Source: Pseudidiomarina tainanensis (GTDB lineage: Bacteria; Pseudomonadota; Gammaproteobacteria; Enterobacterales; Alteromonadaceae). From it: a stretch of DNA of 64,000 nucleotides. Every line of letters begins with the position of its first letter. Position 1 is the first letter of the stretch. The position numbers and the translations under genes were made by a program. Positions 1-64,000 of the stretch are shown piece by piece. The DNA lies in NCBI RefSeq assembly GCF_004214835.1, contig NZ_PIQJ01000001.1, forward strand, positions 1,178,001-1,242,000. Reading direction: 5' to 3'. Under the pieces are notes generated by a model. That model saw nothing but the letters and a program-made list of their open reading frames with translations. It did not search any database and was not told the DNA's origin.

Positions 1-137
1 TTCGTTTGGCTCATTTTTGTTTTCCGCGTTGATGCTCTGAAAAATTAAGACAGAGTAACGTGACAAATAATAGGTTGCCTGTCCGTTCCCTTATCGGTAG
101 TTTGACAAACGCAGTTATTTTACGAGTTTTAAACCAA

Positions 138-168
138 GAAAAATAGGCTGAAAACAGGAAAAATAGGC
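138..168. repeat. Two 11-bp direct repeats spaced by exactly 20 bp
   Basis: The 11-mer GAAAAATAGGC occurs at 138-148 and again at 158-168, upstream of the lipoprotein gene. The 20-bp period is about two helical turns, which could suit a regulator binding one face of the DNA, but it may be chance in AT-rich sequence. The rest of 1-238 holds no gene that I can support. Confidence 0.35.
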
Positions 169-238
169 GGTTTACAGGCGATTGGTGAAATAATATACAG
201 TTCATTTAATTCCATTTTTAAGGTAAAAAAATACCCGC

Positions 239-631
239 ATGAAAGCTAAGGTCTTTATTTTCGCGCTTTTGAGCGTTTTCATGTTAAGTAGTTGTGAACA
301 ACAACAACCACTTCAACAGCATAGAACAAAAGCAGAAATCTTCCATAAGTTTGATCCGGATCAACCTCGGGTAGAGGAGCCCTTTGTCATCACTTTGACG
401 GCGCCAACAGATGTGCAGCTGGAAAATGGGAAAATTGAAGGTATCTCTATGTATATGGGGAGTATTCCGCTGGTTATCGAACAGATTACGGCAAGCGAAT
501 GGCAGGCCCAAGTATGGTTGGGCGCATGTAGTGATCCGCAAATGCAATGGCAGGTCACGGTGCCTTGGTATAACACCGCAACGTCAGCGCGTGGGGTTTA
601 TGTTTTTCAATTCATGACTGAAACCAATTGA
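239..631 (+). CDS. Small lipoprotein of unknown function
   Basis: A 130-residue protein with a typical lipoprotein signal: Met-Lys-Ala-Lys, a hydrophobic core, and a lipobox L16-S17-S18-C19, so Cys19 should be lipidated after signal peptidase II cleavage. A glutamine-rich linker follows (EQQQPLQQ). The remainder looks like one small beta-rich domain with a Trp/Gln-rich centre and no catalytic motif that I recognise. Residue 2 after Cys is Glu, not Asp, so outer-membrane sorting by Lol would be expected. It stands alone: the next gene has its own promoter-like sequence. The start is the only ATG before the signal peptide; the upstream AAGGT is a weak ribosome site. The function is unknown. Confidence 0.75.
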   Translation: MKAKVFIFALLSVFMLSSCEQQQPLQQHRTKAEIFHKFDPDQPRVEEPFVITLTAPTDVQLENGKIEGISMYMGSIPLVIEQITASEWQAQVWLGACSDPQMQWQVTVPWYNTATSARGVYVFQFMTETN

Positions 632-663
632 AACAATTAATACAAGTGTCAAATTTAACTGCA

Positions 664-672
664 TGCTATAGT
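664..672 (+). promoter_or_regulatory. Extended -10 promoter for the nfeD-qmcA pair
   Basis: TGC directly precedes TATAGT (667-672), the extended -10 form that needs little -35 sequence. Only a poor -35 (GTGTCA, 646-651) lies upstream. Transcription would begin near 679, leaving a short leader with AAGGTGG ahead of the ATG at 705. Confidence 0.4.
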
Positions 673-704
673 TTTTTCGGTAACAATTTTAACAAGGTGG
701 CTAC

Positions 705-1172
705 ATGTCTATCGCTTTAATATGGATTTTAGTTGGTGTTGCGCTGATTATTTCGGAGCTATTACTGACCAGTGTCGTTGCGGTGTTTTTGGGGATTGGT
801 GCAATCGTAACAGGGTTGTTAATACACTGGGGTTTGGTTGATGATTTGGCAATGCAATTTGCGATTTTCGGAATTGTTAGCTTGGTTAGCCTGTTATTGG
901 CAAGAGGCCGTATAAAGCGCTGGTTTACTGGCTATACGGCTGATGAAGACGAAACAAAACCCAATTTCCAGCGCGATATAGGTGCACGGGTAACTGTTGT
1001 AAAAGCATTTAATCACGGCGCTGGGCGCGTCGTTTTGAATGGTGTTCAATGGGATGCCTTTTCAGAAGATGACCTGCAGGTGGGAGATACCGCTTGGGTC
1101 GTGGCAAACGAAGGAATTCAGCTTACGGTGCAAAAAGAACGCATCCAATCTAAGGAGAACAATAAATCATGA
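705..1172 (+). CDS. NfeD-like membrane protein
   Basis: A 155-residue protein of the short NfeD class (E. coli YbbK/YbbJ type). Two or three hydrophobic segments fill residues 1-66, followed by a charged linker and a C-terminal OB-fold-like beta domain (about 85-145, with the typical GARVTVV and VGDTAWV strands). NfeD proteins are partners of SPFH/stomatin proteins in the inner membrane and are thought to help organise membrane microdomains. The stop overlaps the start of the next gene by 4 bp (ATGA), so the two are almost certainly translated together. The molecular activity is not established for this family. Confidence 0.88.
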   Translation: MSIALIWILVGVALIISELLLTSVVAVFLGIGAIVTGLLIHWGLVDDLAMQFAIFGIVSLVSLLLARGRIKRWFTGYTADEDETKPNFQRDIGARVTVVKAFNHGAGRVVLNGVQWDAFSEDDLQVGDTAWVVANEGIQLTVQKERIQSKENNKS

Positions 1173-2095
1173 ACGCCACGAATATCGAAACAATTCTAGC
1201 CGTCGGCTTTGCCTTAGCCGTCGTCATTATCATTTTAAAATCGGCACGAATTGTGCCGCAGCGCTCGAATTACGTGATTGAGCGGCTGGGTAAGTACAGT
1301 CGTACGCTCGATTCGGGATTCCATATTCTTATTCCGTTTATCGATAAAGTAGCTTATCAGCACGTTTTAAAAGAAGAAGTTATCGATGTTGAACGACAAG
1401 CGTGTGTTACCCGCGATAATATTCAAGTTGGTATCAACGGCGTGCTCTACATTCAAGTCGTTGATGCGCATAAAGCCAGTTATGGTATCAACGATTATCG
1501 TTATGCGGCGTCGCAGCTTGCACAAACAACAATGCGTTCAGTGATTGGTCAAACGGATCTTGATAAAACCTTCGAAGAACGAGCACGAATTAATGAAATT
1601 GTGGTTCAGGCGCTAGATGAGGCAGCGGCACCATGGGGCATTAAAGTTTTACGTTACGAAATTTCTGACATCGAATTACCGATGAGTATTAAGGATGCGC
1701 TTGAGCAACAAATGCGCGCTGAGCGTGAGCGTCGTGCGGCAATTGCTAAGTCAGAAGGTGAACGACAAGCAATGATCAACGTTTCTGAGGGTCATAAGCA
1801 AGAAGTCATCAATTTGTCAGAAGCAGAAAAACAGAAGCAAATTAATGAAGCTGAAGGCCGTGCACGAGAAATTGAATTAATTGCCGAAGCTACCGCTGAA
1901 GGGCTTGGCAAAATAGCCCAAGCGATTCAACAACCAGGCGGGCAAGATGCTGTTAGCCTGCGCGTTGCCGAACAATATGTGAAAGAATTCGGTAACTTAG
2001 CGAAAGAGTCAAACACCCTCATTTTACCTGCTCAACTTGCTGATATTGGCAGTGCTGTCGCCGGCTTGACTGAAATCATCAAGAAGAAAAGCTGA
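1169..2095 (+). CDS. qmcA: SPFH/band 7 stomatin-like protein QmcA
   Basis: A 308-residue stomatin family protein. An N-terminal hydrophobic anchor (about 8-28) is followed by the SPFH domain (RIVPQRSNYVIERLGKYSRT onwards, about 30-190) and a long Ala/Glu/Arg-rich coiled coil (about 185-255) with repeated SEGERQ/SEAEKQ blocks typical of prohibitin-like proteins. Length and order match E. coli QmcA (305 aa), which oligomerises in the inner membrane and is linked to FtsH-related quality control. It is the second gene of the NfeD-stomatin pair, overlapping it by 4 bp, and a strong hairpin terminator follows. Confidence 0.92.
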   Translation: MNATNIETILAVGFALAVVIIILKSARIVPQRSNYVIERLGKYSRTLDSGFHILIPFIDKVAYQHVLKEEVIDVERQACVTRDNIQVGINGVLYIQVVDAHKASYGINDYRYAASQLAQTTMRSVIGQTDLDKTFEERARINEIVVQALDEAAAPWGIKVLRYEISDIELPMSIKDALEQQMRAERERRAAIAKSEGERQAMINVSEGHKQEVINLSEAEKQKQINEAEGRAREIELIAEATAEGLGKIAQAIQQPGGQDAVSLRVAEQYVKEFGNLAKESNTLILPAQLADIGSAVAGLTEIIKKKS

Positions 2096-2121
2096 CCCGC
2101 TATAATCTAACTGGCGTAATT

Positions 2122-2154
2122 AAAAGGTCGTTCATCGAAGATGGACGACCTTTT
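2122..2154 (+). terminator. Rho-independent terminator after qmcA
   Basis: AAAAGGTCGTTCATC pairs with GATGGACGACCTTTT across a GAA loop, giving a 15-bp stem with one G-T pair and a short terminal T run. It lies 26 bp after the qmcA stop and before the RND adaptor gene. Confidence 0.8.
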
Positions 2155-2219
2155 GTGATCAAATTTGAGAAAATTTACCTACTTACACAACAGTAACTTT
2201 TTGAAACAGGACTCTATTC

Positions 2220-3266
2220 ATGCAGTGGTTAAATCGGTTGGTTATCATCGGAACGCTTGTCACATGTGCAGGCGGAGCTTCAGTTGCTCACGCGCAACAG
2301 TGGGGCGGTGGTGATCGCGCAGCATTAGTTGTCATGCAACCGGTTGGCTTTGAACGCGTTCAGCGTTACGTTGAGTCGGTTGGTTACGCCGAAGCCGAAC
2401 GATCTGTTGAGTTATATCCTGCCGTCAGTGATTTGGTTTTAGAGGTTAATTTCAAAACTGGACAACAAGTTGCGAAAGGTGATGTTTTAGTTCGCCTTGA
2501 CGATCGTCAACAACAAGTTGATTTGCAACGTGCTCGTATTCAACTTGAGGACGCAGAGCGCACGGTAAAGCGCCTTACCACCAGCCGCCAACAAGGCGCC
2601 ATTGCACAGAGTGAGTTGGATGTGGCGATAACCGCACGTGATCTTTTGAAAGTTGCTGTGCGTGAAGCTGAAGTGGCTTATGAAGATCGCCAAGTGCGAG
2701 CGCCATTTGATGGTGTGGTTGGTATTACCGACGTTGAAGCTGGCGATAGAATTACCACACAGACACTCATCACCACGATTGATCAACGTCAGCAATTGTA
2801 TATCGACTTTAACGCTCCTGAGGCTGCTATTGAGCTGCTTCAGAATGGTGCTGAATTAGTTGTCAGACCCTGGACCAGCCGCAATACGGAAGTCGATGCT
2901 GAAATCGTTGAAATTGATTCTCGCGTGGATATAACCAATCGCACAATCCGAGTTCGTGCCGCAATCGATAACCGCAATGATATGTATCGTCCCGGCATGA
3001 GTTTTCGTGTCGCGCTTGCTTATCAAGGCGACAGTTATGCGGTAGTACCGGAAGCCGCGCTGATGTGGAGTGCTGATGGCGCCTATGTATGGGTGGAAAA
3101 AGAAGGTAAAGCGCAACGGATTAACGTCAATATCCAGCAACGTCTTGAAGGTCGTATTTTAGTGTCTGGCGAACTGCAGCTTGGCGACAATTTAATTGTT
3201 GAAGGTGTTCAAACTCTACGAAATGGGCAGTCAGTTAGAGAAGCGACAGCGGAGGCGCAGCTATGA
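2220..3266 (+). CDS. RND efflux periplasmic adaptor (membrane fusion protein)
   Basis: A 348-residue HlyD/AcrA-family adaptor. The first 25 residues form a cleavable signal peptide ending AHA-QQ. The lipoyl-like half-motifs (about 60-95, LEVNFKTGQQVAKGDVLVRL, and about 160-180, RAPFDGVVGITDVEAGDRI) flank a short alpha-hairpin, followed by beta-barrel and membrane-proximal domains. Such adaptors bridge the inner-membrane RND pump to an outer-membrane channel. The gene overlaps the pump gene by 4 bp. There is no lipobox, so unlike AcrA it is probably not lipidated. No outer-membrane factor gene is present nearby, so a shared TolC-like channel is inferred. The substrate cannot be told from sequence. 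Confidence 0.93.
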   Translation: MQWLNRLVIIGTLVTCAGGASVAHAQQWGGGDRAALVVMQPVGFERVQRYVESVGYAEAERSVELYPAVSDLVLEVNFKTGQQVAKGDVLVRLDDRQQQVDLQRARIQLEDAERTVKRLTTSRQQGAIAQSELDVAITARDLLKVAVREAEVAYEDRQVRAPFDGVVGITDVEAGDRITTQTLITTIDQRQQLYIDFNAPEAAIELLQNGAELVVRPWTSRNTEVDAEIVEIDSRVDITNRTIRVRAAIDNRNDMYRPGMSFRVALAYQGDSYAVVPEAALMWSADGAYVWVEKEGKAQRINVNIQQRLEGRILVSGELQLGDNLIVEGVQTLRNGQSVREATAEAQL

Positions 3267-6200
3267 AGTTTTCGCCGCAGTTGAATGACTTGCCATCACT
3301 GGCGATTCGTCGACCGATTTTAATTGTCGTTCTTAATCTATTGATCATTATTGCTGGCTATGCCGCAATTAATGGCGTTGAGGTTCGTGAACTACCGGAT
3401 GTTGACCGTCCAATCGTGACGATTTCGGCAAGTTTCCCCGGTGCCGCGCCGGAAACGGTGGACACTGAAGTAACAAGTATTCTAGAAGGTGCTGCGGCGC
3501 GAGTTAGTGGCGTTAAACAAATTCGAGCTTCAAGTGAAGAAGGTAGCTCACGTATTGTCGTTGAGTTTCGTCCAGGAATTGACTTAGATAGCGCAGCGAA
3601 TGAAATGCGTGAAGCTGTCAGCCAAGTACAGCGTCGACTGCCGGAAGAAGTTGAAAACGTCGCGATTATCAAAGCCGATAATGATGCACAGGCGGTGGTC
3701 TCGTTGGCCGTATCGAGCAGCACGCTTGATCTGGAATCGCTAACCGAGCGAGTTGAAACTGATTTAGCGCCAAACTTTTTGAGTGTTCCTGGCGTTGCTG
3801 ATGTGCGGTTAAATGGCGACCGTCAGCGCGTACTCAGAGTCATTTTGGATCCACTTCGCTTGGCGAGCTTCCAATTGACAGTAACCGATGTGGCGAATGT
3901 ACTGCGCCAAGCGCCGTTTGATGTTCCGGCTGGTAGCTTAAAATCAACAGACCAGCAACTCATCGTGCGAGCGGATGCGAGTTCTGTGACAGTTGATGAT
4001 GTCGAAAACATCGTCATTCGCGATACCACCCGTGTTGGTGATGTCGCGACGGTATTTTTCGGGCCAGCCGATGCAAATAGTATGGTTCGATTAGACGGTA
4101 AACCCGTTATTGGTCTTGGCATCATCCGTCAAGCGCGCTCCAACACCATTGAGATTTCTGATGAAGTATTGACGCTAGTCGAACGTCTCAAGCTGCAGTA
4201 CCCAGAACTTGAGATTCAAGTGACGTCAGATGATGCAAAATTTATCCGCAGTTCAGTTGAAGAAGTATTTGTATCTCTAGCATTAACGATTGCCTTAGTC
4301 ATTGTCACGCTTTGGGTATTTATTGGCTCTGGCCGTGCGACCATCATTCCGGCATTGGCTATTCCAGTTGCCTTGATTGGTTCGATTGCGGTGATCTGGC
4401 TGCTGGGTTTCTCAGTTAATATTCTTACGTTACTCGCGTTGGTATTGGCTACCGGCCTGATTGTCGATGATGCCATTGTGGTCTCCGAGAATATTCAGCG
4501 ACGTCGAGCATTAGGCCTGGGAGCGCGTGCATCGGCAGTGGTTGGTACACGTGAAGTGTTCTTTGCCGTCGTTGCAACAACAGCCGTACTTGTCGCAGTA
4601 TTTGTCCCCATTGCGTTTCTGCCTTCTACTGCAGGGCGCTTATTTAGGGAGTTTGGTGGTGTATTGGCAGCGGCCGTCATTATATCTTCGTTTGTCGCGT
4701 TATCACTGGTACCCGCATTAACGGCTCGCTTACCTTTAAAAGAAACCTCAAAAGAATCTGCGTTACAGCGTTTCGGTGGACGACTCCGCACGATATATCG
4801 CAGTACCTTGCATTTCGCACTTGATAAAGCGCTGTGGGTTTTTGTTGGTAGTAGCATCATAGCTGGCGTTGCTGGTTACCTATATTTCCAAGTTGATAAT
4901 GAATTAATGCCTACCGAAGACCGCGGCACTATTCGTATTTTTGCACGCGGGCCAGATGGTGTTGGGATTGATTTTATGGACCGTCAAGCGCAGAAGATGG
5001 AAGAAATACTTCTGCCTTATGTTAATGGCGGGGCTGTTGACAGTATTAATACCGTTGTCGGTCAATGGGACCCAAATTTAGTATTTATCACCGTACGGTT
5101 AACTGATTGGGAAGAACGCGAGCAAAGCCAACAAGATATTATTAATGAAATCAGTGGCCCGTTGGGTGAAATACCAGGGGCGCCGGCTCGTGCATTTGGC
5201 TCGAATAGTTTGAATCTTCGCGGCCAAGGTGGCGGCTTAGAGTTTGCATTAACCGGGGAAGAATATGCTGATATCTTCCGTGCGGCGCAAAAATTCACTG
5301 CTCGTTTGCAGCAAGAATTGCCAGAAGTAGGGTATCCGCGTATCGGTTATCAACCAACACAGCCGCAACTGCGCGTAAATATTGATCGTAAACGTGCCGA
5401 AGAGTTAGGTGTTCCGTTAAATGACATTTCAACAACCTTGCGTGCAGCGATTAACGGACTCGACGTGACTGATTTGAATATCGGTGACCAAGCGGTTCCG
5501 ATCATGTTGCAAGCGCAACGTGATTTGATTCGCGATCCGACCGATATCATGAATTTATACGTAGGTTCTCAAGCGACGGGTTTGGTGCCGCTGTCTAGTT
5601 TAACGACTCTGACGGAAGAAGGGGTTCCAGCCGAATTGGAGCGTCGTTCACAACGCCGTGCCATTCAAGTTGATATGCAGTTGCCAACGTCGATTCCGCT
5701 TGAGCAAGTTGTCGAGCGCTTGCGAGAGTTGGCAGCAGAAGAACTACCTAACGGCGTTGGCCTCGTATTACTTGGTGAAGCTGAAGCCTACGAAGAAACT
5801 TCACGCGAAGTTGCGTTAACTTATATATTAGCGTTTTTGATTGTATTTTTAGTGTTGGCAGCTCAGTTTGAAAGCGTAAACTCAGCAATCGTCGTAATGG
5901 CAACGGTACCGTTCGGAATCGCCGCCGCATTCTTTGCGCTATATATTACCGGAACCTCGATCAATATCTTTTCGCAAATCGGCTTAGTGATGTTGATTGG
6001 TCTGATCGCGAAAAACTCGATTCTATTGGTGGAGTTTGCCGATCAGCTCCGAGATCAAGGTGAATCAGTGCGTGAAGCGATTGAAAATGCAGCCGAAATT
6101 CGATTACGCCCAATTATGATGACGCTCGTTTCAACGCTACTCGGGGCACTGCCGCTGATTCTATCAATTGGTGCAGGCGCGGAATCACGCAATGCCATTG

Positions 6201-6352
6201 GTTGGGTGGTGTTTGGCGGGTTAGCTTTTGCGGTTTTATTTACCCTTTATTTAACACCGGTTCTATACTTAGCGATTGCACGTTTCACCAAACCACGTGC
6301 TGACGAAACGAATCGCCTTGAGAGTGAGATGAAACGAGCAGGGGAGCTATAA
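3263..6352 (+). CDS. RND efflux pump, HAE-1 (AcrB-like) family
   Basis: A 1029-residue inner-membrane resistance-nodulation-division transporter. It shows the duplicated architecture: TM1 near 18-36, a large periplasmic loop, a TM block from about 335 to 490, a second loop, and a TM block from about 855 to the C-terminus. The TM4 proton-relay pair is present in GLIVDDAIVV, and the TM10 lysine in GLIAKNSILLVEF. Length is normal for AcrB/MexB-type drug pumps. It overlaps the adaptor gene upstream and, by one base (TAATG), the SRPBCC gene downstream, making a three-gene translational unit. It is probably a proton-driven exporter of amphiphilic compounds; the substrate is unknown. Confidence 0.95.
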   Translation: MKFSPQLNDLPSLAIRRPILIVVLNLLIIIAGYAAINGVEVRELPDVDRPIVTISASFPGAAPETVDTEVTSILEGAAARVSGVKQIRASSEEGSSRIVVEFRPGIDLDSAANEMREAVSQVQRRLPEEVENVAIIKADNDAQAVVSLAVSSSTLDLESLTERVETDLAPNFLSVPGVADVRLNGDRQRVLRVILDPLRLASFQLTVTDVANVLRQAPFDVPAGSLKSTDQQLIVRADASSVTVDDVENIVIRDTTRVGDVATVFFGPADANSMVRLDGKPVIGLGIIRQARSNTIEISDEVLTLVERLKLQYPELEIQVTSDDAKFIRSSVEEVFVSLALTIALVIVTLWVFIGSGRATIIPALAIPVALIGSIAVIWLLGFSVNILTLLALVLATGLIVDDAIVVSENIQRRRALGLGARASAVVGTREVFFAVVATTAVLVAVFVPIAFLPSTAGRLFREFGGVLAAAVIISSFVALSLVPALTARLPLKETSKESALQRFGGRLRTIYRSTLHFALDKALWVFVGSSIIAGVAGYLYFQVDNELMPTEDRGTIRIFARGPDGVGIDFMDRQAQKMEEILLPYVNGGAVDSINTVVGQWDPNLVFITVRLTDWEEREQSQQDIINEISGPLGEIPGAPARAFGSNSLNLRGQGGGLEFALTGEEYADIFRAAQKFTARLQQELPEVGYPRIGYQPTQPQLRVNIDRKRAEELGVPLNDISTTLRAAINGLDVTDLNIGDQAVPIMLQAQRDLIRDPTDIMNLYVGSQATGLVPLSSLTTLTEEGVPAELERRSQRRAIQVDMQLPTSIPLEQVVERLRELAAEELPNGVGLVLLGEAEAYEETSREVALTYILAFLIVFLVLAAQFESVNSAIVVMATVPFGIAAAFFALYITGTSINIFSQIGLVMLIGLIAKNSILLVEFADQLRDQGESVREAIENAAEIRLRPIMMTLVSTLLGALPLILSIGAGAESRNAIGWVVFGGLAFAVLFTLYLTPVLYLAIARFTKPRADETNRLESEMKRAGEL

Positions 6353-6906
6353 TGGGTCACTTGGTTAAAGCATTGTTGTATGGAACATTCGCAATTACTG
6401 GCGCTAGCTTTGTGCCAAGCGCAGTAGCCGAGGTTGTAGACAGCTCAAAGCAGGGCTTTACCATTGAATTCAAGCAGGCCATCAATGCTTCCGTTGTCGA
6501 TGTATATAGTGGCTTGACTGAAAATGTCGGAGAATGGTGGCTCGATGACCATACCTGGTTTGGTAATGGTCAGAACATGCAACTCGATGCACGAGCTGGT
6601 GGTTGCTTTTGTGAGATTTTTGGCGATTCACAAGCGCAGCATTTGCAAGTTGCGATGATTATTCCGAATCAATTGGTGCGTTTACTCGGTGGTTTAGGGC
6701 CGTTGCAGGGTGAGGGTGTGAGCGGTGTTATGGAGTGGCGACTCAATAATCTTGCGGAGACGTCAACCGAGCTCACTGTGTTTTATCGTGTTGGTGGTTA
6801 TACGCCAAATGATTTAAGCCAATGGGCTCCTGCGGTTGAAAGCGTTCTGCAACAGCAAATGGCAGCCATGAAAACTTTTGTTGAAAATGATTTGGGAGCT
6901 CGATAA
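6352..6906 (+). CDS. Exported SRPBCC (START-like) domain protein
   Basis: A 184-residue protein whose residues 1-26 look like a signal peptide ending SAVAE. The rest has the SRPBCC/AHSA1-like pattern: an N-terminal strand with FKQAINASVVDVYSGLTE, central strands, and a C-terminal long helix (about 160-182). This fold makes a deep cavity for hydrophobic ligands; most family members are cytoplasmic, so export is unusual. The start codon overlaps the RND pump stop by one base (TAATG), which ties its expression to the pump. A role in handling a pump ligand in the periplasm is attractive but only inferred. Confidence 0.8.
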   Translation: MGHLVKALLYGTFAITGASFVPSAVAEVVDSSKQGFTIEFKQAINASVVDVYSGLTENVGEWWLDDHTWFGNGQNMQLDARAGGCFCEIFGDSQAQHLQVAMIIPNQLVRLLGGLGPLQGEGVSGVMEWRLNNLAETSTELTVFYRVGGYTPNDLSQWAPAVESVLQQQMAAMKTFVENDLGAR

Positions 6907-6988
6907 TTTCGCCGAATACTTTTGATTATTTGGTTTTTTTTTAAATATTGCGTAAGGTTAATGAATACTTTCTTAGCCGAGTGCAATT

Positions 6989-8011
6989 ATGTTTTTACAC
7001 AAACTTCCAAGATTAACAGCCGCTCTCGCTTTGTGCGGTATTGGCGTCGTTCATGCACAAGCCGCCGACGACAGCAAATCACTACCGACCTGCAAAGCAG
7101 AAGCTACCTTGTTGCCGTTCTCTCTAAAAGCAACTCTTTTCGAAGATGATATGGGAAGTGTTTATCTTTCTATTGATGGTCAACGTGTGTTATCTCAAGA
7201 CACCAAGATCATGACTTCAGATGAGCAAAACATGGCGTTTATCGAGAAGTTTGTGAATCAATCATCCTTTCACTTCCAAATGTATATTGGCGATAATGAG
7301 CAGGGCGAACGAACGTATCGATTTGAATCAGCTTATTTTTTATTGCCGAGCTACTCAAATACAAACGCCGCGGGCGAAAAACTTCAGCGGTTTGCGAAGA
7401 TAAACCAAATTGCGGTTGGCGAGAAACAGTATGTTTATCAAGTCGAACCCCAAATACCGTACAATAATTTTTATGAATATCCAATGACGGCCGCATTCGC
7501 TCACGCATCTTCAACCGCTTGGCTTCAGGGCGAACCGACAAGCATTTCGCTACAAATAACTGACGAGGCGTTTGTTACCGAAATACAAATGTTGGCGTCG
7601 AATTGGGCGAAGTTTGGAAATGTCATGGAGCGAGATGCATTATCATTATTTGATAAATATATTGCTGGGCAGTGCCAAGCAGATTACGCATGCTTTTTTA
7701 CCACAGCTGCTGTGCATACAATTGGGTTAGCTGATGACTGCTGGGAGCTCACGCAATTACGTGCGTTTCGTGATAACGTCATGAAACGAACTGTTCTCGG
7801 TAGAGAACTCATTGAGCAGTATTATGCTGAAGCTCCAACAATCGTACGGCGTATTAATCAATTGAGTCACGCGAGACGGGTTTGGCTTAAAACTTACTGG
7901 TTCGATATTTTACCAAATGCGCTGCTGGCAAAGATGGGATTTAATACACTTGCACAGAAACGATATATTGCATTGTTTCATCGATTACAAAAGCTTTCCT
8001 TGAGCGCTTAA
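6989..8011 (+). CDS. Exported protein with a CFI-box-like cysteine C-terminus
   Basis: A 340-residue protein with a likely signal peptide (cleavage near VHAQA-AD, residues 22-26). I do not recognise the N-terminal two thirds, which look mixed alpha/beta. The segment 235-285 (CFFTTAAVHTIGL, C251-WELTQLRAFRD, then GRELIEQYYAEAP) matches, from memory, the CFI-box C-terminal domain seen on assorted secreted or surface proteins: a Cys-Phe-aromatic start, LRxFRD, and YYxxAPxIV. Cys229, Cys235 and Cys251 could form a disulfide or bind metal. The gene follows the RND unit after an 82-bp AT-rich gap, so it may be separately transcribed. The function is unknown. Confidence 0.75.
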   Translation: MFLHKLPRLTAALALCGIGVVHAQAADDSKSLPTCKAEATLLPFSLKATLFEDDMGSVYLSIDGQRVLSQDTKIMTSDEQNMAFIEKFVNQSSFHFQMYIGDNEQGERTYRFESAYFLLPSYSNTNAAGEKLQRFAKINQIAVGEKQYVYQVEPQIPYNNFYEYPMTAAFAHASSTAWLQGEPTSISLQITDEAFVTEIQMLASNWAKFGNVMERDALSLFDKYIAGQCQADYACFFTTAAVHTIGLADDCWELTQLRAFRDNVMKRTVLGRELIEQYYAEAPTIVRRINQLSHARRVWLKTYWFDILPNALLAKMGFNTLAQKRYIALFHRLQKLSLSA

Positions 8012-8108
8012 CTTAATTCATTTCAAAAATCGTTCGCTACGTAAAATCTGAGAGGGTTTTGCGTGGTGAGCTGTCTATTTTTTAAAATTACGCAAGGAAT
8101 TACAGATA

Positions 8109-8126
8109 AATGTGAGTCATCACATT
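8109..8126. promoter_or_regulatory. 18-bp perfect palindrome, possible operator
   Basis: AATGTGA-GTCA-TCACATT has two 7-bp half-sites around a 4-bp centre. The half-sites resemble CRP half-sites, but CRP needs a 6-bp spacer, so another dimeric regulator would fit better. It lies about 145 bp before the TraB/GumN-like gene in a 260-bp AT-rich gap that holds nothing else I can name. Confidence 0.3.
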
Positions 8127-8271
8127 CGTTAATAGCAATTAATAACTATTAATTTAACATAATATACATTATGCGAAATGGATAATAAAGGTATTTGGGT
8201 GAGGATTCGTATTCGAAATCTGAGCCCTGTCAGTTATATTGAATTGCTAAATTTAAAGCTGGAGCGCAGTT

Positions 8272-9132
8272 ATGAGATATGTGATTGGTTTAGTGTTTGT
8301 GTTTGTTAGTTCTTGTAGTTTTGCGAACGTCTTTTTTAAAGTTGAACATCAGACGCAACCAACAGCTTATCTATTTGGCACCATGCATATGATTTGCAAT
8401 GCCGATGTTCGAATACCCGATTCTGTTATTGACGCATTTGCCGACTCCGAGCAACTGGTCGTTGAAATTGATTTAACGGATCATGAGCAACAACGTTTCT
8501 TACAGCAAAATGTTGCACAACATCCAGCAAATTACCTTGAGAAGCACCTAAGTAATGAACAACAACAGCGCTTAAAGACAATCATTGAAGATCAACTGGG
8601 TTATAGGTATCAACAAATCAAAAGCTTACGGCCGATCTTTATCAACGCCCTATTTCTCCAACATTTTTTAAATTGCCAGCAAGATCCGTTGTTGTTAGAT
8701 GAACTGTTTATACAACAAGCTCAGGTGACTAAAAAACCAATTGTTGGGCTCGAAACAGTCGCCATGCAACTCGCATTATTTGACCGCATCCCGCTTCAAG
8801 AGCAAGTTCAAGCGTTATATGACATGGCGGTAGAACCTTCGCAAAGTCGTGAAGATTTGCAACAACTACAAGCGATTTATCTCGAAGATAATAGTGAAAA
8901 ACTTTTTCAGGTAATGCGCTCCCAAGATGATTTTGATACGTTCGAGCAACCTTTTTTGAGCCAGCGAAATAAGAATTGGATGATGGATTTACCTGAGCTA
9001 ATTGCAGCAAAATCGACGTTTATTGCTGTTGGTGCTGGGCATTTAAGCGGTACTGATGGTTTATTGAGCTTGTTACGTCAGCAAGGCTATGACATCACGC
9101 CAATTCCGCTTGAATTTATTCCGCAGCAATAA
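8272..9132 (+). CDS. TraB/GumN family (YbaP-like) exported protein
   Basis: A 286-residue protein of the TraB/PrgY/GumN (Tiki-like) family, close in size to E. coli YbaP. The two diagnostic GxxH motifs are visible: FGTMHM near residue 36 and VGAGHLSG near 257, which in the Tiki branch form a metal-dependent protease site together with acidic residues such as the E in VVEIDL. The N-terminus is a secretion signal; it can be read either as signal peptidase I cleavage after SFA or as a lipobox V12-S13-S14-C15, so lipidation is uncertain. It is monocistronic, with a good GGAG ribosome site. The bacterial substrate is not known. Confidence 0.88.
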   Translation: MRYVIGLVFVFVSSCSFANVFFKVEHQTQPTAYLFGTMHMICNADVRIPDSVIDAFADSEQLVVEIDLTDHEQQRFLQQNVAQHPANYLEKHLSNEQQQRLKTIIEDQLGYRYQQIKSLRPIFINALFLQHFLNCQQDPLLLDELFIQQAQVTKKPIVGLETVAMQLALFDRIPLQEQVQALYDMAVEPSQSREDLQQLQAIYLEDNSEKLFQVMRSQDDFDTFEQPFLSQRNKNWMMDLPELIAAKSTFIAVGAGHLSGTDGLLSLLRQQGYDITPIPLEFIPQQ

Positions 9133-9194
9133 ACGCAAAGCATGGCTTCAGTCGCGTACGGTGGTATCATGAGAGCATATAAGGGAGATTAGAT

Positions 9195-11105
9195 ATGCGC
9201 ATTGCTGCTACAGCACTACAGCCACAAATTAATGAATGGGCAAGCCAACGCCCTTCGACAACGTCGCCAAGCGCCCTAGTGGGCCAACAGCGGGCATTGT
9301 CTGCGTTACAACAAGCATTGAGCATTGGCGGACGTTACGCTCATGGGTTTGTCGTCACACCCGCCGGCATGCGCACGTATGACGTTCTCAATGAGGTTGA
9401 ATCGAAACAACAATGGTTACACGCAAATAAATTCGATTGGGTATACGTTGCCAATCCAGAATCAGCATATGAACCGCTATGCGTTAATTTACCGAGTGGT
9501 AAAGCCAACGATTTTTTAGTGAAATTATGGGAGTTATTGCAAGCAGATGTTTCTATTCGTAGCCCTTTACGTGATTTCATACTAGAAACATTTCCAAGCG
9601 AGCGAGTCGCCAAATACATCGCGTTGGTGATTGATAAAACTTTCGAAGATTTACCTGGCTCTGAACTGGCAACAATCATTGTGACGCACAGCGAAAATGA
9701 GCCTTTTATTTTGTGCGATCGCGTTACTGAAGCCAGCCTATTTGGCAGTATTCGACTCCAAAGTGTGGAAGGCACAATCTCTTCCGACTTACACTTGATT
9801 GAAGCTGGTGCGGTTTTGAAAGCCAATGGTGGTGTTCTTGCGATTGATGCGGAAGAGTTATTAATTCAGCCAGGTTTATGGCGAAAGCTAAAGTACATCT
9901 TGCGCACCAGCGAATTTCATTGGCCACAGCCAGGCGACGCTAATATTGCAGCTTATTATCAACCGGAAGCTATTCCGGTGCATATTAAAGTACTGTTATT
10001 GGGTGAGCGCGATATTTATGCCCAATTACGCGAGCTTGATCGCGATTTTGATAATTTATTTCCATATTTGGCTGATTTTTCGAGTCATTACTCGTTACAA
10101 AACGCGCCACTAGCCCCCTACTTTGATTACTTGAGCTATGTTGAACGTGAATCAGCCGTATTGCCGCTAGAGCCTGATGCGTACGCAGCATTATTTAAAT
10201 TTGTCACGCGTATCACCGATTTTCAAACTGAATTATCACTCGATACGATAGCTATCATGCAACTGATGCGCGAAGCCTGTGCGCTTGCGCAAGCGATCGG
10301 GAATGACAAAATTTCGGCACGAGACATTCATCAAGCCTTGAAACAACGCCACGAACGTGACGGATATATTGCCGAGTTGAGTCGACGCGCGATTATAGAA
10401 GGCCAAGTTTATATTGCGACTGAAGGCCAAGTGGTTGGTCAAATTAACGGGCTTACCGTGATTACCGCAGGTGGTCATGAATTCGGCGAGCCGACGCGCA
10501 TCACCGCCACCGTTCATTATGGTGACGGCGACATTATCGATATCGATAGAAAGTCTGAGTTAAGCGGTAGTATTCACACCAAAGGCGTGATGATCTTAAG
10601 CGCTTATATCGCCAATGTTTTTGCACGCAATGAAGCGATGGCGCTTTCAGCGACTATTGTATTTGAGCAGTCATACCATGAAGTCGATGGCGATAGCGCT
10701 TCATTGGCGGAGTTGTGCTGTTTGTTATCAGCGCTTGCCGAAGCCCCCATTCAGCAGGGCTTGGCCATCACTGGTGCTGTCGACCAGTTTGGTCGAGTCC
10801 AAGCTATTGGTGCAGTAAATGAAAAAATCGAGGGATATTTCGAGTTGTGCCGTACGCGTGGTTTAACGGGCAAACAGGGCGTTATCATACCTGCAGCGAA
10901 TTTGAGTCAGCTCAATCTTTCTGACGATGTTATTCAGGCTGTGAATAACGAAATATTTCACGTATACGCGATTGAACACGTTGGCGAAGCGCTTGAACTG
11001 TTGACACAAGCTGAGCAAAAACAATTATATGCGCGTATCGAACAACGGTTAAACGAGCTCCAACAAATCGAGCGCGAAGTGTCTTGGTGGCGACGTTGGT
11101 TTTAA
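9195..11105 (+). CDS. Lon-type Ser/Lys protease, YcbZ-like, with degenerate Walker A
   Basis: A 636-residue protein of the YcbZ/LonB-like family, found directly upstream of fabA as in E. coli. The C-terminal Lon protease domain has the catalytic dyad Ser501 (DGDSAS) and Lys544 (NEKIEGY); the 43-residue spacing equals that of E. coli Lon S679/K722. The N-terminal AAA-like region is decayed: where a GxxGxGKT loop is expected it reads VTPAGMRTY (53-61), and the Walker B region reads GGVLAIDAEELL. ATP hydrolysis is therefore doubtful, as for other YcbZ proteins. It is cytoplasmic and its substrates are unknown. The upstream AAGGGAG supports the start. Confidence 0.9.
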   Translation: MRIAATALQPQINEWASQRPSTTSPSALVGQQRALSALQQALSIGGRYAHGFVVTPAGMRTYDVLNEVESKQQWLHANKFDWVYVANPESAYEPLCVNLPSGKANDFLVKLWELLQADVSIRSPLRDFILETFPSERVAKYIALVIDKTFEDLPGSELATIIVTHSENEPFILCDRVTEASLFGSIRLQSVEGTISSDLHLIEAGAVLKANGGVLAIDAEELLIQPGLWRKLKYILRTSEFHWPQPGDANIAAYYQPEAIPVHIKVLLLGERDIYAQLRELDRDFDNLFPYLADFSSHYSLQNAPLAPYFDYLSYVERESAVLPLEPDAYAALFKFVTRITDFQTELSLDTIAIMQLMREACALAQAIGNDKISARDIHQALKQRHERDGYIAELSRRAIIEGQVYIATEGQVVGQINGLTVITAGGHEFGEPTRITATVHYGDGDIIDIDRKSELSGSIHTKGVMILSAYIANVFARNEAMALSATIVFEQSYHEVDGDSASLAELCCLLSALAEAPIQQGLAITGAVDQFGRVQAIGAVNEKIEGYFELCRTRGLTGKQGVIIPAANLSQLNLSDDVIQAVNNEIFHVYAIEHVGEALELLTQAEQKQLYARIEQRLNELQQIEREVSWWRRWF

Positions 11106-11133
11106 GGATAGTGATATCTTTAGGTCATCTTAA

Positions 11134-11150
11134 TACTAGTCGGACTTGTT
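11134..11150 (+). promoter_or_regulatory. FadR-type operator upstream of fabA
   Basis: TACTAGTCGGACTTGTT matches the FadR consensus (ANCTGGTCNGACNNGTT-like) at nearly all conserved positions and has the same place as the activating FadR site of E. coli fabA, overlapping the -35 region. FadR binding here would raise unsaturated fatty acid synthesis when long-chain acyl-CoA is scarce. Confidence 0.75.
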
Positions 11151-11174
11151 AAGCGTACACGTGTTCGCTAATCT
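11146..11174 (+). promoter_or_regulatory. fabA promoter
   Basis: A -35 TTGTTA (11146-11151) and a -10 TAATCT (11169-11174) are separated by exactly 17 bp. The spacer is filled by the FabR-type palindrome, and the FadR-type site abuts the -35, the same arrangement as in E. coli fabA. Confidence 0.7.
11152..11169 (+). promoter_or_regulatory. FabR-type operator in the fabA promoter
   Basis: AGCGTACACGTGTTCGCT is the near-palindromic FabR repressor site known from fabA and fabB promoters. It sits between -35 and -10, so bound FabR would block RNA polymerase. FabR senses the unsaturated-to-saturated acyl balance. Confidence 0.78.
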
Positions 11175-11238
11175 AGCGCCTATCCGTATCACTCGATAGG
11201 CGTTAGATCTGTGAAACGCAACACTCAACAAGGTATTT

Positions 11239-11751
11239 ATGAAACAATCTAGCTTTACTCGCGAAGAACTCCTTGCCTGTGGCCGCGGCGAAATGTTTGG
11301 TCCAGGCAATAGCCAACTCCCCGCACCTAACATGCTGATGATGGATCGCGTGGTTGAAATTACGGAAGACGGCGGCGCCTATGGTAAAGGCTATATTCAT
11401 GCAGAATTGGATATCAATCCAGACCTATGGTTCTTCGATTGTCACTTTATTGGCGATCCTGTTATGCCTGGCTGTTTAGGTTTGGATGCAATGTGGCAAC
11501 TCACTGGTTTCTTTTTAGCTTGTCTGGGTGGTCCTGGCCGTGGTCGTGCGCTGGGTGTGGGTGAAGTTAAATTCACTGGGCAAATCTTGCCAACCGCCAA
11601 AAAAGTCAGCTATTTCATTGATATGAAACGCGTACTCAAGCGCTCTTTGTATATGGGGATTGCTGATGGACGTGTGGAAGTTGATGGGAAAACAATTTAC
11701 ACCGCAAAAGATCTCAAAGTTGGTTTATTCACCGACACCTCAACATTTTAA
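11239..11751 (+). CDS. fabA: 3-hydroxydecanoyl-ACP dehydratase/isomerase FabA
   Basis: A 170-residue hotdog-fold enzyme that dehydrates 3-hydroxydecanoyl-ACP and isomerises trans-2- to cis-3-decenoyl-ACP, the entry to anaerobic-type unsaturated fatty acid synthesis. The long active-site stretch around [15 protein letters not shown] is nearly identical to E. coli FabA; catalytic His69 and Asp83 correspond to H70 and D84. Length is normal (172 in E. coli). A promoter with FadR- and FabR-type sites lies just upstream, and a hairpin terminator follows. It is cytoplasmic and works as a homodimer with FabB. Confidence 0.98.
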
Positions 11752-11768
11752 TTGATTCAAAAATGTAA

Positions 11769-11789
11769 AAAGCCCGCTTCGCGGGCTTT
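11769..11789. terminator. Bidirectional terminator between fabA and rmf
   Basis: AAAGCCCGC and GCGGGCTTT form a 9-bp stem around a TTC loop. The better T tract is on the minus strand, so it probably ends rmf and also stops fabA transcripts. Confidence 0.85.
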
Positions 11790-11815
11790 CATTTAGGATT
11801 TTTTAGATTCTGGTT

Positions 11816-11989
11816 CTAGCGGAATAAACCGCCACCTCGCGCTTCCATGGCATCTCGCCAACCGCCTAACCACTGTGACCGTACGTCTTGATTCTGGTAG
11901 GGACATAGTTCTTTTGAACGACCAGATACTCCGGCTTTAAAACCTTGTGCATGCGCACGTTCTAGGCGATCGCGTTTTTGTCGTTTCAT
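11816..11989 (-). CDS. rmf: Ribosome modulation factor RMF
   Basis: A 57-residue basic protein read from the minus strand. It begins MKRQKRDRLERAHAQGF and carries GRSKE, CPYQ and RSQWLGGWRDAME, matching E. coli RMF almost residue for residue through most of its length. RMF binds the 30S subunit near the anti-Shine-Dalgarno region and drives formation of inactive 100S ribosome dimers in stationary phase. The position beside fabA is the conserved one. A GGAAG ribosome site lies about 6 bp before the ATG. The C-terminus (ARGGGLFR) differs from E. coli. The leader is long and may be structured. Confidence 0.96.
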   Translation of the reverse strand: MKRQKRDRLERAHAQGFKAGVSGRSKELCPYQNQDVRSQWLGGWRDAMEARGGGLFR

Positions 11990-12105
11990 AGTTCACTTCC
12001 TCGTCCAGTTTTTGTTCATCTAACTATTTTTAAGAGAGCGTCGACGATGTTTCTGTTAGCAATATTTCTTAGAAAGTTCGCGAGATTTTTTGACGCTCTA
12101 TTTAA

Positions 12106-12133
12106 TAGATAGCAATTCTGTACGGGAGTTCAA
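12106..12133 (-). promoter_or_regulatory. Candidate rmf promoter
   Basis: On the minus strand TTGAAC (12128-12133) and TATCTA (12106-12111) are 16 bp apart. Use of this promoter would give a leader of roughly 110 nt. An 8-bp inverted repeat (AGAGCGTC/GACGCTCT, 12035-12042 and 12092-12099) lies within that leader. This is an assignment by eye only. Confidence 0.35.
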
Positions 12134-12224
12134 ACGAAAAAAACGACGTATTTTCGAGCGACCTTTTAAGTCAATGAAAACACGCCGTTTATTAATGATA
12201 AATTACTTAGAATAACTTGTTTAG

Positions 12225-13976
12225 TTAGGCGGTAAATTTGCGTCTAAGTGTAATAAGACCACCAATCAATAACATAGAAAAGATACCCCAAGGACTCACT
12301 GCCGCACCTTGACGAACAATCTTATCTTCTTCGGTTGTGCAACCCGTAAACTCGCCACTTTCAGGATTCAAAATCAGTGTTTCAGCAACCTGCTCGCGGC
12401 GAACATCACCATTTTCATCGGTATATTCGCGCTCGGTTGTCGCCGTGACCAAAATCTGGTTTTGTTCGTTGATTGAATCACCCGATACAATAAAGTAATC
12501 CGAATCACAGCCAATAGCTTCATTAAGATTAATTAACCCCTGTTCAGGGTTATTTAGGTCAAAATAGTAACCAGCTCGGCGACGTGTCGAATCAATCTGC
12601 GTATCAACTTCAGCACTGCCAACGATGATGCCCTGATTATTAATCGCATTTGGATACGTTGCTGACCCGTTAAATAAGGTTGGTAACGTTGTAAACGTAT
12701 CATCTTGTACTGAGTAAGTGAACGGAACCGCACGACGCGTGCCTTGGATGTTCTGCAACACATAACCGATGGCAATATCGTCATCGTTAATATCGGTCGC
12801 TGCACCCCACAGGTAATCCTCATTCGTAGTTACTGGGCGTGTCTCACCGTCGACAAATATCGCCGGCATTTTAATCCGCCCACCAACTACTGGTTCCGCA
12901 CCAAAGTAGGTCCAACTCTGGCCAACAGCAATGCCGTTGTTATTTACTGCGTACGCGTAGGTCGACCATACAAACTCATCGTCTTCAAGACGTTCCATTA
13001 ACGGGGCGTAAGTTGTTTGACTCACAACACCGCCTTGCGCATCAAGTTGCCAAACTGTGGCGTGAACGTCATAAATCGTGCTATTTGTTGATAACTGTGC
13101 GCCATTAAATGAACTTAAGTTACTTGCCGTTCCATTTTGATAAGTATGCCAAGCCCCCCATGCACAGGTATAAGGCGTTGCCGCCGATGATGGGTCACTC
13201 TCAAGCTCTAAACACGACGCAATACGTGTTTGTGCCTGTGGCGTTAATGCAACACTTTGAAAACCAACCGCAACGTTATTTTCATTAATATCGAAAAGCC
13301 CTGACTCACCACCTAAAAGTGTTTGCTCAGTTGGTTCTAGCAATTGATGATTGGTACCGTCGTACCATAAAGCACGGCTGGTGAAGTCACGTCTTGCGTA
13401 ATTAATGGTTACCGGATCAGGCGTTTCTTGCCCTTCTTGTGCTTCTGGTTGATAGGTATGATCAAAGCGCGTATACGGCGCACTAGCGATGCCAACGCGA
13501 ATATTATTTTGATTCAAACCCAAAAATTGATGATCAGCCGAATTTAATTGGCTTGATGCACCATCACCAGCGGTGTTGAGCAATGCTGGCATGGATACGG
13601 ATTGTCCATCGTAATCACCGGCAAAATTAACCGCTAATCGCAGCGATGTTAACGCACCATTAAACCGATCGTCTAACCGTTGCACTAACGCTAAGTATTG
13701 GCGATATGTCAGTTCATCAGTCGTCGGGTCGAATTCGGTTGAAATTCCAGATTCAGCCAGTAACGAGTCACTAATTAAATTGAAATCAAGCTCTGCCGCC
13801 AACGGCATACGCATATGTAGAGCTGTTAAGCCTTGATCATTGATTGCAACGCCATAGGCATTTTGCACTGTGTCTGGTGTGGTAATCCGTTGAACGGTGT
13901 AATTTTGAGCCGCAGCCATACCACTTAATGATGCGGCAATGGTTGCGACAAGTATTTGGGTTTTAAACTGTTTCAT
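12225..13976 (-). CDS. DUF3466-like exported protein with C-terminal sorting tail
   Basis: A 583-residue protein with a signal peptide (cleavage near GMAAA-QN, residue 23) and a body of repeated short beta units of the kind INxxGxAVGxS (for example NINENNVAVGFQS, VNNNGIAVGQS, INNQGIIVGSA), which I associate with the DUF3466 family and possible beta-propeller folding. The end is a tripartite tail: Gly-Ala plus Ser-Pro-Trp-Gly, a hydrophobic helix, then RRKFTA. This resembles PEP/GlyGly-CTERM sorting signals handled by rhombosortase-like enzymes. Its place between rmf and uup is shared with other Alteromonadales as I recall. The function is unknown; it is probably surface-exposed or processed. 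Confidence 0.8.
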   Translation of the reverse strand: MKQFKTQILVATIAASLSGMAAAQNYTVQRITTPDTVQNAYGVAINDQGLTALHMRMPLAAELDFNLISDSLLAESGISTEFDPTTDELTYRQYLALVQRLDDRFNGALTSLRLAVNFAGDYDGQSVSMPALLNTAGDGASSQLNSADHQFLGLNQNNIRVGIASAPYTRFDHTYQPEAQEGQETPDPVTINYARRDFTSRALWYDGTNHQLLEPTEQTLLGGESGLFDINENNVAVGFQSVALTPQAQTRIASCLELESDPSSAATPYTCAWGAWHTYQNGTASNLSSFNGAQLSTNSTIYDVHATVWQLDAQGGVVSQTTYAPLMERLEDDEFVWSTYAYAVNNNGIAVGQSWTYFGAEPVVGGRIKMPAIFVDGETRPVTTNEDYLWGAATDINDDDIAIGYVLQNIQGTRRAVPFTYSVQDDTFTTLPTLFNGSATYPNAINNQGIIVGSAEVDTQIDSTRRRAGYYFDLNNPEQGLINLNEAIGCDSDYFIVSGDSINEQNQILVTATTEREYTDENGDVRREQVAETLILNPESGEFTGCTTEEDKIVRQGAAVSPWGIFSMLLIGGLITLRRKFTA

Positions 13977-13983
13977 AGACGGC

Positions 13984-15891
13984 TTAACTGCTCTCTTGTT
14001 GTAAATTTTCTAATTCATCCCAGCGCTCTAGCGCTGCCATCAGCTCATTCTCTAACTCACCTAAGCGTTCTAGCACAGGCGCAGTTACCGTATGCGGCTG
14101 ATTATAAAAATCAGGCTTATTTGCTTGTTGCTCTAATTGTTCTTGTTCTTGTTCAAGCGCTGCAATGTGTTCGGGAAGCATATCCAACTCACGTTGCAAC
14201 TTGTAGGATAACTTTTTCTTTGGCTCAGCAGAAGCCCGCGGCTTCGATTCTGGCTTGTCTGACCGAGTTTCCGATAATTTAGTTCCCTGCTTTTCATTGA
14301 GATAATGATTAATTTCAGTGAAGCCGCCAAAAATCTCTGTAATAACGCCCTCGCCTTCAAAAAGCAGCACGCTGGTGGCGGTGTTATCAACAAACTCTCT
14401 GTCGTGACTAACCAGAATAACTGTTCCTTGATAATCGGCGACAATTTGCTCCAACAGTTCAAGCGTATCAATATCTAGATCGTTGGTTGGTTCGTCCAGA
14501 ATTAAAAAGTTACTCGGTTGCAGAAATAATCGCGCCAATAATGCTCGGTTTCGCTCACCACCAGACAATGCTTTGACCGGTGTCCGCGCTTGCTTGGGAG
14601 AAAATAAAAAGTCCTGTAAATAACTTAATATATGGCGAGTTTTACCGTTGTAGGTCACATCCTGTTTACCATCACCGATATTTTCGGCAACTGAAAGTTC
14701 AGGATTCAATTGCGCGCGGTGTTGGTCAAAGTATGCAACTTCTAAATTCGTACCATGCTTGACCTTGCCTGAATCAACCTCTTGTTGACCCAATAACACA
14801 CGAATTAATGTACTTTTACCACAGCCGTTCGGACCAACTAGTGCAAGTTTGTCGCCCCGCTGTAGGGTTAAATTAAAATCACGAAGAATAACTTTGTTAT
14901 CAAATTGAAGTTGTAGGTTTTCACCTTCAAATACTAACTTACCTGAACGATTAGCTTCTTGAACTGCTAATTTGGCAGAACCTTGCTGCGCACGGCGAGC
15001 TTGACGCTCTTTACGTAACGCTTGGAGTGCCCTAACCCGGCCTTCGTTACGAGTACGTCGCGCTTTAATACCCTGTCGAATCCAAGCTTCTTCCTGGGCT
15101 AATTTTTTATCAAATTCAGCATTTTGATTGGCTTCGATTTCTAACTGTTCTTGTTTCGCTGTTAAGTACTTTTCGTAGTTACCTGGAAAGCTCGTTAAAT
15201 TACCTCGATCAAGGTCAATGATGCGCGTTGCTAAGTTACGAATAAATGCTCGGTCGTGACTAATAAAGAGCACCGCACCACGAAATTCTTTCACTATTGA
15301 TTCAAGCCATGTCACCATTTCCACATCTAAATGGTTGGTTGGCTCATCAAGCAATAGCAAATCTGGATTCACGACAAGCGCACGAGCCAAAGCAACACGG
15401 CGTAACCAACCACCCGAGAGCGAATCCATGGTCGCATCCTCCGGTAACTCCAGTTGGCTTAAAATACTCTCGATTCGCGACTGTAATTGCCAACCATCCG
15501 CGGCCTCGATTGCCGTTTGTAAGCTCGCCATGCGCTGTAATATCGCGTCGTTGGTCGGATTTTCATTTAACTCAAGCACTGCATGATGGTATTGCTGTAG
15601 CACAGCGCCAACATCAGCCAGTCCTTCAGCTACATAGTCGTAAACTGATTGCGATGAATTGGCCGGTGGATCTTGTGGTAAGCGCGCTACAACGGTCTCG
15701 CCGACCACCTGCACTTCACCGTCGTCAAGTAACACCTCGCCGGCGATAACTTTCAATAAAGTTGATTTGCCCGCCCCATTACGGCCAACAATACAGACCC
15801 GTTCGCCTGATTCGATGACAAGATCGGCGTGATCGAGAATTGGATCGTTACCAAAGGCCAGTTGTGCTTGATGTAAACGGACTAAATTCAT
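13984..15891 (-). CDS. uup: ABC-F ATPase Uup
   Basis: A 635-residue soluble ABC-F protein with two nucleotide-binding domains and no membrane segments. The Walker A loops are GRNGAGKST (about 36-44) and GPNGCGKST (about 353-361), with ABC signatures LSGGWLRRVALARAL and LSGGERNRALLARL. The inter-domain linker (about 230-310) is charged, and a C-terminal coiled coil (about 555-635) that binds DNA or ribosome in E. coli Uup is present. Uup affects precise transposon excision and ribosome-linked processes. It overlaps the glutaredoxin-like gene upstream by 4 bp, so it is the last gene of rlmL-grx-uup. The DUF3466 gene starts 7 bp beyond its stop. Confidence 0.95.
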   Translation of the reverse strand: MNLVRLHQAQLAFGNDPILDHADLVIESGERVCIVGRNGAGKSTLLKVIAGEVLLDDGEVQVVGETVVARLPQDPPANSSQSVYDYVAEGLADVGAVLQQYHHAVLELNENPTNDAILQRMASLQTAIEAADGWQLQSRIESILSQLELPEDATMDSLSGGWLRRVALARALVVNPDLLLLDEPTNHLDVEMVTWLESIVKEFRGAVLFISHDRAFIRNLATRIIDLDRGNLTSFPGNYEKYLTAKQEQLEIEANQNAEFDKKLAQEEAWIRQGIKARRTRNEGRVRALQALRKERQARRAQQGSAKLAVQEANRSGKLVFEGENLQLQFDNKVILRDFNLTLQRGDKLALVGPNGCGKSTLIRVLLGQQEVDSGKVKHGTNLEVAYFDQHRAQLNPELSVAENIGDGKQDVTYNGKTRHILSYLQDFLFSPKQARTPVKALSGGERNRALLARLFLQPSNFLILDEPTNDLDIDTLELLEQIVADYQGTVILVSHDREFVDNTATSVLLFEGEGVITEIFGGFTEINHYLNEKQGTKLSETRSDKPESKPRASAEPKKKLSYKLQRELDMLPEHIAALEQEQEQLEQQANKPDFYNQPHTVTAPVLERLGELENELMAALERWDELENLQQESS

Positions 15892-16124
15892 GAATTCAAA
15901 AATTCCTCGAGCGGTTGTGCAAACGGCCAGCGCATTTCGGCGTCATCGCGGGCGCGAATTAATACCGGAATTAACCAAGCATATTCCTGTTGGAGCTCTT
16001 GTTGCTCTGAAATATCTACGATATGCAATCGAATCGGGTGCTCTGGCTGTGCTTGATGTAGCATTCGTAGAGCTTCATCACACAACGGACAATTCGGTTT
16101 GGTTAATAAATAAAAATCAGTCAC
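15888..16124 (-). CDS. Glutaredoxin-family small protein (DUF836 type)
   Basis: A 78-residue thioredoxin-fold protein. The redox motif CPLC (Cys12, Cys15) sits after the first strand in LLTKPNCPLCDEAL, and the cis-proline segment appears as WLIPVLI. The length is typical of the short glutaredoxin-like family found next to rlmL and uup in marine gammaproteobacteria. It overlaps rlmL by 8 bp upstream and uup by 4 bp downstream, which indicates coupled translation. The thiol substrate is unknown. Confidence 0.88.
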   Translation of the reverse strand: MTDFYLLTKPNCPLCDEALRMLHQAQPEHPIRLHIVDISEQQELQQEYAWLIPVLIRARDDAEMRWPFAQPLEEFLNS

Positions 16125-18261
16125 TCTGGCGTACCTTGAACAAATGATGGATGCCTTTGTGACGCGCGAAATCAGGAGAGATTGAGCGCTTGGTTAAATC
16201 ATCTGCGACCAGATAAGCCTCCGATAGCAATTCTTCATCTAACTTGAAACGCCGTTTATTATTCGAAAATAAAATAACTCCGTTATCTTTTAATAAACGT
16301 GCGGCTAATTTAAGCAGCATGACGTGATCACGCTGAATATCGAGAACATCTTCCATACGTTTTGAATTAGAAAATGTTGGCGGATCAAGAAAAATTACAT
16401 CGTAACGTTGTTGCGGACGTTGTTCGCGTAGCCATTGTAGACAATCTGCTTGTACGAACTGATATTGGCGACCATATAGTTTATTGAGGGTAAAGTTACG
16501 CTGCCCCCATGCCAAATAAGTCTTTGATAAATCAACCGAGGTGACGTCTTTTGCGCCGCCTAAAGCGGCATGCACAGAAGCTGAGCAGGTATAAGCGAAC
16601 AAATTAAGTACCGATTTGTCATGGCTCAGTTTACCGAGTTCACGACGAGCCCAGCGATGATCAAGAAATAGACCAGTATCGAGGTAATCGCTTAAATTCA
16701 CTTCAAATTGCGCATCGTACTCATGAACGACACGAACCAAGCCGCGCGGCTCTTGTTTTTGATACTGTTGCTTACCCGATTGCTTCTGACGGACTTTCAA
16801 TGTCATATTTTCAGCCGCAAATGGTAATTCTTGCGCAAGCGTATCGATCAAATACCACAGTCTATCCTTCGCGACCGCCTCAGGAATATCTTTGGGTGCT
16901 GCATACTCTTGAATAACCAAGCAATCATCATAAACATCAACGGCCGCGTTATATTCAGGGAGATCAGCGTCATATAGCCGCCATGCGTTAACCCCTTCTT
17001 TTGCCGCCCATTTTTCGAATTTTTGCCAGTTTTTACGGAGTCTATTCGCCAAATCGCTGGATTGCGTTGTAGTAAACTCTGGTTGCTCTTGAGTTAAGTC
17101 ATAAAGCGCTAAAGTGGTCTCGATAGCACCATTAAACAGCTTATATTTACGCTGACTTCGTAACTTCATGCGTTTTAACAGCGTATCATCTCCCGCTAAC
17201 ACACCTACCTGCCAACCTTGGAAATGCTCACGCAGTTGTGCACCGAAACGCCGATATAATAGAAGCGTTTCTATCTCCTCGCCTAATCGTTCACCATAAG
17301 GCGGGTTACAAATAAGTAGTGGCGTGCTGTCGCCAGCAGTTAATTCAAGCGGTGCAGTTACTTGTTCGGCATTCATCGTTTGCCAATGACATAATTCTTC
17401 AATGCCAAGTCGCATTGCGTTTTGTTCAGCGATGGCAAGCATTTTGGCATCACTGTCATAGCCAATAAAACGCGCTTTAGATTGCGCAAGTGCTGTTTCA
17501 AAGCGTTGCTGCGCGGCGCTTAATACCTGCTGCCACACTGATTCGTCATGACCCGCCCACTGTTGAAACCCCCACTCGGCGCGAGTTAAACCAGGTGCAC
17601 GGTCAAGGCGAATCATGGCCGCTTCAAGCAGAATGGTGCCTGAACCACAAAACGGGTCAAGTACCACATTCGTGTTTTGCGTCATGCCGCTACGTATAGC
17701 CACAGCTGCGGCAAGTGTTTCGCGTAGCGGTGCCGTTCCCTGCTGCTGGCGATAACCACGTTTGTGTAAGCTTTCACCAGAAAGATCCAGATACCAGGTT
17801 AATTTATCTTTTTGAATATGTGCGTTAATTCGAATGTCTGGCAATTCTTTGGATACATTCGGCCGCGATAATTCTTGCTCACGAAAACGGTCAACAATGC
17901 CATCTTTAATCAGCTGTGCACCAAATTGTGTGTGGCGAATTTCATGACTACGTCCACTGAAATCGATTACGAAGGTTTGATCTGAGCGAAAGACTTGCTC
18001 CCACGGCGTTTGCGCAACTGCAATAGGAATATCTTGTGCACGTTTTATAAACGCCTCGCCAAGGGTCAATAACACGCGGTTAGCTAAACGTGTCCATAAA
18101 CAAACACGATATGCATCTGTTAGAACACCCTGAAACCAGCAACCGCCGGCAGTTTGCCGAACTTCGTTGACACCAAGTTGGTTTAATTCATCAAATAAAA
18201 GAGGTTCAAGCCCTTTGGCGCAAGTTGCAAATAAGCGAAGTGACGTTGACGTTGTGGTCAT
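16117..18261 (-). CDS. rlmL: 23S rRNA methyltransferase RlmKL (G2445 and G2069)
   Basis: A bifunctional enzyme of about 714 residues. The N-terminal THUMP and RlmL domain has DPFCGSGTILLEAAMI and ICNPPYGERLGEE and makes m2G2445. The C-terminal RlmK domain has LNLFAYTCSASVHA and FLDPPTFSN and makes m7G2069. Both use S-adenosylmethionine on 23S rRNA. I chose the ATG at 18261 over the one at 18285, because a TATAAT lies so close to 18285 that transcription would begin about there, and because E. coli RlmL begins only just before the shared LFATCAKGLEPLL segment. The first gene of the rlmL-grx-uup unit. Confidence 0.93.
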   Translation of the reverse strand: MTTTSTSLRLFATCAKGLEPLLFDELNQLGVNEVRQTAGGCWFQGVLTDAYRVCLWTRLANRVLLTLGEAFIKRAQDIPIAVAQTPWEQVFRSDQTFVIDFSGRSHEIRHTQFGAQLIKDGIVDRFREQELSRPNVSKELPDIRINAHIQKDKLTWYLDLSGESLHKRGYRQQQGTAPLRETLAAAVAIRSGMTQNTNVVLDPFCGSGTILLEAAMIRLDRAPGLTRAEWGFQQWAGHDESVWQQVLSAAQQRFETALAQSKARFIGYDSDAKMLAIAEQNAMRLGIEELCHWQTMNAEQVTAPLELTAGDSTPLLICNPPYGERLGEEIETLLLYRRFGAQLREHFQGWQVGVLAGDDTLLKRMKLRSQRKYKLFNGAIETTLALYDLTQEQPEFTTTQSSDLANRLRKNWQKFEKWAAKEGVNAWRLYDADLPEYNAAVDVYDDCLVIQEYAAPKDIPEAVAKDRLWYLIDTLAQELPFAAENMTLKVRQKQSGKQQYQKQEPRGLVRVVHEYDAQFEVNLSDYLDTGLFLDHRWARRELGKLSHDKSVLNLFAYTCSASVHAALGGAKDVTSVDLSKTYLAWGQRNFTLNKLYGRQYQFVQADCLQWLREQRPQQRYDVIFLDPPTFSNSKRMEDVLDIQRDHVMLLKLAARLLKDNGVILFSNNKRRFKLDEELLSEAYLVADDLTKRSISPDFARHKGIHHLFKVRQSD

Positions 18262-18291
18262 GGATGTTTCTAAGTTGTGTAACATGCCCTT

Positions 18292-18297
18292 ATTATA
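18292..18297 (-). promoter_or_regulatory. Consensus -10 element for rlmL
   Basis: A perfect TATAAT on the minus strand. Seven bases downstream is position 18285, so the transcript would start at about the first possible ATG and leave a roughly 24-nt leader before the preferred ATG at 18261. No strong -35 is seen at 16-18 bp. Confidence 0.45.
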
Positions 18298-18443
18298 ACG
18301 GACTCACACTGCCATGTATTGTGTGTATTATCGGAATTGATGGTTTATTAAGCGGTTGAACGGGAATCGTTTATTTATTAGGCGAACGATTCAATCATTA
18401 CTTGCGTTTGCCTATATCACGCTATAACATGCGCAGCATCGGA

Positions 18444-18520
<77 letters not shown>

Positions 18521-18543
18521 ATCCTTTCGAATACTCAAAATAA

Positions 18544-18635
18544 GATATTAGATATTAGCTATTAGATATTAGATATTAGCTAAATCCAAACATCACTTTC
18601 CAATATCTAATATCCAATATCCAATATCTAATAAC
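18544..18635. repeat. Heptanucleotide repeats in inverted orientation
   Basis: The first half holds GATATTA units at 18544, 18551, 18565 and 18572, with GCTATTA and GCTAAAT variants at 18558 and 18579. The second half, 18601-18635, holds CAATATC/TAATATC units, which are the same heptamer on the other strand. The halves can pair into a long AT-rich hairpin. It lies between convergent tRNA-fMet and cpdB and covers the cpdB stop codon (18628-18630). It may act as a weak terminator or as a strain-variable repeat. Confidence 0.85.
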
Positions 18636-20388
18636 GCTCTTGCTTTTCAATTTCCCAGTTTTTATTTAGCGTGGCGGCATAGCCCTCCTCGCCTAACCAC
18701 CGCATATATTCAATCAAAATATGCTGAATTTGATCTGGGCTACTATAAACAATCTGCTTACCATTTAACCCAGCAAAATCGCCACCGCCATTCGCGCGAT
18801 AATTATTTGTAACTACAGCGTACTGTTGCTCGTCATTCAAAGCAGGAATTGTCTGCACGCGTTTACCAATTGGCTGGGTTGGATCGATACGGTAATTGAT
18901 CCCGCTAAATGTATCGAATTGATAAGACGGAATCTCAGAGTCAAGCCAGCTCCAAGGGTCGTCTTGATTGCCAGATTGTAACGCTTTTGCTGATTGTTCT
19001 AACCATTGTTTTAGATTTGCTCCGCTAACCACAACGACATCCAATGTATTGGGATAACGGTACAAATCGCCAATGTCGCCAAGGGTTACTGGCCCAGCTT
19101 CAATTGCAGTGTAGGCACCATTAGCACTTGTCGCTTCATTAATAGCCGCATGAAACGGCGCGACCGCGCTTAATCGTGGTAAATTTGTCCACGCCAGTTC
19201 GGCGTTTGTATGTGCATAGCGCTCGATATACCAAAGTTGAGCATCGTGTATAAACTGCATCGCTAACGTAGGCTCTAATCGCGCATACTCTTGACTCAAA
19301 GGCGCTTGAGTTTGCCCGATGGCCTGTTGCATGAAAGCTAAAGTCGCTCGATGCGCAGGCTCTAACTGTGCAGTGAGTTCCCCATCGCGTTCAGCTGTCA
19401 CCGGTTTTACTGATGCCGATTTAGATTTCACTACCCAACGCTTTTCGGCAGCGGCGTAATGAAACACGAAATCGATAACACCCAAATACTCGCCATGTAA
19501 GCCAGGTTGAACGGCCGGAATCCCAAAGATCGTTCCCTTTTCGCTATTAACATGCGCGAGTAAATCGTAGCTATCCGTGCCAGGAAATATTTCGTGTTGA
19601 TGGCCGAATATAATCGCATCTATGCCGTCTAACTGAGCAAGCCCCCAAACGCCCTGTTCACTATCTTGCCCGTTTGAAGTTTGCTTTGGCATTCCCGTAT
19701 GTGCCACCAGAATAACGACGTCCGCACCTGCTTGGCGCGCTCCTTCAACTGCTCGCTGGGCGGCAGCGACCATCGATTCGACGTTGACATGATTGCGCAA
19801 ATGATGGGCATCCCACTGCATGATTTGCGGTGGTAAAACACCGACTAAACCTATATTAACGGTGAATGCTTGTGCGGTATCGTCAACACTTGTGGATACC
19901 GTTCTCGGAATCACAACAAATGGTTGATGATTTAAATGTTGCTTAGCGAATTCTGAGGTAGCTGTTAAATTGGCACTTAAAATGGGCGCTGATACACCAG
20001 AGTATGCACGCGACAAATATTCTAAGCCATAATTGAACTCGTGATTCCCCAGATTAACGGCATCATATTGCATTCGATTCAGCAACTCGGCTAATGGCAA
20101 CTGTGTTTCAGAAGTCGCTGCAGCAACCATATAGTCTGTAAACGGTGAGCCTTGAATTAAATCACCGTTTTCAATTAATAGACTGATATCTGCGGATGCT
20201 CGTTGTTGGTCGATTAAAGCAGCCGTATGAACGAGTCCTTTCGACTCACGTTCCCGAGTGAAATAGTTATATCCGGTGAAGTGACCATGCACATCACTGG
20301 TTGCCATTATGCGAAGAGTGATTGATTCAGCACTGACGGTATAACTGGTCATACAGCAAATTCCGGCGATTAAACTGCGATACCACAT
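18628..20388 (-). CDS. cpdB: CpdB-like 2',3'-cyclic nucleotide phosphodiesterase/3'-nucleotidase
   Basis: A 586-residue periplasmic metallophosphoesterase. A signal peptide covers residues 1-20. The N-terminal dimetal domain shows TSDVHGHF, NGDLIQGSP, LGNHEFNYG and FGHQHEIFPG, and the C-terminal 5'-nucleotidase domain includes NYRANGGGDF, which binds the base. The pattern DLIQGSPxxDYM and GVxPPQIMxWD is that of CpdB rather than UshA. It is shorter than E. coli CpdB (647 aa), mainly at the C-terminus. It would release nucleosides and phosphate from RNA-derived nucleotides. It starts 6 bp after the zapC stop. The stop codon falls within a repeat tract. Confidence 0.9.
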   Translation of the reverse strand: MWYRSLIAGICCMTSYTVSAESITLRIMATSDVHGHFTGYNYFTRERESKGLVHTAALIDQQRASADISLLIENGDLIQGSPFTDYMVAAATSETQLPLAELLNRMQYDAVNLGNHEFNYGLEYLSRAYSGVSAPILSANLTATSEFAKQHLNHQPFVVIPRTVSTSVDDTAQAFTVNIGLVGVLPPQIMQWDAHHLRNHVNVESMVAAAQRAVEGARQAGADVVILVAHTGMPKQTSNGQDSEQGVWGLAQLDGIDAIIFGHQHEIFPGTDSYDLLAHVNSEKGTIFGIPAVQPGLHGEYLGVIDFVFHYAAAEKRWVVKSKSASVKPVTAERDGELTAQLEPAHRATLAFMQQAIGQTQAPLSQEYARLEPTLAMQFIHDAQLWYIERYAHTNAELAWTNLPRLSAVAPFHAAINEATSANGAYTAIEAGPVTLGDIGDLYRYPNTLDVVVVSGANLKQWLEQSAKALQSGNQDDPWSWLDSEIPSYQFDTFSGINYRIDPTQPIGKRVQTIPALNDEQQYAVVTNNYRANGGGDFAGLNGKQIVYSSPDQIQHILIEYMRWLGEEGYAATLNKNWEIEKQERY

Positions 20389-20394
20389 AGCAAA

Positions 20395-20943
20395 TTAAGC
20401 TTGTCGTAGGGTGTCAGTAGTCGATTGAGATTGACTCAATGCAGGTTGAAGACGATTGGGCATTACTTTAATCACATCGTATTGACGTAATACTTTAATG
20501 TCTGACAGCGGAAATTCGTCGGCTAATACAAGACATTCGACAAACTCGCCTTCGATTGAACTGATAGCACAAAGAACATCGGCCAAACCCGAGTTAAGCC
20601 GAACTAATGTGCCAATTTCTAACGCGCTATCAAGGGGATGTTCAGCTGTTTGAAAATACCAGCTTTGCGGCATTTGCGGCCGCCCGAAGCGTTGATAAAT
20701 GGTGTGATTTAGTGCCGCAGCAAGAATGACCGTCGGTGATAGGCAGTTGGATGCTTCTAATGCATCAAAAAAGCTTTGAAAAGTTGCCGCATCCTCCATG
20801 GAAAATGCAGCATTCATGGCATACAACGGAACCAACTTCGAAGGCTTGTAAGGCGCATTATGAAATACGCCTTGTTCAAGCTCTATTTGCAATTGTTGTT
20901 GCTCTGGATCGTAAATCCATCGCCATTGCGAAGTTGTGTGCAC
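20395..20943 (-). CDS. zapC: Cell division protein ZapC
   Basis: A 182-residue protein matching ZapC in length, in the WRWIYDPEQ beginning, and in RFGRPQMPQSWYF and VIKVMPNRLQP. ZapC binds FtsZ polymers at the early divisome and promotes their bundling. It lies between pyrD and cpdB; pyrD-zapC adjacency is the E. coli order. The start is GTG at 20943 with AAAGGT at a good distance; no ATG fits better. Divergence from E. coli is large, so the call rests on motifs and synteny together. Confidence 0.85.
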   Translation of the reverse strand: MHTTSQWRWIYDPEQQQLQIELEQGVFHNAPYKPSKLVPLYAMNAAFSMEDAATFQSFFDALEASNCLSPTVILAAALNHTIYQRFGRPQMPQSWYFQTAEHPLDSALEIGTLVRLNSGLADVLCAISSIEGEFVECLVLADEFPLSDIKVLRQYDVIKVMPNRLQPALSQSQSTTDTLRQA

Positions 20944-21015
20944 ACGATTACCTTTATAGTTGTAATTAGCTATGTGTTGTTAGATAACCGTTAAAATATC
21001 GAAATCTAATTCGTT

Positions 21016-22023
21016 TTACAAGGCATTCACAATATTGCGAACTAATTGCGGACCATGATAGATAAAGCCAGTATAGATTTGTACTAAACTAGCACCCGCT
21101 TGTAACTTCGCTTGCGCAGCCTCTGCACTATCAATACCGCCAACAGCAATTATCGGCAGTTTGCCGTTCGCATGCTCGGCAATAATTTTTACAACATGCG
21201 TGCTGCTATCAAATAGCACTCGACCACTTAAGCCACCCGCTTCATCAGCATAAGGCAAGCCAGCCACGGCATCGCGACTCAAGGTCGTATTGGTCGCGAT
21301 AACTGCATCGATTTCGTGTGTAATGAGTGCGTCTGTAATTGCTCGAATGCCTTCATCAGTTAAATCAGGTGCAATTTTAACTGCAATAGGTACATATTTA
21401 TCATGCTGTTGAGCTAGCTGATTCTGTTCTTCTTTCAACGCCGAAAGTAGATCGTGTAACGCACTTCCATGTTGAAACTCACGTAATCCTGGCGTGTTCG
21501 GCGATGATATATTCACGGTGATATAACTCGCCAGTGAATATACTTTGCGCATACAATGCAAATAGTCCTGAACGGCTTCGGCTTCGGGGGTATCCTTATT
21601 TTTACCAATATTGATACCTAACACGCCTTTGTACTGTGCTAATTGCACCTGCTCTACTAGGTGGTCGACACCTAAATTGTTGAAACCCATTCGATTAATA
21701 ATGGCTTCCTTTTCAACAATGCGAAATAAACGAGGCTTTGGATTCCCCGGCTGAGGTCGCGGTGTCACGGTTCCTACTTCTATAAAACCAAAGCCCATTT
21801 GTGCAAACGCATCAATACACTCGGCATTTTTATCCAGTCCGGCAGCTAATCCAACCGGATTCGGGAAATCGATACCTATTACGCGAACCGGTTTGCTTTG
21901 CAACCGTTGGCGCCATGCCAATGATACAGGCGTGTGCGCAAACCGTTTGAGCATATTTAGCGTGAAGTCATGTGACTGTTCAGCATCTTTGCTGAACAGC
22001 CACTTGCGCATTAATCCATACAT
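21016..22023 (-). CDS. pyrD: Dihydroorotate dehydrogenase (quinone), class 2
   Basis: A 335-residue FMN enzyme that oxidises dihydroorotate to orotate with ubiquinone, the fourth step of pyrimidine synthesis. The class 2 membrane-associating N-terminal helices are present (about 1-40), followed by the barrel with [21 protein letters not shown], and [12 protein letters not shown], whose serine is the class 2 catalytic base (NxSSPNTxG). GGLSGRVL and [10 protein letters not shown] bind FMN. Length matches E. coli PyrD (336). It begins one base after the gdhB stop on the same strand, so it may be co-transcribed with gdhB; zapC follows. Confidence 0.97.
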
Positions 22024-22024
22024 A

Positions 22025-25000
22025 TTAAGCGCTGACCGCCGTACAGTTATGGTTTAATAACATTAACTCACGTAACGCGACCGAGAACTTGGCGAACTCA
22101 TGCGTTTTTGTTGTGCGGAAATCTGACAACATAACTAACCAACGGTCGACGTACACTTTGTTGTCAGACAGCCATGATTCAACTATTTCAACAGCATCGC
22201 TCTTGGCATCTGCAGCTTTTAACATACTCATGGTCAATGAGCGTTGCTGCCAATCAAGCTCTTCGCGGAAGGCCGCTCGAGCAAGTGCTTGCCAATGGTT
22301 ATCCACCGGTTGACTATTAATTTGATCAAGGAACCAGTGTAACGACACGCGAGAACCCAGATTGAAGTACGCTTGTGCAACGGTGCCCACTTTGCGTCCA
22401 GTTTCATTGGTAATGTCAGCAATATCCAACGCCGAGAACAAAGTGCTTAAGGTGCCAATATTATGCGCCAATTTTGCTGGTACGCCCTGCGCTTGCAGCT
22501 TATCGATTTGTTTTTCGATTTGCGCACGTTCATCATCGACCAAATAATTCAGCACATTCTTACGCAAGTCGTCAAAACTTGCCTTGTAGAAATCCAAATG
22601 CTCTTGAATCGTTGTCAAATTCGGGTTGCGATGACGCAGGAACCAACGCGTCGCGCGACGCACGACACGGCGTAACTGGAATAACATGTTATTCTGTACG
22701 TCAGCAGGGATCTTGTTATTACCAGCTTCAATTTGTTCCATCAAACCGCGCAAATCGAAACATTCACGCGCAACCACGTAGGCTGAGGCAACTTCAGCTT
22801 CAGTTGAGCCGGTCGCATCTACTTTGCGGTAAACAAAGTTAGGCCCCATGTCGTTAACGATGTTATTCGCTAAGCGCGTTGCGATAATCTGCGCACGCAA
22901 TGGGTGATTTTCCATTGCATCTGCATACTTCTCTTGTAACGGTTTAGGGAACGCATTAATCAATGAGCGCGCGTGGAATGGATCCGACATAATCGCATCA
23001 TCAAGCAACTGCTCTTTTAGAACCATTTTGCCGTAGGCTGTAATAACAGCCAACTCAGGACGGGTAAAGCCCTTGCCTTGCGCCTGACGTTCAGCTAGCT
23101 CATCGTCATCTGGCAAGAATTCTAAGGCACGATTTAACTGCCCTTCACGTTCTAAATGATGAATAAAGCGCTGTAATTCTTTCACCTGATCAGAGCCACG
23201 AATCGCGGTCACTGAAATTGATTGGGACTGACGGAAACAATCTTTGATTACAATTTGCGATACTTCGTCGGTCATATCGTAAAGTAACTGATCGCGCTGC
23301 TTACGAGTTAAATCACCATTCGCAACTAAACCGTTCAGCAAAATCTTAATGTTAACTTCGTTATCTGAACAGTCGACACCACCAACGTTGTCAATTGCGT
23401 CAGTATTGATACGTCCACCGGTACGTGCATATTCAATACGGCCTAACTGGGTGAATCCTAGGTTACCGCCCTCGCCCACGATCTTCGCGCGCAGTTCTTT
23501 ACCATTCACACGTAAAGCATCATTAGCGCGGTCACCAACGTCACTGTCACTTTCTTTGGCTGATTTAACGTAAGTACCGATACCGCCGTTCCATAACAAA
23601 TCAACGTTCAGCGTTAATAATGCTTTGATTAATTCATTTGGCGTGAATGATTTCTTCTGCGTATTAAACAGCTTCTTCATCTCAGGTGACAGCTCAATCG
23701 CTTTTGCGCTGCGCGAGAAGATACCACCGCCTTCTGAAATTAATGACTTGTCGAAATCTTCCCACGATGAACGTGGCAATTGGAACATACGCTGACGTTC
23801 AGCATAAGTTTTTTCCGCATTTGGGTTCGGGTCCACGAAAATGTGCATGTGGTTAAACGCACCAACTAAGCGCGTATGCTTTGATAGCAGCATGCCATTG
23901 CCAAATACGTCACCTGCCATGTCGCCAATACCTACCGCTGTAAAATCAGTTGTTTGGCAATCAATTCCGATTTCACGGAAATGACGCTTAACTGACTCCC
24001 ATGCACCGCGTGCGGTAATCCCCATTTTCTTATGGTCATAGCCAACTGAACCACCAGAGGCAAAAGCATCGCCCAACCAGAAATTATACTCAGCCGAAAT
24101 ACCGTTCGCGATATCTGAGAACGTTGCGGTACCTTTATCGGCTGCAACAACTAAATAGGTGTCATCTTCATCGTGACGAACAACGTCGGTTGGTGGCACA
24201 ACTTCGCCGTTGACAATGTTATCGGTGATATCAAGTAAAGCGCGGATAAAGGTGCGATAACATGCTTTACCTTCTTCAAAAAACGCATCACGCTCTTCTG
24301 GCAAGTGTTTACAGAAGAAACCACCTTTCGCGCCTACTGGTACAATCACCGTATTCTTAACTTGTTGCGCTTTAACTAGCCCAAGCACCTCAGTACGGAA
24401 ATCTTCACGACGGTCTGACCAACGCAAACCACCACGAGCAACTTTACCACCGCGCAAATGAACACCTTCAACGCGTGGTGAATAGACAAAAATTTCATAC
24501 TTCGGCAATGGCAAAGGCATTTCTGGAATCATTTCTGGCATAAATTTCACAGAAATGTATGGTTTCTCGTTACCCTGTGCATCGGCTTGGAAGAAGTTGG
24601 TGCGAAGTGCCGCCAAAATCAATTCAACATAACGACGAATGATACGGTCGTCATCGAGGTTAGCGACGTTTTCTAGCTCAGAACTAATACGAGCTTCCAA
24701 CGCTTCAATTTTCTTGTCTCGGCTCTTTTCTTTCGGATCGAATTTTGAGTAAAACAGTTTAACAATTAATTTTGCAATCAATGGGTATTTGCTGAACGTG
24801 CTTTCAATGTATGATTGACTGAATGTGGTGCCAATTTGGCGCATGTACTTGGCGAACATACGCAAAATAACAACTTGGCGACCTGTTAAACCAGCACTTA
24901 ATACCAACCGGTTGAAACCATCGTCCTCGTAGTGACCATCCCAAACCTGAGCAAATGCATTCTGGAACACGTCACGGCTGGCTTCCAAATCAAGCTTGGC

Positions 25001-26869
25001 ATTGCTGTGTAGCATTTGGAAATCAAGGATCCAGAAAACGCCACCATCCGAGGTTTTAATTTGGTATGGGCTTTCACCGATAATGCGTAACCCGAAATTC
25101 TCGAGCATTGGCAGTACGTCAGACAAGTGAATTGGCTCGTCTTTATGGAATAATTTCAGACGAATCTTTTTGCTTGTTTCGTTCTCTTCACGCGAACGAT
25201 AGAACAACATTCCCAATTTGTGATCGTCATCGAGTGCTTCTACCTGCGCAATATCGGCAATTGCGACAGAAGGCAAAACTTCTTCTTTATAGGCGCGTGG
25301 GAACGCGTTGGCATACTTTTTATTTAATGCATTCGCTTTTGCTTCACCGAAAGTACTACTTAAAATACGCTCGAAATTGTCTTCCCAAGTACGTGCCGCT
25401 TCAATTAGATTCTGTTCAAGTTCTTTCACGTCAATGTCCTGTACGTGTGCGCCAAGGCGAACGGTATAATGCGTTCTAGCCAGCGATGATTCTGAGAAAT
25501 AGGTGGTAAAATCGACTTCACTGTTGCTTGCTAACGTGCGTGCAAGAATTTGCTGCGTCTTTTGTCGTAACAAAGTGTTGTAGCGCTCTTTCGGAACGTA
25601 GACCATGCACGAAGCGAAGCGACCAAAAATATCGCGACGCACGAATACGCGCGTCATATCGCGCTCTTGCATCTGCAAAACGCCCAGCCCTACTTCGAGC
25701 AAATCATCTTCAGAAGCTTGAACAATTTCGTCACGCGGGTAAGTTTCAAGAATATTTAGCAGTGCTTTCGCTGCATGCGAGTTTGGAGCGAAGCCTGAAT
25801 CTTCCATGACGCGACGGATTTTATCGCCAACTAATGGAACATCGCGGGCACTATTGTTGTAGAAGCTGCTTGAATACAGCCCAATGAAACGATCTTCGCC
25901 AATAACTTTACCGTTCTTATCAAAGCGTTTCACACCAATGTAGTCGCAATAAGCAGGACGGTGTACACGTGATTTGGTGTTGGTTTTGGTGAGTAATAGA
26001 ATATTCTCATCAAACGTCATATCTCTCGCAACTTCTGGCAATGAAGAAACCAAACGGTCTTTGTTGGTTGCACTCTTGCGCATTAAGCCAAGACTAGATT
26101 CAACGTTTTGGCGAATAACGTAATCGCCTTCAACTGGCTTCAAATCGTAACGACGATAACCCATTAAGGTGAAATTATCTTGCGCTAACCAACTTAAAAA
26201 ACGCTGCGCTTCTTTTAATTGCTGTTGGTCGCCAGGGTATTTAATGTCACTGAGACTTTGCGCTATTTCACTCAAGCGCTCACGCATTGGTAACCAGTCT
26301 GAAACGGATAAATTAATTTCATCCATGACCGACGCTAATTCTTTTTTAAGCGTGGTAATTGCTTCTTTACTGGTTTGGCGATCAACCTCAATCAAAAATA
26401 CCGTATCGACTTCATTGTCGTCATTACGCGTGCCGGCTTTTAATAACTCAACAATATTGTTATCAGCATCACGCTTGTGGCTAATTGGTAAATGCAACAA
26501 TAAATGCGAAGTGATGCCTAGGCGTGACAACGCCATACGAATTGAGTCCACCATAAATGGACTATCCGATTGAATAATTTCAATGATGGTATGCGCTGAC
26601 TCCCAGCCGTGACGTGCCACTTCTGGGTTATAAATTTTGATGAGTGCTTTTTCACCAGGAATGTAATCGTTGAAGCTATGCCACAACCCCATCACCGCAC
26701 CATACATATCGCTGTCATTGCGCAGCGACAGATCATCCGGTGAGATATTGCGGAATAACCTCATCGCAAAATCGGTGATCAAATCGGCTCGATTGGTGGC
26801 GCGCTGCTGAATCAGATCAGCCACCTTCTGCAATACAACGGGGATCTGGCCTTCGCCAAACGCATTCAT
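22025..26869 (-). CDS. gdhB: NAD-specific glutamate dehydrogenase, large (L-GDH) type
   Basis: A very large single-chain enzyme of about 1614 residues in the GDH_180 class, which deaminates glutamate to 2-oxoglutarate with NAD+. The catalytic core carries [29 protein letters not shown] with the catalytic-type lysine, and the dinucleotide segment around [18 protein letters not shown]. The long N-terminal part has ACT-like regulatory repeats known for this class. I place the start at 26869 because AAAAAGGA lies just before that ATG; an in-frame ATG 17 codons upstream has no such site. The enzyme is normally hexameric and suits growth on amino acids. pyrD follows after one base. Confidence 0.96.
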
Positions 26870-26996
26870 GATGGTGTCCTTTTTACGTGATAGATATAAC
26901 GAAGCTGCAATAGTTACCAAGCGTAACTATTACCCAACGAAATAATTACTATCATTGTCGGACATTTAGGTTGGTTATTCAATGCTTATTGTCATG

Positions 26997-27037
26997 AAAA
27001 AATCAGTGTTCAGACCACGAAATTCGGGGTCTGAACA
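26997..27037 (-). terminator. Terminator after pepN
   Basis: On the minus strand TGTTCAGACC and GGTCTGAACA form a 10-bp stem with an 11-nt loop, followed after four bases by a six-T run (26997-27002). It lies about 50 bp past the pepN stop and upstream of gdhB. Confidence 0.7.
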
Positions 27038-27087
27038 TGATTATGAAGATGCTTTGCATGTTTATTACAAAAGCGCCAATTATTAGT

Positions 27088-29709
27088 CTAATTTGTCGCT
27101 AAACTTTGACTGATTTTTTCGTCTAAATCGGTCGCTAAATTGGGTATTTTTTGTAGTTGCTCTAGTTCTGCTTTTAACAACTGTTGTCGATGCGAATCAA
27201 ATCGGCGCCATTGTGTTAACGGTGTCACGAGACGCGCTGCAACTTGCGGATTCTTATCGTTCAAATAACGAATCATGGCACTTGTCATTCTATACCCTGC
27301 TCCGTCTTGACGATGGAACTGCGTCATATTACGACCAAAACTGGCCATTAATGCGTATTGGCGGTTCGGGTTGTTACGATCGAACTTCGCATGTTGTTGT
27401 AGCTCCGCAACACGTTCAACCACTTCTGGTTGTGGTGCACTGGACTGAATGGCAAACCATTTATCTAAAACTAACGGGGTGTCCTGCCATTGCTTTTCAA
27501 AAGCATCAAGCAATTGTTGTTGGCAGGACAGCTGTAAGTGAACGGCTATCTGCAATGCACTTTGTTGTGCGGTCATATTATCTGCCTGATGATAATACTC
27601 GGCGACCACGGCACTATACTGTGCAGGCGCATGCAAAGCGATATAGTACAGTGACGTGTGCAACCAGCTACGCTGCCCAATTTCAGCGCCAGTTAATTGA
27701 TATTCTGCGATGTTTCTAGCATCCCAAACGCCTTTAAAAACATCAAATAGCTTTGCAGCTAACTGTTGGCGTAATTCTTGAACAGCAGTAAAAATTGCAT
27801 CCAACGGAATTTCTGTCGAATAATACTCTGCTATTTCTTCAACGGTCGGTGGTGTAAACACGAACGATTTCAACGCAGGATCTACATTCGCTTGCGCAAA
27901 TTTTGTAAACGCTTCAGCCACTGACTCCGGCAATACCAATGGTGATTGTTGCGCCACTGCGTCGCAAATTAATTTTACATAAATATGCTGTGCAGCCTCC
28001 CAACGAGAAACTTCCTGATCCGCGTGGCTTAATAAAACCAGATTATCTGTAAAAGATTGTACGGCATCTAATTTAATTGGAGCGCTGAAGTTTTCTAATA
28101 AGGCCACCACTGGGCGCTCAGGCAGATTCGGAATAACAACGGTTGCTTGCGCTTCGGTGAATTCAAACAATGTGCTACCAGATTCATGCTCTCGTAGCTG
28201 GTTGCTTACCAGCGTGAGTTTTTCTCCCTCTTTTGAGTAGGCGCTTAAAAGTACTGGGATATGAACTGGTAGTTTAGTTGCTTGGCCTGGCGTTGGTGGC
28301 GTTGTCTGACTGAAGTTTAACGTTAATGTTTGAGCGTGCTCATCATATACTTGCTCAACGCGAACAGTCGGCGTGCCGGCTTGACTATACCACCGCTTAA
28401 ACGTTTGTAAGTCGGCCTGATTCGCATCTGCCATGGCGGCCACGAAATCATCACACGTTACCGCTTGTCCGTCGTGACGTTCAACATATAGCCGCATGCC
28501 CTTTTGGAAACCACCCTCCCCAAGCAAAGTGTGTAACATTCGAATAACTTCGGCGCCTTTGTTATATACCGTCACCGTATAAAAGTTATTCATCTCAACC
28601 ACTTTGTCAGGTCGAATTGGATGCGCCATCGGGCTCGCATCTTCGTTGAATTGATGCGTTCGCATAATGCGAATAGCGTCAATACGATTCACTGAGCGTG
28701 AACCTAAATCAGAACTAAATTCTTGATCTCGAAAGACGGTTAAGCCCTCTTTTAAACTTAACTGGAACCAATCACGGCAAGTAATTCGGTTCCCCGTCCA
28801 GTTATGGAAATACTCGTGTCCTATCACCGACTCAACGTTTAAAAAGTCTTGGTCTGTCGCGGTTTTAGCATCGGCCAATACATAGCGCGAATTGAACACA
28901 TTCAGCCCTTTATTCTCCATGGCACCCATGTTGAAAAAATCCACCGCGACAATCATATAAATATCGAGGTCGTATTCGAGATTAAATCGTTGTTCGTCCC
29001 AACGCATCGCATTTTTGAGCGAGAGCATGGCGTAATCGGCTTGTTTGAGATTCCCTTTATCAACAAACAATTCAAGACTAACGTCGCGACCGGTGCGTGT
29101 TCTAAACGTATCTTTTAATACATCGAAATCACCGGCAACGAGCGCAAACAAATATGCCGGTTTTGGGTGTGGATCATGCCATTTCACCCAATGCGTGCCG
29201 TCGTTATTATTACCTTGTTCGACATTATTGCCGTTACTCAGTAAATAAGGATAGTCTTGCTTGTTCGCAATGATTGTTGTGGTGAACTCAGCTAGTACGT
29301 CCGGACGATCGAGGTAATAGGTAATACGTCGAAAACCTTCCGCTTCGCATTGCGTACAGAATGCACCACCTGATTTATACAACCCTTCTAAGGCTGTGTT
29401 AGCAGCTGGATTTATCGTATTGGTAATCACTAGTTCAAATGGCGAGTCTGGCACTTGACGAATCTCAAGATACTTATCGCTAACAACATACTCATCTGAA
29501 CTTAACGCGTCGCCATTAATAATAACCGTTTGCAATGACAGGTGCTCACCATGCAAACGAAGCATGGCGCTTTGTTGTTGCGGTACAACACGCATACGAC
29601 TCGTTACCCGTGTGCACTGTTCATCAAGTTCAAAGGTTAAATCAATACTCTGAATTAGAAATTCCGGAGCGCGGTAATCGCTCCGGAATTTTGCTGCTGT
29701 TATTGTCAT
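27088..29709 (-). CDS. pepN: Aminopeptidase N (M1 family)
   Basis: An 873-residue zinc aminopeptidase matching E. coli PepN (870 aa). The substrate-anchoring GAMEN sequence occurs in FFNMGAMENKGLNVF, and the zinc site in VIGHEYFHNWTGNRITC with the third ligand in LKEGLTVFRDQEF. The PepN-type C-terminal helical domain follows. It removes N-terminal residues from many peptides in the cytoplasm and is a main aminopeptidase. It starts 22 bp after the NhaC gene stop, so NSS transporter-NhaC-PepN look like one unit for peptide and amino-acid use. Confidence 0.97.
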   Translation of the reverse strand: MTITAAKFRSDYRAPEFLIQSIDLTFELDEQCTRVTSRMRVVPQQQSAMLRLHGEHLSLQTVIINGDALSSDEYVVSDKYLEIRQVPDSPFELVITNTINPAANTALEGLYKSGGAFCTQCEAEGFRRITYYLDRPDVLAEFTTTIIANKQDYPYLLSNGNNVEQGNNNDGTHWVKWHDPHPKPAYLFALVAGDFDVLKDTFRTRTGRDVSLELFVDKGNLKQADYAMLSLKNAMRWDEQRFNLEYDLDIYMIVAVDFFNMGAMENKGLNVFNSRYVLADAKTATDQDFLNVESVIGHEYFHNWTGNRITCRDWFQLSLKEGLTVFRDQEFSSDLGSRSVNRIDAIRIMRTHQFNEDASPMAHPIRPDKVVEMNNFYTVTVYNKGAEVIRMLHTLLGEGGFQKGMRLYVERHDGQAVTCDDFVAAMADANQADLQTFKRWYSQAGTPTVRVEQVYDEHAQTLTLNFSQTTPPTPGQATKLPVHIPVLLSAYSKEGEKLTLVSNQLREHESGSTLFEFTEAQATVVIPNLPERPVVALLENFSAPIKLDAVQSFTDNLVLLSHADQEVSRWEAAQHIYVKLICDAVAQQSPLVLPESVAEAFTKFAQANVDPALKSFVFTPPTVEEIAEYYSTEIPLDAIFTAVQELRQQLAAKLFDVFKGVWDARNIAEYQLTGAEIGQRSWLHTSLYYIALHAPAQYSAVVAEYYHQADNMTAQQSALQIAVHLQLSCQQQLLDAFEKQWQDTPLVLDKWFAIQSSAPQPEVVERVAELQQHAKFDRNNPNRQYALMASFGRNMTQFHRQDGAGYRMTSAMIRYLNDKNPQVAARLVTPLTQWRRFDSHRQQLLKAELEQLQKIPNLATDLDEKISQSLATN

Positions 29710-29731
29710 AACGACCTATATTCTGACTAAT

Positions 29732-31195
29732 TTAAGTGGCGCTTTTGGGCGCTGGTAAACGCAATATACGAATACCTGTGTAGGCATAAAATAATGCGAT
29801 TAATGGGGTTATCCAATTAAAGAATGCAAACGGCGCATAAATCCATGGGCTTACGCCAAGCGCACCCATCATAAATGCACCACAGGTATTCCATGGTATT
29901 AATGCCGATGTAAGTGTTGCGCTATCTTCAAGCGTACGTGACAGCAAACGCGGATCAAGACCGCGACGTTCGAACTCTTCACGATACATACGCCCTGGCA
30001 AAACAATAGCCATATATTGGTCAGCGGTTAGCACGTTGGCACCAAAACAAGTGAACAACGTAGCTGCAATGAGGCTGCCAAGGGATTTTACATAGCCGAG
30101 CATGCCGGAAATTAAGCGTTGTAAGAGACCAAGCTTCTCCATGATCGCGCCAAACGTCATGGCACTTAGAATCAACCAAACGGTATTGAGCATGCTCGAC
30201 ATACCACCACCGCTTAATAAATCATCCAAATCAGCAGAGCCAGTCTCAATGGTCACGCCATCGCTAAGTGCGGTCCAAACCACTTTGACCGTTGCAACAA
30301 CTGAAGTATCACCACCTGCCAGTTTACTTACCATTTCTGGCTGAAATATGAGCGCCCACACGCCACCGAGCAAGGCTCCGAAGAATACTGTTGGAAGCGC
30401 TGGTTTTCGCGTTGCTGCTAAATACAAAAGAACGAGCAACGGAACTAGCATCACCCACCCGATATTAAAGGTGTTACGCAGCTCTAACTGCATCCGCTCA
30501 AGCTCGAGTAAGCTGACTGAATTGTCGGCATTAAAACCTAAGAACACGAAAATAATTAGCGTAATAATAAATGCAGGGCCGGCGGTGTACGCCATATAAC
30601 GAATGTGTGCGAACAACTCAGTACCAGCTACGGCTGGTGCTAAGTTGGTGGTATCACTTAAAGGTGACATTTTGTCACCAAAGTATGCGCCTGAGACCAC
30701 AGCACCAGCGGTAATTGCTGGTGATAAATCCATACCCGCCGCAACGCCCATTAACGCCACACCGATAGTTGCGGCGGTGGTCCATGAGCTACCAATAGCG
30801 AGTGAGATAATGGCACAAATCAGCGCCGTCGCAGCATAAAACCAGCTCGGGTTAAGTAACTCGAGACCAAAATAGATCATGCTCGGCACAGTACCGGCTA
30901 ACAACCACGTCCCGATGAGTGAACCTACGGCTAATATAATTAACAAGGCACCTAGGGCAACTGAAATACCCTCTTTGATACCATCTTCAATTTGTTCCCA
31001 TGATACTTTGTTATAGAAACCGATTGCTAATGCAACGCCGGCAGCAACCCATAGGGCTATCTGATTTGGTCCGTAGGATGAATCTTCACCGTAGAAGTAT
31101 ACCGACAGTGCTAACATTAAAATCAATGCTAACAGCGGTAATGCTGCTTGCAGAATGGTTGGAGTACGCAGCTCCACCTTTGTTGTATTTTGCAT
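29732..31195 (-). CDS. NhaC-family Na+/H+ antiporter
   Basis: A 487-residue inner-membrane protein with about 11-12 hydrophobic helices. Family features include VVSGAYFGDKMSPLSDTTNLAPA (a metal-site region with DK and DTTN) and the C-terminal DSATLTSALIPWNTCGAFM. NhaC proteins exchange Na+ for H+ or, in some branches, malate/lactate or amino-acid-related substrates. The neighbour upstream is a sodium-coupled NSS symporter and downstream is pepN, so sodium homeostasis linked to amino-acid uptake is a reasonable inference. The ion specificity cannot be read from sequence. Confidence 0.9.
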   Translation of the reverse strand: MQNTTKVELRTPTILQAALPLLALILMLALSVYFYGEDSSYGPNQIALWVAAGVALAIGFYNKVSWEQIEDGIKEGISVALGALLIILAVGSLIGTWLLAGTVPSMIYFGLELLNPSWFYAATALICAIISLAIGSSWTTAATIGVALMGVAAGMDLSPAITAGAVVSGAYFGDKMSPLSDTTNLAPAVAGTELFAHIRYMAYTAGPAFIITLIIFVFLGFNADNSVSLLELERMQLELRNTFNIGWVMLVPLLVLLYLAATRKPALPTVFFGALLGGVWALIFQPEMVSKLAGGDTSVVATVKVVWTALSDGVTIETGSADLDDLLSGGGMSSMLNTVWLILSAMTFGAIMEKLGLLQRLISGMLGYVKSLGSLIAATLFTCFGANVLTADQYMAIVLPGRMYREEFERRGLDPRLLSRTLEDSATLTSALIPWNTCGAFMMGALGVSPWIYAPFAFFNWITPLIALFYAYTGIRILRLPAPKSAT

Positions 31196-31217
31196 AAATA
31201 GTCTCTAAAGCCAAAAA

Positions 31218-32600
31218 TTAAAATCGAATAATACCGATCAGTTGTAGAAAAATCAGAATAATTGCTATCGGCGCCAAATAGCGCACGATGAAGTGCCAAA
31301 TTTTAAATACCAATGGTTGCGTACCCAATTCGTCTTGGCTGTATGTACTCTTCATCACCCAGCCTGCAAAAACAGCAAGTAATAGACCGCCAAGTGGTAA
31401 TAACACGTTGGATGTCGTGTAATCTATTACGTCAAACCAGCTTTTTAATTCCTTGTCACCCACCTGCCAGCTAATTTGCGTCCAATCCGCGCCGCTAAAG
31501 CTGTAGATGGTCACCTGCCCCAGTAACCATAAAGTAAAACCAGCAGCCATTGTTGCGGTCCAGCGACCTAGATTAAATCGCTCTTCTAAAAAAGCGACGG
31601 CTGATTCAATCATGGCAATTGCCGAAGTAAAAGCGGCAATAACGAGCATAATGAAAAAGACGGTTCCTAGAGCGGCACCGCCAGGCATTTGGCTGAAGGC
31701 AACAGGCAGCGTTTGAAAAATAAGGCCTGGGCCTGCTTCTGGGGTTAATTGACTGCCAAAAACAATAGGGAAAATAGCCAAGCCTGCTAGTAGCGCGACA
31801 AATGTATCTGCTAAAGCAACCCAAAGCGAGGTTTGGATAATTGAAGTCGATTTTGATAAGTACGCGCCGTACATAATGACGACGCCAGAGGCTAATCCGA
31901 GCGAGAAGAAGGCATGACCAAGCGCTAACATAACGCCGTTTATTGATAACTCTGAAAAGTCTGGAGCGAACATAAATTCGATGGCTGCGCCGAAATCACC
32001 GATATAGGCCGCATAGCCTGCGAGACCGATCAACAGAATAACCATCGCCGGCAACATCCACGATACTGCCCGCTCTAAGCCATCCTTGATGCCATTACCG
32101 ACGACCAAAACAACACCTACGATAATGGCCGCATGCCAGACAGTAAGACGAGCTGATGAACTGACTAAACTACCGAAAATATCGCTAATTTGTGCAACAC
32201 TGGCACCGGTAAAAGAGCCACTCGCGGCTTCAACCACGTAGGCAAGTGCCCAACCGGCAATAACTGCATAAAAACTCAGAACTAAGAAGCCAGTTGCCAT
32301 GCCCAGCCAACCGGTTATCTGCCAGAATTTGCTGCGTCCAGACTCCTGAGCGACTTTAAGTGCCGCATAACCTGGACTATGCCGACCGCGTCGACCGATA
32401 ACGATTTCTGCAATCATGACCGGTAATCCAATACCCGCTATACACAAAAGGTAAACGAGCACAAATGCCCCACCCCCGTTTTCACCAGTGATATAGGGGA
32501 ATTTCCAAATATTCCCAAGCCCAACGGCTGCTGCAGTAGAGGCAAGAATAAATAGTAATCGGCTCGACCAGCGATTGGCGATTGAAGGTGACTCATGCAT
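31218..32600 (-). CDS. Sodium-dependent NSS (SNF) family transporter
   Basis: A 460-residue secondary transporter with the LeuT fold. TM1 contains the signature AVGLGNIWKFPYITGENGGGAF with the unwound GLGN region that binds sodium and substrate. About 11 helices are visible, as in many bacterial NSS proteins lacking TM12. Substrates in the family are amino acids or related amines taken up with Na+. It is the first gene of a unit with the NhaC antiporter, 22 bp apart. A prc terminator lies just upstream. The amino acid transported is not known. Confidence 0.92.
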   Translation of the reverse strand: MHESPSIANRWSSRLLFILASTAAAVGLGNIWKFPYITGENGGGAFVLVYLLCIAGIGLPVMIAEIVIGRRGRHSPGYAALKVAQESGRSKFWQITGWLGMATGFLVLSFYAVIAGWALAYVVEAASGSFTGASVAQISDIFGSLVSSSARLTVWHAAIIVGVVLVVGNGIKDGLERAVSWMLPAMVILLIGLAGYAAYIGDFGAAIEFMFAPDFSELSINGVMLALGHAFFSLGLASGVVIMYGAYLSKSTSIIQTSLWVALADTFVALLAGLAIFPIVFGSQLTPEAGPGLIFQTLPVAFSQMPGGAALGTVFFIMLVIAAFTSAIAMIESAVAFLEERFNLGRWTATMAAGFTLWLLGQVTIYSFSGADWTQISWQVGDKELKSWFDVIDYTTSNVLLPLGGLLLAVFAGWVMKSTYSQDELGTQPLVFKIWHFIVRYLAPIAIILIFLQLIGIIRF

Positions 32601-32642
32601 GGGTGTTGTTGTCCGTATTTTATTATCGTTGTTATTTTTATA

Positions 32643-32667
32643 AAAAAGCCGCGATACGCGGCTTTTT
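32643..32667 (-). terminator. Terminator after prc
   Basis: AAAAAGCCGCG and CGCGGCTTTTT form an 11-bp stem around ATA, with a T run on the minus strand, 22 bp past the prc stop. Confidence 0.85.
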
Positions 32668-32689
32668 GTAACTTACTATTCGCAATAAA

Positions 32690-34756
32690 TTAGTTCATCG
32701 CCAATTTATGTGCATCAATCAGGGCAAAACTTAAACTAACTGTTTCTTCAAGGTAAGGGTCATCGATTTCTAAATCAGTCGGAATATCCTCAACTTTTTC
32801 AACAGGTTCTTTGCCTAAACGTTCCAAGCGAGCATTGGCACGCTGTAGTTTTTTCTTTTCATCACGCGCTTGTTCTGCTTTACGTTCATCCAAAACTAAG
32901 CTCACCCACGTTTTATCTTTCTCGGCTTGGTATTCTTCAATATCTTGAAAAATAAACTTGAATTCAGGATTGCTTGCCACCTGAGAGTCAAGCTTGCTCT
33001 GCCATTGTTGAAACTTGGTGGTTGGTAAAACGTTTAGCGGTTCATATTTCGCTGCAGGTAATTGATCCCACGGCAACGCATTCTCTTGGCTGCTTTCACC
33101 AAACTCTTCGGCATCAATAATTGACGGCAAGGTTAAATCAGGTACCACGCCACGCATTTGCGTACTACCGCCATTAATGCGATAGAATTTGGCAATCGTG
33201 AACTGCACACTGCCTAACGGTTCGTCGTAATTATCAAATGGATACATTTGTAATGCACGATGATGCTGAACGGTACCTTTACCGTAGGTATTTTCACCTA
33301 CAATAATCGCCCGTTGATAATCTTGTAGCGCCGCCGCAAAAATTTCTGACGCTGACGCACTGTACCGATCTACCATCACCATCAATGGACCATCATAATA
33401 GGTTTTGCCATCACGGTCGCCATTGATATCTCGTCGCTTACGACCATCTAAAATCTGTACCACTGGGCCCTTATCAATAAACAAACCCGTTAATGAAATC
33501 GCTTCGGCTAATGAACCACCACCGTTACCACGCAAATCAATGACGATACCCTCAACGTCTTGTTGCTGTGCATCGGCAATCAGTTTTTCAACGTTTTCAG
33601 TTAACCCGTTGTAGAAACCAGGAATTTCGATGACGCCCATTTTACGACCGGCATACTTGCCTTCTTCAGGCGATTCAATTTCAAGTTTCGCGGCACGATC
33701 TTCGAGTTTAACCTTGTCGCGGACAATCGCGATCTCAGTTGGTGTGCTACCTGCACTCTGGTTGGCTTTGATGACTTGCAGAATGACGGTTGACCCCTTC
33801 GGACCTTTAATTAGCTCAACAACTTCATCAAGTCGCCAGCCGATAACGTCTATAAACTCGGGCTTTTTTTCATCGCCTTGGGCAACACCAACAATCTTGT
33901 CGTCAACCGCTAATTCACCGCTTTTATCGGCTGGGCCGCCTGGTACGAGGCTGCGGATTACCGTGTAATCATACTCGGCTTGCAACACAGCACCGATACC
34001 TTCAAGCGACAAATTCATATTTTGCTCAAAGCGTTCGGCGTTACTTGGCGATAAATAGCTGGTGTGCGCTTCAACACTTCGTGCAAAAGCATTCATCACG
34101 GTTTGAAAAACGTCTTCACTATTGGTTTGCGTTAAGCGTTTTAACGCATTGTTATAGCGTTTACCGAGCGTTTCCACCACTTCTGGCCACTCTTTACCTG
34201 CCAGAGTGAGGTTTAAAGCATCGTATTTAACGCGCTGACGCCAAAGCTCATCGAGTTCCGATGTGGTAGTTGCCCATTCGGCATCCTCGCGTTGAAAGTG
34301 ATATTTATCATTGGCAACGGTGAAATCAAAAGGCTGATCTTCATCAAGTAAAGATAACGCATAGGTATAGCGCTCAAAGCGCCGATCGAGTGATTTACTG
34401 TAAAGTGAATAGGCGGCATTCAATTTACCAGTCAGAATCATATCGTCGAAGAGATGCTTGTATTCCTGAGCTTGTTCTACGTCTGCCGCCAGCATAAACA
34501 TCTTGCTGTAATCGAGCATTTCAAGATAACGCGCTAAAATTTGTTCGGACAGCTCATTATCAAGTTCCATTTGCTTAAAATGATCGCGTGTGAAAAAACG
34601 AGCCACACGACCACTGGCAACCGGGTGTTGCTCTTGTGGTTTCAATTGCGGTAACTCATCAGGAGAATGCGTCGGCGGTATCGCCACTGCTGCGGTTGAC
34701 ATAACCGCTGCCAGAGAAACGATTAAAGCACTCTTAAACTTCACACGCTTGGTCAT
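32690..34756 (-). CDS. prc: Tail-specific (C-terminal processing) protease Prc
   Basis: A 688-residue periplasmic S41 protease matching E. coli Prc (682 aa). A signal peptide covers 1-25. A PDZ domain (about 240-330; LEGIGAVLQAEYD, LVPGGPADKSG) precedes the protease core. The catalytic serine is in VDRYSASASEIFAAAL and the lysine in GENTYGKGTVQH, a Ser/Lys dyad. It trims the C-terminus of FtsI and degrades MepS with lipoprotein NlpI. It begins 12 bp after proQ, the conserved proQ-prc arrangement. Confidence 0.97.
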   Translation of the reverse strand: MTKRVKFKSALIVSLAAVMSTAAVAIPPTHSPDELPQLKPQEQHPVASGRVARFFTRDHFKQMELDNELSEQILARYLEMLDYSKMFMLAADVEQAQEYKHLFDDMILTGKLNAAYSLYSKSLDRRFERYTYALSLLDEDQPFDFTVANDKYHFQREDAEWATTTSELDELWRQRVKYDALNLTLAGKEWPEVVETLGKRYNNALKRLTQTNSEDVFQTVMNAFARSVEAHTSYLSPSNAERFEQNMNLSLEGIGAVLQAEYDYTVIRSLVPGGPADKSGELAVDDKIVGVAQGDEKKPEFIDVIGWRLDEVVELIKGPKGSTVILQVIKANQSAGSTPTEIAIVRDKVKLEDRAAKLEIESPEEGKYAGRKMGVIEIPGFYNGLTENVEKLIADAQQQDVEGIVIDLRGNGGGSLAEAISLTGLFIDKGPVVQILDGRKRRDINGDRDGKTYYDGPLMVMVDRYSASASEIFAAALQDYQRAIIVGENTYGKGTVQHHRALQMYPFDNYDEPLGSVQFTIAKFYRINGGSTQMRGVVPDLTLPSIIDAEEFGESSQENALPWDQLPAAKYEPLNVLPTTKFQQWQSKLDSQVASNPEFKFIFQDIEEYQAEKDKTWVSLVLDERKAEQARDEKKKLQRANARLERLGKEPVEKVEDIPTDLEIDDPYLEETVSLSFALIDAHKLAMN

Positions 34757-34768
34757 ATTTCCCTACTC

Positions 34769-35431
34769 CTATTTCGTGACAAATACAGCGTTTACATTCA
34801 CTTTGACCGTCAAGCCGTTTTGAAGTTGCACATAAATGTCATCGCGGTCGATTTCGGTAACTTGTCCTGCCACAGGTGATTGTCCAGCTTTAACCTGAAC
34901 TTGTTGACCAACTTGCAGTTCCGAACCAGTCACCGACTGGAGGTCCAGTTTAGCTGCAGGTTTTGGTTTAGTGGCTGGTGAAGCCTTTTTGGCAGGACGT
35001 TTCGCTCGCGCTTTGCGAGCTTCTTGTTTTGCCCCTGCAGTTTTGGGTGCTTTCGGCGCCTGCTCTTTACGTTTCTTAGCAGCTCGCTCAGCGGCAACAG
35101 CTTTTGATTCGGCTAACGTTTGCTCAGCATGCTGTTGATGCTCTTCTTCAATAATACCGGCCTCGGCACCATCAAGATCAACCCGTTTCGCACCAACTTT
35201 AACGCTACGCAGATACCGCCAACTATTAGTGTAGTGACGTAAAGCAGTACGCAACCGCGTTTTACTTACGGATTCATCGTTCTCTAAGCGCGTTGCGATA
35301 TCCTCAAAGATACCAATTTTTAATGGTTGCGCATCGCCTTCAAGTGAAAAACATTGTGGAAATTTCTCGGCAAGATAGGCAATTACTTCTTTGGTATTCG
35401 TAATCTTTTTAACGTCAGTCGTCATCTTCAT
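34769..35431 (-). CDS. proQ: RNA chaperone ProQ
   Basis: A 220-residue FinO-domain RNA-binding protein. The FinO domain spans about 8-115 (EVIAYLAEKFPQCFSL, KIGIFEDI, RTALRHYTNSWRYL). A Lys/Ala/Arg-rich disordered linker (about 120-170) precedes a C-terminal Tudor-like domain (VGQQVQVKAGQSPVAGQV). ProQ binds structured sRNAs and mRNA 3' ends. I start at the ATG at 35431, which has AGGA five bases upstream; a TTG one codon earlier and an ATG two codons later are possible. The start lies within the 3' end of the acidic small gene, indicating coupling. Confidence 0.95.
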   Translation of the reverse strand: MKMTTDVKKITNTKEVIAYLAEKFPQCFSLEGDAQPLKIGIFEDIATRLENDESVSKTRLRTALRHYTNSWRYLRSVKVGAKRVDLDGAEAGIIEEEHQQHAEQTLAESKAVAAERAAKKRKEQAPKAPKTAGAKQEARKARAKRPAKKASPATKPKPAAKLDLQSVTGSELQVGQQVQVKAGQSPVAGQVTEIDRDDIYVQLQNGLTVKVNVNAVFVTK

Positions 35432-35708
35432 CAAAATCCTGCTGACGTACGTCAGCTAGTTGCTCCATTATATACGCTTGCATTTCTTCGCTATCGAGTC
35501 CTAGTAATTCAGGATTTTCGATCCATTCGAAGAGGACGCGGCGTACAACTTCTTCTAATTGTTCTATGCTGTCATCAGCTTCACTATAATCGACAATGTA
35601 ATGCAACATTTCATTGAGTTGATCAGCCGCAGCCTCTTCATCCCCTTCAAAGAATCGCATGTCACTATAACTGACTAAATAAGCATAGATATCAAATTCA
35701 CTATACAT
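35415..35708 (-). CDS. Very acidic small protein coupled to proQ
   Basis: A 97-residue cytoplasmic protein that I do not recognise. It has about 30 Asp/Glu against four Arg and no Lys, and ends QQDFDEDDD. The body looks alpha-helical (MYSEFDIYAYLVSYSDMRFF, then helices around 25-45 and 47-64). Its stop lies 17 bp inside proQ, so ProQ translation probably depends on it. Acidic partners of RNA-binding proteins often mimic nucleic acid, but that is only a guess here. The next gene upstream is msrC. Confidence 0.75.
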   Translation of the reverse strand: MYSEFDIYAYLVSYSDMRFFEGDEEAAADQLNEMLHYIVDYSEADDSIEQLEEVVRRVLFEWIENPELLGLDSEEMQAYIMEQLADVRQQDFDEDDD

Positions 35709-35740
35709 ATCGATCTACTTGGCACGTTCGCAGTGAGTAA

Positions 35741-36202
35741 TTAACGCCAATTGAGTGTCTCAATAAAGCGACCTAACGCACTTAAACCATCGGCATCAGC
35801 TTGATTGAAACGCCCTACCGTTGGACTATCCAGATCAAATACTCCAACAACTTCATCATTAACTATCAACGGTACGACAACTTCTGAGTTTGACGCAGCG
35901 TCACAGGCAATATGCCCTTCAAAGTCATGAACGTCGACAACCAATTGTGTCACACGTGAATGTGCGGCCGTGCCGCAAACACCGCGCCCGAACGGAATTC
36001 TTAAACACGCCACTTTACCTTGAAACGGCCCTAACACCAAGGTTTCAGGTTCCCGTGTTAAGTAAAAGCCGACCCAATTGACATCTTCGAGAGCTTCATA
36101 AACTAACGCAGATAGATTACTTAGATTCGCAATAAGATCAGATTCGCCGTGGGTAATGGCCTTTGCTTGTTCTATTAATAATTCATAATCGGTGGTGTGC
36201 AT
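35741..36202 (-). CDS. msrC: Free methionine-(R)-sulfoxide reductase (GAF domain)
   Basis: A 153-residue single GAF-domain enzyme, the YebR/MsrC type, that reduces free Met-R-sulfoxide using thioredoxin. The cysteines of the family are present: KVACLRIPFGRGVCG supplies two, and HIACDAASNSEVVVP the third. NWVGFYL and GVFDLDSPTVGRF are the usual substrate-pocket and C-terminal signatures. It is cytoplasmic. The msrC-proQ-prc neighbourhood is partly shared with E. coli. Start by the ATG with no rival. Confidence 0.93.
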   Translation of the reverse strand: MHTTDYELLIEQAKAITHGESDLIANLSNLSALVYEALEDVNWVGFYLTREPETLVLGPFQGKVACLRIPFGRGVCGTAAHSRVTQLVVDVHDFEGHIACDAASNSEVVVPLIVNDEVVGVFDLDSPTVGRFNQADADGLSALGRFIETLNWR

Positions 36203-36212
36203 AGAGGTGTGC

Positions 36213-36503
36213 TCAGGCCTCGTTTGGGTTATTGAGAGAGAAGCTTGCGATAGTATTCTCGCCTTTTAAATCAGCTTTCATATCGCGCTTACTACGGGTA
36301 ACTAACTGGCCATCGGCGCCTACGCGAAATGGTTCTTCTGAAGGGCAATAACGCGCTTGATAGGCCATAACTAGCTGGATGCTGTGTTCACGCTGTTCAT
36401 CTGAGAGCTTTACACCGTCTGGCCACTTTCCCAGCTCAACGGCTTGTAGTAAGCGCTCAAAAATGTCTGGCGTAATGGAGGAGACTAAGTCGTCAAACTG
36501 CAT
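36213..36503 (-). CDS. YeaC-like protein (DUF1315)
   Basis: A 96-residue protein like E. coli YeaC: FDDLVSSITPDIFERLLQAV, ELGKWPDGVKLSDEQRE and LVMAYQARY are shared features. The function is unknown. I choose the ATG at 36503, with AAGGAG nine bases upstream; the open frame extends further but overlaps the previous gene. This ATG overlaps the zinc-ribbon gene stop (TAATG), so the pair is coupled. msrC follows after 10 bp. Confidence 0.88.
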   Translation of the reverse strand: MQFDDLVSSITPDIFERLLQAVELGKWPDGVKLSDEQREHSIQLVMAYQARYCPSEEPFRVGADGQLVTRSKRDMKADLKGENTIASFSLNNPNEA

Positions 36504-36832
36504 TAATTGCGACTCCTTTTCACAAAAACTAACCGAACTCGGTTCACCACGAACCATACTAACCCAGCAACCATTAAACCGTACGACACTTTAGCTGGCC
36601 ATGTTTCAGGCAGCGGTTGTTGGATAAAATAATACGTAAATGCGGCAATCGCGATCAGCAATGCCAACATCGATTGACCAACAATTTTTTCGCGTTTTGT
36701 TGCAAGCATTCGTTGCAGTTCACGCTCGCGCTCTTCATTAGATAAACCTGTCAGCTTAAACTCGCAGTGTGGGCATTCCGTAGCTTTGTCAGAAACGCGC
36801 TTGCGACACGCAGGACAATCGATTAACGCCAT
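36503..36832 (-). CDS. Zinc-ribbon protein with two membrane segments
   Basis: A 109-residue protein. Residues 6-23 form a zinc ribbon, CPAC at 6-9 and CPHC at 20-23. A charged helix (about 29-50) leads to two hydrophobic segments (about 53-68 and 80-95). The start at 36832 is supported by GAGGT at a good distance; a longer in-frame extension of 32 codons lacks support. Such C4 ribbon membrane proteins are widespread and uncharacterised. It is translationally linked to the yeaC-like gene downstream. Confidence 0.8.
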   Translation of the reverse strand: MALIDCPACRKRVSDKATECPHCEFKLTGLSNEERERELQRMLATKREKIVGQSMLALLIAIAAFTYYFIQQPLPETWPAKVSYGLMVAGLVWFVVNRVRLVFVKRSRN

Positions 36833-36913
36833 GATGACCTCATTTACTTCAACGTGAATAGGCAATATAAGGGATTTGGTCTTAAATTCAAGCACCACGC
36901 GGCTTTTACATAG

Positions 36914-36944
36914 ATTAAAACCCGCCAAAGCGGGTTTTAAATCA
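36914..36944 (-). terminator. Terminator after the AGCS transporter gene
   Basis: TTAAAACCCGC and GCGGGTTTTAA form a stem around CAAA, 14 bp past the transporter stop, with T residues on the minus strand. Confidence 0.75.
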
Positions 36945-36957
36945 ATCTAACAACTCG

Positions 36958-38640
36958 TTATTTATCGCTATTTTTAGATTGCTCTGCATCGAAATCTTGC
37001 CAATAGGCTTTCACAGTATCTTTCATCTCTCGACGTAAAAGGAAAATACCGAGTAAGTTTGGCAGCGTCATCAAAACAATCGCCACGTAAGATAAAGTCC
37101 ACACTAGCGTGGTATCAGCAAATGATGCGACAAAGAACCCTGCAACGTAAATAATGCGATATGGCATTACCCCGCGTTGTCCAAATAGATAGACAACGGC
37201 ACGGTCACCGTAATATGACCAAGCAATGGCTGTTGAGAAAGCAAATAACATTAAGCTAATCGGTACAATATATTCACCCGCCGGACCTAAAAAGCCCATA
37301 CTAAAAGCTTTCGCCGTTAGCGCAGCTGAGTGAATCAAAGAGTCACCGACAATAACGATGTCTTCCTTCTTCAATTGACCATTTTCAATGCGTAAAACAC
37401 CGGTATATGGATCTTCACCAGCAACAATGAAACGCACGTTTTCGGCTACCGAGCGCGCATGTAACATGGTGTAGCCATTACTGACCGGACGCCCATCGCG
37501 CACTTGAATCGTACCATTAAATTTTTCAATGGTGTTTTGCTTAGTGTCGTTTAAATAGTGATATAAAGCTTCACGATCAGCCGGTTCGGCATCTGAATAA
37601 TGACCCGCAACAATATCTAAATCAGTGCGTGAAAAGGTATTTTCATGTTTCTGCGACCAGACACCAGATGACAAGATAACCAAACCGGTTAACGTACAAA
37701 TAATAATGGTATCGATAAATGGCTCGAGAATTGAAACCATACCCTCAGATACTGGTTCATCAGCTTTAGCAGAAGCGTGTGCAATCGGAGCTGAACCTTG
37801 ACCTGCTTCGTTTGAGAACAGGCCGCGGTTAACGCCACGGTTGAATGCATACGCAAAAGTTGCCCCTAAGAAGCCACCGGTCGCTGCCGAGCCAGTAAAC
37901 GCATCCATAAAAATGGCGGCAAACGAAGAACCAATTTGGTCGACGTTATAGAGAATAACGCTTAACGAACCGAGAACATACAACGCCCCCATAATTGGGA
38001 CAATCTTCGACGTCACTGCCGCAATGCGGGTGATACCACCAATAATCACCAACGCTAATAAAATGGCCAAAACACCACCAACAATCATTGGGTCAAAGCC
38101 GAAACTCATTTCCATACTTTGCGCAATATTATTAATTTGCGGCATGTTGCCAGTACCGAATGAGCTAATAATTGTTGCAACAGCAAAAATTACGGCGAGC
38201 CATTTCATATTTAAGCGGCGATCCATGTAGTACATTGGACCACCCGCCATGGTGCCGTCTTCCGTTTTTACGCGGTATTTATGTGACAAGGTAACTTCAA
38301 CAAATTTGGTCGTCATACCTAAGAATGCGGTTACCCACATCCAGAATAAGGCCGCTGGACCACCAAGGAAGATGGCTAGTGCTACACCACCAATGTTACC
38401 CGTACCAACAGTACCGGATAATGCGGTTGATAAGGCTTGAAAGTGTGTGGTATCACCTTCTGCACCTTTTTTATCGAACTTACCTGTAACCACTTTCCAG
38501 GCGTGGCCAAAGAACCGTATTTGTGGAAAACCCAAATACAAAGTAAAGAAAATACCTACGCCGAGCAGGATATACGGAAAGTATGCTGCTGATCCAAGAT
38601 AGCTATCGAGTAGCAACAAAAAGTTATTAATGGCTTCCAA
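36958..38640 (-). CDS. Alanine/glycine:cation symporter (AGCS family) with a soluble insert
   Basis: A 560-residue sodium-coupled amino-acid carrier. Family signatures are present: [20 protein letters not shown] (75-95), [10 protein letters not shown] (130-139), and [19 protein letters not shown] (271-289). Typical members have about 450-500 residues; here a hydrophilic segment of about 108 residues (328-435; [18 protein letters not shown] through [10 protein letters not shown]) is inserted between two helices in the last third. The start codon is TTG at 38640, with AAGGGGG at good spacing and no ATG alternative. Imports alanine or glycine with Na+ in all likelihood. Confidence 0.92.
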
Positions 38641-38700
38641 GGTGTCCCCCTTGTCGAATTATTATTGTTGTTGTCCGCTGTTTAAACTAGCTTGCCCAGA

Positions 38701-39831
38701 TTAACTGCGCAAGCTATTTGCGATTCCGTAGATAGCGCTAAGTACATCGGCACCGAATTGTTGGCTACGATTTGCTGACCAACCAAAGTCCACATCTGGC
38801 AAGTTCGCATTATCTTTAAATGGCATTTCTAAAGTAAATGCCAAACAGCTGAAACGTTCACTCACTGCGTTACTTGCCACAGTAAGGTTTGCTTCACCTG
38901 GCTTATCGATTTCATAACCGTACTCGGTTTGGAACTCCGGCGTAATAGATAACAAGACTTGTTTGAACTGTTCGCCTAGCTGGTGCATTTTATCGTTGTA
39001 ACTTGGCACACCTTCGCAACCTGCCAAGAAGTTATATGGCAGCGCTTCATCGCCGTGCACGTCAAGATAAAAATCCACGCCGGTTTGCTGCATGGCGTTC
39101 AGAACGTAATAAACTTCAGGGCTTTTTTCTAACGATGGTTCTGCCCATTCGCGGTTCAAATTGACGCCTGCCGCGTTGGTGCGTAAATGACCACGCACAC
39201 TGCCGTCTGGATTCATATTCGGCACAATATAAAACACGCATGTTTCGAGCAAACGGCGAGCAGCACCGTCTTCATCATCAAGTAAACGACTTAAAAAACC
39301 TTCCATGAACCACTCGGCCATCGATTCGCCTGGATGCTGACGCGCTGTAACCCATATTTTAGCTTTGTGGTCAGCAGGTTCACCGACGATTAAGAGATTC
39401 ATATCGCGACCATCAAGTGTTGGCCCAAGTAACACATGTTCACACTCAATCGATTGTTGTGCCCATTGAATCAGATCCATATGGCGCTCATACGAATATG
39501 GCGTGAAATAAGCGTAATAAACGCTTTCTTGGTCAGGGCTATGACGAATAACGAGCTCTTTACCGTTGTATTCAGTCGGTACACGGAACCAAGTTTCACG
39601 ATCGTAAGAAGCTAACGCAGAATAGTCCTTCCAGCCATCTGGATAAGCTGATTGACCGGCATTGGTAATAGTCATCACGTGTTCAACACCTGGCTCAGCA
39701 TACAATTTAAAGTGAAACCACTGATAAAAATCTGACTGATTATCTTTGCGAATCGCCAACTGAATTGCGCTTGGCTCATTCGCTTCAATCACTTCGATAT
39801 TGCCGCTATCAAATTGTGCCGTAATAAACAT
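38701..39831 (-). CDS. M14-family zinc carboxypeptidase (cytosolic, AGBL-like)
   Basis: A 376-residue protein resembling bacterial relatives of cytosolic carboxypeptidases. An N-terminal beta domain (about 1-110) with WFHFKLY and YAYFTPYSY precedes the peptidase domain. Zinc ligands are in RQHPGES (His and Glu) and LDVHGDE (His), and the catalytic glutamate in AFTLEMPFKD. NPDGSVRGHLRTNAAGVNLNREW binds the substrate carboxylate. No signal peptide is seen. I use the ATG at 39831, with GAGG upstream, rather than the GTG four codons earlier. The substrate is unknown; eukaryotic relatives remove glutamates. Confidence 0.9.
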   Translation of the reverse strand: MFITAQFDSGNIEVIEANEPSAIQLAIRKDNQSDFYQWFHFKLYAEPGVEHVMTITNAGQSAYPDGWKDYSALASYDRETWFRVPTEYNGKELVIRHSPDQESVYYAYFTPYSYERHMDLIQWAQQSIECEHVLLGPTLDGRDMNLLIVGEPADHKAKIWVTARQHPGESMAEWFMEGFLSRLLDDEDGAARRLLETCVFYIVPNMNPDGSVRGHLRTNAAGVNLNREWAEPSLEKSPEVYYVLNAMQQTGVDFYLDVHGDEALPYNFLAGCEGVPSYNDKMHQLGEQFKQVLLSITPEFQTEYGYEIDKPGEANLTVASNAVSERFSCLAFTLEMPFKDNANLPDVDFGWSANRSQQFGADVLSAIYGIANSLRS

Positions 39832-39855
39832 GAAATTCCTCACTTCTAAAAACAG

Positions 39856-39880
39856 AAAAGCGCCCTACTCAGGCGCTTTT
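39856..39880 (-). terminator. Terminator after the GAPDH gene
   Basis: AAAAGCGCC and GGCGCTTTT form a 9-bp stem with a 7-nt loop, 12 bp past the GAPDH stop. Confidence 0.75.
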
Positions 39881-39892
39881 ACATCGATTTTT

Positions 39893-41338
39893 TTACTTCG
39901 GTAGGTTCAATAGTTGTTGACCGGCCATTTGCTCGGCAACACGAACAACCTGACAGCTATAGCCAAATTCATTGTCATACCAAACGTAAAGAACAGCACG
40001 ATCTTCATCAACGATTGTCGCTTGCGAATCAACTACGCCCGCATAACGTGAACCAACCAAATCTGTTGAAACGATTTCGGTTGACGCTGTGTAGTCAATT
40101 TGTGCTTGTAACTCAGAATGAAGCGCTTGATCACGCAAAAACGCGTTCAGTTCGTCTTTGCTTGTCGCTTTGTTCAAGTTCAAATTCATAATCGCCATTG
40201 AAACATTTGGCGTTGGTACACGAATCGCGTTGCCGGTTAATTTACCAGCAAGTTCAGGTAAAGCCTTAGCAACTGCTTTCGCAGCACCCGTTGACGTTAA
40301 CACCATGTTTAATGGCGCTGAACGGCCACGGCGCTCAGCCTTGTGGTAGTTATCAATCAGGTTCTGATCGTTGGTATACGAATGAACAGTCTCAACGTGA
40401 CCGTTGCGAATACCGTAAGCGTCGTTGACAACTTTCAATACTGGCGTAATCGCATTGGTTGTACAGCTAGCTGCGCTGACGATCAGATCGTTTGGCTGAA
40501 TATCAGTATGGTTAACACCATAAACAACATTTTTGATTTCGCCCTTAGCAGGTGCTGTTAGCAATACCTTTTTGACGCCTTTTGATTTCAAGTGAAGACC
40601 AAGACCAGCTTCGTCTTTCCAAATACCCGTATTATCGATGATAATTGCGTCGTTAATACCATACTGGGTGTAATCAACTTGGTCTGGACCGTCTGAGTAG
40701 ATGACTTTAATGCTGGTGCCATTCGCTTTAATGGCTGAGTTTTCATGGTCAACGGTGATTGAACCATTGAATGGACCATGAATCGAGTCACGACGCAACA
40801 AGCTAGCACGTTTCTCCAGATCGCCATCGCGACCACCACGTACAACAATTGCGCGCAAACGCATTTTATTGTTGCTACCATTGCGTTCAATTAATAATCG
40901 AGCCAACAAACGACCAATACGGCCAAAACCATATAACACCACGTCTTGTGCTGGAATTTCGTCGGCTTTATCAACGATATCGACTAGCTCGCGCTGTAAA
41001 TAGGCTTCAATACTATCGCCCTTGCCTGCATCTTTGTGTAAATAGTTAAAAGCCAATTTACCCAAATCGACGCGTGCCGGAGCTAATTTCATTTTGCTCA
41101 ATGCTTCAATAAACGGGAAGCTTTCACGTAAACGCAGTTTGACGCCCTCATGACGACGAATCAAACGATGTGCTTTGATGATATTAATGGTGTCGACGTT
41201 TAGCAGCGAACGACCATATACCAAGATTTCCACACCGTAATTACGATACAAACGACCAATAATTGGCTGCATCATTTCGGCGTATTCTTGGCGTTCCTGC
41301 CAACTTGCTAGGGTCAGATCCTGTTGCTGATCACTCAT
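39893..41338 (-). CDS. Long-form glyceraldehyde-3-phosphate dehydrogenase
   Basis: A 481-residue GAPDH, about 150 residues longer than GapA because of an N-terminal helical extension (about 1-128). The dehydrogenase part follows: GFGRIGR (137-143), SAASCTTNA with catalytic Cys292, and His319 at the usual 27-residue distance; STGAAKAV and RVPTPNVS are intact. After the second strand the usual Asn-Asp of NAD enzymes is replaced by Arg-Gly (VVRGG, 165-169), so NADP use is possible. Long forms are common in Pseudomonas and marine gammaproteobacteria and are often gluconeogenic. It is divergent from pyk across 144 bp. Confidence 0.9.
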   Translation of the reverse strand: MSDQQQDLTLASWQERQEYAEMMQPIIGRLYRNYGVEILVYGRSLLNVDTINIIKAHRLIRRHEGVKLRLRESFPFIEALSKMKLAPARVDLGKLAFNYLHKDAGKGDSIEAYLQRELVDIVDKADEIPAQDVVLYGFGRIGRLLARLLIERNGSNNKMRLRAIVVRGGRDGDLEKRASLLRRDSIHGPFNGSITVDHENSAIKANGTSIKVIYSDGPDQVDYTQYGINDAIIIDNTGIWKDEAGLGLHLKSKGVKKVLLTAPAKGEIKNVVYGVNHTDIQPNDLIVSAASCTTNAITPVLKVVNDAYGIRNGHVETVHSYTNDQNLIDNYHKAERRGRSAPLNMVLTSTGAAKAVAKALPELAGKLTGNAIRVPTPNVSMAIMNLNLNKATSKDELNAFLRDQALHSELQAQIDYTASTEIVSTDLVGSRYAGVVDSQATIVDEDRAVLYVWYDNEFGYSCQVVRVAEQMAGQQLLNLPK

Positions 41339-41445
41339 GAGGTTACCTTTTCGTTACGTAAATTTGACGGTTGCGTGAAAATTGGCGGCTATTGTACTGA
41401 AATACTCCGTCGAGCGCCAGATTCTCTGTAACTCCGAATGAGACA

Positions 41446-41454
41446 TGGTATAAT
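41446..41454 (+). promoter_or_regulatory. Extended -10 promoter of pyk
   Basis: TGG directly before TATAAT (41449-41454) makes a consensus extended -10; no convincing -35 is seen. The transcript would start near 41461, with AGGAG at 41471-41475 ahead of the ATG at 41483. Confidence 0.65.
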
Positions 41455-41482
41455 TTTGCTATAAAACAACAGGAGTAAAATT

Positions 41483-42919
41483 ATGTTACGGCGCACCAAA
41501 ATCGTCACGACACTCGGCCCAGCTACCGATGATCCCGCAGTTCTCGAAGCTCTAATCAAAGCTGGCGCGAATGTTGTCCGACTCAATTTTTCACATGGCG
41601 TGGCGGAAGACCATGAATGCCGTGCCAAGCAAGTGCGCGACATAGCAAATCGCATCGGTACACATGTCGCTATTCTTGGCGATTTGCAGGGCCCTAAAAT
41701 ACGTATTTCGAAATTTGAAAGCGGTGCAATAACCCTCGATGTTGGTGATGTGTTTGTATTAGACGCGGCATTAGATAAGAACGCTGGTACGCAGCAACGA
41801 GTTGGGATTGATTATAAGGAACTCCCGCAGGACGTCAGCGAAGGCGATATCTTATTACTCGACGATGGCCGTGTGCGGCTTCAAGTTGAGGATGTCAGCG
41901 GTTCACAAATTACCACGACAGTAACCGTTGGTGGCAAGCTTTCCAACAACAAAGGTATTAACCGACTCGGCGGCGGGCTATCTGCGGCCGCCTTAACTGA
42001 AAAAGATCTCGAAGATATTAAAACGGCAGCGAACATCGGTGTCGATTATCTCGCGGTAAGCTTTCCAAGAAGTAGTGCAGACATTCATGAGGCGCGTCGA
42101 TTATTGCGCGCAGCTGAAGGCCGCGGTTTAATCTGCGCGAAGATAGAACGTGCTGAAGCAGTCGCCACGGATGCCGCGCTCGACGATATTATTCGGGCTT
42201 CTGATGCGGTGATGGTTGCACGTGGAGATCTTGGTGTTGAAATTGGTGATGCGCAGTTGGTCGGTAAACAAAAACGAATCATCGAGCGCGCTCGTCAATG
42301 CAATAAAGTTGTGATTACCGCAACGCAAATGATGGAATCAATGATCGAAAGCCCGATGCCAACCCGTGCAGAGGTTATGGACGTTGCCAATGCCGTATTA
42401 GACGGTACCGATGCCGTCATGCTCTCAGCCGAAACCGCTGCTGGTAAGTATCCGGTCGCAACGGTGAAAGCAATGGCAGAAATTTGTCTGGGTGCCGAAA
42501 CGCATCCAAGTGTGACGATCGATAAACATGATCTGGACGAGACATTCACGTCGATTCAAGAAGCCACCGCGATCAGCGCAATGTACGCTGCGACTCATTT
42601 AGCGGGTGTAAAGGCAATCATTGCGCTCACCGAGTCTGGTTCAACGGCCAAATTAATGTCACGTATTAATACAATACTTCCGATCTTCTCGTTATCACGG
42701 CATAAAGAGAGTCGCGCGCGTTGTGCTCTTTACCGTGGCGTGTACCCTATCGCTTTTGATTCAACCAAAAGCGAACCACATCAACTCGTTACTGATGCGG
42801 TAAATGAAATAAAATTACGTGGTCACGTGGTGCCAGGCGACTTAGTCATCCTGACGCATGGCGATGTGATGGAAACCGTTGGCTCAACCAACACCTGTAA
42901 AATTATTGAAGTGAAATAA
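41483..42919 (+). CDS. pyk: Pyruvate kinase
   Basis: A 478-residue enzyme transferring phosphate from phosphoenolpyruvate to ADP, the last step of glycolysis. [12 protein letters not shown] and [10 protein letters not shown] start the barrel, followed by GDLQGPKIR, the catalytic-lysine region [21 protein letters not shown] and the signature [20 protein letters not shown]. The C-terminal allosteric domain is complete. Length and sequence fit the PykA (AMP-activated, type II) branch. It faces the long GAPDH gene on the other strand, which suggests shared control of lower glycolysis and gluconeogenesis. Confidence 0.97.
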
Positions 42920-42940
42920 TTTTAAATCTTCGCTTATTCT

Positions 42941-42969
42941 AAAAAAGCTCGCGCCAAGCGGGCTTTTTT
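42941..42969. terminator. Bidirectional terminator between pyk and the DUF6279 gene
   Basis: AAAAAAGCTCGC and GCGGGCTTTTTT pair (one G-T) around a 5-nt loop, with T or A runs on both sides, serving the two convergent genes. Confidence 0.85.
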
Positions 42970-42979
42970 ATGAATTCAA

Positions 42980-43837
42980 TTAACGCTTAGAAAAGTCTTC
43001 AGCAATTTCATTCATATCCTCAATATAACCATCCAGCTTATCGACGATTCGACGCCGCTGACGATCAGTTAGCGTTTCACTCAATTGATAAAATAGCACC
43101 AGCGTTAATTGTTGATTGTGTTCGACCCGCGATCTTAATTCTTCCGAGCGCCATTGCTCCGGGTTATAGAATAATTGTTGAAGATAATTATTAAATTGCT
43201 CAGGTTGCTGACGTTGCTGTAGCGCCTTTTCAAACTCATTTAACCAACGCTGATTATAATCCAACCATAGCTCACGGGTATCCAGCCGCTCGACTACCCA
43301 GCGATTAATGAGTCGCTGCTGTACCTTCGTGACCTGCCCGAGCCAGCTTCGAGTGTTTTTCTCAGCGCGGCGAATAAGCCGTTTCGAGCGCTCAGAATCG
43401 CTATACTCGAGTAATTCTTCCTCTTCCTCACGTTGCTTTTCACGCAGGTTTTCAATTAATTCGATAATTTGTTCATCTGATAATTGCGGTAACATTTCTT
43501 GTGCATGGGGTTCCACTGCATTGAGCATACGCTGCCAAGCAATAAAAAATTGTTCGTAGGTGGCGACAAGATCCGTTTCAGTTAATGTATTACTCGCTAT
43601 TTTATCTCGGAGGGTTTGAAGTTGTTGGGCGTAATAAGGCAATTCAGACGTGGCATGCCACTGATGTAGGGTGGTAATCGCTTGGTCAACCGATTGCTCT
43701 TGTTGACTATTGAGTGACACGTAGTCGTTTAGTTTCCACTCAATGAGCGTATCGGCAAACCGGTATCCAAACTGCGTTGAGCAAGCGCTAAGCAGTAGTG
43801 TTATAACAACGACAACTACAATGCTTGCACGCGGCAT
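42980..43837 (-). CDS. DUF6279-like lipoprotein
   Basis: A 285-residue lipoprotein with lipobox L16-S17-A18-C19. The mature part is almost entirely helical and rich in Gln, Glu and Arg; a strongly charged stretch (about 130-165, KQREEEEELLEYSDSERSK) suggests a coiled coil. FGYRFADTLIEWKLNDYV after the signal is typical of the DUF6279 family as I recall it. It starts 12 bp after the LytTR regulator gene, so it is probably the third gene of the histidine kinase operon. The function is unknown; a periplasmic or membrane-side role linked to the signalling pair is inferred. Confidence 0.85.
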   Translation of the reverse strand: MPRASIVVVVVITLLLSACSTQFGYRFADTLIEWKLNDYVSLNSQQEQSVDQAITTLHQWHATSELPYYAQQLQTLRDKIASNTLTETDLVATYEQFFIAWQRMLNAVEPHAQEMLPQLSDEQIIELIENLREKQREEEEELLEYSDSERSKRLIRRAEKNTRSWLGQVTKVQQRLINRWVVERLDTRELWLDYNQRWLNEFEKALQQRQQPEQFNNYLQQLFYNPEQWRSEELRSRVEHNQQLTLVLFYQLSETLTDRQRRRIVDKLDGYIEDMNEIAEDFSKR

Positions 43838-43849
43838 AAAATTACTCCA

Positions 43850-44677
43850 TTAGGAATTTAATATTAGTTTTTTAATCCGATCTTTATAACTTCGGCTCAC
43901 TTTGAGCTCTTTACCATTACGTAAAATCAAGTGATATTCACCATTTTGCCGACTGCATAACTTTTCAACGTGTTCCATGTTGACGATAGCCGAGCGATGA
44001 ATTCGTTGAAACCGCTGCGGATTCAATTCTTCTTCGAGCTCTTTCATCGTGCGACGCAAAATATGAGTTTCATTACAAGCATGAATACACATGTAATCAC
44101 CAGCAGCATCAACCCACTCAATCGAGTTAATCGCAACGCGAGTAATCTCTCCACTTTCTTTAATCGCAATGTGCTCAGGGTAACGTGCCACACTGACATT
44201 CTCGCCACTGGCTAAGCGTTTCAAAATCGCTTCGCAATCTTCGCCGGTCGCATCTGCTAGTAAATTTAAGATACGATCTTGCTGAACTTTTTGTTCACGC
44301 GCGGCGAGACTTTTTTCAATACGCTGAATGCTTTGCGCCAATCGCTCGTGATCAACAGGTTTGAGAAGGTAATCAATTGCGCGCACTTCAAATGCTTTGA
44401 TGGCATATTGGTCATAGGCTGTGACAAACACAATCAGCGGCATTTTATAACCGTGAGCTTGCACTTCACGCAGTAATTCAAAACCGTTCATACCTGGCAT
44501 TTGAATATCTAGAAAAACTAAATCAGGCTGTTCGCGGCCAATAACTTCAAGTGCATCGCGTGCACTAGGGCATTCTTGTAACAACTCAATTTGGTTAAAT
44601 TCTTGAAGGCGCACTACTAAACCACGACGAGCGAGTGATTCATCATCGACAACTAAAGTGCGAATTTTATCAGTCAT
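43850..44677 (-). CDS. LytTR-family response regulator
   Basis: A 275-residue regulator. The receiver (about 5-125) is complete: acidic Asp11-Asp12, phosphoacceptor Asp57 in LVFLDIQMPGMNGF, Thr in FVTAYD and Lys in DYLLKPVD. The C-terminal LytTR DNA-binding domain (about 170-273) includes RRTMKELEEEL, RIHRSAIVN and the final GKELKVSRSYKDRIKKL. It resembles AlgR/BtsR-type regulators. It lies 2 bp after the histidine kinase gene; the two clearly form a pair. Its targets are unknown. Confidence 0.94.
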   Translation of the reverse strand: MTDKIRTLVVDDESLARRGLVVRLQEFNQIELLQECPSARDALEVIGREQPDLVFLDIQMPGMNGFELLREVQAHGYKMPLIVFVTAYDQYAIKAFEVRAIDYLLKPVDHERLAQSIQRIEKSLAAREQKVQQDRILNLLADATGEDCEAILKRLASGENVSVARYPEHIAIKESGEITRVAINSIEWVDAAGDYMCIHACNETHILRRTMKELEEELNPQRFQRIHRSAIVNMEHVEKLCSRQNGEYHLILRNGKELKVSRSYKDRIKKLILNS

Positions 44678-44679
44678 GC

Positions 44680-45753
44680 CTACTCTACCTGCTCTAATGG
44701 AATGCGAATTTCAATACGTAAACCGCGTGGTTTGTTAGGTGTTAATGTAAATGAGTAATTCTTTCCGTACAAGGCTTGTAATCTTTCGCGTGTGTTCGCC
44801 AAGCCAACACCACCTGATTCTGAAAGGCTTTCGAGTGGTTTAGTGCACCCTGGACCGTTGTCGGCGACAGTAATCAGTAAATCTTCGCTAAACCGTTGCG
44901 CCCGAATAACTATTTCGCCACCCTCTTCCAGTTTCGCTATCGCGTACTTAATTGAGTTTTCAATTAACGGTTGCAAAAATAGACTCGGCACCAGCGCATG
45001 TTTAACCTCGTCGTCAATATCAAGGGTAACTTTCAAACGATCATCGAAGCGCACCTTTTCGATATCGAGGTACAACATTAACGCATCTAACTCTCGTTCT
45101 AGTGGAATCTTTTTAATGGGTTCATTATCCAAACTAAAGCGTAGAAACAAACTCAGCTTTGACATCATGCGGTTTGCGAGGTCATTTTCTTTTACCAAAA
45201 TAAGTGTCGAGATAGCATTTAAGGTATTAAACAAAAAATGCGGATTTAATTGATAACGCAACATTTTCAGTTGTGCTTGATGCGCCATTGATGTTGCCAT
45301 TAAAGCCTTTTGTTTCTCATCCTGTAACATTTGATAATATTTGATGCCGAAGTACAGACCGCTCCAGCTCAGCATGATGTAAAACTTCGCAATAGTGTTC
45401 TTGAAGTAAAACCAATTGCTATCTGGACTAAATCCAAATTTATATATTTCCCAATACGTTGCGTTGTCAACAATCGCCCACAACGCAGCACAAACATAAC
45501 TGGCAGCTAATACCACTAGAATTAATAACCAAGGACTAGAATCCCAAATACGGCGATATAAATACCGTAGTGGTACCGTAAGTAGAAATCCTGCATAGGC
45601 GCCAAGTAGCAAAATCAATGCGTAAATATCACGCATTTCATGCATCAGGGAGCCAATATAATGAACCAAAGCATAACCACTCCAGCCGGCTGCTTGAAGC
45701 ACCCAGAAAAAGCGATTCCGGTCATCTAATAGTTGTTTCCAGTTATTCAGCAT
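44680..45753 (-). CDS. LytS-type sensor histidine kinase
   Basis: A 357-residue inner-membrane kinase. Four hydrophobic segments fall within about 15-135, with no large periplasmic sensor domain. The His_kinase (PF06580-type) block contains LRYQLNPHFLFNTLNA, with phosphoacceptor His172. The ATPase domain has PSLFLQPLIENSIKYAI, VADNGPG and GGVGLANTRERLQALYG. This is the AlgZ/BtsS/LytS layout. It is the first gene of a kinase-regulator-lipoprotein unit; the membrane helices are the likely sensor. Confidence 0.94.
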   Translation of the reverse strand: MLNNWKQLLDDRNRFFWVLQAAGWSGYALVHYIGSLMHEMRDIYALILLLGAYAGFLLTVPLRYLYRRIWDSSPWLLILVVLAASYVCAALWAIVDNATYWEIYKFGFSPDSNWFYFKNTIAKFYIMLSWSGLYFGIKYYQMLQDEKQKALMATSMAHQAQLKMLRYQLNPHFLFNTLNAISTLILVKENDLANRMMSKLSLFLRFSLDNEPIKKIPLERELDALMLYLDIEKVRFDDRLKVTLDIDDEVKHALVPSLFLQPLIENSIKYAIAKLEEGGEIVIRAQRFSEDLLITVADNGPGCTKPLESLSESGGVGLANTRERLQALYGKNYSFTLTPNKPRGLRIEIRIPLEQVE

Positions 45754-45904
45754 AAAGCCCCGAATGAGAGAAAGGAATTAATGCCATTATACCGATTAAA
45801 ATGAGTCAAATGACATCCTTCATCGCAGTACAACTGCTATATAGCGCGCTTTAGCCATGCTAAGATATTTAACAAAAGCTAATCTACGCATTTAAAGGAA
45901 CGCC

Positions 45905-47686
45905 ATGCTGCACTACCAAATACGTGTTCAAGATGCCAACGCACATACCTTTGCGGTAACTATCGATATACCGATTTCTCAGCCAAACGAGCCAATTTAT
46001 CTCAGTTTGCCAGCATGGATCCCGGGTAGTTACATGATCCGGGACTTTGCCAAAAATATAATTGGCATCCGCGCTGAGCAGCAAGGCAACGTTTTACCTA
46101 TTGTGCACTGCGACAAGCAAACTTGGCGGATTAACGCGGCAGCTGTTGGTATTGTTCAGGTGAGCTATGAAGTATATGCCTATGATTTAAGTGTGCGGAG
46201 CGCTTATCTCGATCAACATTGGGGCTTCTTTAATCATTCCAGCCTGTGCATGGCGGTTGCTGGCCGCACCGAGGAAGCCTGCGGTGTCACAATTACCGCT
46301 CACAATGGCTGGCATGTCGCAACTGGAATGCCGCGTAAGCAAGGACATCACTTCGGTCCTGGCGAATTTGAAGCCGCTAATTATGAAGCGCTGATTGATT
46401 ATCCAGTACTAATGGGCCAGCTCGATATTCATGAGTTTATCGCCGGCGGTGTGAAACACTCGATGGTTTTTGCGGGGCGACATTTCGGCGATGCCGATCG
46501 AATTTGCCGTGATGTGGCAGCCATTTGCGAATACCAAATTGAAATGTTTGGGCACCAACCTCCATTCAAAGAGTATTTATTCTTAACCATGGTGGTGGGG
46601 AAAGGTTTTGGCGGCCTCGAGCACCGCAATTCAACAGCCCTTGTATGCAGTCGTAAAGATTTAATTTTACCGGGTAAAACTGCGATTGATGGCGATTATC
46701 GAACCTTTTTAAGCCTCTGTAGCCACGAATATTTCCATAGCTGGAACATTAAAACATTAAAACCAAAAACCTTTATTCCTTATCAGCTAGATCAAGAACA
46801 TTACACCGAACAACTTTGGTTTTACGAAGGTATCACTTCATATTTTGACGATTATGTTTTGCATCAAGTCGGGCTCATTGATGCGCCAACTTATTTAGGC
46901 TTGCTCGGTGAAACCATCGCGCGCGTTCAGCGTGGCGCCGGCGTAGACAAGCAAACCGTTACCGAGTCGAGCTTTCATGCTTGGACGAAGTTCTATAAAC
47001 AAGATGAAAACTCCCCCAATAGCATTGTGAGTTATTATGCGAAGGGTGCTTTGATTGCGCTGTGCCTTGATTTGACCTTGCGCCTTGAATCGAATCATCA
47101 GATAACACTTGGGCAACTCATGCATGATTTGTGGTTTCATTATGGTAAAACCGGTATCGGCACTGATGATGACACCGTCATGGTATTTATTAGGGAGGCT
47201 TATGGCCTCGATCTCTCAGGATTCTTCCAACAAGCGCTGTACACAACACAGCCACTACCGATTATCGAGTTATTGCAAAAGTTTGGTATTCAAGTCAAAC
47301 GAGAAATCGCGGCTGACGATAATAGCCACGGTGGCAGACGTGCTAGCGCGGCTCTCCCAGTAGCGCTTGGCGCGAAGTATAAAGCTTCAAATCAAGGGCT
47401 TGAGCTACAGGTGGTGTTTGATGGCGAAGCGGCCCAAACAGCTGGGCTCAGTGCCAATGATCGGATTATCGCCATCGATAATTTACAAGTGACAGACGCC
47501 AACGTGAAAGAAGTGTTCGAGCGCTACCAACCGAAGCAACAAGCTGTTGTTCATGCCTTTCGTCGCGACGAATTAATGCAAGTGACATTAACTTGGCAAG
47601 CGCCCAAGCAAACGAATTATCTATTGAGTATTAACGCTGCGCCGCAGGTACAGGGTTGGTTGCAGATTCCGAAAAATACTCAATAA
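45905..47686 (+). CDS. M61-family glycyl aminopeptidase-like protease
   Basis: A 593-residue protein of the M61 family. An N-terminal beta domain (about 1-165) precedes the thermolysin-like catalytic domain. The zinc motif is SHEYFHSWNIKTLKP (about 275-290) with the third ligand in LWFYEGITSYFDDY. A PDZ domain (about 495-575; GLELQVVFDGEAAQTAG) is at the C-terminus. No signal peptide is seen, so it is probably cytoplasmic. It would cleave Gly or Ala at peptide N-termini. Its 3' end overlaps the convergent M23 gene by 56 bp. Confidence 0.93.
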   Translation: MLHYQIRVQDANAHTFAVTIDIPISQPNEPIYLSLPAWIPGSYMIRDFAKNIIGIRAEQQGNVLPIVHCDKQTWRINAAAVGIVQVSYEVYAYDLSVRSAYLDQHWGFFNHSSLCMAVAGRTEEACGVTITAHNGWHVATGMPRKQGHHFGPGEFEAANYEALIDYPVLMGQLDIHEFIAGGVKHSMVFAGRHFGDADRICRDVAAICEYQIEMFGHQPPFKEYLFLTMVVGKGFGGLEHRNSTALVCSRKDLILPGKTAIDGDYRTFLSLCSHEYFHSWNIKTLKPKTFIPYQLDQEHYTEQLWFYEGITSYFDDYVLHQVGLIDAPTYLGLLGETIARVQRGAGVDKQTVTESSFHAWTKFYKQDENSPNSIVSYYAKGALIALCLDLTLRLESNHQITLGQLMHDLWFHYGKTGIGTDDDTVMVFIREAYGLDLSGFFQQALYTTQPLPIIELLQKFGIQVKREIAADDNSHGGRRASAALPVALGAKYKASNQGLELQVVFDGEAAQTAGLSANDRIIAIDNLQVTDANVKEVFERYQPKQQAVVHAFRRDELMQVTLTWQAPKQTNYLLSINAAPQVQGWLQIPKNTQ

Positions 47687-48491
47687 CCAGCGCAGGGTCG
47701 AGCCGTTGATGGCGCCAATTGATGCGCCAATCAAGGTGAGGCCCTGTGACACGACCGGTCGCGCCGATATCGGCGATACGCTGCCCCTGCTTCACTTCAT
47801 CGCCTACAGCAACGTGCAATTTGTTTAGGTGGATGTAGGTACTTGTTACACCATAGCCATGATCAATGATTAACGTACCGCCCGAATAGAATAAATCGTT
47901 TTCGGCAACAATCACCTTTCCCGACCACGGCGCAATAACAGGACTACCCGTTGGTGCCGCGACATCGAGGCCAAAATGTGGATTTCTCGGTGTACCATTA
48001 AAAATGCGCTGACTGCCATAAACCCCACTGATTCGGCCCTGCGCGGGCATAATCGCCGCCTGCAAAAAATCGAGTCTTTCGGTGACGGCGTCATTGCGCG
48101 CATTCCAAACTAAAGCGGCCTCGCGACGAGCGCGCTCTTGCTGCTCCGGATCAGGGGTTACTGTGCGTTGCGGTACTCCGTCTACCCGATCAATTTTATA
48201 AGTACGCGGCGCAACCTCAATCGTTCGCTTAAATTCACGCCCAGCGTTATCGAATAACGATAAGGTTTGCGGCCCATGTTGATCACGACCAAATCCGAAG
48301 ACCACTCGGTTATCTGGCGTCATGGGTAGCGCTTGGCCATTTAATTCCACCCGAACCGCATGGCTAATTTCAGCAATAATTAAACCGCCAGAGGTTAATG
48401 CGCCGTTGAGTTGCGCCTTTGGAGTTTCTGTAGCCTGTCCATTTATGGTGAACCCGAGCGCTAATAGCGCTAGCGTTAGCAACTTACGCAT
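47631..48491 (-). CDS. M23-family peptidase (LytM domain), exported
   Basis: A 286-residue protein with a signal peptide (cleavage near GQATE), a beta-rich N-terminal region, a charged helix (about 115-135), and a LytM domain. HFGLDVA gives the first zinc His and Asp, and TSTYIHLNKL a catalytic His. The final HxH motif reads GPHLDW, with Asp at the position of the third zinc ligand; I recall this variant in a branch of proteobacterial M23 proteins, so activity may persist. The start at 48491 overlaps the pterin-synthase-like gene by 8 bp, suggesting coupling. It probably acts on peptidoglycan crosslinks. Confidence 0.9.
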   Translation of the reverse strand: MRKLLTLALLALGFTINGQATETPKAQLNGALTSGGLIIAEISHAVRVELNGQALPMTPDNRVVFGFGRDQHGPQTLSLFDNAGREFKRTIEVAPRTYKIDRVDGVPQRTVTPDPEQQERARREAALVWNARNDAVTERLDFLQAAIMPAQGRISGVYGSQRIFNGTPRNPHFGLDVAAPTGSPVIAPWSGKVIVAENDLFYSGGTLIIDHGYGVTSTYIHLNKLHVAVGDEVKQGQRIADIGATGRVTGPHLDWRINWRHQRLDPALVIEYFSESATNPVPAAQR

Positions 48492-49365
48492 AACCAATCG
48501 CCCCTTTTCCGACCCCTTCAAATCCAGTCACTTTGATTGCATTGCTTGGATAGCTTTGTTTGATGGTGTCAGCCAGATAAGTGGCAATGCACTCAACAGT
48601 TGAGTCTGTTGGAATAACGTAGTTTTCAGCCACCGGCACAATCAGCTCAAATAAGCCTTGGTCAGCCGTATAACTATAAGCAATATGACTTTTCTCGGTC
48701 ACACTTTGGCCATATTGCGAGCGTTGCAACTGCGCGATCGCGGCAACGTCCTCTTGCGAACCTAAATAAATGTCTTGCCACGTTGCAGCCCATTGCTGCT
48801 CTAATTGTGCAGAGCGAACGCCATCTAAGGCAATATAGAGCCGCGATCGGTGCCCATGCGCAATGCGTTGACAGTTACCATCGTGCTTTTTCAAACCATG
48901 CGTGTAATGATAAAAGGCACCAGGTATTTCCTCCGCTCGAAGGTGCAACTCCAGTCCCTGCACGTTATCTGGTAGCTCGCGTTTAATGACCGCACGCAAA
49001 TACTCAGTAACTGAAGCCATCGTAACTTGTTCGGCATCAATAAACGCAAACGCATCAGCTGGGCAAAATAAGTGTATCGAACGCTGATTAGGGCGCATAA
49101 AATCCACCCAATAGCTGTTGCCATCATCATGGTGTGTGACGTGCGTGTACTGATGTTCCGCAGGCACTGCCAGCTTATGATCGACTGCGCCATCGATAAT
49201 TCGTTTAATTTGCTTTTTGACCCGCCCAAAGTCTAACACCATCGATTGTTCGTTCAGCGAGCCGTCTAAAATAATATCAACAATCCAACTCTCTCCTACC
49301 ATGCCGCGCTCTGGGCATAAGTAAGAAAAATCAATAACGGTCAGATCGTTTACAAATAACTGCAT
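48484..49365 (-). CDS. Tandem 6-pyruvoyl-tetrahydropterin synthase-like protein
   Basis: A 293-residue protein made of two T-fold halves of the PTPS/QueD family, twice the usual size. Half one (about 1-150) keeps SMVLDFGRVKKQI and DHK (62-64) but has no HGH. Half two (about 151-293) keeps THG (156), Cys165 and HGH (170-172), and ends GFEGVGKGAIGY, but lacks DHK. So zinc and thiol lie in one half and the Asp-His pair in the other. The start at 49365 has AGAGA upstream. It is linked to the M23 gene by an 8-bp overlap. The substrate is unknown; a pterin or deazapurine is expected. Confidence 0.82.
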   Translation of the reverse strand: MQLFVNDLTVIDFSYLCPERGMVGESWIVDIILDGSLNEQSMVLDFGRVKKQIKRIIDGAVDHKLAVPAEHQYTHVTHHDDGNSYWVDFMRPNQRSIHLFCPADAFAFIDAEQVTMASVTEYLRAVIKRELPDNVQGLELHLRAEEIPGAFYHYTHGLKKHDGNCQRIAHGHRSRLYIALDGVRSAQLEQQWAATWQDIYLGSQEDVAAIAQLQRSQYGQSVTEKSHIAYSYTADQGLFELIVPVAENYVIPTDSTVECIATYLADTIKQSYPSNAIKVTGFEGVGKGAIGYA

Positions 49366-49415
49366 AATTGTCTCTAAATTCTCGGAAAATAGCGTCGCGC
49401 CAAGTATACCATTGC

Positions 49416-50084
49416 CTATGGCGTTGCGATAACTTTGATCAAAACAAACCAATCATAAATAAGTTTTGCACTGAGTAGCAGCAATGCTGCGCCCATCGTA
49501 CGGTCAATCCAGTGGCTCATTGCCCACAAACGGCAGTAAAATGGCCCCCAAGTAATCAACGTTGCCAATAAAGTAAACCAAATACCCGTAGCAATCGCCA
49601 TGTAAATGCCATAAAACAGCTTCACTCCTGTCGGTGTCGCTGGATCAATCACGGTGCTAAATAGTGCGAGAAAGAACAACGTCGCTTTCACATTCAAGCC
49701 ATTGGTAAAAAAGCCAACACGAAACGCTTTCGCTGAGCTGATTCCTTGCGCTTGCGCGTTGTGCTCAGGCGGCGCATCTTGTCGCGGTTGCGACTGGATG
49801 GCCTGCCAGCCCAACCACCCTAAATAACCTGCGCCAACTAGCAAAAGCGTGCCATATATCCATGTATAGCGATGAATAATCAAGGCGACGCCAAGTACCG
49901 AATAGGCAACGTGTAATAAAATACCCGTACCAATCCCCAAGGCGACCCAACGTCCAACCCGGCGCCCAAAACTCATACTGTATCGAGTTGTCACCGCAAA
50001 GTCAGGCCCAGGGCTGGCTACAGCTAATAAATGCAGGGTAGCAATGGTTAAAAACTCTGCCCAATAGATTGCTAAATATTCCAT
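49416..50084 (-). CDS. LysE-family amino-acid exporter
   Basis: A 222-residue membrane protein with about six helices and the LysE/RhtB pattern: LLAVASPGPDFAVTTRYSMSFG near residue 20, VALGIGTGILLHVAYSVLG, and FRVGFFTNGLNVKATLFFLALF. Members export amino acids or related metabolites. It is divergent from a LysR regulator across 44 bp, the usual layout for LysE/ArgP-like pairs. The substrate is not known. Confidence 0.92.
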   Translation of the reverse strand: MEYLAIYWAEFLTIATLHLLAVASPGPDFAVTTRYSMSFGRRVGRWVALGIGTGILLHVAYSVLGVALIIHRYTWIYGTLLLVGAGYLGWLGWQAIQSQPRQDAPPEHNAQAQGISSAKAFRVGFFTNGLNVKATLFFLALFSTVIDPATPTGVKLFYGIYMAIATGIWFTLLATLITWGPFYCRLWAMSHWIDRTMGAALLLLSAKLIYDWFVLIKVIATP

Positions 50085-50128
50085 TCTGATTTACTTTAAG
50101 TTAATTGGTTTAGCGCTGGAATTATCTT

Positions 50129-51046
50129 ATGAAACAACAAAAACTCCCTTCTCTCAATGCCTTACGCGTCTTTGCTGTCGCCGCGCATGCTGATAGTTTT
50201 AAACAAGCCGCGCAACAGCTTGGGGTGTCGCAATCGAACATTACTCGACAAATTCAAGCGCTTGAAGAGCAATTGGGCACTCGACTATTTCAACGCGATA
50301 ACCGCGTACATGCGCTCACTGCCGCAGGCGAAACACTCGCCCCAGATTTACTGCGCCTATTTAAGGAGCTTGACCGCACAGTAGATAGAGCTCGCAACAT
50401 CGGCGATAGTGAAGCAACGACGCTACGTATTGCGTTACCTGAAAGTTTTCTGCGCTGGTGGCTATCAAGTCGATTGCACGAGTTCTACACGTTATACCCG
50501 CATATTCAGGTGCAATTTAATACCGTATCGCTATTTCCTAATGCTTCTGAGCGCGCCAATATTTGTGCAGAACTGCAACACGAACAGCTTGATATCGCCC
50601 TACATTATGGACAGCTGCGCGATCATGCCCTGAAACAAGTGCCATTATACACGCCAACTTACGTTCCCGTCGCCCCTATTAAAAGCGAGAGTCCGTTGGC
50701 GTCGCGACCTTGGTATGTCGATGAAAAAGCACCCTACTGGCAGCACTTTAAAAAGGCGCAATCACATCTCGCCCGTCAACTACAAACCAGACATGTCGGC
50801 AATAGCAACATCGCAATTGACCTCATCTATGGCACCGACCATATGACCTTGGTTGACCAGCTTTACCTAACTCACCCGCAATTGCAGCAATTTGCCAAAC
50901 ATACAGAATACCAGGTGACGCTTCCTGAACCACTCGCCTTGGCGATAAAGCAACGACAACGACAACCTGTTGCTTTAGTCGCTTTTACTAAGTGGCTGCA
51001 GGCACGTTTACTCAGTTCGCAGGCGGATACCGCTCGGCGAGACTAA
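50129..51046 (+). CDS. LysR-family regulator (GcvA-like)
   Basis: A 305-residue LysR-type transcription factor. The winged helix-turn-helix lies at about 6-65 (LPSLNALRVFAVAAHADSF, LGVSQSNITRQIQALEEQLG). The effector domain follows. The LPSLNALRxF start is typical of the GcvA/AmpR branch. It sits back to back with the LysE exporter and probably regulates it. The last 35 bp overlap the convergent FMN glutamate-synthase-like gene. Confidence 0.93.
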   Translation: MKQQKLPSLNALRVFAVAAHADSFKQAAQQLGVSQSNITRQIQALEEQLGTRLFQRDNRVHALTAAGETLAPDLLRLFKELDRTVDRARNIGDSEATTLRIALPESFLRWWLSSRLHEFYTLYPHIQVQFNTVSLFPNASERANICAELQHEQLDIALHYGQLRDHALKQVPLYTPTYVPVAPIKSESPLASRPWYVDEKAPYWQHFKKAQSHLARQLQTRHVGNSNIAIDLIYGTDHMTLVDQLYLTHPQLQQFAKHTEYQVTLPEPLALAIKQRQRQPVALVAFTKWLQARLLSSQADTARRD

Positions 51047-52502
51047 TGCTATCGCCGGTATGCGTGACCACGCGCGCATGGCGGCGGTTTAATTGGCGAG
51101 GATCAGAAACTCCGCACGAATGAGCAATGATATTCACGCCGTATTCCAAATATTTATGATAGTTCGCAACACGTACACTCTTATCTGCTGGGTCAAGACC
51201 TCGTTGTAAACTCTTATCGTGCGTGGTAATCCCGGTTGGACAGGTGTTTTTATTACATTGCATGGCTTGAATACATCCTAAAGAGAACATAAAGCCACGA
51301 GCTGACACCACGAAGTCGGCGCCAATTGCTAGCGCCCATGCAACATCAGCCGGGGTAATCATTTTGCCGGAGGCAACGATACGAATACGCTCTTTTAAAC
51401 CGGCCGCAGCAAGTTTATCAACAAGCATCGGCAAACTCTCAGATAGTTTTAAACCAACGTAGTCCATCAATGGCTGCGGAGCAGAACCGGTGCCGCCATC
51501 AGCGCTATCTAAAGTAATAAAATCAGGCGCTGAAGCTTCGCCCCGTTTTTTAATAGTCGCGACCAACTCATCTATCCAGTTTGGCTCACCCATAACAAAC
51601 TTAATACCAGTGGGTTTGCCTGTAATGGTTCGCACTCGCGCGATAAAATCAAGTAACTCATCATTATTGCGAATTTCTGGGTGCCGGTTCGGAGAAATCG
51701 AATCCTGTCCCTCAGGAATACCACGAATTTCGGCTATTTCAGCATTCACTTTTATTCCGGGAAGAATACCGCCTTTGCCAGGTTTTGCGCCTTGGCTTAG
51801 TTTTATTTCAAACATCTTCACATGTTTGTTGCCCGCAATATCACGCAATTTTTCCTCATGCAGCTCGCCACTGGCGGTTCGCACCCCGTATTTAGCGGTA
51901 CCAATTTGAAACACAATGTCGCACTCGCCCTTAAGATGGTATGGGCTTAACCCGCCCTCACCCGTATTCATCCAGCAGCCTGCCAATTTGGCGCCTTTCG
52001 ATAAGGCTGTTACCGCTACGGGTGACAATGCACCGTAGCTCATACCGGATATATGAAAGTAACTTGTTGGCGAATAAGGTTGCGCGCAATCAGCTCCGAT
52101 TGTGACCGGTTCTGGTTGGGTTTTATCTTCTTCTTGATGTGGATAGGCGCTGTTCGCAAAAATGATCGTGCCGTTTTTGGTTAAATCACGAGTGGAACCA
52201 AATGCCAGTGTTCTATCGGCATTTTTCGCCGCCCGATAAACCCAACTGCGCTGGGCGCGATTGAACGGCATTTCCTCTCTGTCCATAGCATAAAAGTATT
52301 GGCGGAAGAATTCGCCGAGATGCTCAAACAGGTAGCGAAATCTTCCGATTACCGGAAAATTTCTGCGGATTGTGTGACGCGTCTGTCGTTTATCAATCAC
52401 GTACATCACAACAATAGCCACGGCGCCTATTAATAACGCGAGCACAAACAATGCAACCAGCCATTGAGCAATTACCAATAGAGTTGTCATCCAGCCATTC
52501 AC
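51012..52502 (-). CDS. FMN-binding glutamate synthase-like protein
   Basis: A 496-residue protein with one or two N-terminal membrane segments (about 5-35) and a GltB-type FMN barrel. HISGMSYGALSPVAVTAL, NTGEGGLSPYHL, LSQGAKPGKGG and DSADGGTGSAP build the FMN and 2-oxoglutarate site; CIQAMQCNKNTCPTG gives the 3Fe-4S cysteines. There is no glutaminase domain, so it would depend on another ammonia or electron source. The physiological reaction of these membrane-anchored forms is not established. The start is GTG at 52502 with AAGGAA eight bases upstream. Confidence 0.92.
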   Translation of the reverse strand: MNGWMTTLLVIAQWLVALFVLALLIGAVAIVVMYVIDKRQTRHTIRRNFPVIGRFRYLFEHLGEFFRQYFYAMDREEMPFNRAQRSWVYRAAKNADRTLAFGSTRDLTKNGTIIFANSAYPHQEEDKTQPEPVTIGADCAQPYSPTSYFHISGMSYGALSPVAVTALSKGAKLAGCWMNTGEGGLSPYHLKGECDIVFQIGTAKYGVRTASGELHEEKLRDIAGNKHVKMFEIKLSQGAKPGKGGILPGIKVNAEIAEIRGIPEGQDSISPNRHPEIRNNDELLDFIARVRTITGKPTGIKFVMGEPNWIDELVATIKKRGEASAPDFITLDSADGGTGSAPQPLMDYVGLKLSESLPMLVDKLAAAGLKERIRIVASGKMITPADVAWALAIGADFVVSARGFMFSLGCIQAMQCNKNTCPTGITTHDKSLQRGLDPADKSVRVANYHKYLEYGVNIIAHSCGVSDPRQLNRRHARVVTHTGDSISLAERYPPAN

Positions 52503-52548
52503 AGCGACTTTCCTTACGATTGATGAAAAAGCTTATACACAACATATA

Positions 52549-52577
52549 AAAAGCCCCCGCTTTTGGCGAGGGCTTTT
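52549..52577 (-). terminator. Terminator after the CBS-domain gene
   Basis: AAAAGCCCCCGC and GCGAGGGCTTTT pair with one mismatch around a short loop, 22 bp past the CBS gene stop. Confidence 0.7.
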
Positions 52578-52598
52578 GTTAATTTTCTTTATTCATTT

Positions 52599-53186
52599 CT
52601 AGGTTTCAGCGTGTCGTATTGCGCTGAAAACTTCTGCAAAGCTAGTTGCCCGCGGATATAAACGCACCGACTCACCGGTTACAGCGAGTATTTTTAAAGA
52701 CACGAACATCCCATAAAGTGAGTCGTCTTCAGTCACAGCAATAAAATCACAGCCCGCTTCTTGCATGGTCGCAGCAATATCACCAATTCGAGCAACTTTT
52801 GCTTGCGCCGACGTTATCGATGGTAACTTACGTAGTGGTGTCATCAAATAACCGACCGTTAGCTCATGCCAAGGTAATTGCAGTAAATTAGCAACGACAC
52901 CACTTTGACGACCGTGTAAATCGCGCGCCATTAAAACCCCAACGATAGTGTTTTCTGCATCAACTACCGCGGCGTAACGTTTATCGGTGCGATTTAATAG
53001 ATTTTCTGCATCACTGACACTTAGTGACATCGGTATCACTGCTAACTGCGAACTATTTACCTTGTCGATGACATGTAATGCGCTTTGGTGCCAGTCAAGA
53101 TGGGCTGGCGTCGTACTTCTTTCCGGTAACGGAAAAAATTTCTCAGCAGGCGTAGGTTCCCACCGAAGTGCATGAAATTCAGACAT
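52599..53186 (-). CDS. CBS-domain protein
   Basis: A 195-residue cytoplasmic protein with a pair of CBS domains (about 45-110 and 115-180): VSDAENLLNRTDKRYAAVVD, TIVGVLMARDL, then TVGYLMTP and AATMQEAGCDFIAVTEDD. CBS pairs bind adenine nucleotides or S-adenosylmethionine and gate partner proteins. No partner domain is fused. The N-terminal 40 residues (with PLPERSTTPAHLDWHQ) are unlike known partners. The role is unknown. Confidence 0.88.
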   Translation of the reverse strand: MSEFHALRWEPTPAEKFFPLPERSTTPAHLDWHQSALHVIDKVNSSQLAVIPMSLSVSDAENLLNRTDKRYAAVVDAENTIVGVLMARDLHGRQSGVVANLLQLPWHELTVGYLMTPLRKLPSITSAQAKVARIGDIAATMQEAGCDFIAVTEDDSLYGMFVSLKILAVTGESVRLYPRATSFAEVFSAIRHAET

Positions 53187-53226
53187 AACTTACCTCTGTT
53201 CAATAACTAATTATAAATTTGAATTT

Positions 53227-53520
53227 TTAGATGGTTATTGGCCAAGGTGGGCCGCGGGCAATGCCTTTGTAGCGACGTTGAATAAGGGGAGATTCAAATG
53301 TCTGAACCGCATTGTCCAGACGAGGAATAACAATTTTAACGACGTCAGGCGCAATCGCGTCATAGTCTGGATCGTCAGAACCATGAGAGTCTGGCGCGAC
53401 TAATAGCGCAATCGAATCTGGCTCGAGTTGATAGCCTTCTACAGCTAGCACTTTCCCCTGCGGTACAAACCACAGTAGTGAAAATACAACGGTAAACAGA
53501 CTAACGCGTATGAAACTCAC
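53227..53520 (-). CDS. Small exported protein of unknown function
   Basis: A 97-residue protein starting at GTG, with AAGAG eight bases before. Residues 1-26 look like a signal peptide (cleavage near KVLAV). The mature chain of about 70 residues is acidic in the middle (VAPDSHGSDDPDYDAIAPD) and ends with Arg/Pro-rich QRRYKGIARGPPWPITI. I recognise no family. It lies between the CBS gene and the tRNA cluster, separated from both. Confidence 0.6.
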   Translation of the reverse strand: MSFIRVSLFTVVFSLLWFVPQGKVLAVEGYQLEPDSIALLVAPDSHGSDDPDYDAIAPDVVKIVIPRLDNAVQTFESPLIQRRYKGIARGPPWPITI

Positions 53521-53627
53521 AGACTACTCTTGTTAACATTGACTCAAATCAAAGATAAGGACTAACCAGCCAATAAACAAGTAAGAGAGAAAAATAAATT
53601 TAGAGTTGATGTGGTCTTCAAAAAGAA

Positions 53628-53714
53628 TGGTGCCCGGGGCCGGACTTGAACCGGCACGCTGTTACCAGCGAGGGATTTTAAATCCCTTGTGTCTACCAAT
53701 TTCACCACCCGGGC
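53628..53714 (-). tRNA. tRNA-Leu (TAA)
   Basis: An 87-nt type II tRNA with acceptor GCCCGGG, an anticodon loop TTTAAAA (anticodon TAA), a long variable arm and encoded CCA. Third gene of a Gly-Cys-Leu operon, the same order as E. coli glyW-cysT-leuZ beside pgsA. Confidence 0.97.
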
Positions 53715-53743
53715 ATTTCTGTATTGCCTGAGGTATTCTTCAA

Positions 53744-53817
53744 TGGAGGCGGGTCCCGGAGTCGAACCGAGATCCACGGATTTGCAATCCGCTGCATAGC
53801 CATTCTGCCAACCCGCC
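53744..53817 (-). tRNA. tRNA-Cys (GCA)
   Basis: A 74-nt tRNA with acceptor GGCGGGT, anticodon GCA in the loop TTGCAAA, discriminator T and encoded CCA. Discriminator U73 is the main CysRS identity base. Middle gene of the Gly-Cys-Leu operon. Confidence 0.97.
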
Positions 53818-53825
53818 ATTGAGTT

Positions 53826-53900
53826 TGGAGCGGGAAACGAGATTCGAACTCGCGACCCCAACCTTGGCAAGGTTGTGCTCTACCACTGAGCTATTCCCGC
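53826..53900 (-). tRNA. tRNA-Gly (GCC)
   Basis: A 75-nt tRNA with acceptor GCGGGAA, anticodon GCC, GTTCGAA T-loop and encoded CCA. First gene of the operon, preceded by a strong promoter. The D-loop is one base shorter than in E. coli glyW. Confidence 0.97.
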
Positions 53901-53915
53901 ATCCAGTGCTTGCGC

Positions 53916-53943
53916 ATTCTACTGTCTATTTCGGCGAGGTCAA
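53916..53943 (-). promoter_or_regulatory. Promoter of the Gly-Cys-Leu tRNA operon
   Basis: TTGACC (53938-53943) and TAGAAT (53916-53921) are 16 bp apart on the minus strand. The next bases, GCGC, make a GC-rich discriminator typical of promoters under stringent control. It lies in the short gap after pgsA. Confidence 0.75.
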
Positions 53944-53979
53944 CGACTTTTTCGCATGAAAGCGTCTGTTTGGCTATTT

Positions 53980-54528
53980 TTAATCCACTTGGCTTAAATC
54001 TGACCAAGCAGCGCGCAAATATTCCCACATTGACCATAACGTTAGAATAAACGCAGCATACAATAAAATCGTCGCGGTGACGATAACAAATGTATTGGCT
54101 TCCCAAATTAATCCACCAATAGCGACCATTTGTGCAATTGTTTTAAATTTGCCTAAGTTTGAAACTTTTACCTGTTCCTGTCGGCCAATCTGCGCCATCC
54201 ATTCACGCAACGCAGAAATCACCAGCTCACGGCTAATAATTGCAAGCGCGGGTATACTTATCCACCACGCGGCATAGTGCTCCACCACAACAACCAAAGA
54301 TGCCGCAACCATGACTTTATCAGCAACTGGGTCTAAAAATGCACCGAACTTGGTAAATTGATTAAATTTACGCGCCACCCAACCGTCAAGCGCATCTGTA
54401 ATACCGGCTACAGCGAAGACGAAAGCCGCCCAAAAATGAGCATCCTGACCAGGTAAATAATAAATAATTAAAAAGACCGGTATCAGTAAGATCCGGAAGC
54501 TCGTCAGAACGTTAGGAATGTTCCACAT
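53980..54528 (-). CDS. pgsA: CDP-diacylglycerol-glycerol-3-phosphate 3-phosphatidyltransferase
   Basis: A 182-residue inner-membrane enzyme that makes phosphatidylglycerol phosphate, the committed step to phosphatidylglycerol and cardiolipin. The CDP-alcohol transferase motif is complete: DALDGWVAR, then GAFLDPVAD (DG-AR-G-D-D pattern, about 42-64). Four or five membrane helices are visible, and the length equals E. coli PgsA (182). It follows uvrC after 15 bp and precedes the tRNA operon, the conserved gammaproteobacterial order. Confidence 0.97.
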   Translation of the reverse strand: MWNIPNVLTSFRILLIPVFLIIYYLPGQDAHFWAAFVFAVAGITDALDGWVARKFNQFTKFGAFLDPVADKVMVAASLVVVVEHYAAWWISIPALAIISRELVISALREWMAQIGRQEQVKVSNLGKFKTIAQMVAIGGLIWEANTFVIVTATILLYAAFILTLWSMWEYLRAAWSDLSQVD

Positions 54529-54543
54529 TGGTTATTTTGTCCT

Positions 54544-56409
54544 CTATTCATCACGAAAGGCATGATATATGGTTTCAGCTAATTCGCGACTAATTCCTGG
54601 CACTGCGATAAGTTGCTCAATACTAGCTTGTTTTACTTCCTGTAATCCACCTAGATTTTGCAATAATTTTTGCCGTCGCTTCGCGCCTATACCTGGAATA
54701 TCTTCAAGTTTTGATGTGCGTCGTACCTTGGCGCGGCGCTGACGATGGCCGGTAATCGCAAAGCGGTGAGATTCATCGCGAATATGCTGAACCAGATGTA
54801 ATGCCGGCGCATCAGCTGCCAACGGAACGGTCGCATGACTACCGGCTAAAATAAGGGTCTCTAAGCCCGGTTTTCGGGATTCACCCTTTGCGACACCAAT
54901 CAATAACGGTGATTTGACGCCAGCATCAACGCCCCAATCATTAAAGTAAGCTTCGGCTTGAGCTAATTGCCCCTTGCCACCATCAATAAATAAAATATCT
55001 GGAATGGCGGCCTTGCCTTCATCGCTTAATAGCGCGGCATCAAAGCGTCGCTGCAATGCTTGCGCCATGGCAGCATAATCATCTCCTGGCGTAATACTTT
55101 TAATGTTGAAACGTCGATAATCTGACTTCTTCGGGCCTTGACGGTCAAATACCACGCATGAGGCTACCGTTTCTTGGCCCATGGTATGGCTGATATCAAA
55201 ACACTCCATACGCTGAATTGGATGCTCAAGGTCAAGCACTTGCTCTAATTGTTGCAGGCGCATCACCATGGTGTTTTCTTGATTTAGTTTGCTTTCAAGC
55301 GCGTTGAGCGCATTCTTCTGCGCCAAAATTTGGTATTGCTTGCGTTCACCACGTACGTTGTGAGTCATACGCACTTTCTGCGCAAGTGCCTGCTCGAGAA
55401 CTTGGAGGTTATGCTCAGGATCAAGCACTTGTGCGGCATTTGCCTCGGGTAAAATAATTTCACGCGGTAATCGTCGTCCGACTTGATCATTCAGGTAAAA
55501 TTGCAGCATAAATGCGAGTAAAATTTCCGCGTCGTCGGTATTTGCTGGAACTTTAGGAAAATAGCTACGACTCCCCTGCACCGCTCCTTCACGAATAAAT
55601 AGCAGATGCACCGCCGCAATGCCGCCGCGACGCACAAACCCGATGACATCGAGTTCTTGTTGATTGCCAGTCACAGCATTGCGTTCTTGTACTTTGCGCA
55701 TTGCTGCAATTTGATCCCGAAAGCGCGCAGCTCGTTCAAAATCCAAGCTCGTACTGGCACGTTCCATATTTTGTACCAATTGATCGATAACTTGTTGGTT
55801 CTTACCTTGCAAAAATGATTTTGCTAACTGTACTTGCTCTTGATACTCGGCGTCGGTGCAATAGCCTTCAACACAAGGCGCTAAACAGCGCTTAAGTTGA
55901 TACTGCAAACAGGGTCGGCTACGCGCTCGATAATAAGAATCTTCGCACTGACGCACTGGAAAAATCTTTTGCATGAGGCGCAAACTTTCGCGCACGGCAA
56001 CACCACTCGGAAATGGCCCAAAATAATCGCCTTTTTCACGACGTGCACCGCGATGAAATGCTAAACGCGGATGTTGATGGCCACTGACAAAAATATAGGG
56101 ATATGATTTATCGTCACGTAACAATACGTTGTAACGCGGTCGATATTTTTTGATGAAGTTATTTTCAAGGATCAGTGCTTCAGCTTCGGTATTGGTAACC
56201 GTCACATCCATTGAGGCAATTTGCTTGACTAGAGTTTGGGTCTTTGGCGTGTCGATATTTTGTCGAAAATAACTGCTGACACGCTTCTTAAGATCTTTCG
56301 CTTTCCCCACATAGATCACCACACCATCACCATCGTACATCCGGTAGACGCCCGGTTGATGGGTTAAATGCTGAATAAATGCTTTGGAATTAAATTGCGA
56401 ATCAGTCAT
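54544..56409 (-). CDS. uvrC: UvrABC excinuclease subunit C
   Basis: A 621-residue nuclease that makes both cuts around UvrB-marked lesions. The N-terminal GIY-YIG domain ([18 protein letters not shown], about 20-37) makes the 3' incision; a UvrB-binding UVR motif (about 205-240) follows; the RNase H-like domain ([26 protein letters not shown]) makes the 5' incision; and tandem helix-hairpin-helix motifs close the C-terminus. I start at the ATG at 56409, where E. coli UvrC starts, although AAAGGT lies right against it. The start overlaps uvrY by 8 bp. Confidence 0.96.
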
Positions 56410-57061
56410 ACCTTTGCGTTGGGTCGATTTCAACAAGCCCTGATTGTATCGCAAGATGCGTCAATTCGACATCTCCTCCGACACCAAGTTTGCTAAAAAT
56501 CCGATAACGAAATGTATTTACGGTCTTGCTACTGATATTCAGATACTTTGCTATATCAACAACACGGATGCCGCGCCCTAGCATTTGCGTCACTTGTAGC
56601 TCACGCTCGCTCAGCGATTTCAACAAACGGCGGAAACTCTGAGTTCGAGGGTTTTTCGCCAAATACTCAGCTACTTCGCTCGCTACGTACATCTGTCCGC
56701 GGCTGATATTGGCACACGCACGCTCAAACTCTTCATAACGCGCGTGAGTCAACAAAAAGCCATCGACTTTATTGGTATTACATTGAAAATCCAGTACATC
56801 TTGGAAATTTTCGGCCCATAGTATTATCTGAAGATCATTGTATCGTCGGTGTAATCGGCGCCAACTTTCTATCGTCCCATCACCTGCAAGTCGACTGGAT
56901 AAAATGACAGCTGCGAACGGATGATTTTTAACTTCATCACGTAATTCATTAATGGTCGAAACACTTGCTACTACTCGGTATTTGTTATTATTTGAGCTCA
57001 GTGTTGTATACATTCCAGCACGCAACAAATCGCTTGGTATTGCAATAATAAAGTCGGTCAT
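56402..57061 (-). CDS. uvrY: UvrY/GacA-like regulator with a degenerate receiver domain
   Basis: A 219-residue protein in the uvrY position, overlapping uvrC by 8 bp. The LuxR-type helix-turn-helix (about 148-210) is intact: [44 protein letters not shown], all close to E. coli UvrY. The receiver is not: aligned without gaps at the start, Asp8-Asp9 become Ile8-Pro9; the phosphoacceptor Asp54 region LMDMSMPG becomes ILSSRLAG; the active-site Thr becomes Ala83; and the Lys of GYLSKG becomes Thr105. It cannot be phosphorylated in the standard way and may act constitutively or through another signal. GacA/UvrY normally controls csr small RNAs. Confidence 0.9.
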
Positions 57062-57201
57062 GACGACACGGTCCTTGTGTGGTTAGCTTAACGAGATGTT
57101 CGTTAAGTGACCTCAGATATGAACTATTTGTGAATCAAAATCAACAATAAATTCATAAAACTACATATTAATCATCAAATAACTTACAAAGTGAAGCGAT
57201 G

Positions 57202-57993
57202 TTAACCAAAGACCGTTACAGTTTGTCGGCTAATGGCTACTAATTTACCAACATCATCCCAAATATGGGCGTGCGTATGCCCATAACCGTCTGCTGCATA
57301 GTCGATATAGGCAACATACTGCCACCAGTCATGACTGCTTTTCTGAAAGTCTAACGGCTCTGGAAACTCTATCGTCCAGGTTAATGAACTCGCGGGCGCT
57401 GGTGCATTCAAATGCGGTAACAACGCCGGAGGCCAAGCATCGACTAATCCGAGTAACAAGCCGATCGAGATCGGTTGTTGTTCTTGGCTATAACGCATCC
57501 AGCCGCCAAATTCGCGTGCTTTGTTGCCGCTAAAAGGTAAACCGCCCACTGACACAGCGTAATCATAGTGATGCGTGAATTCGGGCAATGCCGCAACTTT
57601 CGGAAATGCAGGACCATGTTCACGCCCAGGCACTTGCGCTGTAGGTGTGTCGGTTACCCGAACCGCTGAGGGACGCGAACGCCCATAACTGGCAAGTGCT
57701 GCCAAGACAGTCTCATTTCCTTGCACAATTTCAACAGCGATTTGCGTCACATTTTTACCTTCGCGAAGCACTCGACGCTTAAGCTCAGCTTGACCTGGTT
57801 GTATCGGCGCCACAAAAGAGACGGTGAACGCACGCAGCGCTTGCTCGTTGCTGGCACCATAATGTGCATGTTGCCAAGCTATTGCAGCGGTTAGCCCGCC
57901 GAATAGCGCACGCCCCTGGCCCCAACCTTCAGGCAACTCAATGGTTTGCTCTGCTGACTCAGTAATGAGATCAAGAACTTCCGAAAACAACAT
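57202..57993 (-). CDS. Acyl-CoA thioesterase-like protein (double hotdog)
   Basis: A 263-residue protein with two hotdog-like halves in the TesB/thioesterase superfamily. Features are WGQGRALFGGLTAAIAWQHA (a hotdog helix), LRAFTVSFVAPIQPGQ, and a C-terminal half with ASSLTWTIEFPEP and HTHAHIWDD ending VAISRQTVTVFG. It would hydrolyse acyl-CoA; chain length is unknown. GGAGG precedes the start at good spacing. Its leader contains a heptanucleotide repeat. It stands alone between uvrY and tRNA-Ser. Confidence 0.85.
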   Translation of the reverse strand: MLFSEVLDLITESAEQTIELPEGWGQGRALFGGLTAAIAWQHAHYGASNEQALRAFTVSFVAPIQPGQAELKRRVLREGKNVTQIAVEIVQGNETVLAALASYGRSRPSAVRVTDTPTAQVPGREHGPAFPKVAALPEFTHHYDYAVSVGGLPFSGNKAREFGGWMRYSQEQQPISIGLLLGLVDAWPPALLPHLNAPAPASSLTWTIEFPEPLDFQKSSHDWWQYVAYIDYAADGYGHTHAHIWDDVGKLVAISRQTVTVFG

Positions 57994-58006
57994 AAAACCT
58001 CCGACA

Positions 58007-58032
58007 TCGTTATTCGTTATTCGTTATTCGTT
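58007..58032. repeat. Tandem heptamer TCGTTAT in the thioesterase leader
   Basis: Three perfect copies of TCGTTAT (58007-58027) and a partial fourth (58028-58032). The tract lies between a TATACT -10-like sequence (58035-58040, minus strand) and the GGAGG ribosome site of the thioesterase gene, within its 5' leader. Confidence 0.85.
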
Positions 58033-58091
58033 GTAGTATACACAGGTACGACCAGATGGGAATGGATGTAAATCATTTTGATGCAGAAACG

Positions 58092-58120
58092 AAAAAGCCC
58101 GCTCATGTGAGCGGGCTTTT
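58092..58120 (-). terminator. Terminator of tRNA-Ser
   Basis: AAAAGCCCGCTCA and TGAGCGGGCTTTT form a 13-bp stem with a tiny loop, followed by T residues on the minus strand, 8 bp past the tRNA end. Confidence 0.9.
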
Positions 58121-58127
58121 GGGAATA

Positions 58128-58220
<93 letters not shown>

Positions 58221-58256
58221 GCGGTCTTATGAGGTGTGTGCCTCAAGACGAAGCGA

Positions 58257-58285
58257 ATGATAAAGAGGTGAAACACGCTTGTAAA
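58257..58285 (-). promoter_or_regulatory. Promoter of tRNA-Ser
   Basis: TTTACA (58280-58285) and TATCAT (58257-58262) are 17 bp apart on the minus strand, about 37 bp ahead of the tRNA. Confidence 0.7.
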
Positions 58286-58430
58286 GCAAAAATTTAAATC
58301 AAATGGATCGTTTGCTGGCATTTTATACAATCAGCACCTTATTTCACTTGAAAACATTGCCTTGTGCACCCATTTTTACGGTACACTGGAGTCAGTTAAG
58401 AAAAGATTTCAGATAACAACGGAGATATCC

Positions 58431-59105
58431 ATGAGTAACCAAGCTCACATTTCAACCTCGCAACGTAGCGAAACGGTATTACAGACCAACAAAGTTTTAC
58501 GTAACACGTACATGTTATTGGGTCTCACGTTAGCTTTTAGCGCGTTCACTGCATTTTTGTCAGCAAGCATGAACCTGCCCCACCCAGGTTTTATTATTAC
58601 GCTGGTTGGTTTTTACGGCTTGTTATTCTTAGTCCATAAAACAGCGAATAGCGGCCTTGGTTTGATTTCAACCTTCGCTTTGACTGGTTTTATGGGATAT
58701 ACCCTTGGCCCTATTCTTGGCATGATTAGCGCCATTGGACCTGCTGGCGATCAAATTATCATGACGGCCTTAGGCGGTACCGCATTAATTTTCTTTGCAT
58801 TATCAGCCTATGTACTGACAACGAAAAAAGATATGTCGTTTATGGGCGGTATGATGATGGCACTGTTTGTTGTGCTTATTGTTGCTTTCATTGCCAACAT
58901 CTTTTTGAATATCCCTGCGTTAGGTTTGACCTTGTCGGCACTATTTATCTTGTTCTCTGCCGGTGCCATCTTAATGCAAACCAGCGCGATTATTCATGGT
59001 GGCGAGCGTAATTATGTACTCGCAACAGTTTATCTATACGTTTCGATTTACAACATTTTCGTCAGCCTTCTTAATATCTTGATGGCATTTGGTGGCGAAG
59101 AATAG
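58431..59105 (+). CDS. yccA: YccA-like Bax inhibitor-1 family membrane protein
   Basis: A 224-residue inner-membrane protein with seven hydrophobic segments. The BI-1 pattern is seen in NKVLRNTYMLLGLTLAFSA, GFMGYTLGPILG and the last helices ending YVSIYNIFVSLLNILMAFGG. E. coli YccA is a substrate and modulator of the FtsH protease. I use the ATG at 58431, preceded by GGAG; an earlier in-frame ATG 23 codons upstream would run back into the promoter region. It is followed 12 bp later by tusD, so yccA-tusDCB-tusE may be one unit. Confidence 0.93.
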   Translation: MSNQAHISTSQRSETVLQTNKVLRNTYMLLGLTLAFSAFTAFLSASMNLPHPGFIITLVGFYGLLFLVHKTANSGLGLISTFALTGFMGYTLGPILGMISAIGPAGDQIIMTALGGTALIFFALSAYVLTTKKDMSFMGGMMMALFVVLIVAFIANIFLNIPALGLTLSALFILFSAGAILMQTSAIIHGGERNYVLATVYLYVSIYNIFVSLLNILMAFGGEE

Positions 59106-59117
59106 AAAGGAATAACT

Positions 59118-59486
59118 GTGGCGCGGATTGTTATCGCATTACATGCAGCACCAGCTGCTGACATCCCAGCCCATTACCGCAGCCTGTTAGCGTATCAATA
59201 CGCGCAGGCTGCGCTTGTTTCTGGGCACCAACTAGACATGGTGTTTTTTTACAGCGATGCTGTACTTCATGCCGCTAAGCAGGAAAATTCAAAGCTTGCA
59301 CAACAGGCTATCGCGAATTGGCAAATGTTGAGCACCGAAAACAACATTCCTCTGGTCATCTGTAACACCGTAGCGGAAGTTGATCATCATATGGACACCG
59401 AGAATTTAATCGTGCCATTTGAAAATGGTGGCTTATCTGAATTTGCCATGGCCGCAGCAGCTGCCGATCAAGTCATCCAGTTTTGA
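59118..59486 (+). CDS. tusD: Sulfur relay protein TusD
   Basis: A 122-residue DsrE-fold subunit of the TusBCD complex, which passes sulfur from TusA to TusE for 2-thiouridine at tRNA wobble position 34. The catalytic cysteine is Cys82 in PLVICNTVAEV, matching Cys78 of E. coli TusD. The protein starts at GTG with AAGGAAT at good spacing. HQLDMVFFYSDAV is the family's FFY segment. tusC follows after 10 bp. Confidence 0.93.
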   Translation: MARIVIALHAAPAADIPAHYRSLLAYQYAQAALVSGHQLDMVFFYSDAVLHAAKQENSKLAQQAIANWQMLSTENNIPLVICNTVAEVDHHMDTENLIVPFENGGLSEFAMAAAAADQVIQF

Positions 59487-59496
59487 AGGTTACCTC

Positions 59497-59844
59497 GTGA
59501 GTATCGCAATTATTCAAACGAAGAAGGCTGAGCAAGATACAACCTGGCACGGTCAAGATATGTTGTTATCGCTAGCTAGTATGGATCTTAACCCGCAGCT
59601 CATTCTTACCGGTAATGGTATTCAACTCTGGCTGAAAGGTTACGATGTTGTCCGTAACAATCGTTCATTGCAAAAGCGTTATGCCATGCTAGAGCTATTT
59701 GACTGCCCTGCACCGTTGCTCAACCTTGCCGAATGCGATGAGGCAGGCCTAACCGCAGATGATTTTATTGCCCCCGTTGAAATTCTTGATGAACAAAGCT
59801 GGCAACAGCGCCTCGCTCAACTCAACAAGGTTCTCACCTATTAA
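59497..59844 (+). CDS. tusC: Sulfur relay protein TusC
   Basis: A 115-residue subunit of the TusBCD complex. It starts at GTG (59497) with AAGG eight bases upstream; a longer in-frame reading would overlap tusD for 68 bp and lacks support. GQDMLLSLASMDLNPQLILTGNGIQL is the expected DsrE-fold segment. TusC is a structural subunit in E. coli. tusB follows 5 bp later. Confidence 0.9.
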   Translation: MSIAIIQTKKAEQDTTWHGQDMLLSLASMDLNPQLILTGNGIQLWLKGYDVVRNNRSLQKRYAMLELFDCPAPLLNLAECDEAGLTADDFIAPVEILDEQSWQQRLAQLNKVLTY

Positions 59845-59849
59845 GGTCG

Positions 59850-60170
59850 ATGATGATTGATACAGCCGCATTGGATAATCCCAAATCAGCCGTGTTCTTA
59901 GTGCGCCAATGGCCAAGTGAGAAATGGCTAGCACAATGGTTGAGCGCTGATGCCACCTTAGTTTTGAGTGAACAAGCACTTATTGCTGCCGTGAACGACC
60001 CAACATTGCTTGATTCATTGTCGTTAACACCCTACGCGCTTTACAGTGAAATAAAGCTTCTGGAGCTTGAAGAAGTACCGGCATCAATTATTCAACTTGG
60101 TGACGCTCGTTGGGTGGAACTATCGTTAGACGCTGCAACGTATATGGTTTGGGATGAGCCCAACCAATAG
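59850..60170 (+). CDS. tusB: Sulfur relay protein TusB
   Basis: A 106-residue protein, the third TusBCD subunit. It starts with two ATG codons in a row, the first with AAGG just upstream. Similarity to E. coli TusB (95 aa) is low, with FLVRQWPSE and DAVLLxEQAL-like LVLSEQALIAAV as the recognisable parts, so the call leans on position between tusC and tusE and on length. Confidence 0.85.
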   Translation: MMIDTAALDNPKSAVFLVRQWPSEKWLAQWLSADATLVLSEQALIAAVNDPTLLDSLSLTPYALYSEIKLLELEEVPASIIQLGDARWVELSLDAATYMVWDEPNQ

Positions 60171-60205
60171 TCGCAATAACCAACTAATCACATTAGAGCA
60201 GAGAT

Positions 60206-60535
60206 ATGTTTGAGCTGAATGGACGTCACTACGAAACCGACAAGCATGAATATTTAGCGCACTTCGATGAGTGGTCACCTGAATTGGCTGAATATATTGC
60301 AGAACTAGAAAATATAGAGTTGACCGATGCGCATTGGGAAGTTGTGAACTTTGTGCGTGATTTTTATCAAACTTATGATACGAGCCCAGCCATGCGCGTA
60401 TTAGTGAAAGCTATTGGTCAAAGTCTAGGTGCAGAAAAAGCCAACAGCATGTACTTATACAAATTATTCCCTAAAGGCCCAGCGAAGCAAGCGACACGCA
60501 TAGCGGGCTTACCGAAGCCCGCCAAATGCATTTAA
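60206..60535 (+). CDS. tusE: Sulfur relay protein TusE (DsrC-like)
   Basis: A 109-residue sulfur carrier that takes persulfide sulfur from TusBCD and hands it to MnmA on tRNA. The functional penultimate cysteine is present (Cys108, in PAKCI). The [15 protein letters not shown] segment is typical of the C-terminal arm. A perfect 8-bp hairpin (60503-60522, GCGGGCTT/AAGCCCGC) lies within the last codons, just before the convergent serS, whose stop is only 5 bp away. Confidence 0.95.
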
Positions 60536-60540
60536 TCGCG

Positions 60541-61851
<1,311 letters not shown>

Positions 61852-61858
61852 TCAAAAG

Positions 61859-62224
61859 TTAAGACTTCAGCCACAATGCTAAAAGCACTGCAGCAATACA
61901 TCCGACAATATTTAACAGCGCATAGATAACGGCTTTCAGCCATTCACCCTGTTGTGCCAGTAGCACCAAATCAAGGGAGAAGGTTGAAAATGTTGTAAAG
62001 GCCCCTAACGTGCCTACGCCCAGCAGCAACCAAAGTTGTTGATTCACGCCGTCTTGGTTCAGTTGCCAAGCGAACAATAGCGCCAATAAAAAAGAGCCTG
62101 TTATGTTAACGATTAGTGTGGCGAAAGGAAATAATTTGCTGAGATTAATTAGCCACAACCCGATACTGTAGCGGCCAACAGCCCCAATAGCGCCACCTAA
62201 TGCCACCCAAAAAAAATTAGTCAT
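61859..62224 (-). CDS. crcB: Fluoride channel CrcB (Fluc)
   Basis: A 121-residue four-helix membrane protein forming dual-topology dimers that let fluoride leave the cell. Family features include [10 protein letters not shown], the asparagine and glycine segment [12 protein letters not shown], and [15 protein letters not shown] with the phenylalanine box and sodium-site region. I start at the ATG at 62224, with GAGG at good spacing, instead of a GTG two codons earlier. It overlaps rarA by 8 bp. No fluoride riboswitch is seen ahead of it. Confidence 0.95.
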
Positions 62225-63563
62225 CGCCACCTCGTTGCCAAGTGCTGGCTTGGTGCTGCTGGTTCATCCAATTTAGCTTTTCCTGCAACTGTTTTTCCAA
62301 ACCGCGATTACTCGGTTGATATAGTGAGATATTGTCGAGCTTACTTGGCAAATAGCGTTCGCCGGCAACAAATGCATGAGGATAATCGTGTGCGTAGCGA
62401 TAGTCGACGCCATACCCTTCGGTTTTATGTAATTGGGTCGGGGCGTTCGTGAGATGCTTCGGTACTGGCAAGTCAGGATACTGCTCTGCTAATTTTTGGG
62501 CTTGATTAAATGCGTTATACACGGCGTTACTTTTCGGTGCCATGGCGCAAAATATTAATGCTTGAGCAATCGCACGCTCACCTTCAGCTGGTCCCACCCG
62601 AGTAAACGTATCCCAAGCGTTCAAGGCTAGTTGCATGGCGCGCGGATCGGCATTACCAATATCTTCCGATGCAATCGCTAAAACGCGCCGAGCGACAATC
62701 AACGGGTCACCGCCCCCCTGGAGTATACGAGCATACCAATACAATGCGCCATCTGGCGAAGAACCGCGCACCGATTTATGCAATGCTGATAACAGCTCGT
62801 AATACGCATCGCCTTGCTTATCGAATATGGCTTGCCGACTACCAACAGCCTCTTGAACCAGATTAAGATCAATTTGCTCGTCTGTCGTCGCGTCGGCGCA
62901 AATCTCAAGAAAATTAAGTGCGCGCCGTGCATCACCTGCCGCGGCATAGATTAAATAGTTGAATGCATCATCAGCAACCGTTAAGTGTCGGTTGCCGAGG
63001 CCTCGATCTGAGTCTTTTAGCGCTTGCGTAAGAACGTGCTGTATATCGGTGTCATCTAAATGCTTCAAACGGTAGACGCGGGTACGTGATAAGAGCGCAT
63101 TATTGAGCTCGAATGCGGGATTCTCTGTGGTCGCACCAACAAATATAATGGTACCGTCTTCAATGTGCGGTAAAAACGCATCTTGCTGGCTTTTATTAAA
63201 CCGGTGTACTTCATCCACAAATAGAACAGTACGACGCTGTTGTGCTTGTGCGCGTTGCTTGGCCGTATCGATTGCCGCTCGAATGTCCTTCACTCCGGCG
63301 GTTACCGCGCTGATTCTGTCCAATGTTGCATTGGCGCTGTTCGCTACCATTTCTGCCAAGGTTGTTTTGCCAGTACCTGGCGGGCCCCACAGAATCATGG
63401 AATGCAAAAGCCCCCGGTTTATCGCCTCATAAAGCGGCTTACCAGGGGCTAACAGGTGTGACTGCCCAATATACTCATTGAGCTGCCTTGGCCGCATGCG
63501 CGCGGCCAAAGGCCTAAAATCAGGTTCTAAATCCAAACGACCGTTAGCGCTGGTCATCCACAT
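62217..63563 (-). CDS. rarA: Replication-associated recombination protein RarA
   Basis: A 448-residue clamp-loader-like AAA+ ATPase acting at stalled replication forks. Walker A is [15 protein letters not shown], Walker [18 protein letters not shown], and sensor 1 [14 protein letters not shown]; the C-terminal tetramerisation part ([31 protein letters not shown]) is complete. I favour the ATG at 63563 with GGAAGGG five bases ahead; an ATG two codons later is possible. The start overlaps the lolA 3' end by 20 bp, and the stop overlaps crcB by 8 bp. Confidence 0.95.
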
Positions 63564-64000
63564 CAATCCCTTCCGGCACTTCAAATTTAAATAGCTCGCG
63601 GCTCAATGCACGATTGAGCTTCACATTTTCAAGCTCAATCGTGCTGATTTGACCTTGACCATCATCAAGAATAATTCGTTGCAGCTGTGCCGCTTCGCCC
63701 TTTTCGTTGAACACGAGTTGCAAACTCTGCGTGCTATCTGCACTGGGTAATGGTTGCAAAGCGTAGCTGTTGGCCTCAGCTTTCACTTCGTAATCAGCCC
63801 ATGCTTGGCTATCGCCATCTAACAACAATAATAGCGGGCTTTGCGCCACCGCGTCGGCTTGCGCATAAACAGTTACTTGCTCAACGAATGGATTGTAATA
63901 CCAAAGATTCTGGCCGTCCGCGACCATGAGCGTTTCATCTGGTGCATCGGTTTGCCAATGCAACAGGTTCGGTCGCGCCAAAGCCATATGCCCGTGCAAC
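63544..64000 (-). CDS. lolA: Outer-membrane lipoprotein carrier LolA (partial)
   Basis: The C-terminal 150 or so residues of LolA, the periplasmic chaperone that carries lipoproteins from LolCDE to LolB. The segment [18 protein letters not shown], then [18 protein letters not shown], is highly typical. The gene continues past the window end, so the signal peptide and first strands are missing here; the true start is outside. It is the first gene of the lolA-rarA-crcB-serS string that lies in the window. Confidence 0.95.

Follow-up and report, generated by a model that had tools for sequence, protein, structure and literature searches.

Roughly 6% of the receivers in a representative bacterial set are pseudo-receivers, and a 2025 review described their control as a mystery (PMC12632262). 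That review describes several atypical regulators, ChxR, HP1043, RitR, FrzS, and VpsT, in which a receiver fold without phosphotransfer residues precedes an output domain. A gammaproteobacterial regulator, SsoR of Shewanella oneidensis, is likewise phosphorylation independent, but it belongs to the OmpR/PhoB type and retains its Asp (D52); in Shewanella, BarA/UvrY is described as a normal pair (PMC11045786). In a survey, Idiomarina is listed among the genera with GacS, GacA, and LadS (PMC7366521).

Here we describe a UvrY/GacA ortholog of the Idiomarinaceae. It shares with the atypical regulators of PMC12632262 a receiver fold lacking phosphotransfer residues; it differs in that the site has been lost family-wide in the ortholog of a normally phosphorylation-dependent, pathway-central regulator. 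In contrast to the pathway known for UvrY, GacA, SirA, and VarA, neither a BarA sensor domain nor csrB in its ancestral position was found in its lineage. Searching PMC12632262 for the terms GacA, UvrY, and Idiomarina gave no match, and title and abstract searches of open-licence PMC articles found no literature on a GacA/UvrY pseudo-receiver in Idiomarinaceae.

Gene, locus, and orthology

The window is a stretch of 64,000 nucleotides from Pseudidiomarina tainanensis. The genes and domains considered here are as follows.

56402..57061, minus strand: uvrY/gacA ortholog with a pseudo-receiver, 219 amino acids (ORF list, NCBIfam, alignment)
56690..57061, minus strand: pseudo-receiver domain, residues 1-124 (Pfam, predicted (beta-alpha)5 fold, Foldseek)
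56450..56620, minus strand: LuxR/GerE-type DNA-binding domain, residues 148-204 (Pfam, alignment)
54544..56409, minus strand: uvrC, whose ATG start overlaps the gacA end by 8 nt (conserved uvrY-uvrC arrangement)

A preliminary description made from the sequence had placed 56402-57061 in the uvrY-uvrC position, and this was correct: the gene lies on the minus strand and overlaps uvrC by 8 nt, compared to 4 nt in E. coli. The top NCBIfam model for its product was UvrY/SirA/GacA (3.1e-36, with the next model at 3.6e-16), although the score of 125 bits is below the curated cutoff of 280. With Pfam, Response_reg scored 18 bits, which is subthreshold (cutoff, 30.2), and GerE scored 55.9 bits, above its cutoff of 23.5. 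The protein has in common with E. coli UvrY (b1914) the uvrY-uvrC arrangement, its length, a LuxR-type helix-turn-helix (HTH), and a near-identical recognition helix, in agreement with the resemblance of the DNA-binding half noted at first. On these sequence grounds, the window gene is a true uvrY/gacA ortholog.

The source genome, 2.37 Mb in size and 99.9% complete, falls with Pseudidiomarina, and the nearest aligned row to the window protein, at 96% identity, is that of Pseudidiomarina marina. A search for UvrY-like genes at E ≤ 1e-20 returned one gene per genome in 62 Idiomarinaceae genomes (26 + 19 + 17); the sensitivity of this search is incomplete, since 11 of 395 genomes gave no match. 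The source genome yielded no second, intact GacA, its remaining matches (L002-L004) being NarL-type regulators with 20 to 27% identity.

Receiver residues across the family

Four sites in the receiver differ from E. coli UvrY at the residues on which phosphotransfer depends.

57035..57040, minus strand: Ile8-Pro9 replacing the Mg-binding acidic pair Asp8-Asp9 (alignment to E. coli UvrY)
56897..56899, minus strand: Ser55 replacing the phosphoacceptor Asp54 (alignment to E. coli UvrY)
56813..56815, minus strand: Ala83 replacing Thr82 (alignment to E. coli UvrY)
56747..56749, minus strand: Thr105 replacing Lys104 (alignment to E. coli UvrY)

Unlike E. coli UvrY, the window protein therefore lacks the acidic pair, the phosphoacceptor Asp, and the Lys, and all five signature positions are changed (D8 to I8, D9 to P9, D54 to S55, T82 to A83, and K104 to T105), as the preliminary description had read them. 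These losses are common to all 41 aligned rows from Idiomarina and Pseudidiomarina, the window protein included (row L080, a different regulator, was left out). D54 is kept in 0/41 rows (Gly in 14, Cys in 14, Ser in 10, His in 2, Phe in 1), as is K104, and the T82 position holds Ala in 22, Gly in 16, Cys in 2, and Ser in 1. Neither D8 nor D9 is kept in any of the 40 rows with a residue there, row L067 beginning 16 residues late through start choice. The Asp closest to the phosphoacceptor site in the window protein, D61, sits at the start of alpha3 and not at the end of beta3; it is found in 34 of the 41 rows. By comparison, intact relatives keep D54 in 20/21 rows and K104 in 21/21, with the DD pair in 15/15 of those whose start is covered (six of the 21 are truncated there). 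L082, an intact-type row, has Gly at D54.

The loss extends one genus beyond Idiomarina and Pseudidiomarina, into Aliidiomarina, where it is apparently stepwise. The Aliidiomarina set comprised 12 genomes (two identical here), whose genus label was inferred from the placement of A. celeris in the GacA tree, plus A. celeris itself. In these 13 rows D8, D9, and K104 are gone throughout and the T82 position holds Cys in 10, Thr in 2, and Ser in 1. Asp remains at D54 in 6/13 rows, two of those six being identical. Since the acidic pair and Lys are gone everywhere while Asp persists in these six, the Asp looks to have been lost perhaps later, in a stepwise manner. Weak modification may occur at D54 in the six rows.

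A tree of 54 GacA rows contained a branch with 100/100 support separating the 14 intact from the 40 pseudo-receiver rows. This branch is long (midpoint rooting divides it into 2.48 and 0.12 changes per column), in part reflecting the trait itself because the receiver columns were included. Aliidiomarina forms one side of a branch with 100/98 support, and the grouping of Idiomarina with Pseudidiomarina is weakly supported (63/90). On the simplest view, the pseudo-receiver would have a single origin, in the common ancestor of Idiomarina, Pseudidiomarina, and Aliidiomarina. The record "Idiomarina loihiensis SN11" (L039, genome G014) groups with Pseudidiomarina in both the GacA tree and the genome grouping and is possibly misnamed.

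Selection on the two domains

We estimated dN/dS (NG86) separately for receiver and HTH in 20 close pairs from Idiomarina and Pseudidiomarina. Receiver values ranged from 0.013 to 0.127 in 14/20 pairs (dS was saturated in the other 6), and HTH values ranged from 0 to 0.062 in 19/20 pairs. Of six intact pairs, 4 had computable receiver values, which ranged from 0.033 to 0.129. Many dS values were near saturation, yet dN itself was small (0.003 to 0.116). Because these ratios are far below 1, strong purifying selection, not decay, acts on both halves.

The gene might instead be a decaying relic, its frame held only by overlap and cotranscription with uvrC. The 8-nt overlap and the long stem branch are in keeping with this idea, and the overlap could partly explain conservation of the frame, yet it would not hold receiver dN/dS as low as it is in the 14 computable pairs. 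In addition, all 41 Idiomarina/Pseudidiomarina rows stay open to near the usual end, at 204 to 230 amino acids (the 204 being L067, with its late start choice). A relic is scarcely credible on this evidence, and dN/dS and conservation together lead us to reject decay or frameshift. The receiver is clade-wide, old, constrained, and predicted to fold as a whole (below), as expected of the selected pseudo-receiver first proposed from the window sequence.

Predicted structure of the receiver

An AlphaFold2 prediction from 35 window and locus sequences (pLDDT 91.5, pTM 0.86) gave a complete receiver, five strands alternating with five helices, followed by the HTH. Its nearest solved folds by Foldseek were NarL-family regulators (LiaR, RcsB, and EvgA). 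One part of this predicted receiver carries a clade-specific signature.

56777..56884, minus strand: alpha3-beta4-alpha4, residues 60-95, with clade-specific invariant T63, W67, R69, R73, Q87, D88, and Q93

At eleven receiver positions, all 41 rows share a residue that is unlike the intact consensus, and 7 of these positions lie in alpha3 and alpha4 (hypergeometric P = 0.0009, calculated post hoc). C94, in alpha4, is present in 39/41 rows from Idiomarina and Pseudidiomarina versus 0/21 intact GacA proteins. These features raise the possibility that the protein is a ligand-, redox-, or partner-gated regulator, in which a new surface made of W67, R69, R73, Q87, D88, Q93, and C94 would bind a protein or small molecule or form a disulfide. 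Other pseudo-receivers offer redox and ligand precedents (PMC12632262). However, A. celeris lacks both C94 and this surface (Thr at 94, Val at 67), the test of clustering was post hoc, and the partner is putative. Such gating is possible, then, but we lean against it as the whole account.

BarA, the neighboring hybrid kinase, and CsrA

The BarA sensor domain sCache_4, present in 6 of 36 genomes overall, was detected in 0/23 Idiomarinaceae. It was also absent from 7 of the 13 other genomes (G027, G029, G030, G031, G034, G103, and G137). GacA, which was read in genomes other than G038, G047, G103, and G137, is intact in five of these sCache_4-less relatives (G027, G029, G030, G031, and G034). 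Because the sensor is missing also where GacA is intact, its loss is not specific to the clade but wider, and it probably came before the change in GacA.

A BarA-like hybrid kinase is encoded 4 kb from csrA in the source genome (L144:3079-5262; C1:1653578-1655761). It is predicted to be cytosolic, with the architecture HisKA-HATPase-REC-REC-Hpt and no sensor or membrane part, and it gave the best score against the BarA model (512 bits; cutoff, 890). A BarA-like match lies at most about 7 kb from csrA in 25/26 Pseudidiomarina genomes. Relative to csrA the kinase lies 3', whereas canonical barA lies 5' in the seven genomes compared (G035, G039, G042, G043, G045, G048, and G053); because it occupies the opposite side, position does not support orthology to barA.

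This kinase bears on whether the regulator continues to receive phosphate, at a different residue or from Ser/Thr kinases, and remains coupled to the kinase near csrA. Its full set of HisKA, two receivers, and Hpt, its resemblance to BarA, its recurrence beside csrA, and the invariance of D88 in the regulator are the points in favor. On the other hand, the Mg-binding pair and Lys are gone, so the usual acceptor pocket would be missing, D88 sits on alpha4, and the kinase is misplaced for a barA ortholog. Continued phosphorylation is accordingly an improbable reading of this locus.

CsrA itself was found in 26/26 Pseudidiomarina genomes. Several of these genomes, a group in which csrB was not detected, carry two to four csrA-like genes (four in G012).

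csrB and GacA boxes

In relatives G027, G028, and G103, csrB lies between DUF3549-DUF3301 and an acetyltransferase-like gene, and in G033, where the contig is short, DUF3549 adjoins it. Pfam confirmed DUF3549, DUF3301, and, for the source genome's gene, GNAT; the G103 gene at the acetyltransferase place matched no Pfam family. Downstream of DUF3549/DUF3301, GGA occurs 18 to 19 times per 220 nt in G027, G031, and G137. DUF3549 was present in 26/26 genomes searched, enabling inspection of the same place in the family. There, csrB was absent in 23/23 Idiomarinaceae, with 3 to 8 GGA per 220 nt on the same strand. The GNAT gene comes next in 19 of these 23 (17 by text motif, two by eye), and four Aliidiomarina carry other genes instead. 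In 15/23 Idiomarinaceae, the position ancestrally held by csrB contains a small Mpo1-like (DUF962) gene (e.g., L273:883-1134, plus strand of the locus).

The Rfam CsrB model found no match in 26 Pseudidiomarina genomes under strict filters, or in the source genome under laxer ones. Laxer filters over 28 genomes gave one good Idiomarinaceae match, in Aliidiomarina G227 (2.2e-6); the others were weak. A match in Idiomarina G177 (0.007) lies beside coding sequence, and its GGA motifs are too few to convince. Because RF00018 did not report a second Aliidiomarina candidate (G281, below), a CsrB-type RNA elsewhere in Pseudidiomarina could be missed.

Among 11 csrB loci of relatives, five had GacA-box sites with at most 1 mismatch (0/2000 shuffles) and four had sites with 2 (55/2000 shuffles reach 2; one of the four is the low-complexity L106); the best boxes at L103 and L104 had 4 and 3 mismatches. 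By genome, the ancestral csrB locus carried a box with 1 mismatch in G031, G103, G028, and G033, 2 in G027, and 3 in G137. The source genome has no exact GacA box and five sites with one mismatch, around which the 2- to 3-kb loci reach at most 6 GGA per 200 nt. Its count of sites with ≤2 mismatches is below control (53 versus 75, forward). Of nine sites placed among ORFs, six were intragenic, two at converging gene ends, and one between tandem genes. Upstream of gacA, 38 loci showed no conserved palindrome, and the best GacA box had 3 to 5 mismatches.

The regulator could also be a constitutively active GacA, its pseudo-receiver locked in an active dimer and its direct targets always on under the control of gacA transcription. 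The HTH is strongly conserved, recognition helix included, and constitutive activity and intrinsic dimerization are among the pseudo-receiver models named in PMC12632262. The scarcity of GacA boxes in the source genome and the absence of csrB from its ancestral place point the other way, as do the residues at K+2 (S, R, N, T, Q, D, and H), which are not the activating A, I, L, or V given in the same review. We regard this as rather unlikely. The preliminary description had raised constitutive activity or another input as possibilities for the Gac/Csr branch; csrA is present, but because csrB is gone from the ancestral locus, the classical GacA-to-csrB step seems to be gone and not merely constitutive, with a divergent RNA elsewhere possible.

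A candidate CsrB-like RNA in two Aliidiomarina genomes

Two Aliidiomarina genomes, G227 and G281 (loci L180 and L181), have a GGA-rich stretch upstream of a deaminase gene (by Pfam), which we take to be tadA. GGA counts are 14 and 12, against shuffled means of 7.1 and 6.8 and maxima of 14 and 15 in 2000 shuffles. Both stretches end in a conserved terminator and are preceded by ACTGGCGC-N5-TTGC, a sigma-54-type -24/-12 motif. In predicted folds, only 6/14 and 3/12 GGA fall in hairpin loops, and the best GacA box of the two has 4 mismatches. A sigma-54-like motif was found at 0/10 csrB loci of relatives, most of which carry a GacA-box-like palindrome. Thirty genomes were inspected next to tadA, and apart from these two none showed a CsrB-like RNA there (2 to 6 GGA per 220 nt in the remaining 28). 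The source genome has 28 sigma-54 sites versus 5 in the control, and none is followed by >5 GGA per 200 nt or by a CsrB-like RNA. The candidate, known from two species, with a moderate excess of GGA and a motif recognized post hoc, is a lead, not a result.

The candidate would fit a stepwise, family-wide dismantling of Gac/Csr, in which BarA was lost first and more widely, GacA became a pseudo-receiver with a new input surface, csrB was deleted from its ancestral locus, CsrA was kept, and a CsrB-type RNA under a sigma-54 promoter came to stand at a new site in part of Aliidiomarina. We advance this sequence tentatively, as possible but not favored. If it is true, CsrA titration in part of Aliidiomarina would now answer to an enhancer-binding protein and no longer to GacA, because the CsrB-type RNA there would be under a sigma-54 promoter.

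Discussion

Building on the residue losses, their distribution over the clade, the selective constraint, and the predicted fold, we infer a function for this ortholog. Our preferred explanation, which we consider likely, is that it is a selected pseudo-receiver regulator that binds DNA independently of phosphorylation and is detached from BarA and the ancestral csrB. The receiver would have become structurally intact but free of the residues for Mg-dependent Asp phosphotransfer in the Idiomarinaceae ancestor, and purifying selection would keep the protein as a regulator whose DNA binding continues without phosphorylation. It would no longer stand in the pathway from BarA through GacA~P and the GacA box to csrB, of which CsrA remains. 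Its activity would be set by protein level, by intrinsic dimerization, or by a partner or ligand at the new alpha3-alpha4 surface.

These findings urge caution on homology-based annotation, since one survey credits Idiomarina with GacS and GacA (PMC7366521). They also provide a natural before-and-after series, from relatives with intact GacA through partial loss in Aliidiomarina to full loss in Idiomarina and Pseudidiomarina, in a regulator with well-known partners and targets. A halophilic marine family appears to have kept the DNA-binding half and receiver shape of GacA/UvrY and lost its sensor-driven activation site, and the series may show what becomes of a response regulator after its kinase and main target leave.
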